Below, one piece after another: positions 1 to 32,874 of a DNA stretch of 32,874 bases; the first letter of the stretch is position 1, and each line of letters opens with the position of its first letter. Source of the DNA: an uncultured bacterium (GTDB lineage Bacteria > Patescibacteriota > Minisyncoccia > Phycocordibacterales > PALSA-1337); NCBI GenBank assembly GCA_903842025.1, contig CAIMKX010000044.1, positions 1 through 32,874 of the forward strand, in the 5' to 3' direction. The notes under the pieces were generated by a model. The model ran no database searches and was not told the DNA's origin. It worked only from the letters and a program-made list of their open reading frames with translations. Position numbers and translations under genes: made by a program.

Positions 1-350
1 AATGTACTGTCCCCTCCAATAAACCAATAAGGAGAAAGGTCATTTGTCAAAACGAAAGCCGCATATTTGTACGTTACTCCACAGGATACAGTCACGGTAT
101 AGCTAAAGCTGCCTTGTGTGCCAGTGGTGACATTTGAAACTGGACCGCCATATGACTGCCCATTTTGAACCATATAGAATCCTCTGCCGGTAATGCTTCC
201 CCATCCGGAAACACTACCATTCAATGTGACCGAGGTTGGCGAATTAATACTGTAACCACCTGTTGAGACTGAGCCGGCATAAGCCTTATCTACTCCGAAA
301 GCCAGAACACCAACTATGATTGCCACGGAAATAAATAGAGATTTTTTCAT
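1..350 (-). CDS. Secreted protein, N-terminal part (paralogue of the protein at 1725-3632)
   Basis: The frame is open from an ATG at 350 to the window edge (116 codons), so the C-terminus is missing. The first 26 or so residues form a signal peptide (MKKSLFISVAIIVGVLAFG, then an Ala-rich cleavage region). The following domain is clearly paralogous to the N-terminus of the protein at 1725-3632. Both have TSVTLNG(S/D)VSGW, then ITGRGFY, then G(G/Q)PVSN(V/I)TT, and a YK(Y/F)xAFVLT segment. The spacing suggests a beta-sandwich (fibronectin-like) module, which is my inference. No Shine-Dalgarno is seen. The upstream element at 382-400 is shared with the paralogue. Function is unknown; it is probably an exported surface or adhesion-type protein. 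Confidence 0.75.
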   Translation of the reverse strand, partial: MKKSLFISVAIIVGVLAFGVDKAYAGSVSTGGYSINSPTSVTLNGSVSGWGSITGRGFYMVQNGQSYGGPVSNVTTGTQGSFSYTVTVSCGVTYKYAAFVLTNDLSPYWFIGGDST

Positions 351-381
351 GTAAAATAAATTACAAAGGGGGTAATTACAA

Positions 382-400
382 CGTAATTGTAACCCACAAC
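382..400 (-). promoter_or_regulatory. Upstream element shared with the paralogue at 3657-3675
   Basis: Read on the minus strand, the 19 bases GTTGTGGGTTACAATTACG match the element upstream of the 635-residue paralogue at 16 of 19 positions. The core GTTACAATTA is identical in both and contains TACAAT, a good -10 hexamer. No convincing -35 box is seen at the expected distance. It is probably a common promoter for the two paralogues. Confidence 0.45.
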
Positions 401-577
401 TGCGCGTTATGCGATGCATACTGTGGATAGTGCGAGTATCCACTTCTTGTCCCCCGTCTCATATCTTTACAAATAGACGATTTTGTGCCACGCTTGATCC
501 TAGATTGGACTATATCGTCTGTTCGTTGACAACGATGTGAAGTTCCGTCACTCAAACGCAACAAGAAAGGAATCTTT

Positions 578-1489
578 ATGAAAATAATGATCGCAATCAT
601 CAGACTGATTGCCCTCTATTCTTTCCTGATCGTTGCGCCTAGCGCGACTTCAGGACAGAATGCCTCTTCAGCGCCGATGCTGACACCGAATTATTTGCCG
701 GTCAAGGATCTCCAAACGGTCCGTGAATGGGCCGTCACCAACGAACAGTTTCGACAGTTCGTCGGTTTTGACCTCAACTACCAAGACGCTGTAAGCGGCG
801 AATGGTACAGCGAAGGTTGGCCTTATCAAGCCGTCAGATTTCATTCATACGCCGACTATGAGGATTTCATGGTCGAGCATTGTATGAATATCCTCAGTGA
901 TATTCGCACCCAAAAAAATGTCGGGCCGGAAATCGATCTGTGGGCTATGGTGGATGCCTGGGAACCGATACCGCCGACGATTATGATCGAGGCTTTCTTC
1001 ATGCAAATCAATGAAATCACGGCTGATTCATTCCGTAATCTACCTCCAAAGTTTATTCAAGCCTGGGTATCTGTCCCAGGCCTGCAAAAATTTGAGGTAA
1101 CCCTTGACGGAGTAGATCAACACCCTACTCTGTACCCTCAATTCCCTGGCTTCATCTTGATCGAACAACAGTTTCTGTTTGCGACGAACAATTGGGTGTT
1201 CAAGATTACGGCCAATGATCAGACGGCTACGTACGACAAATACGGCTCTCTAATCATTCCAACCATCAGTCTTATCATCAACCGGTCCAATTCAACCTTG
1301 ACTGTTTCATTGCCTGAAGACATTGGAGTCCTGATAGAATCAAGTCCGGACCTTAAGACTTGGTCGGCGGTGACCGAAATACCGCCAGCCAGCAAACCGA
1401 ACTTCACATCAATCGAGATTAGCGCTACGAAAGCCAGTAGGTTGCCGGCCCAACAAGCCATGCAATTCTATCGAGCAACGCCGCACTAA
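578..1489 (+). CDS. Secreted hypothetical protein with a verrucomicrobial-like C-terminal segment
   Basis: This 303-residue protein starts at an ATG with a good ribosome site (AAGAAAGG, about 7 bases upstream), unlike most genes here. Residues 1-26 form a signal peptide (IRLIALYSFLIVAPSATS). The middle, rich in aromatic and acidic residues, is not recognised. The C-terminus has a segment of the type IESSPDLKTW, followed about 45 residues later by FYRA. That pattern is familiar from many secreted Verrucomicrobia and Planctomycetes proteins (SSxDLxxW ... FFR). It lies on the opposite strand to the two secreted paralogues around it and may have been acquired by transfer; this is inference from motif resemblance and the strong ribosome site. 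No catalytic function is assigned. Confidence 0.7.
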   Translation: MKIMIAIIRLIALYSFLIVAPSATSGQNASSAPMLTPNYLPVKDLQTVREWAVTNEQFRQFVGFDLNYQDAVSGEWYSEGWPYQAVRFHSYADYEDFMVEHCMNILSDIRTQKNVGPEIDLWAMVDAWEPIPPTIMIEAFFMQINEITADSFRNLPPKFIQAWVSVPGLQKFEVTLDGVDQHPTLYPQFPGFILIEQQFLFATNNWVFKITANDQTATYDKYGSLIIPTISLIINRSNSTLTVSLPEDIGVLIESSPDLKTWSAVTEIPPASKPNFTSIEISATKASRLPAQQAMQFYRATPH

Positions 1490-1504
1490 TTCACGACATA
1501 CGAG

Positions 1505-1536
1505 AAATTCCCCACTCCCTCAAGTTTGGGGAATTT
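1505..1536 (+). terminator. Hairpin terminator after the 578-1489 gene
   Basis: A 10-bp perfect stem (AAATTCCCCA, 1505-1514, with TGGGGAATTT, 1527-1536) and a 12-base loop begins 15 bases after the stop codon. The AT-rich ends (T's on the right, A's on the left) could let it work in both directions. Confidence 0.6.
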
Positions 1537-1546
1537 TCTATTCATA

Positions 1547-1710
1547 AAGCGACCCCTCACAATCTTTTTCATCACCGACGATAATTTGCGACCAATGTAC
1601 CGCTGTATTTTCCAAAGGATGAGTGAATCCTTGGAGCGAATCCTTTGTGAAAATACCGGTACATTGGAAGCAAAGTCGGAGGGGATGAAAAAGATTGTGA
1701 GGGGTCGCTT
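1547..1710. repeat. MITE-like fold-back element with 27-bp perfect terminal inverted repeats
   Basis: Bases 1547-1573 are the exact reverse complement of 1684-1710. The interior also pairs imperfectly: the ACCAATGTACCG and CAAAGGAT stretches on the left match CGGTACATTGG and ATCCTTTG on the right. The whole 164 bp can therefore fold into one long hairpin. It fills the gap between two convergent genes. No target-site duplication is evident at the edges, and no transposase is present. It could be a mobile miniature element or a very long bidirectional terminator. Confidence 0.7.
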
Positions 1711-1724
1711 CAAAATGTCATTCC

Positions 1725-3632
1725 CTAGATTTCCGTCTGTGATACATCAGTCACGATCAACTTCACGGAATTTGATTCATAAAATTCCGAAGAGTTAGTT
1801 ATATTTTTACATCTCACCTTGAAATCATACGGGCCCAAATCGGCCGATGCGGAACTCAAATCGACATTCATGTTTTGAGACACTGTCTCTATGTCAACTT
1901 TATTACTAAGACTCTGATTCTTGTCCCAATACCCGCTTCCGCCGTTGCTGATCACGGCGCTACATTGATAGATTTTTTTCTTGGTGACCGGATCGATCAT
2001 TCCGGAATAAGCGTTCGTCCACTTCAAGCCAAAACCGGAACCGACCCTTATCATATAGGCCCTTTCACTACCAATACTAGCCGATGCGCCAGTCGCTCCG
2101 ATCTTCAGGGTCAAGGCGTCGCCGATAACCGTCATATTGCCGCAATTGGCATAGCCGGAGACCTTCTTGGGCGAACTATTGTCGTAAATTTTGACCCGAG
2201 TCATGCCGCCAAGCCTTGGAGAGACGTATTTATTCCTCCAGGTTGTGGCCGTTGAAGGACCCGTATCGGGATAAAAGCCGTTGCCAGTTTCGAAACTATA
2301 GGTATAAGCGCTGAGCGGCCCGACTCCCCCCACGATCAGAGCCGGATTGATGGTAAAGACGACGAAGGCATTGTTATTTTTCGGATCGAGAATGACCGAA
2401 TAATTTCCTTTGCCGTCAGAATATAGTGGCGTTAAAGATACTGGATCCGCCGATATCGTGCAGGCGTTGGAGGCCGTTATGCCTCCAAAAGATGGAGTTG
2501 GCGAAGGTGAAGTCACGGTGACCGAGCAGATCGGAGCGACTGTCACGCCGGTATTGACATCCCGAATGGTCAACGGCTGAGTTATCGTCATCGGATTGGA
2601 ATATGTCACCGATTTTGAACTATCAGTCACCCAACCATGGCTGTCGGACCAATCGTATTCATACTGATTCGTCCCTCCGGAAGGCTTGGCGGTGAATGTC
2701 ACGGATCCGTTTAGAACCGAATTCGAGCAGCTCCCGGTGAATGAAACTGATGAGACAGGCGTGTCGGAATTGAAATCAACCCAACCGACGACTTCCCCGC
2801 CCCAGGCTTTGCCGGTTAATTTGCCGGTTAAAATATCCAAAAACAATCCATAATTTCCGGTCTTTAAAGGATCCGCTTGGGAATTATGATTTGTTCCTGC
2901 CAACTCTATCCAACCATCCCAACCGTCAGTCCGCGAAGTCATCGACGAGCAATCGCCGGAAACTGTGCCGGCGCAAGCCCGGGCCCAACCGGAAACAACA
3001 CCTGTGGCCAAGTTGATCTTGGCGTTTCCTGATCCCGTCGGGAAATCGGAAAGACACGAACCAGAAGGACAGCCGAACTTGATCCAGCCGATGTTCGGCG
3101 ACCAAGACCAGCCGGTGAGATCGCCGGTAACGGCATTCAGAGCTATCGGATCAAGCTTAAACCAACCGATATTGGACGACCAAGCCCAACCGCTGAGGTT
3201 AGAAGGGATTGAAGGGGTGGGAATTGGTGTAGGAGTGGGAGTGCCTGAAGGAGTGGCGATGCAGACGCTAGTTTTGAAAAAGACGTCGCTTCCGGTGAAC
3301 CAACGTGGCAAAGCGTCAGGGGTCAGGACGAAAGCCGTAAACTTGTAATCCGTGTCGCAGATCAGATCATTGACCGTAAAATGAAAAGGCTCCTGAACGC
3401 TTGTCGTAATGTTCGACACCGGCTGGCCGTACAATTGACCCTTCGGCGACAGATAAAAGCCCCTTCCGGTGATGGCTGTCCAGCCGGACACATCGCCGTT
3501 CAAGGTGACGGAAGTATCGGTAAGGTTCGTCACCGGCTCTGATGAGATCGTTCCGAGAGCGTAGGCGTTATTTGCCTTAAAGAATAACGCTCCGATAATG
3601 AGAAAAAAAATGACGAGTAGGGATTTTTTCAT
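1725..3632 (-). CDS. Secreted protein with GWAW/NIGW repeats, signal peptide and PT-rich linker
   Basis: This protein has 635 residues. Residues 1-26 are a signal peptide ending near AYA. Residues 27-122 are a beta-rich module shared with the gene at 1-350. Residues 128-145 are a Pro/Thr linker. From about 147 to 290 there are repeated motifs, SGWAWSSNIGW, TGWSWSPNIGWIKF, SGWARAC, DGWDGWIEL and TGKAWGGEVVGWVDF. This repeat type is common in exported proteins of Parcubacteria. Residues 300-370 look like an Ig/PKD-type domain (FTGSCSNSVLNGSVTF). The rest is unassigned, with scattered cysteines that may form disulfides. No LPXTG motif or C-terminal membrane helix is seen, so the protein is either released or held by other contacts. 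The ATG start has no Shine-Dalgarno. Confidence 0.8.
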   Translation of the reverse strand: MKKSLLVIFFLIIGALFFKANNAYALGTISSEPVTNLTDTSVTLNGDVSGWTAITGRGFYLSPKGQLYGQPVSNITTSVQEPFHFTVNDLICDTDYKFTAFVLTPDALPRWFTGSDVFFKTSVCIATPSGTPTPTPIPTPSIPSNLSGWAWSSNIGWFKLDPIALNAVTGDLTGWSWSPNIGWIKFGCPSGSCLSDFPTGSGNAKINLATGVVSGWARACAGTVSGDCSSMTSRTDGWDGWIELAGTNHNSQADPLKTGNYGLFLDILTGKLTGKAWGGEVVGWVDFNSDTPVSSVSFTGSCSNSVLNGSVTFTAKPSGGTNQYEYDWSDSHGWVTDSSKSVTYSNPMTITQPLTIRDVNTGVTVAPICSVTVTSPSPTPSFGGITASNACTISADPVSLTPLYSDGKGNYSVILDPKNNNAFVVFTINPALIVGGVGPLSAYTYSFETGNGFYPDTGPSTATTWRNKYVSPRLGGMTRVKIYDNSSPKKVSGYANCGNMTVIGDALTLKIGATGASASIGSERAYMIRVGSGFGLKWTNAYSGMIDPVTKKKIYQCSAVISNGGSGYWDKNQSLSNKVDIETVSQNMNVDLSSASADLGPYDFKVRCKNITNSSEFYESNSVKLIVTDVSQTEI

Positions 3633-3656
3633 ATGGTTATGGGAGGATTAAGCTAT

Positions 3657-3675
3657 CATAATTGTAACGTACAAC
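3657..3675 (-). promoter_or_regulatory. Upstream element shared with the paralogue at 382-400
   Basis: The minus-strand sequence GTTGTACGTTACAATTATG contains the same GTTACAATTA core as the site at 382-400, 25 bases upstream of the ATG at 3632. TACAAT is a plausible -10 box. Confidence 0.45.
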
Positions 3676-3710
3676 GAGAGGTTGAGCGAAGTTTTTTGGG
3701 GATAAGAAAA

Positions 3711-3795
3711 AGGAGGTAGGAGTTAAGAAATAAGAGGTAAGAGCTAAGAAAACAACATTCGACTTCAATCTTACCTCTTACCTCTTACCTCTGTA
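3711..3795. repeat. Word-like short repeat with hairpin, overlapping the valS 3' end
   Basis: The stretch is built from imperfect copies of a 7-base purine word (AGGTAAG, AAGAGGT, TAAGAGC). It is followed by the complementary pyrimidine words (CTTACCT, repeated three times) so that the two halves can pair. The right half encodes the last residues and the stop codon of valS. A longer relative lies just upstream of valS at 5974-6066. Confidence 0.65.
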
Positions 3796-5954
3796 CTCTC
3801 CCCTCCTGGCCATCCTTCCACCATCAGCAGTTTTTTGTCCTGAATCGGCATCGAAGCCCAGATTTCTTCGGTGATGAACGGCATGAACGGATGAAGGACC
3901 TTTAGAATCTTCTCAAGCGCCATCAGCAAAAATACACGTCTTGAAACAGCCTCCTCTGAGTCTTTATTGACCAAAATAGCTTTGCTCTCTTCAAGAATAA
4001 TGTCGGCAAAGCGATGCCAAACGTAATGATAGATCTTCTCGGCCGCCAGATAGAAGCGGTAATTGTCCATATCGGTGGTGATATCGGCAATGATAGTATC
4101 CAATTCTTTGAGCAATTCAGTCTCGGCCGGCATCAAATCCCTGCGAATCTGATCTTTTGAAATATTTTCCGAGGTTTCGCTCAGAACAAATCGGGTGACA
4201 TTCCAAAGCTTGTTGGCAAATTTCTTGTAGGCCGAAATCTTGTCTTCGGAAAGAGCCAGCGAAGTCCCCGGCGTATTGCCGATAACCAAACCCATTCGGA
4301 AAGCGTCCGTGCCGAATTTGGCCGTGAGATCAAGCGGATTGATAACATTGCCTTTGCTCTTGCTCATCTTGAGCCCCTTGGCGTCGAGGACCATGCCGTG
4401 AAGATATATGGTCTTGAAAGGGATCTTGCCCGTCACATAAAGGCTCATCATGATCATTCGGGAAATCCAGAAATAAATGAGGTCGCCGGCCGTCTCCATG
4501 ACATCGGTCGGAAAATAATCCTTGAAATCTTGGCTATCGGGATATCCCAAGGTGATGAAAGGCCATTGTCCGGAAGAAAACCAAGTGTCGAAAGTGTCAT
4601 TGTCTTTGATCACTTCCCCACCGCATTTCGGACATTTTTTTAATTTATCATCGAGGTCGACAAAACCTTGATCGCACTTTGGACAAAGTTTGGCCGGAAT
4701 GGGAATGCCCCAGACGATCTGTCGGGAAATATTCCAATCGATAATGTTCTCCAACCAATGCGTCGAGATTTTCTCGAAATGGTCGGGAATGTATTTGATC
4801 TCACCGGCCTTGATCTTTTCCAGAGCCTTTTCCGCCAAAGGCTTCATCTTGACGAACCACTGGCTGCGGATCTGCGGCTCGATGATCGTACCGCATTTGT
4901 AGCAAGTCCGGACGACGTGTTTGTATTCATGGTCAATCTTTTCAACAAGTCCCTTCTTTTGCAATTTTTCAATGATAAGGGCGCGGGCTTTCTTGATATG
5001 TTGGCCGGCAAAATCCCCGGCGATCGGCATCAACTTGCCGTAATCATCGATAATCTGCTCCTTGTCCAGATGGTGCCTTTCAGCAATGTCAAAATCGACC
5101 GGATCATGCCAAGGCGTGATGGTCATGACACCGGTTCCGAAGGCCATATCAATGGCTTCATCTTTGATTACAGTGGCTGTAATCGGTCCGTTTATCCATT
5201 CAAGGTCGATCTTTTGGCCGTCGGTGTATTTGGCATAGCGCTTGTCGGCCGGATGCATGACGACATATTTGTCACCAAATTTGGTTTCCGGCCTAGTCGT
5301 GCCGATAACGAAAGGTCCGTATTTGAGGTAATAGAAATCCTCGACCCGCTCATCATTCAAAATCTCCAGATCCGAAAAAGCCGTCTGATGTTTCGTGCAC
5401 CACGAGACTATCTTCTTGCCGCGATAGAGCAAACCATCGTCAGACAATTTCTGAAAAGTTGAATAGACCGTCTTCACAACTTGCGGATCGAGGGTAAATC
5501 GCTCTCGAGACCAGTCGCAAGACGCACCCATTTTCCTGATCTGAGATTTGATATTAGCGGAATTGGTCAGGGTAAAATCCAGAATCTCTTCATATAATTT
5601 TCTTGGCTCGATCTCGAAGCGCGTCCGCCCCTCTTTTTCCAGCTTTTTTTCGTAAACCACTTGTGTCTCGAATCCGGCATGATCAAGACCTGGTAGCCAA
5701 AGTGTTTTGTATCCGCGCATCCTCTTGTAGCGGGTCATAATATCCTCAATGGTCATGACCAATCCATGACCAGCATGAAGAGAACCGTTGGCGTTGGTCG
5801 GCGGCATGATGATCGTAAAGGGATCGGCTTTCGAATCCGTAAGGCCGTCTTTGAGACAAATATCGGGATTAAAATAGCCGCTTTTTTCCCACTTTTCGTA
5901 TATCCGGTCCTCGGTCTGCTTGGGATCGTAAGGTTTCAGGAATTTGGGGTCCAT
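3771..5954 (-). CDS. valS: Valine-tRNA ligase
   Basis: Class I synthetase that charges tRNA-Val in the cytoplasm. The HIGH motif appears as HAGH (residues 60-63) in PPTNANGSLHAGHGL. It is followed by LPGLDHAGFETQ, as in ValRS. The editing (CP1) region is present (TTRPET, and DVVRT-like VVRTCYKCG). Zinc-binding pairs CYKCG, CPKC and CPKCGG surround EPQIRSQWFVKM and DTWFSSGQWPF, which are ValRS signatures. KMSKSKGN lies near residue 530. At 727 residues it is shorter than the roughly 880-950 residues usual in other bacteria and lacks the C-terminal coiled coil, as in other streamlined genomes. The last eight residues (STEVRGKR) and the stop are read from a repeat that overlaps the gene end. Confidence 0.95.
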   Translation of the reverse strand: MDPKFLKPYDPKQTEDRIYEKWEKSGYFNPDICLKDGLTDSKADPFTIIMPPTNANGSLHAGHGLVMTIEDIMTRYKRMRGYKTLWLPGLDHAGFETQVVYEKKLEKEGRTRFEIEPRKLYEEILDFTLTNSANIKSQIRKMGASCDWSRERFTLDPQVVKTVYSTFQKLSDDGLLYRGKKIVSWCTKHQTAFSDLEILNDERVEDFYYLKYGPFVIGTTRPETKFGDKYVVMHPADKRYAKYTDGQKIDLEWINGPITATVIKDEAIDMAFGTGVMTITPWHDPVDFDIAERHHLDKEQIIDDYGKLMPIAGDFAGQHIKKARALIIEKLQKKGLVEKIDHEYKHVVRTCYKCGTIIEPQIRSQWFVKMKPLAEKALEKIKAGEIKYIPDHFEKISTHWLENIIDWNISRQIVWGIPIPAKLCPKCDQGFVDLDDKLKKCPKCGGEVIKDNDTFDTWFSSGQWPFITLGYPDSQDFKDYFPTDVMETAGDLIYFWISRMIMMSLYVTGKIPFKTIYLHGMVLDAKGLKMSKSKGNVINPLDLTAKFGTDAFRMGLVIGNTPGTSLALSEDKISAYKKFANKLWNVTRFVLSETSENISKDQIRRDLMPAETELLKELDTIIADITTDMDNYRFYLAAEKIYHYVWHRFADIILEESKAILVNKDSEEAVSRRVFLLMALEKILKVLHPFMPFITEEIWASMPIQDKKLLMVEGWPGGESTEVRGKR

Positions 5955-5973
5955 GGTGAGAATGGTAGCAGAA

Positions 5974-6066
5974 ATATAGGTAGGAGTTAAGAGGTAGGAG
6001 CTAAGAGTTAAGAAATCGCAATGCGATTTATCTTAACTCCTACCTCTTAACTCTTACCTCTCTGCT
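5974..6066. repeat. Word-like repeat hairpin upstream of valS
   Basis: Purine words (GGTAGGAGTTAAGAG, GTAGGAGCTAAGAG, TTAAGAA) are followed by a small palindrome, ATCGCAATGCGAT, and then by the complementary pyrimidine words. The whole can fold into a hairpin of roughly 40 bp. It uses the same vocabulary as 3711-3795, so valS is flanked by two members of one family. Confidence 0.65.
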
Positions 6067-6073
6067 CTACAAC

Positions 6074-6098
6074 AAAAACTCCCCGCCGAAGCAGGGAG
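6074..6098 (-). terminator. Rho-independent terminator of the cold-shock gene
   Basis: On the minus strand CTCCCTGC pairs with GCGGGGAG (one G-T pair) across a TTCG tetraloop, followed directly by TTTTT. It sits 32 bases after the cold-shock stop codon, a textbook terminator. Confidence 0.85.
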
Positions 6099-6129
6099 CT
6101 CTTGCAAAAGCTGAACTTTCGTAAAGCTA

Positions 6130-6330
6130 TTAGACTCTCTTAACATTCTTGGCGTTCGGGCCCTTTTGGCCGTCAACAACCTCGAAAGTCACGGCATCAC
6201 CGACCTTAAGGTCAGCGAAAGTAACACCCGAGAGATCATTGGAGTGGAAGAAGAGATCCTTGGCCTCGCCTTCGCGAGCAATGAATCCAAATCCTTTCTC
6301 TGTCAATGTCTTGATTGTACCTGATTGCAT
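6130..6330 (-). CDS. Cold-shock domain protein
   Basis: A 66-residue single cold-shock domain that binds single-stranded RNA or DNA and acts as an RNA chaperone. RNP1 is KGFGFI (residues 12-17) and RNP2 is DLFFHSNDL (residues 25-33). The usual VGDAVTFEV and GPNAKNV segments follow. Length matches CspA-type proteins. It has its own terminator and is separated from valS by a repeat, so it is probably transcribed alone. The 5' leader is AT-rich (ataatatataag on the plus strand, 6348-6361), where a promoter could lie. Confidence 0.95.
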   Translation of the reverse strand: MQSGTIKTLTEKGFGFIAREGEAKDLFFHSNDLSGVTFADLKVGDAVTFEVVDGQKGPNAKNVKRV

Positions 6331-6433
6331 GATTTTTTTGCTTTAAAATATAATATATAAGAAATTCGACTCCTTTCTTCGTGGAGCCATCATAGCATAG
6401 TTCTGTTAATATTGATATAGGCAGATTACCACC

Positions 6434-6877
6434 CTATTTATGATGATACTTCTCCCCTTTTATTATCGTAAAAGCCCGATAAATCTGCTCCGCCAATATG
6501 CTTCGAACCAATTCATGGGGAAAAACCATGGCCGACAGAGAAATGGATTGCTGGGCCACTTCTTTGACTTTTTCATCGATACCATAAGCGCCTCCGATCA
6601 CGAAAACGATATTCTTGACGCTTTCGTTCAAGCGCTTTTCAATTAGATTTGAGAACTGAAGAGAATCCAGCGACTTACCATTTTCATCCAGGATAACGAC
6701 AAAGGAATTGGCGGGAATTATTTTAAGTATTTTATCTGCCTCATCAGATGGTTCTGAAGGTGAAATAAATTTCCACTCAATCGACGAGTAATGCGAAATC
6801 CGTGATGTGTATTCCAAGACGACGTCTTCGCTGAGATATCCTTTGGCCTTGCCGGGTGAAATGATCAGGATGTTCAT
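6434..6877 (-). CDS. rlmH: 23S rRNA (pseudouridine-1915 N3)-methyltransferase
   Basis: SPOUT-family methyltransferase that modifies pseudouridine 1915 in helix 69 of 23S rRNA using S-adenosylmethionine. Visible signatures are FVVILDENGKSLDS, FVIGGAYGIDEKV (the SAM-binding knot) and the highly conserved C-terminus PHELVRSILAEQIYRAFTI, then KGEKYHHK. I chose the ATG at 6877, giving 147 residues that begin MNILIISPG. The longer frame to 6973 would overlap the upstream gene, and its first 32 residues do not look like RlmH. An ATG two codons earlier (6883) is equally possible. No Shine-Dalgarno is seen. The gene follows the HicB-like gene by 32 bases. Confidence 0.93.
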   Translation of the reverse strand: MNILIISPGKAKGYLSEDVVLEYTSRISHYSSIEWKFISPSEPSDEADKILKIIPANSFVVILDENGKSLDSLQFSNLIEKRLNESVKNIVFVIGGAYGIDEKVKEVAQQSISLSAMVFPHELVRSILAEQIYRAFTIIKGEKYHHK

Positions 6878-6909
6878 AGGCATTTTGTCGGAACAAGGCC
6901 TGGCATGCG

Positions 6910-7200
6910 TTAGGCAAGCATCGGCACACTGAACATTTGCGTATCCTGCGCCACGACCATAGGCGGCTTCCATTCACTCTTCTGCTTAGTCCAACCAAGA
7001 TCAAATAAGACGATATCAAGCGTACCCATACGTAAACATTCATCAAAAAAGATCTGAACGACCTTCCCAAAATGCTTTTTAGCTTGCTCAAAAGTAGCCC
7101 CTGACGTAGAGAGATCCAATGAAGGCGTATAGGCAACAAATTGCTTCCCTTCACGAAGAAATGTCACCGGTAATGAGGCCTGAAAGTTGATCTTTTTCAT
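6910..7200 (-). CDS. HicB-like (UPF0150-type) protein without a HicA partner
   Basis: This 96-residue protein has the HicB-type beta-beta-beta-alpha start, FVAYTPSLDLSTSGATFEQA, followed by an amphipathic helix (KKHFGKVVQIFFDECLRMG). This matches the partial RNase H-like fold of HicB antitoxins. No HicA toxin (about 60 residues with a double-stranded RNA-binding fold) is present on either side. A C-terminal DNA-binding domain typical of full HicB is not evident. It may be an orphan antitoxin or a domesticated protein of unknown role. The family call rests on fold-pattern resemblance only. Confidence 0.6.
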   Translation of the reverse strand: MKKINFQASLPVTFLREGKQFVAYTPSLDLSTSGATFEQAKKHFGKVVQIFFDECLRMGTLDIVLFDLGWTKQKSEWKPPMVVAQDTQMFSVPMLA

Positions 7201-7232
7201 GGATTTATATTAGCAAACGAACAAACGCAAAT

Positions 7233-7244
7233 CAATTGGTGACC
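7233..7244. repeat. Putative attL: 12-bp copy of the tRNA-Glu 3' end
   Basis: CAATTGGTGACC is identical to 10591-10602, which spans the encoded CCA end and acceptor stem of tRNA-Glu plus four bases downstream. The next bases (ttatacgggattgg) still resemble the continuing tRNA sequence (ttaccgggagtcg). This suggests a decayed remnant of the tRNA 3' end at the far boundary of an inserted element. Confidence 0.5.
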
Positions 7245-7327
7245 CACATTATACGGGATTGGAAACAGATTGTTGAATATCTGACTGATTTCAAGAGATT
7301 CATCAGACTAAATGATGAAGATGCTCT

Positions 7328-7354
7328 TTAACAATTACTCGAATTGTGTATAAT
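7328..7354 (+). promoter_or_regulatory. Possible promoter for the SDH-family protease
   Basis: A perfect TATAAT (7349-7354) lies 19 bases before the ATG at 7374. TTAACA (7328-7333) could be the -35 box, but the 15-base spacer is short. Confidence 0.35.
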
Positions 7355-7373
7355 AATCATCATAGAAATAAAT

Positions 7374-8300
7374 ATGAACGAAAATCCAGAAATAATTAAC
7401 ATATTCAATGAAGTCCAGCAGGCCTTTAATCTGCGCAAACCTCTTCTAAAAGAGTGGAGCGATAAAAACGGTGGCAGAAATGTTATTGCGTTTTTCTCTT
7501 CATTCTCTCATCCCGGAGCTATGATTCAAGATCAAGATCGTGATTATCTGGAAGAATTACTTTCCAAAATGGATTCTACAAAAGGATTGGATCTTATTTT
7601 AAGCAGTCCCGGTGGTTACCCTCTTGCTGCCGAAAGGATCATCCAGACCTGCCAATCATATTCATCGGATTTCAGAGTAGTTGTACCAAAACTGGCCAAA
7701 TCAGCAGCTACCATGATTGCATTCGGAGCGAAGTCTATTCTTCTTGGAGAAACATCAGAACTTGGTCCAGTTGATCCGCAGATAAACTATAAAGATCAAA
7801 GAGGTGAGCTTGTTACTCGTTCTGCCTACGCGGTTGTCAAAGGTGTTGAAGAAATACTAGAGAAGATCAAACAATCTCCAATGAATTCCAGAATAGAGGG
7901 ATTGCTAAGCCTTTTACCGCCAATTGACCAGCCGTTCTTGGAGGAATGTAAAATAGCACAGGAACTTTCTAAAGATATAGCTATACGATATCTAAAGATG
8001 ACAACCTTCCCTTCTCTAAAAGAAAGGAAGTCCAGCCAATCTGATAACAGTGACTGTATTGAAAACAAGATCAAGAAATTCCTTATGCCAGAGGAGACTT
8101 TCTCTCATGGCCGTCCGATAACCTTTAATGAGGCAAAACAGATTGGTCTGAAGGTTGAGTTACTAAAAAAAGAAGATCCGAAATGGGAACTCCTTTTGAG
8201 GATTTATAGTCGAACAAATTTTGTTGTCCAAAATTCTACAGTTATCAAATTGATTGAGAATCCTGAAAATAGTTTCGCTGCCTCAATACCCCCTCGGTAG
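7374..8300 (+). CDS. SDH-family (SppA/ClpP-class) serine protease
   Basis: This 308-residue protein belongs to the serine dehydrogenase proteinase-like family of the ClpP/crotonase fold. It shows the oxyanion-strand glycines in LDLILSSPGGYPLAAE (about 72-87), then VVVPKLAKSAATMIAFGAKS, in which Ser110 is the likely nucleophile. SELGPVDPQI follows, a hallmark of this family. A conserved HGRPITFNEAKQIGL segment lies near the C-terminus. No signal peptide or membrane helix is seen, so it is probably cytoplasmic, or recruited to membranes by a partner. I chose the ATG at 7374 over a TTG ten codons upstream because the extra residues are only a run of Ile. Its place in an island with a restriction-nuclease remnant hints at a defence or stress role, which is inference. 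Confidence 0.8.
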   Translation: MNENPEIINIFNEVQQAFNLRKPLLKEWSDKNGGRNVIAFFSSFSHPGAMIQDQDRDYLEELLSKMDSTKGLDLILSSPGGYPLAAERIIQTCQSYSSDFRVVVPKLAKSAATMIAFGAKSILLGETSELGPVDPQINYKDQRGELVTRSAYAVVKGVEEILEKIKQSPMNSRIEGLLSLLPPIDQPFLEECKIAQELSKDIAIRYLKMTTFPSLKERKSSQSDNSDCIENKIKKFLMPEETFSHGRPITFNEAKQIGLKVELLKKEDPKWELLLRIYSRTNFVVQNSTVIKLIENPENSFAASIPPR

Positions 8301-8460
8301 CCGAACCCGGATTCGTAGTCCATTGATATTTTGATGACTGCCCATCTGAATTGGTTTGTCTATACTGTTTCTGAAATTCTCGAACAATACGCAACGCATC
8401 AGATTGATTTCTCTCTGATTGGGCAACTGTCATATCATTTTTTCTTGATTTTTTAATCAT
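8245..8460 (-). CDS. Possible small hypothetical protein
   Basis: An open frame of 71 codons from the ATG at 8460, Gln/Ser/Arg-rich (ALRIVREFQKQYRQ), with no recognised domain. It is convergent with the SDH-family protease and overlaps its 3' end by 56 bases, which counts against it. A TATAAA motif lies about 15 bases before the ATG. Real coding status is uncertain. Confidence 0.25.
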   Translation of the reverse strand: MIKKSRKNDMTVAQSERNQSDALRIVREFQKQYRQTNSDGQSSKYQWTTNPGSATEGVLRQRNYFQDSQSI

Positions 8461-8535
8461 TGAATTAAATAGGTATTTTATAGAGTACCAGAATGGCATA
8501 ATAAAGTCTATAAATTAATAATTACCATTGATGTG

Positions 8536-8736
8536 TTAAGTATACCATAATTGAAATTGCGGATACTGCTTTTTGTCATTATAATCGAGAAACTTATCAT
8601 CTTTCCATACTAACTCCGTAAAGTTCACAAAATCCTCGTTATATCCTCGGCATACAACTATAATACGATGAGATAGCGAATATGGTACAAATCGCAGTAT
8701 TATTTTCGCTAGGAACGGATTCAGGTCGATCTCCAT
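8536..8736 (-). CDS. Possible small hypothetical protein
   Basis: An open frame of 66 codons, MEIDLNPFLAKIILRF to the C-terminal QFQLWYT, with an in-frame stop four codons before the ATG. It is rich in aromatic and charged residues and not recognised. It sits inside the AT-rich island, downstream of the DUF1524 fragment. It may be a gene relic. Confidence 0.25.
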   Translation of the reverse strand: MEIDLNPFLAKIILRFVPYSLSHRIIVVCRGYNEDFVNFTELVWKDDKFLDYNDKKQYPQFQLWYT

Positions 8737-8791
8737 ATAACCTGATCATTGATCAACTATTGGTCGAAGTCAACTAGACTGAGAATAATAG

Positions 8792-9160
8792 CTAAATCTT
8801 CCACACCTTTCGGTATGCGTCTGTAGCAATTTCTTTTGCGCGATTGACTATTGTCTTTGTACCCCAAGAAAAAACTGATTTCTCATAATCACGAATGAAA
8901 TCTTGAATATATGGTTGATTTTGAACCTCTCGCATGAGACTACCTTTTAATTTTTCTAGCTTCTTTTTAGGACTCAGATTACCCAATCTTGAATTAGTTC
9001 TAAAGCTAATAACCAATAGATTTCCTATATTGTCTACAATCTCAAGCGTGTCCGGATCTGGCTTCATATCAGCTTCTGGAGTCTGCGGATAAAAATGTTC
9101 AATATTATGATTTTTTCGTAATGTCTTTTGATCAGGATTAAATCTACTGTCGCGTTTCAT
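8792..9160 (-). pseudogene. C-terminal fragment of a DUF262/DUF1524 (GmrSD-type) restriction nuclease
   Basis: The 122 codons carry the DUF1524 HNH-like signature: HNIEHFYPQ (near residues 18-26), then a DNIGNLLVIS strand, TNSRLGNLSPKKKLEKLK, and the typical tail with a Trp/Arg-rich helix (IVNRAKEIATDAYRKVWKI). In full-length GmrSD and related DUF262 proteins this is the C-terminal nuclease domain, and several hundred residues (DUF262 NTPase) precede it. Here an in-frame TAG sits directly before the ATG, and the recombinase begins within the same bases on the other strand. The gene is therefore an amputated remnant; the first dozen residues may not be original sequence. Confidence 0.7.
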
Positions 9161-10635
9161 CTACTGAACAGGTAGACGGCACTTCTCTTGAATCGCAGGA
9201 AAAAGTCTGTCGAGAATTCTGCGCGCGTGAGCATATTCAAGTATTGAAAGTATTCGTGGAAAAAGGAGAATCGGCCAAAACTGCTGAACGCACTGAATTC
9301 ATAAATGCCATTAGCTTCTGCTCGGATAAAAAGAACGCTGTCGATTATTTCGTCGTCTACAAGCTCGACCGCTTCGCCCGAAATCAGGCTGATCATATTA
9401 CCGTTAGACAAACGCTCAAGAAATACCACACTGAATTGAAATCAGTCACTGAACCAATTAGCGATAGTCCGGTTGGCAAAATGATGGAGGGTATATTGTC
9501 GGCTTTTGCTGAATTCGACAATAATGTACGTACGGAAAGAAGCGTTAATGGTATGAAAGAACGCATCAAGCAAGGAATATGGGTCTGGCAAGCTCCTATG
9601 GGCTATTGCAGAACTGAAAAAGGCACTAACCTCACACCACATCCAACTTACGCTCCATTCATAAAAACAATCTTTGAGGAATACGCCAAAGGTATCCATA
9701 CATTCGATTCACTAGCTAAATATGTTACTGATCGAGGCTTCACTATGAAGAACGGCAAACCAGCTATTCCACAACTTATTGAAAAGATAATCAGAAATCC
9801 TCTCTATTGTGGAAGAATCAAAGTCTGGGACATAGAGATCAAAGGAAAATTTGAACCAATCATCAGCGAACGACTATTCGATCAATGCCAAGAAAGCGGT
9901 AAACGCAGACCAAAAACTCCACGACTAGCAAAAAATAGTGACTTCCCATTAAGAAAGTTAGCAACATGCGAATTCTGCAATAAGCCACTAACCGGAAGCA
10001 AAGCCACCGGAAGACAAGGGCAAAAATATCCGTATTACCACCATCACAAGCAAAACTGTGAGCACGCCGCCTTCGTACCAAAAGCCCACTTCGAGCAAAT
10101 GTTCGTAGAGTACCTCCAAGAGATAACACCGAGCTTCAAATTCGAGGAATCATTCAAGGCCATAGTCCTCGATATCTGGAAAAACAACTTCAAGAAATTC
10201 GATGAAGAAAACGAGCAGATCAAAAAAGCTGTTTCGGTACTAGAGCAGAAAAGACAACGCATCTTCGACCTACACCAAGATAAAACCTACACTGATCAGG
10301 AATTCAAGGATCAGAAAAATCTCCTCGACGACAAAATTAAGAAGCACATGAACCTAATGCACGAGAAATACGACAAAGAATTCAAGATGGACGCCGCACT
10401 AGAGTATTGCTTCGACTTCGTGAGAAATACCGCAAGCACATGGGTAAAGCTCGCAAAGAAGCCGGAAGATCGTCTTTGTTTCCAAAAAATGGTTATATCC
10501 GAAAATGTGCAATTTTCTGGAAATAAATTTGGAAACGCGAAACTAACGCCAATCTACAACCTATATCAGCAATTCTTGCTCGATAAATCCCAATTGGTGA
10601 CCTTACCGGGAGTCGAACCCGGATTACAGCCTTGA
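9142..10635 (+). CDS. Large serine recombinase with damaged start
   Basis: Site-specific DNA integrase or resolvase of the large serine family. The open frame (497 codons) starts directly after a TAA at 9139-9141. Its first residues, IYCRVSSTEQ, hold the catalytic serine motif, followed by TSLESQ, KLDRFARN and a resolvase helix. The Recombinase domain follows (GYCRTEKGTNL to IRNPLYCGRIKV). Then comes a zinc ribbon (CEFCNKPLTG ... YHHHKQNCEH) and a coiled coil near residues 330-420. No ATG, GTG or TTG precedes the serine motif in frame; the first is a TTG at 9244, after the catalytic site. A one-base deletion in the A run near 9139 would explain this. The 3' end overlaps tRNA-Glu in antisense (LVTLPGVEPG is tRNA read-through), as expected for a gene abutting its attachment site. 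Confidence 0.85.
   Translation: MYCRVSSTEQVDGTSLESQEKVCREFCAREHIQVLKVFVEKGESAKTAERTEFINAISFCSDKKNAVDYFVVYKLDRFARNQADHITVRQTLKKYHTELKSVTEPISDSPVGKMMEGILSAFAEFDNNVRTERSVNGMKERIKQGIWVWQAPMGYCRTEKGTNLTPHPTYAPFIKTIFEEYAKGIHTFDSLAKYVTDRGFTMKNGKPAIPQLIEKIIRNPLYCGRIKVWDIEIKGKFEPIISERLFDQCQESGKRRPKTPRLAKNSDFPLRKLATCEFCNKPLTGSKATGRQGQKYPYYHHHKQNCEHAAFVPKAHFEQMFVEYLQEITPSFKFEESFKAIVLDIWKNNFKKFDEENEQIKKAVSVLEQKRQRIFDLHQDKTYTDQEFKDQKNLLDDKIKKHMNLMHEKYDKEFKMDAALEYCFDFVRNTASTWVKLAKKPEDRLCFQKMVISENVQFSGNKFGNAKLTPIYNLYQQFLLDKSQLVTLPGVEPGLQP
10591..10602. repeat. Putative attR: 12-bp repeat in the tRNA-Glu 3' end
   Basis: CAATTGGTGACC is identical to 7233-7244. It spans the encoded CCA and part of the acceptor stem of tRNA-Glu, so insertion here would leave the tRNA intact, as with many tRNA-targeting integrases. 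Confidence 0.5.
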
Positions 10636-10669
10636 GAAGGCCGTGTCCTAACCATTAGACGATAAGGCC
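10595..10669 (-). tRNA. tRNA-Glu(CUC), CCA encoded
   Basis: Cloverleaf read on the minus strand. The acceptor GGCCTTA pairs with TAAGGTC (one G-T pair). The anticodon arm is CGGCC-TTCTCAA-GGCTG, giving anticodon CTC for GAG codons. The T arm is CCGGG-TTCGACT-CCCGG. The discriminator A is followed by an encoded CCA, unlike the tRNA-Gly in this window. It lies 5 bases after the murF stop on the same strand, so it may be co-transcribed with murF. Confidence 0.93.
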
Positions 10670-10674
10670 CGATT

Positions 10675-11982
10675 CTATGCTTTCTCCAACCACTCCTTTT
10701 CCTGTCGCACAAGGAGTTTATCTACTTTCTCCGGTTCTTTCAAGAGGGCTTTGACGACCCTTTCCATCCGCATGGACTGGGAGCCTTTGACCAGGACAAT
10801 GTCGCCGGTTTTGACTTCAGGGACAATAAAGGCCGCGGCTTCAGAGGAGGTGTCAAAGGAGTGAATCATCGAGGAAGATAAACTGCTCTTTTGGGCCTCT
10901 TCGGCGGTCATGTTGGAACGGGGACCGACAGTAATGAGATAGTCGGCGGAGCCGAGACATTCCTGGCCGATCTGGCGATGAGCTTCGGCGGAGAATTTTC
11001 CCAACTCCATCATGTCGCCCAGGACGGCGATCTTCGTTCCGGAACATTGGAGACTTTTTAGTGTGGCCAAAGCCGATGAGGCGGCATCAGGTGATGAGTT
11101 GTATGTGTCGTCGATGATGGTTGAACCATTTATTCCAGCGATCAAATTCATGCGACCCTTTGGCGCTTCATATTCGGACAAAGACTTCCCTATTGATTCG
11201 ACGGATAAGTTCCGGGCTTTGGCGACTGCGGCCGCCGCCAGCAAAGGATACATGTAGGTTTCGCCAGCGACATTTTTGATCTTTACAGGAATGGAATCGC
11301 CGCCAGATTTGATGGTAAATCCGAAACCAATTGGCGCTTTCGTGATCGCATTATAATCCGTGGCGCCATCCAGTCCCTGAATTGTGGACATGTCCGATTT
11401 GCCGTAGGAAATTACCTGAATATTTTTCTCCTTGACCCTTCCGGCCAGAGACATGACCTTATTATCATCGGCGGCCAGGATAAGAGTGCCACCATTCTTC
11501 ACCGCCATAGCCAAAGCCGCCTTCTCTTCGAAGACTTCCTCGGCCGATCTGAAGAATTCGACATGGACGGGCAGACGGCTGATCTTGGTCATGACGGCTA
11601 CGTCCGGCTTCAACCATTTGGCGACTTTCTTGATGTCATTGGGATGATCGGCACCGATTTCCAGTATGAGACAGTCCGGATATTCATTCTTCCAAAGTAT
11701 CAAAGAAAGCCCGTGTGTCAAATTTTTCAGCCAACCCTCCAAACTGTGCCAAGCGTTGGGCATACCAATGATAGTCAAAGGCAAACCAATCTCGCTGTTC
11801 ATGCTCTTTTCGCTTTTCCTGACAAGTTTGCTTTGATCCTTCAATACGCAATATATGGCGTCTTTCGTAGAAGTCTTGCCCACACTTCCGGTCACGGCCA
11901 CGATAAAAGGCTTGTATTTTCGCAGAATTAATCGCGATTCCAATGTAAGGACTGCGACGAGGATTGTTTTGATAAGTTGCAT
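10675..11982 (-). CDS. murF: UDP-N-acetylmuramoyl-tripeptide--D-alanyl-D-alanine ligase
   Basis: Mur ligase that adds D-Ala-D-Ala to the UDP-MurNAc-tripeptide, the last cytoplasmic step of the peptidoglycan precursor. The P-loop is AVTGSVGKTSTK (residues 29-40). Other Mur signatures are LILEIGADHPNDIKKVAKWLKP, the central HVEFF and EEKAAL segment, IDDTYNSSPDAASSAL (compare DxYNANPxS in MurF) and IAVLGDMMELG. At 435 residues the length is normal. The N-terminal uridine-binding domain is reduced to a short hydrophobic helix (MQLIKTILVAVLTLESRLIL). That leader may associate with the membrane, and a reduced N-terminal domain is my reading, not a known requirement. It is the last gene of the division/wall cluster and is separated from ftsI by a repeat element. 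Confidence 0.88.
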   Translation of the reverse strand: MQLIKTILVAVLTLESRLILRKYKPFIVAVTGSVGKTSTKDAIYCVLKDQSKLVRKSEKSMNSEIGLPLTIIGMPNAWHSLEGWLKNLTHGLSLILWKNEYPDCLILEIGADHPNDIKKVAKWLKPDVAVMTKISRLPVHVEFFRSAEEVFEEKAALAMAVKNGGTLILAADDNKVMSLAGRVKEKNIQVISYGKSDMSTIQGLDGATDYNAITKAPIGFGFTIKSGGDSIPVKIKNVAGETYMYPLLAAAAVAKARNLSVESIGKSLSEYEAPKGRMNLIAGINGSTIIDDTYNSSPDAASSALATLKSLQCSGTKIAVLGDMMELGKFSAEAHRQIGQECLGSADYLITVGPRSNMTAEEAQKSSLSSSMIHSFDTSSEAAAFIVPEVKTGDIVLVKGSQSMRMERVVKALLKEPEKVDKLLVRQEKEWLEKA

Positions 11983-11991
11983 ATATTAAAA

Positions 11992-12176
11992 AAATCCCCC
12001 ACCCCTCGCTCCGCTCGGGGCACCCCCTTTTTCAAAGGGGGATTTTCCATCAAACCCGCTATGCATTCGATACAAATACGTCTTTCATAAGCCATTTTCA
12101 ACACAGGAATCTCGTTGGAGATTCCCCCTTTGAAAAAGGGGGTGCTCTGAGGCGATAGCCGAAGAGCGGGGGATTT
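11992..12176. repeat. Inverted-repeat element of the AAATCCCCC...GGGGGATTT family
   Basis: Left arm 11992-12045 and right arm 12121-12176 are imperfect inverted copies. Each has outer AAATCCCCC, a CGCTC-rich hairpin and an inner CCCCCTTT-TCAAAGGGGG hairpin. About 75 bp of unrelated sequence lies between the arms. A related element is at 18865-19125. It separates ftsI from murF and creates a spurious 97-codon open frame across the gap. Each inner hairpin could also act as a terminator. Confidence 0.7.
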
Positions 12177-12217
12177 ATTCAATTCTAGCATAATTTCCGA
12201 CTTTGTACTGTAAGCAA

Positions 12218-13933
12218 TCAACGATCCGGCGCCACATCATAATAATCTATCAGAAACTTGGTTATCCGGTCGAAAGGGTCGGTCAGGGTGGCCGAGGCGT
12301 ATTCGGCGCCTTTGGGATAGATCTGGTAGAGAAAAACTAGAAACTTCGGATTGTAGGCGGGGAAATAACCAAAGAAGGAATGCAAATATCTGTCCGAGTA
12401 ATAGCCGCCATTCACATGGTCAGGGATCTGGGCCGTGCCGGTCTTGGCGGCAATGCTGTAGCGGTCCATCTTGATGGCACCCTTGACCAAGGCCGTGTCC
12501 ACGACTTTGACCAGCATCTTCGTCACCTCATCGGCAGTCTGCTTCTTCAGGACCGGTCCGGTTTTCGGAAAAGCTTTTTCCTCCGTCCGGCCGCCGGCAT
12601 AGTCGATCTCCTTGACCAGATGCGGGGTGACGACATATCCGCCGTTGGCCAAAACCGAAAGCGCCCTGGCCATATTCACCGGTGAAATAGCGATGCCCTG
12701 GCCGTAGGCGGCGGTGGCGACTTCGACGTCGCGCCCGGTCTTCAGGTTGCCGGTCAGTCCGGTCGCCTCATTGGGAAGATCGATATTGGTCTTGGCCGTC
12801 AAGCCGAAACTGCTGAAATATTTCAAAAATTCTTCCTTTCCAACCTTAAGGGCGATCGTCGCCGCTCCGACATTCAGGGACTGACTCAAGATTTCCTGCA
12901 TGGGGATGATCCCGCGAGCTTGGCCGTCAAAGTTGGAGATCTTCTTGCCGCTCAAGGTCATGGTGCCGGTGTCGTCGTAAGTCGAATCGGCCGTTTCGGC
13001 GCCACTGTCGAGGGCCGTCGCCATCGTCAGTGGCTTCATGATCGAACCCATCTCATAGACGTGTTCGACCAGCGGATTGGCGAAAAGATTGGCGTTCTTG
13101 ACCGCCGCCGTATTGTTGGGGTCAAAGGTCGGCAAAGAGGATATGGCGACGATCTCACCGGTCGAGGGGTCGATGACGATGCCTCCTATCTCGTCGGGAT
13201 GCCAAACGGATGATGTTTGGCCGAGGATCTTTTCCAAATATTTCTGGACCGTGGGCTCGATAGTCGTCACGATATCGCCTTCGGCCCCGCCGGAGCCCAA
13301 AACGGACTGTTTGAGATCGGAAAATAATTTCACGAAAGCGTTCGAGTCGGAAGCGGAGCCGTTGCGGACCAAAACAGACTGATAACTCCTCTCCAAACCA
13401 TAACGACCGGCAGCCAGATCGGACTCGGCATCCTCGCCCAAGATCCCGATCTCATGGGCGGCCATGGTTCCTCCGGGATATTGGCGCCAATTTTCCTTGA
13501 CGACTCCCACCCCCGCCAAACCCAAACTTTTTATTGACGTCGAAGTCGCTTCCGAGACCTGGCCGGCCACTTCCTCATAATGATCGTTGGCTTTGGCGGC
13601 TTTGGCCAAAAAGACGCCCTTATCAATATTCAAATACTGCGACAATGCCCCATAGGCGCTGTCGGGATCGGCGATCATGGACGGGTTCATGAAGACTAGG
13701 TAGCCGCCGCCCAAAGTGGCGGCGGCGATCTTGTCCCCTTCCTTGGAGCTGAAAAAGATCGAACCACGGTCAAAGAGATTGGCGGATGGCTTGGCGTACT
13801 GGCGATCGGCTTTGGTCGCGTAGGAAGCGCCGTTCCTGATCTGCGTCCAATACAGGGAAAAAGCCAAGGCTGACGTCAAAAGGAATATCAGAAGAAGAAT
13901 GAGCCGGGCTTTTAATTTCTGGCTAGAGTTCAT
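12218..13933 (-). CDS. ftsI: Division transpeptidase (penicillin-binding protein, FtsI type)
   Basis: Class B penicillin-binding protein that cross-links septal peptidoglycan outside the membrane. One N-terminal membrane helix (LILLLIFLLTSALAFSLYW) is followed by the dimerisation region and the transpeptidase domain. The three active-site motifs are SIMK (Ser near residue 297), SQSLN (SxN) and AAKTGTA (KTG). The GGIVIDPSTGEIVAISSLPTFDPN lead-in is typical. Length, about 571 residues, is normal. The ATG at 13933 is preceded by GGAGG only 2 bases away. A TTG three codons upstream is possible. It overlaps ftsL by about 11 bases, so the two are probably translationally coupled. No C-terminal PASTA domain is seen. 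Confidence 0.9.
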   Translation of the reverse strand: MNSSQKLKARLILLLIFLLTSALAFSLYWTQIRNGASYATKADRQYAKPSANLFDRGSIFFSSKEGDKIAAATLGGGYLVFMNPSMIADPDSAYGALSQYLNIDKGVFLAKAAKANDHYEEVAGQVSEATSTSIKSLGLAGVGVVKENWRQYPGGTMAAHEIGILGEDAESDLAAGRYGLERSYQSVLVRNGSASDSNAFVKLFSDLKQSVLGSGGAEGDIVTTIEPTVQKYLEKILGQTSSVWHPDEIGGIVIDPSTGEIVAISSLPTFDPNNTAAVKNANLFANPLVEHVYEMGSIMKPLTMATALDSGAETADSTYDDTGTMTLSGKKISNFDGQARGIIPMQEILSQSLNVGAATIALKVGKEEFLKYFSSFGLTAKTNIDLPNEATGLTGNLKTGRDVEVATAAYGQGIAISPVNMARALSVLANGGYVVTPHLVKEIDYAGGRTEEKAFPKTGPVLKKQTADEVTKMLVKVVDTALVKGAIKMDRYSIAAKTGTAQIPDHVNGGYYSDRYLHSFFGYFPAYNPKFLVFLYQIYPKGAEYASATLTDPFDRITKFLIDYYDVAPDR

Positions 13934-14255
13934 GACCTCCAATCGCTAGGCGGCTAAGCGAAGCCGATTTGGAGATATATTGGCTGACTTTGCCCTGGCT
14001 CAAACCGTATGCCGCCAGCTGGTCGGGAGTCAAAACCCCGCTCAATTTCAGATATTGCGAATCAAGATCGTCGACTTCACGGCCCAGAATTGTCGCCTGG
14101 CCATGGATCTTTTCCAGGGTCACGGTGCTCTGGATGACCTTGTAGATATTCAAACCGTATGTGACGGCCAGAAAAGCGCAGGCCAAAAGAAGCGTCCAAG
14201 TCATGATCGTCCGATATTCCTGGACCAGATTGTAAGTTTTTGCCATTGTCTTCAT
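13923..14255 (-). CDS. ftsL: FtsL-like septum protein
   Basis: This 110-residue bitopic protein has a short cytoplasmic tail, one membrane helix (TWTLLLACAFLAVTYGL, about 19-35) and a heptad-rich outer segment (VTLEKIHGQATILGREVDDL). That is the FtsL/DivIC layout. It would bind the FtsB-like protein and FtsI in the divisome. The sequence is too diverged for a firm call on its own; the position between rsmH and ftsI is the strongest support. The start ATG overlaps the rsmH stop (ATGA), and its 3' end overlaps ftsI, so all three genes form a coupled operon. A second ATG lies three codons later. Confidence 0.72.
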   Translation of the reverse strand: MKTMAKTYNLVQEYRTIMTWTLLLACAFLAVTYGLNIYKVIQSTVTLEKIHGQATILGREVDDLDSQYLKLSGVLTPDQLAAYGLSQGKVSQYISKSASLSRLAIGGHEL

Positions 14256-15346
14256 TGTATTTTTTCTATGATTCTTAATTTTGCGCTTCTCGATCTCGGG
14301 TTCTCGGCGATCTCTTGGGGTCCGGCCGTAATCGGTTTTTTTGTGATAATTTTGGCGCCGTTTTCGCTTTGTTTTTTATTAAAATCCTTGACTATCCGGT
14401 CTTCAAGGCTATGGAATGAAATGACTGCCATCCTGCCTCCCTTATTCAATCTCTCATACCCCTTTATCAAACCCTCTCTCAAGGCATTAAGCTCATCGTT
14501 GACTGCTATTCTGATTGCCTGGAATGTTTTGGTCGCCGGGTGTTTTTGGTGTTTGGTGTTTGCTTGCCCTTCGTAGCTCGCTTTGGGCGAGCGAAGAAGG
14601 GGTGTTTGATTATTGGCATTATTTTTCCAAAACCTTCTCGCGGCAAATGGGATAGCCTGCACAACAATCTCCGCAAATTCCCCGCTGGTTTCGATCTTCT
14701 TTTTCGTCCGATAATTCACGATCGCCCTGGCTATTCTCCTGGCAAACCTTTCCTCTCCATAGCCGAAGATGATGTCGGCGATGACATTCTCTTCCCAATC
14801 GTTCACTATGTCCGTTGCGGTGAAAGGATAATTCTTGGTATCACCCATAGTCATGAGAAGCGGCTCATCTTTCTGGAAACTAAATCCCCTTCCGGAATTC
14901 TCCAATTCATCGGATGAGATTCCCAAATCCAGGAGAATAGCGTCAACAGATCCGATCCCGTACTTATCCAAAACCTTATCGAGATTGCGGAAATTTTCAT
15001 TTTCGATGATCACTCGCTCGGCTTTGCCGGATAAGGTTTGGATCCCTCTCTTGACCGCCTCGGGATCGCGATCAAGTCCTATAATATTCACCTTACCGTT
15101 CATGGCCTTGGCGATGGCCATCGCGTGTCCGCCTCCACCGAATGTTCCATCCAGATAGGTAAATATCTTATCATTCCCACGAAAACTTGAATTGGAGAGA
15201 CTCTCTCGCTTGTCATTCCCGCGAAGGCGGGAATCCAGGATGTCACCACTGACATCTGTTTTGGTAATATCCTGGATTCCCGCTTTCGCGGGAATGACAG
15301 CGCAAATTACTTCATGTAAAAGAACCGGTTCGTGAACGCTCTCCAT
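14252..15346 (-). CDS. rsmH: 16S rRNA (cytosine-1402 N4)-methyltransferase with two repeat-derived insertions
   Basis: SAM-dependent methyltransferase (MraW) acting on C1402 of 16S rRNA. Signatures are HEPVLLHEV at the N-terminus, YLDGTFGGGGHA (SAM loop), NIIGLDRDPEAV, DAILLDLGISSDELEN, RGFSFQKDEPL, HPATKTFQAIRIAVNDEL and ISFHSLEDRIVKDF. It has 364 residues against about 300-315 normally. Two in-frame insertions account for the difference. Residues 16-60 come from a dRS3-like palindrome (15170-15300), placed before the SAM loop. Residues 239-271 come from a word-like repeat with a hairpin (14535-14632), placed just before HPATKTF. Neither breaks a core motif, so the enzyme is probably active; this is inference. 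Confidence 0.93.
   Translation of the reverse strand: MESVHEPVLLHEVICAVIPAKAGIQDITKTDVSGDILDSRLRGNDKRESLSNSSFRGNDKIFTYLDGTFGGGGHAMAIAKAMNGKVNIIGLDRDPEAVKRGIQTLSGKAERVIIENENFRNLDKVLDKYGIGSVDAILLDLGISSDELENSGRGFSFQKDEPLLMTMGDTKNYPFTATDIVNDWEENVIADIIFGYGEERFARRIARAIVNYRTKKKIETSGEFAEIVVQAIPFAARRFWKNNANNQTPLLRSPKASYEGQANTKHQKHPATKTFQAIRIAVNDELNALREGLIKGYERLNKGGRMAVISFHSLEDRIVKDFNKKQSENGAKIITKKPITAGPQEIAENPRSRSAKLRIIEKIQ
14535..14632. repeat. Word-like repeat and hairpin inside rsmH
   Basis: On the plus strand, GGTGTTTTTGGTGTTTGGTG words precede a hairpin (CTTCGTAGCTCGCTTTGGGC with GAGCGAAGAAG), and further GGTGTTTGATTATTGG words follow. It is translated in frame as part of RsmH (NNQTPLLRSPKASYEGQ), between conserved blocks that are normally nearly adjacent. 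Confidence 0.6.
15170..15300. repeat. dRS3-like palindromic repeat inside rsmH
   Basis: The arms at 15211-15240 and 15270-15299 are near-perfect inverted copies of TCATTCCCGCGAA(A/G)GCGGGAAT followed by CCAGGA. A decayed half copy (ATCATTCCCACGAAAAC) lies at 15170-15185. The same core, ATTCCC-N8-GGGAAT, defines the neisserial dRS3 repeat. It is read in frame (AVIPAKAGIQ and DSRLRGNDK). A second member lies at 31194-31302. Confidence 0.8.
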
Positions 15347-15350
15347 GAGA

Positions 15351-15791
15351 TTAAATCATTCCGGCCTGGCCCAACTTCTCGGCCAAGGTTCCGGCTTTGC
15401 CCTCGACATCGGAGCGATAAGCGTTCCAAGCCTCCTCATCCCAGATTTCGACCCGATCTCGAACTCCGATGAAGACCACTTTGTTTGCAAGCTTAGCGCG
15501 CTGTTTCAAATATTCGGGCAAAAGCATCCGGCCGACTCCATCAACCTCGACTTCAACCGCTCCGCCTAGGAGGTACCGGTTGAAGCCGCGATTGTCCGCC
15601 TGGAGCATCGAGCCTTCTTTCACTGACAAGCGCTCGGCGATCTTTTCCCATTCCTTCATCGTGAAGACGAAGAGGCAGGAATCGAGGCCGGGCGTCACCA
15701 CCACCTTCTTGCCCATTTCCTTTCGGAATTTTGCCGGCAAGGAGAGGCGGTTCTTGTCATCGATAGAATGATTGAATTGCCCGATTAACAT
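15351..15791 (-). CDS. mraZ: Transcriptional regulator MraZ
   Basis: DNA-binding regulator of the division/wall cluster, with two swapped-hairpin AbrB-like domains. The first domain begins MLIGQFNHSIDDKNRLSLPA and continues to VVVTPGLDSCLFVF; the second is EVEVDGVGRMLLPEYL to VIFIGVRD-like VVFIGVRDRVEIWDEEAW. I chose the ATG at 15791, which gives 146 residues, the family norm. The open frame extends 14 codons upstream, but those residues are not MraZ-like. It is the first gene of the operon, 4 bases before rsmH. It probably autoregulates through the GTGGG repeats at 15859-15875. Confidence 0.95.
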   Translation of the reverse strand: MLIGQFNHSIDDKNRLSLPAKFRKEMGKKVVVTPGLDSCLFVFTMKEWEKIAERLSVKEGSMLQADNRGFNRYLLGGAVEVEVDGVGRMLLPEYLKQRAKLANKVVFIGVRDRVEIWDEEAWNAYRSDVEGKAGTLAEKLGQAGMI

Positions 15792-15858
15792 AGTTAATAT
15801 GCCCGCGGGAATGGTGGCTTGGTCTTTCTTCAAAATTTAAATTATGAGAAATACACTT

Positions 15859-15875
15859 ACCCACTTCTTCCCACT
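15859..15875 (-). promoter_or_regulatory. MraZ-type operator
   Basis: Two copies of GTGGG exactly 10 bp apart (plus-strand CCCAC at 15860-15864 and 15870-15874) lie between the -10 box and mraZ. MraZ of other bacteria binds TGGGN-type repeats with a 10-bp period upstream of its own gene. The third copy expected from E. coli is degenerate here. Confidence 0.55.
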
Positions 15876-15883
15876 TGATGGAT

Positions 15884-15913
15884 ATTATATACCACTCGGA
15901 CCTTGTCTCCCAA
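15884..15913 (-). promoter_or_regulatory. Promoter of the mraZ-rsmH-ftsL-ftsI cluster
   Basis: On the minus strand TTGGGA (15913-15908) and a perfect TATAAT (15889-15884) are separated by 18 bases, about 90 bases before the mraZ ATG. The operator repeats lie just downstream, well placed for repression. Confidence 0.55.
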
Positions 15914-15931
15914 TATTTACAAGGCGTTATT

Positions 15932-15990
15932 TGTGGATAACGTGGGGATAACAAAAAAAATTGCCTATCGCGACATTTTTGTTATCCACT
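15932..15990. other. Cluster of three DnaA-box-like sites
   Basis: A perfect TTATCCACA (minus strand, 15932-15940) and one-mismatch TTATCCCCA (minus strand, 15943-15951) and TTATCCACT (plus strand, 15982-15990) lie within 59 bp, with an A/T-rich stretch between them. The location is the divergent gap between mraZ and the cupredoxin-like gene. This could be DnaA-dependent regulation of the division cluster or part of an origin; sequence alone does not decide. Confidence 0.45.
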
Positions 15991-16054
15991 TTCTGCTTAT
16001 TGAATACCGTTATATAATTGCGCTTAGCGTTTAAAAACTAATTACATTTTTATA

Positions 16055-16489
16055 ATGAACAATACAAACAACAACACAAAGACAACGGTCATATCGATAA
16101 TTGTGATCATAATCATCATTGGCATCGGGATATATGTCTACCTCTCCAATAACCCTTCTTCCATACCGGTAACTTCCACTGTACCATCCAGCAATGAAAG
16201 CGCCCCAAGCACCCTTCCGAATACTACCGATACCAATGTGGCGATAGAGGCTAGCGCTACTGCCTTCACGCCGGCATCGGTCACCGTCAAGGTCGGGACG
16301 ACCGTCGTATGGACTGTAACAGACAACAAGAGCGCCCAAACCATCAATTCCGACACCGGCAACCTGCTTGTTTCCGGACTGATCCCTCCTGGCGGCACGT
16401 TCAGTTACAAATTTACCGAGGTCGGCACGAACAACTACCACAGCAACATTCATCCATCATCAAGGGGCACGGTCATTGTCACGAACTAA
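16055..16489 (+). CDS. Membrane-anchored cupredoxin-like protein lacking most copper ligands
   Basis: This 144-residue protein has one N-terminal membrane anchor (residues 11-30, Ile-rich), a Ser/Thr/Pro linker (34-58) and an outward-facing plastocyanin-like domain (FTPASVTVKVGTTVVW, then PPGGTFSYKFTEVGTNNYH and HPSSRGTVIV). The family usually binds one copper with His, Cys, His and Met. Here Gln95 stands where the first His is expected. Ser130 replaces the Cys of YHC, and Ser136 replaces the Met of HPxM; only His133 remains. It therefore probably cannot form a type 1 copper site. It is not obviously co-transcribed with corA, which has its own promoter. The start ATG lacks a Shine-Dalgarno. 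Confidence 0.75.
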   Translation: MNNTNNNTKTTVISIIVIIIIIGIGIYVYLSNNPSSIPVTSTVPSSNESAPSTLPNTTDTNVAIEASATAFTPASVTVKVGTTVVWTVTDNKSAQTINSDTGNLLVSGLIPPGGTFSYKFTEVGTNNYHSNIHPSSRGTVIVTN

Positions 16490-16492
16490 CTT

Positions 16493-16520
16493 TTGTTAAT
16501 TCATTCGCTTGATATATAAT
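16493..16520 (+). promoter_or_regulatory. Promoter of the CorA-family gene, near-leaderless
   Basis: TTGTTA (16493-16498) and TATAAT (16515-16520) are separated by 16 bases. The ATG follows at 16528, about where transcription would begin, so the mRNA would have little or no leader. Confidence 0.6.
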
Positions 16521-16527
16521 AGACGGC

Positions 16528-17451
16528 ATGATCTCAACACATGCTTACAGTGGGATCGTCTGGCTCGATCTGCAATCGCCGACAGACGACGAGGTTTCCG
16601 GACTTATCAAAAGATATGATCTGCATCCGTTGGTCGGCGAAGAGCTCAAGCGTTCTTCGACTTTGGCCAAGATCGACTTCTTCAAGGATTACATTTTGGT
16701 CGTCCTGACTTTACCGGTCCGCACCAAAAAAGGCTCCGGCTATGAGATCGTCGACCGCGAGATCGACTTTGTCATCGGCAAGAATTTCCTCATCACTTCG
16801 CGGACGGAAACAATCGAACAACTGGAATATTTCGGCAAGATCTTCGACGCCAACTCCATTCTCAACAAGGACGAGAAGATCGAACATGCCGGTTTCCTCT
16901 TCTACTATATGGTGAAGAGGATCTATGCCGGCATGGTCGAGGACCTGGAAAATATCAAAGACGCCTTGATGAATGCCGAGACCCGGATATTTAGCGGCGA
17001 CGAGCGCAACATGGTAGAGGTCCTTTCCGGCCTCAGCCGCGAACTCATCGACATCAAGCAGACCGCCAGGATGCACCACGATATTTGGGAAGAAATGGTC
17101 GCCTCGCCGGACAAGAGTATATTTGGCGACAACTTCAACACCTACATTCGGGATATCCGCGATGAATTCGCCGTTATCCATGAACTCATCGTCAATGTCC
17201 GTGAATTATTGGCCGACTTGCGCGAGACCAACGATTCCCTTCTCAATTCCAAACAAAACGAGATCATGAAAGTCCTTACCATGGTTTCTTTCATTTTCTA
17301 CCCGCTGACTTTCATCACCGCCGTCTTCACCATTCCGGCCATGACCGTCCCGCTCGTCAATCAGCCATACGGCTGGACCGTCATCAACATCGGCATGGTC
17401 GCCTTGGCGGCAATCATCTGGTGGTATTTCAAAAAACGCCGCTGGATCTGA
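16528..17451 (+). CDS. CorA-family metal-ion channel without the GMN motif
   Basis: CorA-type divalent-cation channel of 307 residues: a long cytoplasmic domain, a long stalk helix ending NEIMKVLTMVSFIFYPLTFI, then two membrane helices and a basic C-terminus (YFKKRRWI). The second helix is INIGMVALAAIIWWYF. In classical CorA the loop after PLTFI reads GIYGMNF. Here the aligned residues are AVFTIPA, so Gly-Met-Asn becomes Thr-Ile-Pro (residues 268-270). GMN forms the ion-selective mouth in CorA, so ion choice or function may differ. The family call is firm from the rest of the sequence; the substrate (Mg, Co or Zn) is unknown. It is followed by cysS 23 bases later on the same strand. Confidence 0.85.
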   Translation: MISTHAYSGIVWLDLQSPTDDEVSGLIKRYDLHPLVGEELKRSSTLAKIDFFKDYILVVLTLPVRTKKGSGYEIVDREIDFVIGKNFLITSRTETIEQLEYFGKIFDANSILNKDEKIEHAGFLFYYMVKRIYAGMVEDLENIKDALMNAETRIFSGDERNMVEVLSGLSRELIDIKQTARMHHDIWEEMVASPDKSIFGDNFNTYIRDIRDEFAVIHELIVNVRELLADLRETNDSLLNSKQNEIMKVLTMVSFIFYPLTFITAVFTIPAMTVPLVNQPYGWTVINIGMVALAAIIWWYFKKRRWI

Positions 17452-17474
17452 TCCCGCTTGATTCACATTCAGAT

Positions 17475-18824
17475 ATGGACATTTCGCTCTACAATACGCT
17501 TTCCAAAGAAAAAGAAATCTTCAAGCCCATAAAAAAAGGCGAGGTTTCCATGTATCAGTGCGGCCCGACGGTTTATGATTACCCTCACGTTGGCAACTAT
17601 CGAACATTCATACTGTACGACATTATTCGACGGACCTTTGAGTACAATGATTACAAAGTGAACCAGGTGATGAATATTACCGACGTTGATGACAAAACTA
17701 TCAGACGAAGCAAAGGGGAAGGCGTTTCTCTTAAAGAGCTGACGACGAAATATGAAAAACTTTTTCTTGAGGAAATTCAGTCGCTGAATATTCTTCTACC
17801 TGTGCATATCACGCGAGCGACGGAATATATAGGAGAGATGGTCGACTTAATAGAAAAACTCCTCAAAAAAGAGATTGCTTACAAAGCCTCAGATGGAATA
17901 TATGTCAGCATCGATAAAGTGAAAAATTACGGCCAGTTGGCCAATTTGGATCAATCCAAAATCACCAAAGAAAGAGTCACCAACGATGAATATGACAAAG
18001 AGAATGCGAGGGACTTCTCTCTCTGGAAATTCCGGACGGCCGAAGACGGCGATATTTCCTGGCCGGCCTCATTTGGCGAAGGAAGGCCAGGCTGGCACAT
18101 CGAGTGTTCGGCTATGTCCATGAAATTGCTTGGCCCAACCTTGGACATCCATACTGGCGCCGCGGATTTGATATTCCCCCACCATACCAACGAGATCGCC
18201 CAGTCAGAATCAGTCACCGGTCGTGAGTTCGTCCATTATTGGCTACACGGAGCTATCATGAACATTGGCAACGAAAAGATGGCCAAGTCGAAGAAAAACT
18301 TCTTCAAGCTTGACGATTTGAAGGACAATGCAGTCTCACCAATCGGTTTTCGCTACTGGCTTCTAACTTCCCATTATCGTTCCCCCGTCAATTTCACTTA
18401 CGAAGCCGTTCACGGCGCCCAGAACGCACTTATAAGATTGATGGCTATTGTCAGCAATTATCCCGAAGGCGGCAAAATTATTCCGGCTTACAAGGAAAAA
18501 TTCCTTTCATTCATCAATGACGACCTCAATATGCCGCAGGCCGTGGCCCTAGCCTGGGAACTCATCAAAGATTCAAATGAATCCGATGCAGACAAACGTT
18601 CAACCTTGATAGACTTTGATCGGGTCTTCGGCTTGAAACTCGATACGATACCAAAAATCACAGAAGAAAAGATTCCACCGGAGATTCAAGCCCTAGCCGA
18701 TGCCCGTGAGGAAGCTCGATCCAAGAAAGATTGGGAGAAAGCCGATGCTTTGCGATTGGAGATAGGAGCAAGAGGATATGACATTAAGGACACGGAGAGT
18801 GGTGTGAAGATTACGAGAATTTGA
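17475..18824 (+). CDS. cysS: Cysteine-tRNA ligase
   Basis: Class I synthetase that charges tRNA-Cys. Signatures are YQCGPTVYDYPHVGNYRTF (zinc Cys and the HIGH motif as HVGN), NITDVDDKTIRRS, WHIECSAMSMKLLG (zinc Cys), HTGAADLIFPHHTNEIAQSE (zinc His) and the KMSKS motif as KMAKSKKN. The C-terminal helical and anticodon region follows (ADAREEARSKKDWEKADALR). From the ATG at 17475 the length is 449 residues, as usual. The open frame extends 18 codons upstream into the corA 3' end, which I discard. It is probably transcribed with corA. Confidence 0.95.
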   Translation: MDISLYNTLSKEKEIFKPIKKGEVSMYQCGPTVYDYPHVGNYRTFILYDIIRRTFEYNDYKVNQVMNITDVDDKTIRRSKGEGVSLKELTTKYEKLFLEEIQSLNILLPVHITRATEYIGEMVDLIEKLLKKEIAYKASDGIYVSIDKVKNYGQLANLDQSKITKERVTNDEYDKENARDFSLWKFRTAEDGDISWPASFGEGRPGWHIECSAMSMKLLGPTLDIHTGAADLIFPHHTNEIAQSESVTGREFVHYWLHGAIMNIGNEKMAKSKKNFFKLDDLKDNAVSPIGFRYWLLTSHYRSPVNFTYEAVHGAQNALIRLMAIVSNYPEGGKIIPAYKEKFLSFINDDLNMPQAVALAWELIKDSNESDADKRSTLIDFDRVFGLKLDTIPKITEEKIPPEIQALADAREEARSKKDWEKADALRLEIGARGYDIKDTESGVKITRI

Positions 18825-18864
18825 TTGTTCAAATCAGGTAAGCAGGAATCCGGGATATTACAAA

Positions 18865-19125
18865 AAATCCCCCACCCCTCCTTACCAGTCGGGGCACCCC
18901 CTTTTCCAAAGGGGGATTCTCCTCTCAAACGGTTTTCCTAGTATAACTCGCCACGGCTCTAAAACCTCTTTGTGCTTAATTCTAAACTCTGAGAGAAATT
19001 GGACTATGGCGATATATATTGAAATGGCCGTTAGTTGGTAAATCCCACTTTGAAAAAGGGGGTGGCCGGTAGGCCGGGGGATTTTCTGATTAACGAAAAT
19101 GGGGTGCCGACTAAAGGACGGGGGA
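18865..19125. repeat. Second element of the AAATCCCCC...GGGGGATTT family
   Basis: The left arm (about 18865-18919: AAATCCCCCACCCC, GTCGGGGC, CCCCCTTTTCCAAAGGGGG) is inverted relative to the right arm at about 19038-19085 (CTTTGAAAAAGGGGGTGG, CCGGGGGATTTTC). A further partial copy ends near 19125 (GGGGTGCCG, GACGGGGGATTTG). Around 120 bp of unrelated sequence lies between the arms. This fills most of the 318-bp gap between cysS and the next gene; I see nothing else in the gap. Confidence 0.65.
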
Positions 19126-19142
19126 TTTGTTCTGTTTTCCTC

Positions 19143-19403
19143 TCACCCCATCTCCGCCAGATCCTTCAGTCGGAACGTGTCTCTGATCTCCTCCTTCATC
19201 TCCCCGATCGTGTCGGAAATATCCTGACGGCTATTCTCGATCTTGTCTTCAATCTCCGACATCCTCGAATATTGGCGGGATTCGCTGGAATCGATTCTTT
19301 CCTCCAAGCGCTCGAAACTCCTAGCGATCGAGACGGCCACGTCGTCGTTGTTCTTGTAAACGATCCTTTCTATAAGCTCCAAGTCTTTTTGATCTAATGA
19401 CAT
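19143..19403 (-). CDS. Small coiled-coil hypothetical protein
   Basis: This 86-residue protein is almost entirely helical and charged (SIARSFERLEERIDSSE, SEIEDKIENSRQDISDTIGEM). It has no membrane helix and a conserved-looking N-terminus, MSLDQKDLELIERIV. Similar short coiled-coil proteins occur in other Parcubacteria, to my recollection. No function can be assigned. It is transcribed away from the repeat array at 19454-19538, which lies directly upstream, so the array may control it. Confidence 0.6.
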   Translation of the reverse strand: MSLDQKDLELIERIVYKNNDDVAVSIARSFERLEERIDSSESRQYSRMSEIEDKIENSRQDISDTIGEMKEEIRDTFRLKDLAEMG

Positions 19404-19453
19404 ATGAATATTGGTTAAATATTAAACGTAACGAAATTACTTTATCAAAGAGA

Positions 19454-19538
19454 GATAAAATCCTGATAAAATCTTGTTCAAGAAACGATAAAATCTTGTT
19501 CAAGAACTGATAAAATTTTGTTCAAATCCGGATAAAAT
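19454..19538. repeat. Iteron-like array with 11/22-bp phasing
   Basis: GATAAAAT starts at 19454, 19465, 19487, 19509 and 19531, with spacings 11, 22, 22 and 22 bp. The full unit is about GATAAAATCTTGTTCAAGAA, with an internal inverted repeat CTTG-TT-CAAG in two copies. A palindrome, CCAGGT-CTG-ACCTGG (19540-19554), and a direct repeat (GGTTATTCG / CGTTATTCA, 19564-19583) follow immediately. The helical phasing suggests cooperative protein binding, as at operators or iteron origins. Confidence 0.7.
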
Positions 19539-19593
19539 ACCAGGTCTGACCTGGTGGTTCGGCGGTTATTCGACCGTTATTCACATAACATCC

Positions 19594-19622
19594 TTGACAA
19601 ATAGGATAAAAGATACTAGGAT
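19594..19622 (+). promoter_or_regulatory. Promoter of the 79-residue protein gene
   Basis: A perfect TTGACA (19594-19599), a 17-base spacer and TAGGAT (19617-19622). The predicted leader of about 65 bases contains a perfect hairpin, ATCATCA-TGGC-TGATGAT (19651-19668). Confidence 0.6.
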
Positions 19623-19694
19623 AGATCAAGATTTGATTAATTCATCATTTATCATCATGGCTGATGATTTGATGGTGAGAACAGAATAAATATT

Positions 19695-19934
19695 ATGACT
19701 CTTTTCCGAGTTCAAACCGAAACCGATGCGGCTGCTCTGGTAAAACGGATGTCACCAAAACAGCTGGAGACCATGAATGAGTACGTTTACCCAGCAGGTA
19801 GAATACCTGCTGGAGCAACGACAACCAACACTCTTTCCCAGCAAGTTGACGGTGCTGTCATTTCGAAGGAAACCATCGTACCGCTGTTCATGGCAGCGAA
19901 AGCTGAGTTGGCAGCACGTTTGGTTGCCGCGTAA
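19695..19934 (+). CDS. Small hypothetical protein
   Basis: A 79-residue soluble protein, unrecognised. The N-terminus MTLFRVQTETDAAALVKRM is followed by a helix (PKQLETMNEY), a Gly/Ala/Thr-rich loop (AGRIPAGATTTNT) and a C-terminal Ala-rich helix (MAAKAELAARLVAA). It has a good promoter and its own terminator, which supports expression as a single gene. No Shine-Dalgarno is evident. Function unknown. Confidence 0.55.
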   Translation: MTLFRVQTETDAAALVKRMSPKQLETMNEYVYPAGRIPAGATTTNTLSQQVDGAVISKETIVPLFMAAKAELAARLVAA

Positions 19935-19951
19935 GATTATTTCGTTTGTGG

Positions 19952-19985
19952 GCGCGCCGGATTTTATTCTGGCGCGCTGTTTCTT
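19952..19985 (+). terminator. Rho-independent terminator
   Basis: GCGCGCC (19952-19958) pairs with GGCGCGC (19971-19977), followed by TGTTTCTTTT. It lies 17 bases after the stop of the 79-residue gene. Confidence 0.8.
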
Positions 19986-19991
19986 TTAAAT

Positions 19992-20021
19992 AAAAAATCC
20001 GACTGTCTTTCAACAGCCGGA
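19992..20021 (-). terminator. Rho-independent terminator for the 20038-20346 gene
   Basis: On the minus strand TCCGGCTGT pairs with ACAGTCGGA (one G-T pair), followed by TTTTTT. It is placed back to back with the plus-strand terminator at 19952-19985. Confidence 0.8.
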
Positions 20022-20037
20022 ATCTGCGACGCTTTTT

Positions 20038-20346
20038 TCATTTGAGATCGTCCCTCAGTTTCCTAAGAAAAACGATGATCGACCATCCTTCTTCCTCGAA
20101 ATCGACAACTTCAATGGGTACCAAGGAATTCAGACCGCTATGCACCATAATGTGGTAAAGACGGCACTTCTCGTACAAAGTCGGAAACTTCTTCTGGCAT
20201 CGTAGACCAAATTCAGCAATTTGACCCATAGCCTTCAAAGCCTTATCCAACCCCTCATCGGTACCTGATTCGACACCAGCGTAAAGCTCTTCCCTTATCC
20301 GTAGGGCTTCCGCCGCAATCTCCTCCTGCTCTTTTGAGTACTCCAT
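20038..20346 (-). CDS. Hypothetical helical protein
   Basis: A 102-residue protein, unrecognised. Helices are predicted from KEQEEIAAEALRIREELYAG and LDKALKAMGQIAEFGLRC, with a more hydrophobic C-terminal part (VVDFEEEGWSIIVFLRKL). There is no signal peptide or clear membrane segment. It has its own terminator, which supports a real gene. The ATG at 20346 lies 40 bases before the palindrome at 20387-20430 that ends the DEAD-box helicase, so it could be read in the same transcript. Confidence 0.6.
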   Translation of the reverse strand: MEYSKEQEEIAAEALRIREELYAGVESGTDEGLDKALKAMGQIAEFGLRCQKKFPTLYEKCRLYHIMVHSGLNSLVPIEVVDFEEEGWSIIVFLRKLRDDLK

Positions 20347-20386
20347 AATCTGACGCTATTAAAACACTTTATTTGATGTTTTGCAA

Positions 20387-20430
20387 GTCGGAGGTGCACC
20401 CTCCGAGGGCGCGGAGGCCGCACCTCCGAC
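20387..20430. repeat. GC-rich palindrome at the helicase 3' end
   Basis: GTCGGAGGTGC (20387-20397) is the exact reverse complement of 20420-20430, with an inner, partly paired CCTCCGAGGGCGCGGAGG. It starts at the last base of the helicase stop codon. It probably acts as a transcription stop or mRNA stabiliser, and is likely a repeat family member. Confidence 0.65.
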
Positions 20431-21668
20431 TAATCGACGAAAGTCAAGGCCTTCCCTTTCTTCCCCGCGCGGCCGGTGCGACCGATCCTGTGGATATAAT
20501 CTTCATATGTAGCCGGTAGATCGTAGTTGATGACATGGCTCACATCCGAGACATCGATGCCTCGGGCGGCCACATCGGTGGCGACGAGGACCTGCAAATG
20601 GTTTGACTTGAAGAGGTCGAGAGCGCGTTGGCGCTTGGCTTGATTTTTGTTCCCGTGAATGGACTCGGACTTGAAGCCTCTTTTGACCAATTCATCCTTG
20701 AGTCTCTCAACGCCATGTTTTGTTTTGCCGAAAATAAGGACTCTGGAGAAATCATCTTTCTGAGTCAAAAGCTCACCCAAAACGTCAAGTTTATTCTTGG
20801 AACCGACACGGACGATGTCCTGATTGATAGTCGAAGCGGTGTCGCGAGTCTTCACAGAAATAGTCGTAGGAGATTTGAGAAATGTTTTGATCAAAGCATC
20901 GATGTCATGTGACATGGTCGCGGAGAAAAACAGTGTCTGGCGTAGAGGAGCCATTTTGGCCATGATGTAACGCATATCATTTATAAATCCCATGTCGAGC
21001 ATCCGGTCAGCTTCATCGAGAACGACGGTCTTGAATTGGGTCAAAACCAGAGCCTTCCTGTCGACGAGATCCTTCAAGCGGCCTGGTGTGCCGATTATGA
21101 AATTATTCGAACGACGAAGCTCCATTATTGAGCGGCCGATCGAAGTGCCACCGACACAGCAAACTGAAAATATTGAGAGCATCCGCGCGAACATCTTGAG
21201 TTCGTCATCGATTTGGGTAGCCAATTCGCGAGTCGGCACCATTATAAGAATCCTTTGGGTACGGTCAACCAGAACTTTATTAATTAGCGGAATTAGGAAA
21301 GCGGCCGTTTTGCCAGTGCCGGTATCAGCTATGCCGACAACGTCTTGGCCGAGGAGGATATGCGGAATTACCCGGTCTTGAATCGGTGTCGGAATGACAT
21401 AGCCTTTCTTCACGATATTGGCCTTGAGCTTTTCATCCACCAGAAAATCCTGAAACTTATGTTCAGGTATGAAGCAAGGTGCTTCCTCGGTGATGACGGC
21501 CTTATTGACAAATTTGGAGATATCGCGGAATTCGCTGAATTTCCTGCCACCGGCTCTGCCTCTATTGAATGATGGCCGGCTGTTTCCTCTTCGATTTCCG
21601 TGAAAGCTTATTCCACCAGGACGATTGGACGGTTGACTAGGGCCATTTCTGAAATGCTTGTTTTGCAT
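20430..21668 (-). CDS. DEAD-box RNA helicase, 3' truncated after motif VI
   Basis: ATP-dependent RNA helicase of the RhlE/DeaD group. An Arg/Gly/Ser-rich N-terminal tail (residues 1-45) precedes the Q motif (YVIPTPIQ), motif I ADTGTGKT, PTRELATQ, GTPGRLKDL, DEAD in VLDEADRMLDMGF, SAT in FFSATMS, then FGKTKHGVERL, ATDVAARGIDV and HRIGRTGRAG. It ends only 11 residues after motif VI (KKGKALTFVD), where homologues continue further. The stop codon abuts the palindrome at 20387-20430, so a repeat probably cut the C-terminus. The core is complete, so activity is plausible. The true start is the ATG at 21668; a TTG directly before it is possible. It lies 37 bases after dinB. Confidence 0.9.
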   Translation of the reverse strand: MQNKHFRNGPSQPSNRPGGISFHGNRRGNSRPSFNRGRAGGRKFSEFRDISKFVNKAVITEEAPCFIPEHKFQDFLVDEKLKANIVKKGYVIPTPIQDRVIPHILLGQDVVGIADTGTGKTAAFLIPLINKVLVDRTQRILIMVPTRELATQIDDELKMFARMLSIFSVCCVGGTSIGRSIMELRRSNNFIIGTPGRLKDLVDRKALVLTQFKTVVLDEADRMLDMGFINDMRYIMAKMAPLRQTLFFSATMSHDIDALIKTFLKSPTTISVKTRDTASTINQDIVRVGSKNKLDVLGELLTQKDDFSRVLIFGKTKHGVERLKDELVKRGFKSESIHGNKNQAKRQRALDLFKSNHLQVLVATDVAARGIDVSDVSHVINYDLPATYEDYIHRIGRTGRAGKKGKALTFVD

Positions 21669-21704
21669 CAAGAAAGCTCAGTGTACACTATTGACAGGTG
21701 GAAG

Positions 21705-23006
21705 TCAATGTGTTTCTCCTAGATACGGTATCCCCAACCTTTTCCTCGCACTCTCCCCTTTTAATATATTCTTGCGCCTTTCCGAACTGTCCCCGCGGTC
21801 ATTCTTATGCGCCGGTTCATTCATGGCCTTGAATGAAGAGCCGAGAAAGATGGTGTGTTTTCCGTAGCGAGCGGAGAGGCTGTCGACTGCTTCGTAGATC
21901 TTTTTGACTTTATCGATAAGCTCGTAACGATTAAATAGATCGATAGTCCGAGTGTCACTATGGATCAGGTTCATTAAGACAACCCCAGTCGCTCTATACA
22001 AAGTGCCGACTTTAAATATTGAATCGAACTTCTCCCTCACAGCTTCCAATATTTCCTGCGGGATCGAAATAGCTTGCGAGAGTTTGAGCTCCAAAGCTTG
22101 ATATCTGAATTCCTGCGTTTTGATAAATATCGCCACCTCTTTGGCAAAAAGATTGTGTCTTCGCAATTTGATACAGGCATTTTCTATATTCTTGGAAAGT
22201 TGGGAGAAGACCAAGCTTTTATCCTTCGATGGTGGCGTAAAAGTTCTTGTCTTACTAATAGATGCATAATCATTCTTCTCGCCGAGAACCAACGGATAGA
22301 CGAAGCGTCCATTCAATTCCTGGTGTATTTCCTGGAATGGTTTGCTCAACTTATCTTTGACCCAGTCAGGATCCTTGGTGGCAAAGTCCAAAGCAGTAAT
22401 CACTCCGAGCTTATTCAAATAACTGGAAGTCTGCGGACCTATTCCCCAAATTTTACCAATGAGCGTCCGATTGAGATAAAGATGCAAGTCATGGCCCGGA
22501 ATAATAGTCAGCCCCGAAGGCTTGCGCCACTTGGATCCGATCTTGGCCGTGACCTTATTGACGGAAAGCCCGATAGAAAACGTCATACCCAATTCAGTAT
22601 CCAATTCGTGCTTGATCTTTATTGCCATCTGCTCATACGACATCTTATTGGGTCGCCTCATGCCCGTAAGGTCAGCGAAACATTCGTCGATGCTGTACTC
22701 CTCGATATCGGGCGTGTAGCGCCGGACGATCTCGTACATCCGCTTGGAATACAAACTGTAAGTCTCATAATCGGAAGGCAGAATGATCACATCCGGACAA
22801 AGCCTCTTGATCTCCGATAATTTCATAGCTCTTGTCACACCCCGCGCCTTGGCTTCGTAGCTCATCGAGGAAGCGATCCCCCGCTCTTTGCCCGTCACCA
22901 CCGCCCTGCCCCGCAGCGCCGGGTTCTTGGCGATCTCGCACGATGCAAAAAAGCAGTCGCCGTCGACGTGGAGAATTGCACGGGGAAAAGAGTGGTGGGT
23001 GAGCAT
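21705..23006 (-). CDS. dinB: Y-family DNA polymerase IV
   Basis: Translesion DNA polymerase. Catalytic acidic residues appear in HVDGDCFFASCE and EYSIDECFADL. KAKARGV-like YEAKARGVTRAM, the palm/thumb FSIGLSVNKVTAKIGS, helix-hairpin-helix IWGIGPQTSSYLNKLG and a little-finger domain follow. It has 433 residues, slightly longer than the usual 350-420 because of a charged C-terminal tail (NDRGDSSERRKN). No obvious clamp-binding QLxLF peptide is seen. It lies between lexA and a helicase in an SOS-like neighbourhood. No SOS box is visible in its own upstream region, where word-like repeats occupy 23012-23060. Confidence 0.92.
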   Translation of the reverse strand: MLTHHSFPRAILHVDGDCFFASCEIAKNPALRGRAVVTGKERGIASSMSYEAKARGVTRAMKLSEIKRLCPDVIILPSDYETYSLYSKRMYEIVRRYTPDIEEYSIDECFADLTGMRRPNKMSYEQMAIKIKHELDTELGMTFSIGLSVNKVTAKIGSKWRKPSGLTIIPGHDLHLYLNRTLIGKIWGIGPQTSSYLNKLGVITALDFATKDPDWVKDKLSKPFQEIHQELNGRFVYPLVLGEKNDYASISKTRTFTPPSKDKSLVFSQLSKNIENACIKLRRHNLFAKEVAIFIKTQEFRYQALELKLSQAISIPQEILEAVREKFDSIFKVGTLYRATGVVLMNLIHSDTRTIDLFNRYELIDKVKKIYEAVDSLSARYGKHTIFLGSSFKAMNEPAHKNDRGDSSERRKNILKGESARKRLGIPYLGETH

Positions 23007-23011
23007 ATGGA

Positions 23012-23060
23012 GAGAATTACTAATTACCTAATTTCTAATTACTAAGAAATAAACAAATCA
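23012..23060. repeat. Word-like AT-rich repeat upstream of dinB
   Basis: Imperfect words AATTACTAATTACC, TAATTTCTAATTACTAAG and similar, the same vocabulary as the hairpin at 24396-24512. Confidence 0.5.
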
Positions 23061-23114
23061 CAATGACGGAATGGGGCTATGAATAGGGGTGGAATTTGAC
23101 ATAACATAACAAGG

Positions 23115-23144
23115 TTGACAAATATACTATTTATGTGATAACAT
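23115..23144 (+). promoter_or_regulatory. Promoter of the 83-residue protein gene
   Basis: A perfect TTGACA (23115-23120) with TAACAT (23139-23144) after 18 bases. The surrounding sequence (cataacataac ... ttgacaaata) resembles the promoter at 19594-19622 (cacataacatccttgacaaata), hinting at a shared control. Confidence 0.5.
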
Positions 23145-23201
23145 TAGGAAAGTCAAAACAAAAGGTAAATTTTTAAATTTAGAACTGAAAGATGAGCATT
23201 T

Positions 23202-23453
23202 ATGAGAGAGATAACGAATGAAAAGTTGCTCGGATTACTACGAGAAGCAGCGGATCCACAATGCACAATGAGTAGGCGGGATGAGATCCAGCAAACGCTC
23301 ACCGACTCAGCGTATCCAGAAGAAATACGAACTGATGACTTACTAGATGTTCTTTACAATACCACACTGGAGCATAAGCCGGAGCTACTTCCGTCGCTAT
23401 ACCCAGCATTCGCTTTGATGTGTTGTAAAAAAATCAATTGGTTATTAGCATAA
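23202..23453 (+). CDS. Small hypothetical protein
   Basis: An 83-residue acidic, helical protein, unrecognised: REITNEKLLGLLREAADP, SRRDEIQQTLTDSAYP, TDDLLDVLYNTTLEH, ending MCCKKINWLLA. It has a clear promoter and a terminator at 23508-23531, which supports expression. It is divergent from dinB and convergent with lexA, so it may belong to the damage-response region, but nothing in its sequence shows this. Confidence 0.5.
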   Translation: MREITNEKLLGLLREAADPQCTMSRRDEIQQTLTDSAYPEEIRTDDLLDVLYNTTLEHKPELLPSLYPAFALMCCKKINWLLA

Positions 23454-23507
23454 AGCCAGATGGAACCAAGTCGACATTAGAGCAAAGGTCCTATCCCTAC
23501 GCTCCGG

Positions 23508-23531
23508 GCCACATGCAAGTGTGGCTTTTTT
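23508..23531 (+). terminator. Rho-independent terminator
   Basis: GCCACA (23508-23513) pairs with TGTGGC (23520-23525), followed by TTTTTT. It lies 54 bases after the stop of the 83-residue gene. Confidence 0.8.
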
Positions 23532-23590
23532 CGTATTTAAAAGAACAATTCCTTCCCGCAACCAGGTACATTACCTTTTGCCACTTTGTG

Positions 23591-23616
23591 AAAGTGACGA
23601 AAATTTTCGTCACTTT
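23591..23616. other. 26-bp perfect palindrome
   Basis: AAAGTGACGAAAA and its exact reverse complement are joined without a spacer. A smaller hairpin, CACTTT-GTG-AAAGTG, overlaps its left side (23582-23596). It lies in the 332-bp gap between two convergent genes. It could be a bidirectional terminator or a protein-binding operator. Confidence 0.6.
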
Positions 23617-23670
23617 TCATATGTGATGAGGAGGCATGTACCAGACCTCCCGTCACATAAATCAAACTAT

Positions 23671-23770
23671 AAAAATCAAAATGGAAAATGACAATTTAAA
23701 ATGTCCGAAACGGGTGCGCTTTCATTATAAATTTTGCATTGTCATTTTCCATTTTGATGTTTGATTTTTA
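23671..23770. repeat. Word-like inverted repeat downstream of lexA
   Basis: The left arm at 23671-23695 (ATCAAAATGGAAAATGACAAT core) is complementary to 23738-23758, followed by extra TGATTTTTA words. Roughly 42 bp of loop lies between. It probably ends the lexA transcript. Confidence 0.6.
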
Positions 23771-23785
23771 CATTAACCTCGACAA

Positions 23786-24358
23786 CTAATATTTCCTCAC
23801 CACTCCCTTCACGACCGCGGCCACTTTCAAATCACTCTCGGGATATATGGGCTTGAAGGCCTTATTGGCTGGCTCCAACCAGACCTTGCCGTTGGTCTTG
23901 CGAAAATATTTCATGGTCCAGCCGCCGTCGACCTCGGCGATGACGATCTCACCGATCTTGGGTTCGCGGGCGATGCGCTCGGCGATGACCAAGTCCCCTT
24001 CCTGGATACCGGCATCAATCATCGACTCGCCTTTGACCTCGAGCAAATAGGTAGCCTCTTTGTTCTCTATCAAATAATCATCCAAATTCATGGTGTCGAC
24101 TAGTTCTTCTTCTGCAGCCGTGGGAAAACCGGCTTCGACAAGGCCAAGCAAAGGAGTTTCGCCAAAAAGCTTGTTGGGGATGAGATGGCCAGTGGAATCC
24201 TTATCGAGGACTCCTTCACCGACCAGCTTGTTGACCAGCTTGTAGACGGCGTTTTTGGACTTGAAACCGAGCATGCTCATAATCTCGGCGTAGGTGGGCA
24301 TACGCTTGGTATTTTTGTAGAAAGAGAGGATTTTGGTTTTGTAGGGTGAATTGGGCAT
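23786..24358 (-). CDS. lexA: SOS repressor LexA
   Basis: Transcription repressor that self-cleaves when RecA is activated. The N-terminal winged helix (MPTYAEIMSMLGFKSKNAVYKLVNKL) is followed by the cleavage site in LVEAGFP (Ala-Gly). The catalytic Ser lies in VKGESMIDAGI and the Lys in WTMKYFRK. The 190-residue length fits the family. The C-terminal S24 domain is complete (GEIVIAEVDGG, then AFKPIYPESDLKVAAVV). The word-like hairpin at 24396-24512 separates it from the small gene at 24516-24719. If that gene and lexA share a transcript, the palindrome at 24767-24788 would be its autoregulatory operator. Confidence 0.92.
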   Translation of the reverse strand: MPNSPYKTKILSFYKNTKRMPTYAEIMSMLGFKSKNAVYKLVNKLVGEGVLDKDSTGHLIPNKLFGETPLLGLVEAGFPTAAEEELVDTMNLDDYLIENKEATYLLEVKGESMIDAGIQEGDLVIAERIAREPKIGEIVIAEVDGGWTMKYFRKTNGKVWLEPANKAFKPIYPESDLKVAAVVKGVVRKY

Positions 24359-24395
24359 GATTGGTATTGGGGTGAGTAATAGAGTACAAACTTCT

Positions 24396-24512
24396 AATTT
24401 CTAATTGACCTAATTTCTAAGAAATGACCAAGTCCCAATCATTTAATGTCTAATCGTTGAAATTCGTCATTGGTCATTTCTTAGTAATTAGAAATTAGGT
24501 CAATTAGAAATT
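24396..24512. repeat. Word-like repeat hairpin upstream of lexA
   Basis: The left arm, about 24396-24431 (AATTTCTAATTGACCTAATT, then AGAAATGACCAA), is complementary to 24470-24512. It is made of the words AATTAGAAATT and TTGGTCATTTC. A hairpin of about 35 bp could form in the RNA ahead of lexA. Confidence 0.65.
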
Positions 24513-24515
24513 CGT

Positions 24516-24719
24516 TTAAAACATAAACATCGAAGCAAACTTCAACGACATACCAAACCAGGACTTCTTGGGTGTAAGCCTGGCAAGCTGAGCCGTCAGG
24601 AATTTGTGCCTGAGGGATTCACTCCTATAAGGAATGCCCTTGATGATCTTCCAATCAATCTCGCGATTGAGTTTGTGGAGCTCGGCTTTGATTGTTCTGA
24701 CGGCTTGGTTCTTGCTCAT
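24516..24719 (-). CDS. Small hypothetical protein downstream of the SOS-type palindrome
   Basis: A 67-residue basic protein, unrecognised: MSKNQAVRTIKAELHKLNRE, then LRHKFLTAQLARLTPKKSW, and a short hydrophobic C-terminus (FGMSLKFASMFMF). Its position 48 bases behind the palindromic operator, and just upstream of lexA, suggests damage-inducible expression. SOS regulons often include a small division inhibitor beside lexA (for example YneA in Bacillus). There is no sequence evidence that this is one, and it lacks the N-terminal membrane helix of YneA. Confidence 0.55.
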   Translation of the reverse strand: MSKNQAVRTIKAELHKLNREIDWKIIKGIPYRSESLRHKFLTAQLARLTPKKSWFGMSLKFASMFMF

Positions 24720-24766
24720 GGCTTTTGTAGATTACGTTGATAATAAGATCACACGTAAATAAGTAT

Positions 24767-24788
24767 ACGGTGAACGTACGTTCACCGT
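24767..24788. promoter_or_regulatory. 22-bp palindrome, probable LexA box
   Basis: ACGGTGAACGT is followed directly by its reverse complement. The centre is GAAC-GTAC-GTTC, which fits the Gram-positive-type LexA consensus GAAC-N4-GTTC. It lies between the pseudopilin gene and the small gene upstream of lexA. A perfect DnaA-box sequence (TGTGGATAA, 24800-24808) is adjacent. Confidence 0.65.
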
Positions 24789-24813
24789 CAAGAAAAACTG
24801 TGGATAAGTATTT

Positions 24814-25443
24814 TTACGGAACAAGAACGCACAAACAATAAGCTTTGGAAGCCGTACTGTAACTACACCAGTCATTTCCGCTGTTATACCTACAAGATCC
24901 TGACATGCCAGTGGTACTGAGCGTTCCGGCTTGGAAAACCGTCATAACAACGGCCATTAGAGGTCTCACCGAGTCGGCCATTGTGTATGAATAATAACAA
25001 TACCCTCCTCCCGACGGACTATGCGGGATAGTCGCCAAATAGCCCGCATCTACCAATTCCTGCATACTGGCATTGTACGCGTCAATCACGAGATTGTTTA
25101 CCGCACCTAGCGTACCGGGATTATTCGGGTCAGCGCCGGCGGCACCCGGCGCTATCGAGTCGCAAGCCCCATTGCCATGAGTCAGCGGATTCGGAGTGGA
25201 GCTGAAGATTCCCGGTGAATACCCGTTCGGATCGGGCTGTCTAGTCGAATAATTATAGGGGTACCTGCCCTTCGAAGAGTAAAACAACGTCAAGGCCGTC
25301 CGTATAGTATTCATATCCTGAATTCTTATCGCATCGTTTGCGCGGATTTTGGCACTGCCAAGAGCCACCAGAATGGCGCTGGACAACAGGGATATAATAG
25401 AAATAACCACCATAAGTTCAATAAGAGTAAATCCCTTTCTCAT
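24814..25443 (-). CDS. Type IV pilin-like protein (pseudopilin)
   Basis: A secreted filament subunit precursor of 209 residues. The N-terminus MRKGFTLIELMVVISIISLL is the class III signal peptide and helix: cleavage by prepilin peptidase is expected after Gly, with the conserved Glu at position 5 of the mature protein. The C-terminal globular domain is rich in Tyr, Pro and Gly and has several Cys (near SGSCRYNSGNDWCSYS and YCLCV) that may form disulfides. The start is the ATG at 25443, as the open frame upstream (TTG) adds only three residues. TATAAT lies 9 bases before it. No pilus assembly genes are in the window. Confidence 0.85.
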   Translation of the reverse strand: MRKGFTLIELMVVISIISLLSSAILVALGSAKIRANDAIRIQDMNTIRTALTLFYSSKGRYPYNYSTRQPDPNGYSPGIFSSTPNPLTHGNGACDSIAPGAAGADPNNPGTLGAVNNLVIDAYNASMQELVDAGYLATIPHSPSGGGYCYYSYTMADSVRPLMAVVMTVFQAGTLSTTGMSGSCRYNSGNDWCSYSTASKAYCLCVLVP

Positions 25444-25631
25444 ATGCGACAATTATACAACATATTTAAAGATCAGTAGTGCGGGTTGTGGTACGAAGTT
25501 GGAACTTTTCTGGCTTGTAATATGGCTTAAACTCATCAATCCCCATTTTTGCTTGTAATATTTGACCTATTATGCTAGTCTATAGATACAAACGGCTTCG
25601 GCCCTCCCCGAAAGGGGTATAAACTAGAAAG

Positions 25632-25660
25632 ACTCAGGCGAGCAATCGCTTGAGTTTTTC
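25632..25660. terminator. Hairpin terminator overlapping the mazF-like 3' end
   Basis: ACTCAGGCGA (25632-25641) pairs with TCGCTTGAGT (25646-25655) with one G-T pair, followed by TTTTTC on the plus strand. On the minus strand, CTTTCT follows the same hairpin, so it could work both ways. Confidence 0.65.
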
Positions 25661-26020
25661 TTTTATCTCGTCGAAGTTCTTCTGATCCATATCCCCAATC
25701 TTATATTGTAGTCTCTTGCAATCAATTAGACGGATTTGAGAAAGAATAGCTGTACTAACCTCTGAACCTAAAGGAAACGAGTAATAATATTTGCCTTTCT
25801 TCTGATTTTTTGTAAGCGGTATACACCAGAGGACTTCGTTATTAAATTTCTTTAGAACAATTACTGGACGCAGAAATGTATCACCGCGCCCATCCTGTTC
25901 AAAGCCTATATTCATGCCTACTGATGCAAACCAGACTTCTCGTTCATGAAAAAACGCACGAACTTTATTTTCATGCAGATTACTTTTTTGGTTGTGCCAT
26001 TCTTTGAAGTCTTTATTCAT
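25634..26020 (-). CDS. PemK/MazF-family toxin-like protein without a visible antitoxin
   Basis: A 128-residue protein of the MazF/PemK fold (RNA-cleaving toxins). Visible features are REVWFASVGMNIGFEQDG (the conserved GxVWxVxxGxNxG beginning), FLRPVIVLKKFN, LWCIPLTKNQKK and SQIRLIDCKRLQYKIGDM. These are the usual strands around the active site. The C-terminal helix (FDEIKEKLKRLLA) is typical. No antitoxin-sized gene lies directly upstream or downstream, where a typical module would have one. Active-site identity is not confirmed. The start has no clear Shine-Dalgarno. Confidence 0.8.
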   Translation of the reverse strand: MNKDFKEWHNQKSNLHENKVRAFFHEREVWFASVGMNIGFEQDGRGDTFLRPVIVLKKFNNEVLWCIPLTKNQKKGKYYYSFPLGSEVSTAILSQIRLIDCKRLQYKIGDMDQKNFDEIKEKLKRLLA

Positions 26021-26082
26021 GTTCGTCGGGTTTCATGGCGGAAAGTTTATCATAAATATAAACAAAAACTAACAATCATTTG

Positions 26083-26153
26083 TGCGAGTAGCGAGAATCG
26101 AACTCGCGTCTCAACCTTGGGAAGGTCGCGTTCTGCCACTAAACCATACTCGC
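26083..26153 (-). tRNA. tRNA-Gly(CCC), no encoded CCA
   Basis: Read on the minus strand, the acceptor GCGAGTA pairs with TACTCGC. The anticodon arm CGACC-TTCCCAA-GGTTG gives anticodon CCC. The T arm GCGAG-TTCGATT-CTCGC is perfect. The discriminator is A and no CCA follows, so CCA must be added enzymatically. It lies between the FtsB-like and MazF-like genes. Confidence 0.93.
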
Positions 26154-26167
26154 TTGCATATAAATTA

Positions 26168-26563
26168 TCACAATCCGACAAACTGCAACAGTCTGCCCCA
26201 CCAAGACAAGTTCGGGCCGACAACCGGAGTCGTCGAAGCTTCGATGACCGCGGCGGTCTTGTCATTGTCGAGAATGACCGCCACCGACTCGCCTTCCTTG
26301 ACGGCCCGATATTTGGTCCGAAGCTCGGACTCGACTCCCTGCTCGGTCGAGAGATAAGTGACCTCCTCTGCCAAGCTGCTTTTGCGGCTCTCAAGCCTAG
26401 CCAATTCGGCTTTGGCTTGATCTAGCTTATCGGCACCAAGAGCGGTTTTTTGATGAATGCCCCAGGTCGCTTTGGCCAGCAATACAACAACGACGATCAG
26501 GATGATTATCGCGATCGAAGAATTGAAAAAATTAAACCTGCTTGGACGGTTGCCGTATTTCAC
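26168..26563 (-). CDS. FtsB/DivIC-like septum protein
   Basis: A 131-residue bitopic protein: a short N-terminal tail, one membrane helix (IAIIILIVVVVLLAKATW, about 17-34), then a coiled coil (LDQAKAELARLESRKSSLAEEV). It ends in the motif ESELRTKYRAVKEGESVAVIL, which matches the DivIC/FtsB family (compare ...AREKLGMVKPGE...). It probably pairs with the FtsL-like protein encoded at 13923-14255. The start codon is GTG at 26563. It is divergent from the small membrane protein at 26585. A Pro/Ser tail (TTPVVGPNLSWWG) follows the conserved part. Confidence 0.8.
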   Translation of the reverse strand: MKYGNRPSRFNFFNSSIAIIILIVVVVLLAKATWGIHQKTALGADKLDQAKAELARLESRKSSLAEEVTYLSTEQGVESELRTKYRAVKEGESVAVILDNDKTAAVIEASTTPVVGPNLSWWGRLLQFVGL

Positions 26564-26578
26564 AACTCACAGTATACT
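26550..26578 (+). promoter_or_regulatory. Promoter of the 36-residue membrane protein, leaderless
   Basis: TTGCCG (26550-26555) and TATACT (26573-26578) are separated by exactly 17 bases. The ATG at 26585 is about where transcription should start. Confidence 0.55.
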
Positions 26579-26584
26579 AAATTT

Positions 26585-26695
26585 ATGGACTTATTTCATG
26601 AAAAAACAAAAAAAGCGGTCGGCATGGGCTTCATAGTGGTCAGCATCTTGGTCATCATCAGTATGATTTTGCTTTATTTCCCTGTCTGGAGATAA
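26585..26695 (+). CDS. 36-residue single-span membrane protein
   Basis: A short protein: a charged N-terminus (MDLFHEKTKKAV) followed by one membrane helix (GFIVVSILVIISMILLYF) and the tail PVWR. Positive charges before the helix suggest an inside N-terminus. The start at 26585 is supported by a well-spaced promoter and by the charged-then-hydrophobic layout; an upstream in-frame start would lie inside the divergent FtsB-like gene. Function unknown. I recall similar tiny membrane proteins in other Parcubacteria but cannot verify it. Confidence 0.6.
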   Translation: MDLFHEKTKKAVGMGFIVVSILVIISMILLYFPVWR

Positions 26696-26712
26696 TAAAG
26701 ACCTTAAATACT

Positions 26713-26799
26713 CCGCACCCTCCCGGCGGGACAAGTGTCGCTCCGATTCTTCGCTTCGCTCGAATTACGCGACACTTCTCCCGCCTGAGGAGGGTGCGG
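26713..26799. repeat. GC-rich inverted repeat between the small membrane protein and lepA
   Basis: CCGCACCCTCC (26713-26723) pairs exactly with GGAGGGTGCGG (26789-26799). Further inner complementarity includes GGCGGGA with TCCCGCC and AAGTGTCGC with GCGACACTT. A GCTTCGCTTCG-like tip contains smaller repeats. It probably terminates both convergent transcripts. Confidence 0.7.
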
Positions 26800-26851
26800 C
26801 TACGCGATTCGTTTTTGCATTTTGTGATTTCCCTATAACCTAAAACCTTTT

Positions 26852-28762
26852 TCATTCTCCCGCTCTCATCATCTTCACGAAAACTTCCTGAGGTATGATG
26901 ACTTTGCCATGCTCGCCTAGGCGCTTGCGGCCTTCTTTTTGTTTCTCACGCAGTTTCATCTTGCGAGTGATGTCACCACCGGAAAGAGTGGCGGCGGCGT
27001 CTTTCTTCTTGCCGGAAATGGAAGCCGAAGAAATGATCCTGCCAAGAGCTTTGGCTTGGATCTTGTAGGTGAACAGTTCGCGTGGCATGATCTCATGCAT
27101 CTTCTCGACCATTGTCTGGGCTTCGATTTCCAATCGGCGGCGCGAGACGACACGGGTAAAAGCGACGACCGGCTCATCGGCGACGAGAATGTCCAATCGG
27201 ACCACGTCGGCAACCCGACTTTCTGTAATATCATAAGAAATGGAAGCGTAACCGGAGCTAATGCTCTTGATCTCATCAAAAAAGTTGCGCATCAATTCTC
27301 TAAGAGGCATCTTCAGGGTCAGCATAGTTCTATTGTCGCCAAAGTTGTCGGTGGCGGCGACTTCGGCTTCATGGTCATAAAGGGATTTGATAAGTGAACC
27401 CAAATATTGTGGAGGCGTAATTATCTTCATCGTTACGATAGGCTCAGTGACTTCTTTAACCTCATGATCGTCAGGAAACAAAGCTGGCGAATAGACGAAA
27501 GATTTCTTGCCGTTCTTGAATTCAACTTCATAAATAATGGATGGTTGAGTGACGACCAAATTTAGCTTGAATTCGCGACGCAAGCGTTCGGTAATGATTT
27601 CCAAATGAAGCATGCCGAGGAAACCACAGCGGTAACCTTTGCCGAGCGTGCCGGAAGCCTCCTCTTCATAGCTCATGGCGGAATCGGACAATTGCAGACG
27701 ACCAAGCGCCTGGCGCAAGAGAGCTAGATCATCCTGACTTTCCGGATAGAGAGAAGCCCAAACGACCGGGCGCGGAGTTTTGTAACCCGGCAGAGGCGGC
27801 AAAGTGTCGTTCGCTGAGGCTACAGTGTCTCCAACCGAGGCAATCCCGGCTTCTTTGATTCCAGTGACAATGTAACCGATCTCGCCAGCGCTTAACGATT
27901 CGCATGGTTTATTTTCCGGAGCAAAAATTCCGACTTCGATGGACTCAAATTCCCGATCGGCGATCTTGAAAACCAGTTTGTCATGTCTTTTGACTTGGCC
28001 GGACATTACTCGGATGAAGACGATAACGCCAGTGTGATTGGAGTATTGGAAGTCGAAGACGAGGGAACGAAAGGAGGTGGAATTTGGAATATAGAATTTG
28101 GAATTTGGAATTTTACCAAAACTGTTTTGTTGAGTTTCTCTAAATTCTAAATTCTTAATTCCAACTTCTTGCCCCGGCGCTGGTACCCTCCTAATCACCT
28201 CATCAAGCAATTCCGCCACGCCTTCACCGGTCTTGCCGGACACTTTTAATATTTCTCCCTCGGGACAATTCAAAAGCTGGCAAACTTCTGTAACAACTTC
28301 AGCGGTTCTGGCCAAAGGCGAATCGATCTTGCTCACAACAGGAATAATAGTCAGACCGGCTTCTTTGGCCATATTTAAAGTCGTCAAAGTCTGGGCCTGG
28401 ATGCCTTGGGTAGCATCAACTAATAGGATCGAGCCTTCGACAGCTTTTAGAGATCGTGAGACCTCATAAGAAAAATCGATGTGGCCAGGGGTGTCGATCA
28501 GATTCAATATGTAATCAGTGTTCTCTGCCTGTTTCAAACCATCTGAATCGTTTCCGCCGGCAATTCGCCACTTCATCCTGACCGGCTGCATCTTAATAGT
28601 GATCCCACGTTCCCTTTCTAATTCCATGGAATCAAGAACCTGATCCTGCATCTTACGCTTCTCAATAGTACCGGTGATTTCGAGCATACGATCGGCCAAA
28701 GTCGACTTGCCGTGGTCGATGTGGGCGATGATGCTAAAGTTGCGAATATGGGCCGGATCCAT
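26852..28762 (-). CDS. lepA: Elongation factor 4 (LepA GTPase) with a repeat-derived insertion
   Basis: Ribosome-binding GTPase that back-translocates or rescues stalled ribosomes. It begins MDPAHIRNFSIIAHIDHGKS (G1), then GITIKMQPVRM (G2), DTPGHIDF (G3) and VSKIDSP (G4). The LepA-specific C-terminus is intact (KMHEIMPRELFTYKIQAKA and KRLGEHGKVIIPQEVF). The start is the ATG at 28762, nine codons inside the longest open frame. Length is 636 residues against about 600 normally. Roughly 30 extra residues (about 200-229, NSFGKIPNSKFYIPNS) come from a word-like repeat at 28076-28165. They sit between the G domain and domain II, just before SLVFDFQYSNHTGV. It is divergent from topA; TATATT lies 7 bases before the ATG. 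Confidence 0.95.
   Translation of the reverse strand: MDPAHIRNFSIIAHIDHGKSTLADRMLEITGTIEKRKMQDQVLDSMELERERGITIKMQPVRMKWRIAGGNDSDGLKQAENTDYILNLIDTPGHIDFSYEVSRSLKAVEGSILLVDATQGIQAQTLTTLNMAKEAGLTIIPVVSKIDSPLARTAEVVTEVCQLLNCPEGEILKVSGKTGEGVAELLDEVIRRVPAPGQEVGIKNLEFRETQQNSFGKIPNSKFYIPNSTSFRSLVFDFQYSNHTGVIVFIRVMSGQVKRHDKLVFKIADREFESIEVGIFAPENKPCESLSAGEIGYIVTGIKEAGIASVGDTVASANDTLPPLPGYKTPRPVVWASLYPESQDDLALLRQALGRLQLSDSAMSYEEEASGTLGKGYRCGFLGMLHLEIITERLRREFKLNLVVTQPSIIYEVEFKNGKKSFVYSPALFPDDHEVKEVTEPIVTMKIITPPQYLGSLIKSLYDHEAEVAATDNFGDNRTMLTLKMPLRELMRNFFDEIKSISSGYASISYDITESRVADVVRLDILVADEPVVAFTRVVSRRRLEIEAQTMVEKMHEIMPRELFTYKIQAKALGRIISSASISGKKKDAAATLSGGDITRKMKLREKQKEGRKRLGEHGKVIIPQEVFVKMMRAGE
28076..28165. 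repeat. Word-like repeat hairpin inside lepA
   Basis: Plus-strand words GGAATTTGGAATATAG and GAATTTGGAATTTGG are followed by the complementary words TAAATTCTAAATTC and TTAATTCC. The RNA could form a long, weak hairpin. The segment stays in frame and encodes an Asn/Ser/Phe-rich stretch. Confidence 0.7.
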
Positions 28763-28821
28763 GGGATGAATATAGCACAAATTTTGCAAATTTTTATTCT
28801 CGTGTAATACTTACTGACATT

Positions 28822-31182
28822 ATGAAATTGTTGATCGTCGAGTCACCGTCAAAATCAAAAACTATCTCCAAATATTTGGGGGACGGTTTCGTCGTGCGCG
28901 CCTCGGTCGGACATGTTCGTGACCTGCCAAAATCCAGCAAGAAAGCCGTTGATATCGAAGGCGGTTTCATTCCGCACTATGAAATAGTTCCAAAAAAAGA
29001 GATCATCATTGCCGACATTGTCGCTCAGGCCCAGAAAGCTGATGAAATTCTATTGGCAACCGACCCCGACCGCGAAGGAGAAGCGATCGCTTGGCATATA
29101 GCCGAAGTCCTTAAAGACCGTTTGGGTGCTTCTATCAAAAAGAAGATCAAGCGCGTCACCTACCACGAGATCACCAAGGAAGCCGTTCTGGAGGCTTTGG
29201 AACATCCAAGAGACATCGATGAGCACCTTCGTGAAGCTCAGGAAGCCCGAAGAGTATTGGACAGAATAGTCGGCTATGATTTGTCTGGTCTTATTTGGAA
29301 AAAGGTCCGATACGGTCTATCGGCTGGGCGCGTTCAATCCCCCGCGCTCCGCATAATAATGGAACGCGAGAGAGAAATTCGGGCATTCAAACCGGAAACC
29401 TATTGGGTCATAGCCGGGGAATGGAAAACTTCCAAGAATGAAAAGCTGGCTTTGACTTGTTCCAAAGAACCGCGAGACAAAAAAGAGGTTGATACTATTA
29501 TAGAAGTAGCCAAGAAAGAGCCTTGGCATATTGTTGATGTCGAACAAACCGAGCAAAAAAGGTCACCTCGCGCGCCATTCATCACCTCAACTTTGCAGCA
29601 GACAGCCAGTTCACGACTCGGCTTCTCGCCTTCAAGAACTATGGGCATTGCCCAGAAGCTTTACGAAGCCGGCTACATCACCTACATGCGTACTGATTCC
29701 ACAACTTTAAGTAGTCAAGCGCTAGGTCAGATGGGTCCAATTATCGAAAAGCAATATGGCAAAGAATATTTGAACTTCCGGACTTATACGACCAAGAGCA
29801 AGAATGCCCAAGAAGCTCACGAAGCCATTCGTCCTTCACATTTCGACAAAGAAAATGCCGGACACACCGATGAACAGAAGAAGCTTTACAGACTGATCTG
29901 GCAGAGAGCCCTAGCTTCACAGATGAGCGATGCCAGAGTAGCCAGGACAAAGATCATTGCCAATGTTGGTGCATTGTCATTGCCAAATTTTGAAGCCAAC
30001 GGCTCACGAGTCATCTTCGACGGCTGGCTCAAGGCCGATCCGGAATCCGTCGGTGAAGAAATCAATCTGCCAAAATGCGAAAAGGATGAAAAGTTGGACT
30101 TGACCAGTATTGACTCCACCGAAAAGCAGACAGAGCCACCGTCACGATATACCGAAGCCGGACTCATTAAGGAATTAGAAAAGCGCGGCATCGGCCGTCC
30201 TTCAACATACGCTTCAATCTGTAAAACTATTGAGGACCGCGGCTACATTTCCAAAGAAAATAAATCAATGAAACCGACGGATACCGGTGACGTCGTTTCT
30301 TCATTCCTGGAAGAAAACTTCCCTTCCTACATCAGCGACTCATTCACCGCCGAGATGGAGGACAAGCTCGACGATATTGCCACCGGCAGCCGCACTTACC
30401 TGAAGACGCTTTCCGAATTCTACGGACCATTCCACAAAGAAGTTAAGTCCAAAGACAAGATCGCCAAGATCACCAACCTCGGCGAGGCCGATCCCAAGTT
30501 CAAATGTCCGAAATGCGACACGACTCCCATGGAGATCAAGCTTGGCAAGAACGGCAAGTTCCTTTCCTGCTCAAAATATCCCGACTGCGACGGCGCTCTC
30601 ACCCTGGACGGCACCGAATTCAAGAGCGACACGCCGATCGGCAATGACCCGACGACCGGTTTGCCGATTTACGTCTTGAATGGAAGATTCGGACCGTATG
30701 TGCAGTTGGGAGCGAGAGCGCCGAAGGTGAAGAAGGTGAGGAAGGTTAAAGGGCAAAGGGTAAAGGGTAAAGGTAATAAGGTTGAAAGTTCAGATAATAA
30801 GACCGCCTCAAGCGGAGCACCTATTACACCTGAAGCCGAATCTAATGTGTCAGCACCTTCAAATTTGGAACCGGCTACAGCCGCAGTTCCCCCAAAACCC
30901 AAGATGGCCTCGATTCCGAAGTTCATGGATCCATCCAAGGTCACGGTTGCAGATGCGCTCAAATATTTGAGCCTTCCTAGAAACTTGGGCGTTGATCCGA
31001 AGACCGGCAAAGACGTCATCGCTTCGGCGGGACGCTTCGGTCCTTATATTGTTTCAGATTTGAATTACAGGACTATCAAGGCGCCAGATGTTGTTTACGA
31101 TATTACTCTTGAGCGAGCTTTGGAGATGTTAGCGGTACCTAAGATGAAAAGAGGTGGGAGGTTTGCAAAGAAGAAGGAGTAA
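28822..31182 (+). CDS. topA: DNA topoisomerase I with a repeat-derived linker
   Basis: Type IA topoisomerase that relaxes negative supercoils. The Toprim domain begins LLIVESPSKSKTISKYL and has the acidic motif ATDPDREGEAIAW. The catalytic Tyr is in YITYMRTDST (about residue 288). A four-Cys zinc finger follows (FKCPKCDTTP ... FLSCSKYPDCDG, about 563-593). The C-terminus has topo-I repeat motifs (NGRFGPYVQLG and SAGRFGPYIVSD). An insert of Lys/Val/Arg-rich words (VKKVRKVKGQRVKGKG, about residues 639-657) comes from a short DNA repeat at 30735-30790, and a Pro/Ala/Ser-rich linker follows. Both lie between C-terminal domains, so the core should be unaffected. It is divergent from lepA. Confidence 0.95.
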   Translation: MKLLIVESPSKSKTISKYLGDGFVVRASVGHVRDLPKSSKKAVDIEGGFIPHYEIVPKKEIIIADIVAQAQKADEILLATDPDREGEAIAWHIAEVLKDRLGASIKKKIKRVTYHEITKEAVLEALEHPRDIDEHLREAQEARRVLDRIVGYDLSGLIWKKVRYGLSAGRVQSPALRIIMEREREIRAFKPETYWVIAGEWKTSKNEKLALTCSKEPRDKKEVDTIIEVAKKEPWHIVDVEQTEQKRSPRAPFITSTLQQTASSRLGFSPSRTMGIAQKLYEAGYITYMRTDSTTLSSQALGQMGPIIEKQYGKEYLNFRTYTTKSKNAQEAHEAIRPSHFDKENAGHTDEQKKLYRLIWQRALASQMSDARVARTKIIANVGALSLPNFEANGSRVIFDGWLKADPESVGEEINLPKCEKDEKLDLTSIDSTEKQTEPPSRYTEAGLIKELEKRGIGRPSTYASICKTIEDRGYISKENKSMKPTDTGDVVSSFLEENFPSYISDSFTAEMEDKLDDIATGSRTYLKTLSEFYGPFHKEVKSKDKIAKITNLGEADPKFKCPKCDTTPMEIKLGKNGKFLSCSKYPDCDGALTLDGTEFKSDTPIGNDPTTGLPIYVLNGRFGPYVQLGARAPKVKKVRKVKGQRVKGKGNKVESSDNKTASSGAPITPEAESNVSAPSNLEPATAAVPPKPKMASIPKFMDPSKVTVADALKYLSLPRNLGVDPKTGKDVIASAGRFGPYIVSDLNYRTIKAPDVVYDITLERALEMLAVPKMKRGGRFAKKKE
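30735..30790. repeat. Word-like AAAGGG repeat inside topA
   Basis: Imperfect copies of GGTAAAG / GGCAAAG words (GTTAAAGGGCAAAGGGTAAA, then GGGTAAAGG) encode a basic linker between C-terminal modules of topoisomerase I. Confidence 0.65.
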
Positions 31183-31193
31183 TTAGAAAGACG

Positions 31194-31302
31194 AATCTCT
31201 CGTTTGTCATTCCCGCGAAAGCGGGAATCCAGTGTTGAATCACTGGCGCTCATGTTTAATGCACTGGATTCCCGCTTTCGCGGGAATGACAAACGAGAGA
31301 TT
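31194..31302. repeat. dRS3-like palindromic repeat after topA
   Basis: A 41-bp perfect inverted repeat (31194-31234 with 31262-31302) with a 27-base loop. Each arm contains TCATTCCCGCGAAAGCGGGA, which is itself palindromic. The outer part (TCTCTCG-TTTGTCATTCCC) also matches the copy inside rsmH. T's at 31301-31305 could make it a topA terminator. Confidence 0.85.
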
Positions 31303-31315
31303 TTTCTAAGTATTT

Positions 31316-31352
31316 AAAAAGAACCGACTCGCCCAATAGGCTTTCGGTTCTT
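31316..31352 (-). terminator. Rho-independent terminator for the 31375-31614 gene
   Basis: On the minus strand AAGAACCGA pairs with TCGGTTCTT across a 16-base loop, and T's follow. It lies 22 bases after the stop codon. Confidence 0.7.
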
Positions 31353-31374
31353 AAACGAACAGTCATGCTTAAAT

Positions 31375-31614
31375 TCACGCCGGGGCTTTTGAAAGATTCT
31401 CTGGTCTAAACCACTGACCATTTTGTTGGTGACCAGGTGGCGGTTCATCGAGATCGACGGCGATAATATCGTCATCAAAACATCGAACATGACCGTGCCA
31501 ACCGCCGAAATGTTTGTGATCAATAATTAGAACTCTTTCCCCAATCGTAAAACCTAACTTTTGTTCACCACATTGACCGCGACGCGGCGGCGTAAAGACC
31601 ATTCCACAACACAT
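31375..31614 (-). CDS. Small SH3-like hypothetical protein
   Basis: A 79-residue protein. Its core, FTIGERVLIIDHKHFGGWHG, with VRCFDDDIIAVDLDEPP following, looks like a KOW/SH3-type small barrel (a guess from strand pattern), and Cys-Cys near the start and GQCG could bind metal. I chose the ATG at 31614 because AAAGGA lies 7 bases before it, one of the few clear ribosome sites here. A longer open frame upstream lacks one. Function is not recognised. It has its own terminator. Confidence 0.6.
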   Translation of the reverse strand: MCCGMVFTPPRRGQCGEQKLGFTIGERVLIIDHKHFGGWHGHVRCFDDDIIAVDLDEPPPGHQQNGQWFRPENLSKAPA

Positions 31615-31686
31615 ATTTGTCCTTTCCCATTTAAGGTTCTGTTTGTGCCAAAGTAGCACAAATATTACTCCTTTTCAAGAAATAAC

Positions 31687-32694
31687 CTACACCGTAAAAT
31701 CCTTGAGCGAATACAGCTCCGTATTATCTTCCTTTTCAATCTCATTTGCCGGCCGATCATCCACCGCCTTTTCACCTTCAACAGACTGAGCTGTTGAATT
31801 CAATGCACCTTGTTCAGCAACACCGCCAGTTTGAATACCGGCAATATGACCAGAAGCAACGACCGCGCTTGAATTCAACTTCTCAAAAAGTGCCCTCAAA
31901 TCATCCGGACTGAAGAAATCAATAGTGACTGTTCCGCCGGTTTTACTTTTCTCAATACGAACACGAGTACCCAATGATTCCGTAAAATTCTTTTCCATCT
32001 CAATGATTTGCGGATCCAAATATTTCTCCTTGTTACGAATCTTATCTGTCGCCACACGGCGTGACATCGACTCGGCCTCGCGAACACTCAACTTCTTGGT
32101 CATTATTTCCTTGAAGAGGACCATCTGCTCTTCCGGGCGATCCTGAAGCATGAGGAGCGGACGAGTGTGACCTTCTGAAATTCTTCCTTCTTCAAGAGCG
32201 GTAATCATTTCATCCGGCAAAATGAGAATACGCATCGAGTTGGAAACGTACTCGCGACTCTTCCCTACCTTTTCAGCTATTTGAATCTGTTTCAAGCCGA
32301 ATTCCTTGGCCAACTTTTCAAAAGAACGCGCCCTATCCACGGGATTCAAGTCTTCCCTTTGGAGATTCTCGATAATAGCCATTTCCAACTTGAGCTGGGC
32401 ATTCTCTTCGCCGTTACGAATAAGAGCCGGCACGGAAGCCAGACCAGCCAGCTTGGAAGCACGCAAACGCCTCTCTCCGGAGATGAGCTCGTATTCGACG
32501 GTCATTCCGCCACCATCGTGGAAAACTTCCTTCCTAGTGACGACCAGGGGCTGAAGGACGCCATACATCCTGATGGACTCGGCCAAAGCCTTCAAGGCGT
32601 GCTCGTCAAACTCTCGGCGTGGCTGGTAAGGGTTGGGACTGATCTTCTCACATTCGATCCAGAAGATGGCGTCGCTAACGTAGGGGGTGGTCAT
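31687..32694 (-). CDS. parB: Chromosome-partitioning protein ParB
   Basis: DNA-binding CTPase that loads onto parS sites and works with ParA in chromosome segregation. The N-terminal ParB domain has ISPNPYQPRREFDEHAL and the CTP-binding YELISGERRLRASKLAG. It is followed by MAIIENLQREDLNPVDRA and the helix-turn-helix region (GLKQIQIAEKVGKSREYVSNS, LLMLQDRPEEQ). The C-terminal tail is acidic and rich in Ala/Gly; its dimerisation part is not sharply recognisable. Length, 335 residues, is somewhat longer than the usual 280-300. No parA is in the window; it would lie beyond the right edge if the usual gene order holds. Confidence 0.93.
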   Translation of the reverse strand: MTTPYVSDAIFWIECEKISPNPYQPRREFDEHALKALAESIRMYGVLQPLVVTRKEVFHDGGGMTVEYELISGERRLRASKLAGLASVPALIRNGEENAQLKLEMAIIENLQREDLNPVDRARSFEKLAKEFGLKQIQIAEKVGKSREYVSNSMRILILPDEMITALEEGRISEGHTRPLLMLQDRPEEQMVLFKEIMTKKLSVREAESMSRRVATDKIRNKEKYLDPQIIEMEKNFTESLGTRVRIEKSKTGGTVTIDFFSPDDLRALFEKLNSSAVVASGHIAGIQTGGVAEQGALNSTAQSVEGEKAVDDRPANEIEKEDNTELYSLKDFTV

Positions 32695-32702
32695 AGCAAT
32701 AG

Positions 32703-32745
32703 TTTACAGTGAAAAGTGCAAAGTGCAAAGTGAAAGTCTCCTCCC
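32703..32745. repeat. Word-like AAAGTGC repeat upstream of parB
   Basis: Imperfect copies of GTGCAAA / GTGAAAG words (GTGAAAAGTGCAAAGTGCAA, then AGTGAAAG), the same style of low-complexity element as those at valS, rsmH, lexA, lepA and topA. Confidence 0.55.
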
Positions 32746-32780
32746 ATACATAATGAGCCTCAAATAGTTCCACTGTCCCA

Positions 32781-32817
32781 GGGAAATGAGCTCAATTTCC
32801 CTTGAGCTGTGGATAAC
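32781..32817. other. Nested inverted repeats and a perfect DnaA box beyond parB
   Basis: AGCTCAA (32789-32795) pairs with TTGAGCT (32802-32808), overlapping a second inverted repeat, GGGAAA-TGAGCTCAA-TTTCCC (32781-32801). TGTGGATAA, a perfect DnaA box on the minus strand, follows at 32809-32817. It lies 115 bases upstream of the parB start. I see no sequence close to the parS consensus. Confidence 0.4.
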
Positions 32818-32874
32818 GGCATGATTGATGAATTATGAACATCATCATGAACGATTCTCACATAGTGAGCGTAG

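Follow-up and report, generated by a model that had tools for sequence, protein, structure and literature searches.

In the window, i.e., the whole analysed stretch of 32,874 nucleotides, the 12-bp direct repeat CAATTGGTGACC occurs in two exact copies (7233–7244 and 10591–10602, plus strand) with a spacing of 3,358 bp, and nowhere else even if two mismatches are allowed. The right copy spans the CCA end of an intact tRNA-Glu(CTC) gene on the minus strand (10595–10669; ARAGORN, Rfam RF00005 with 61.3 bits). This gene ends with GGTCACCA followed by ATTG, and the repeat is composed of these eight nucleotides of the tRNA 3' end plus four nucleotides past it. An earlier note on this DNA had described such a repeat on both ends of a small element, with overlap of the tRNA end on the right, and both statements are correct, as is the claimed AT-richer composition (GC content of approximately 36–42% within the element and mostly 44–50% around it). 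A displaced tRNA 3' end held in a direct repeat at the far boundary, together with an intact tRNA, is the mark of an integrative element in a tRNA gene. Thus, in this ultra-small CPR bacterium, 3.4 kb of foreign DNA sit exactly at the end of the tRNA-Glu gene as an integrated element, with the left copy as left att core (attL, the displaced tRNA-Glu 3' end) and the right copy as right att core (attR).

The element starts with an apparently intact gene for a ClpP-like serine protease of the SDH family (7374–8300, plus strand; PF01972 3.5e-18; phrog_11747 3.1e-45 over nearly the full length). Two small open reading frames on the minus strand (8245–8499 and 8536–8736) gave no family in the family searches and may not be genes. 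They are followed by the C-terminal ~120 residues of a GmrSD-like gene (8792–9160, minus strand; type IV restriction, DUF262/DUF1524) that cover the positions 39–136 of 138 in PF07510 and 467–566 of 569 in the PADLOC model HEC-06. About 465 N-terminal residues are gone, as the open frames of homologues comprise ~586 amino acids. The cargo had been called orphan. This does not hold for the protease and the GmrSD_C fragment, which both have families, but the protease is clearly matched in only one of 34 genomes of the genus (the other 33 are without it) and so is not a conserved resident of this locus.

The right part is occupied by a large serine recombinase (9142–10635, plus strand), with a Resolvase catalytic domain (PF00239, 2.6e-31) followed by a Recombinase domain (PF07508, 2.4e-13) as typical for this family, and a match to the phrog_95 integrases (5e-85). 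Its frame runs into the tRNA gene and the final codons read the antisense strand of tRNA-Glu. The catalytic serine motif IYCRVSS is retained. The described position of a serine recombinase next to the right end is therefore correct, but the gene is 5'-truncated and lacks a start codon.

Both flanks are chromosomal. On the right MurF (10675–11982, minus strand) follows, and the murF–tRNA-Glu synteny is conserved in the genus. The first chromosomal gene on the left (6910–7200, minus strand) bears the label HicB-like without a family match and has homologues of 78% and 72% identity in the genomes G025 and G012; next to it lies RlmH, a SPOUT methyltransferase (6434–6973, minus strand; PF02590 2.8e-44). 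Excision of the 3,358 bp in silico joins murF–tRNA-Glu to the HicB-like gene, rlmH, a cold-shock protein gene and valS, all on one strand. The order murF–tRNA-Glu–cold-shock protein–valS is found in G029 and G014, and tRNA-Glu adjoins the cold-shock protein gene also in G010 and G018. Several members of the genus have this gene order without the element, and the HicB-like gene is present at none of them. Among genus genomes, whose MurF identity is only ~52–64%, no strain-level relative with an empty HicB-like/tRNA-Glu junction was found, and in the two loci fetched in full the HicB-like homologues, considered as markers of an empty site, are not beside tRNA-Glu. Of the two findings that the earlier note had named as refuting, neither was made: the HicB-like loci of G025 and G012 are without the repeat, and the cargo is not conserved. 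A palindromic repeat family (PAKAGIQ...SRLRGNDK in translation) has 118 matches in the source genome, with copies at 15211–15299 and 31181–31300, the former in frame inside the rsmH/mraW open reading frame 14252–15346.

The left arm and the recombinase tail

Taken alone, the 12-bp repeat is moderate evidence for integration. Among dinucleotide-shuffled versions of the 10.6 kb to the left, 9 of 300 held some 12-mer present in the 40 bp that surround the tRNA end, and a repeat of equal length anchored on the tRNA end was seen in none of 50. The evidence becomes strong since the left flank matches a half-site-like arm. The 32 bp at 7239–7270 (plus strand), GTGACCCACATTATACGGGATTGGAAACAGAT, recur with one mismatch (31/32) in G027:C23 (L070, 4891–4922), another Taylorbacteria-type genome, which marks 7233 as a real element end because the left repeat copy continues into this recurring arm. 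There the arm is neighboured by an R-M cluster (type II methyltransferase, restriction enzyme and Vsr gene) and a tRNA-Glu 3' fragment. In a second locus of G027 a recombinase of 98% identity runs into TTTGGTGACCCATTATACTGGATT, which resembles the left end of the window element. The half-sites bound by serine integrases measure roughly 25 bp each and flank the core on both sides, and 7239–7270 therefore looks as a P' arm should.

In the recombinase frame the left end reads SQLVT-HIIRDWKQIVEYLTDFKRFIRLNDEDAL up to a stop, with VTHIIQDWKQIIAEIYTWHQFSKANFEKV and a stop as the counterpart in G027:C23. The arm thereby encodes an apparent pre-integration C-terminal tail (VTHIIRDWKQ...), and the left end looks like the former 3' end of the recombinase gene itself. 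The attP appears to lie inside this 3' end, so that integration would rewrite the C-terminal tail of the enzyme.

Similarity between genomes points to horizontal movement. In G023 the recombinase is 97% identical on the amino acid level and occupies the same tRNA-Glu with the same CAATTGGTGACC junction, while MurF is only 63% identical. The respective values for G027 are 98% and 62%, and the recombinase of G001 shows 87% identity.

Truncation and proposed history

The closest relatives carry more than the window element does. All six have a gene for an HUH Rep (PF23343, 1.9e-18) located ~170–200 nt upstream of the recombinase together with a small open reading frame (sORF) of ~60 residues; in the window rep and sORF are absent. 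Relatives also possess origin-like non-coding DNA further upstream. In the recombinases of G023 and G027, IYCRVSS is preceded by a start codon and some ten codons (M-NENxFKNGI), whereas homology in the window begins at codon I11, position 9141–9142, with TAA immediately before the ATC at 9142. The first ten codons are gone and the gene is not a complete, translatable one. At the same point the GmrSD-type gene is cut, with its 3' fifth left on the opposite strand. One deletion near 9141 (junction 9139–9144, with start codon, upstream region, sORF, rep and origin missing leftward) accounts for both truncations. Readthrough or recoding of the TAA was considered for the missing start and is ruled out: the upstream codons are antisense GmrSD and not recombinase.

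The earlier note had taken the element to be very small. That it is naturally complete at this size is not supported: as intact relatives hold an origin-like region, rep, sORF and a complete recombinase, the 3.4 kb measure what is left of an originally larger element, and in comparison with them 7233–10602 is a broken remnant and not a complete small element. Its integration at tRNA-Glu between the repeats is upheld by the repeat itself, the left arm and the junctions of the relatives.

With high confidence we interpret 7233–10602 as the decayed remnant of an element that was integrated at the 3' end of tRNA-Glu by a serine recombinase and suffered a later deletion. The ancestral element would have contained the SDH protease, a GmrSD-type restriction gene, an origin, an HUH (G2P-like) Rep, the sORF and the recombinase. 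It would have entered by attP x attB recombination, with the CCA end of the tRNA as attB (the T-arm serving as one flank) and attP inside the 3'-terminal coding sequence of the recombinase gene. A crossover within TGGTG(ACC), the point we infer, would have kept the tRNA whole and deposited eight nucleotides of its 3' terminus at 7233, on the far side. It would also have carried the original tail of the recombinase to the left end and provided the integrated enzyme with a C-terminus encoded by the antisense strand of the tRNA. The uninterrupted tRNA-Glu/HicB-like junction is predicted as GGTCACCAATTGATTTGCG. A single later deletion would then have joined the GmrSD gene and the recombinase, the latter from codon 11 onward. 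With origin, rep, sORF and start codon lost, this copy is probably immobile and locked in place. The recombinase body shows no frameshift and its private codons comprise 17 synonymous and three non-synonymous changes; so clean a body makes a recent deletion likely, unless the protein is in some way still produced from an ATC start.

Two independent insertions at the same tRNA, i.e., a left element with SDH protease and GmrSD gene and a truncated recombinase element, later fused by deletion, are an unlikely origin of this arrangement. Tandem accretion does occur in relatives (a duplicate tRNA-Arg end in G006, an extra tRNA-Lys fragment at the left end of L145), but here only two repeat copies are present and the left arm matches that of the same recombinase family, so a single element is the simpler solution. 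Considerably less probable is a complete and still mobile 3.4-kb element with minimal cargo and a recombinase started at the non-canonical ATC at 9142. The kept catalytic motif, the whole frame without stops, the few non-synonymous changes and an AGGA four bases ahead of ATC would fit; however, TAA directly precedes this codon, the ten missing codons include a part of β-strand 1 and are present in all close relatives, rep is missing and the restriction gene is truncated at the same point. The least probable reading is a metagenomic mis-assembly at 9141 that joined the GmrSD fragment to a recombinase which in the cell follows an intact origin, rep and sORF: the genome is a draft of 56 contigs and the join lies at a short microhomology (GGATTAAATC versus GGAATAATC), but the sole other close family copy found in it has 67% DNA identity and sits in tRNA-Ala, and no second tRNA-Glu locus was found.

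Relatives at tRNA and tmRNA 3' ends

The decayed element belongs to a family whose position can be followed in genus and order. Recombinases were gathered by similarity to the window protein and not by closeness to tRNA genes; the counts cover the fetched loci among those listed, some of them cut by contig ends. Within the genus 47 of 74 large serine recombinase frames (46 of 72 once two duplicated loci are set aside) stop at most 150 nt from a tRNA or tmRNA gene, with a random expectation of ~2% if 46 tRNA genes per 0.8 Mb are assumed. In all these pairs the genes lie tail to tail, with their 3' ends towards each other. Across the order, 21 of 28 members of the clade (including the three already counted loci G001, G053 and G000:C7) end at a tRNA or tmRNA 3' end within a limit of 200 nt, again all facing it. 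The targets include tRNAs for Glu, Ala, Arg, Lys, Leu, Met, Ser, Gln and Tyr as well as tmRNA. Judged from these positions, the intact relatives show that serine recombinases routinely land at tRNA 3' ends in these CPR bacteria. Tyrosine recombinases of the same genomes number mostly one or two per genome.

In the junction alignment the recombinase-side motif TCTnnTnTGGTG abuts the CCA end, followed by the T-arm GGAnTCGAACC. This suggests an attB half-site made up of the conserved T-arm together with the CCA end, which would let the clade switch between tRNA genes. Three further elements of the genus could be delimited (5.2–5.5 kb, repeats of 20–33 bp), one of them in a tRNA-Lys of the source genome. 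An exact-repeat search for the left att in ~45 relatives gave strong results, besides the window, only in L145, L142 and L126, mostly because contigs end early; a local duplication may account for some of the L142 repeat, and L145 bears the tRNA-Lys fragment mentioned above at its left end.

The source genome G000 carries a high load of twelve large serine recombinase matches in 950 kb. A second, apparently intact family member in it (L041 in G000:C7, reverse strand, ~391–3240) shows the order conserved non-coding stretch, HUH rep, sORF and recombinase, and ends in tRNA-Ala(TGC). The non-coding region upstream of rep (~300 nt conserved; L036 reverse ~156–600, L037 255–610, L041 reverse 357–711, L113 ~6820–7280) is probably the replication origin, and Rfam searches of loci holding it returned no family at this stretch. 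Upstream of rep and recombinase in a further relative of the element, L178 (212–1975), lies the PADLOC candidate-defence gene PDC-M68B (5.8e-47), probably as cargo. The LOOT RNA (Rfam RF03000) occurs at 19 places in the genus (e.g., L178 2728–2842, L115 7402–7518, L037 8671–8786). Eleven copies have a large serine recombinase at a distance of up to 6 kb (~4% expected); nine of these copies lie upstream of it, on the opposite strand. Two more (G003, G026) are within 2 kb of a tyrosine recombinase. This RNA looks like a component of mobile elements.

Known systems and implications

The large serine integrases and cassette chromosome recombinases (phiC31, Bxb1, Ccr) share the Resolvase and Recombinase domains (plus a weak Zn ribbon) with the enzymes described here, and the best NCBIfam relatives are CcrB/CcrA, far under the cut-off. 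The recorded targets of these known enzymes are mostly protein genes, in contrast with the tRNA/tmRNA 3' ends used here and the apparent attP in the recombinase's own 3' end. Islander-class islands resemble our elements in the tRNA 3' end as target, its restoration and the displaced tRNA fragment at the far end, but they depend on tyrosine integrases, while here the enzyme is a large serine recombinase and the repeat is short and confined to the CCA end. Integrative plasmids of the pSAM2 type also combine rep, integrase and tRNA site, and RepSA is a weak second match of the Reps found here. The pSAM2 integrase, however, is of the tyrosine type; the present elements are smaller, use a serine recombinase and show no transfer gene. 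Integrated inoviruses (PMC6813254) share a G2P-like HUH Rep, a serine recombinase, reported CPR hosts and small size. Here the cargo consists of R-M genes, a transporter, a methyltransferase and a protease instead. Neither a Zot-like pI ATPase nor coat genes occur among the scanned genes of the window element and its relatives (a part of all open reading frames), and for lack of Zot among them inovirus membership was rejected. Viral contigs scanned with the intact recombinase of G023 contained no relative.

The literature assigns landing in tRNA genes to a different enzyme family, the tyrosine integrases, and island finders are built on this rule. Nothing against it is contained in the accessible portions of the TIGER/Islander resource (PMC12424338) and of Integrase-On-Demand (PMC12884075), and the main text of a serine-recombinase survey (PMC10083194) does not mention tRNA. 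The inovirus survey (PMC6813254) mentions CPR hosts as well as serine recombinases and tRNA-borne att sites, and in its accessible part the last two are not tied together. A search of the open literature for serine recombinases residing in tRNA genes in CPR bacteria gave nothing relevant; a prior report elsewhere is possible.

It is conceivable, and at present rather doubtful, that serine integrases have radiated in Parcubacteria as specialists of tRNA/tmRNA 3' ends (attB formed by T-arm and CCA end, attP in the integrase 3' end), with integration exchanging the C-terminal tail and this exchange controlling direction or stability like a switch. In the window the corresponding swap would be from HIIRDWKQIVEYLTDF... 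in the circle to LPGVEPGLQP read from the tRNA antisense strand once integrated.

The value of the finding lies in the class to which the remnant belongs. As many tRNA-borne elements here use serine recombinases, searches built around tyrosine integrases would overlook much mobile DNA in CPR bacteria. Serine integrases generally work with few host factors or none, and a clade recognising the conserved T-arm/CCA end would offer portable integration tools for organisms without genetics yet. These elements also illustrate a route by which defence and accessory genes move between very small genomes.
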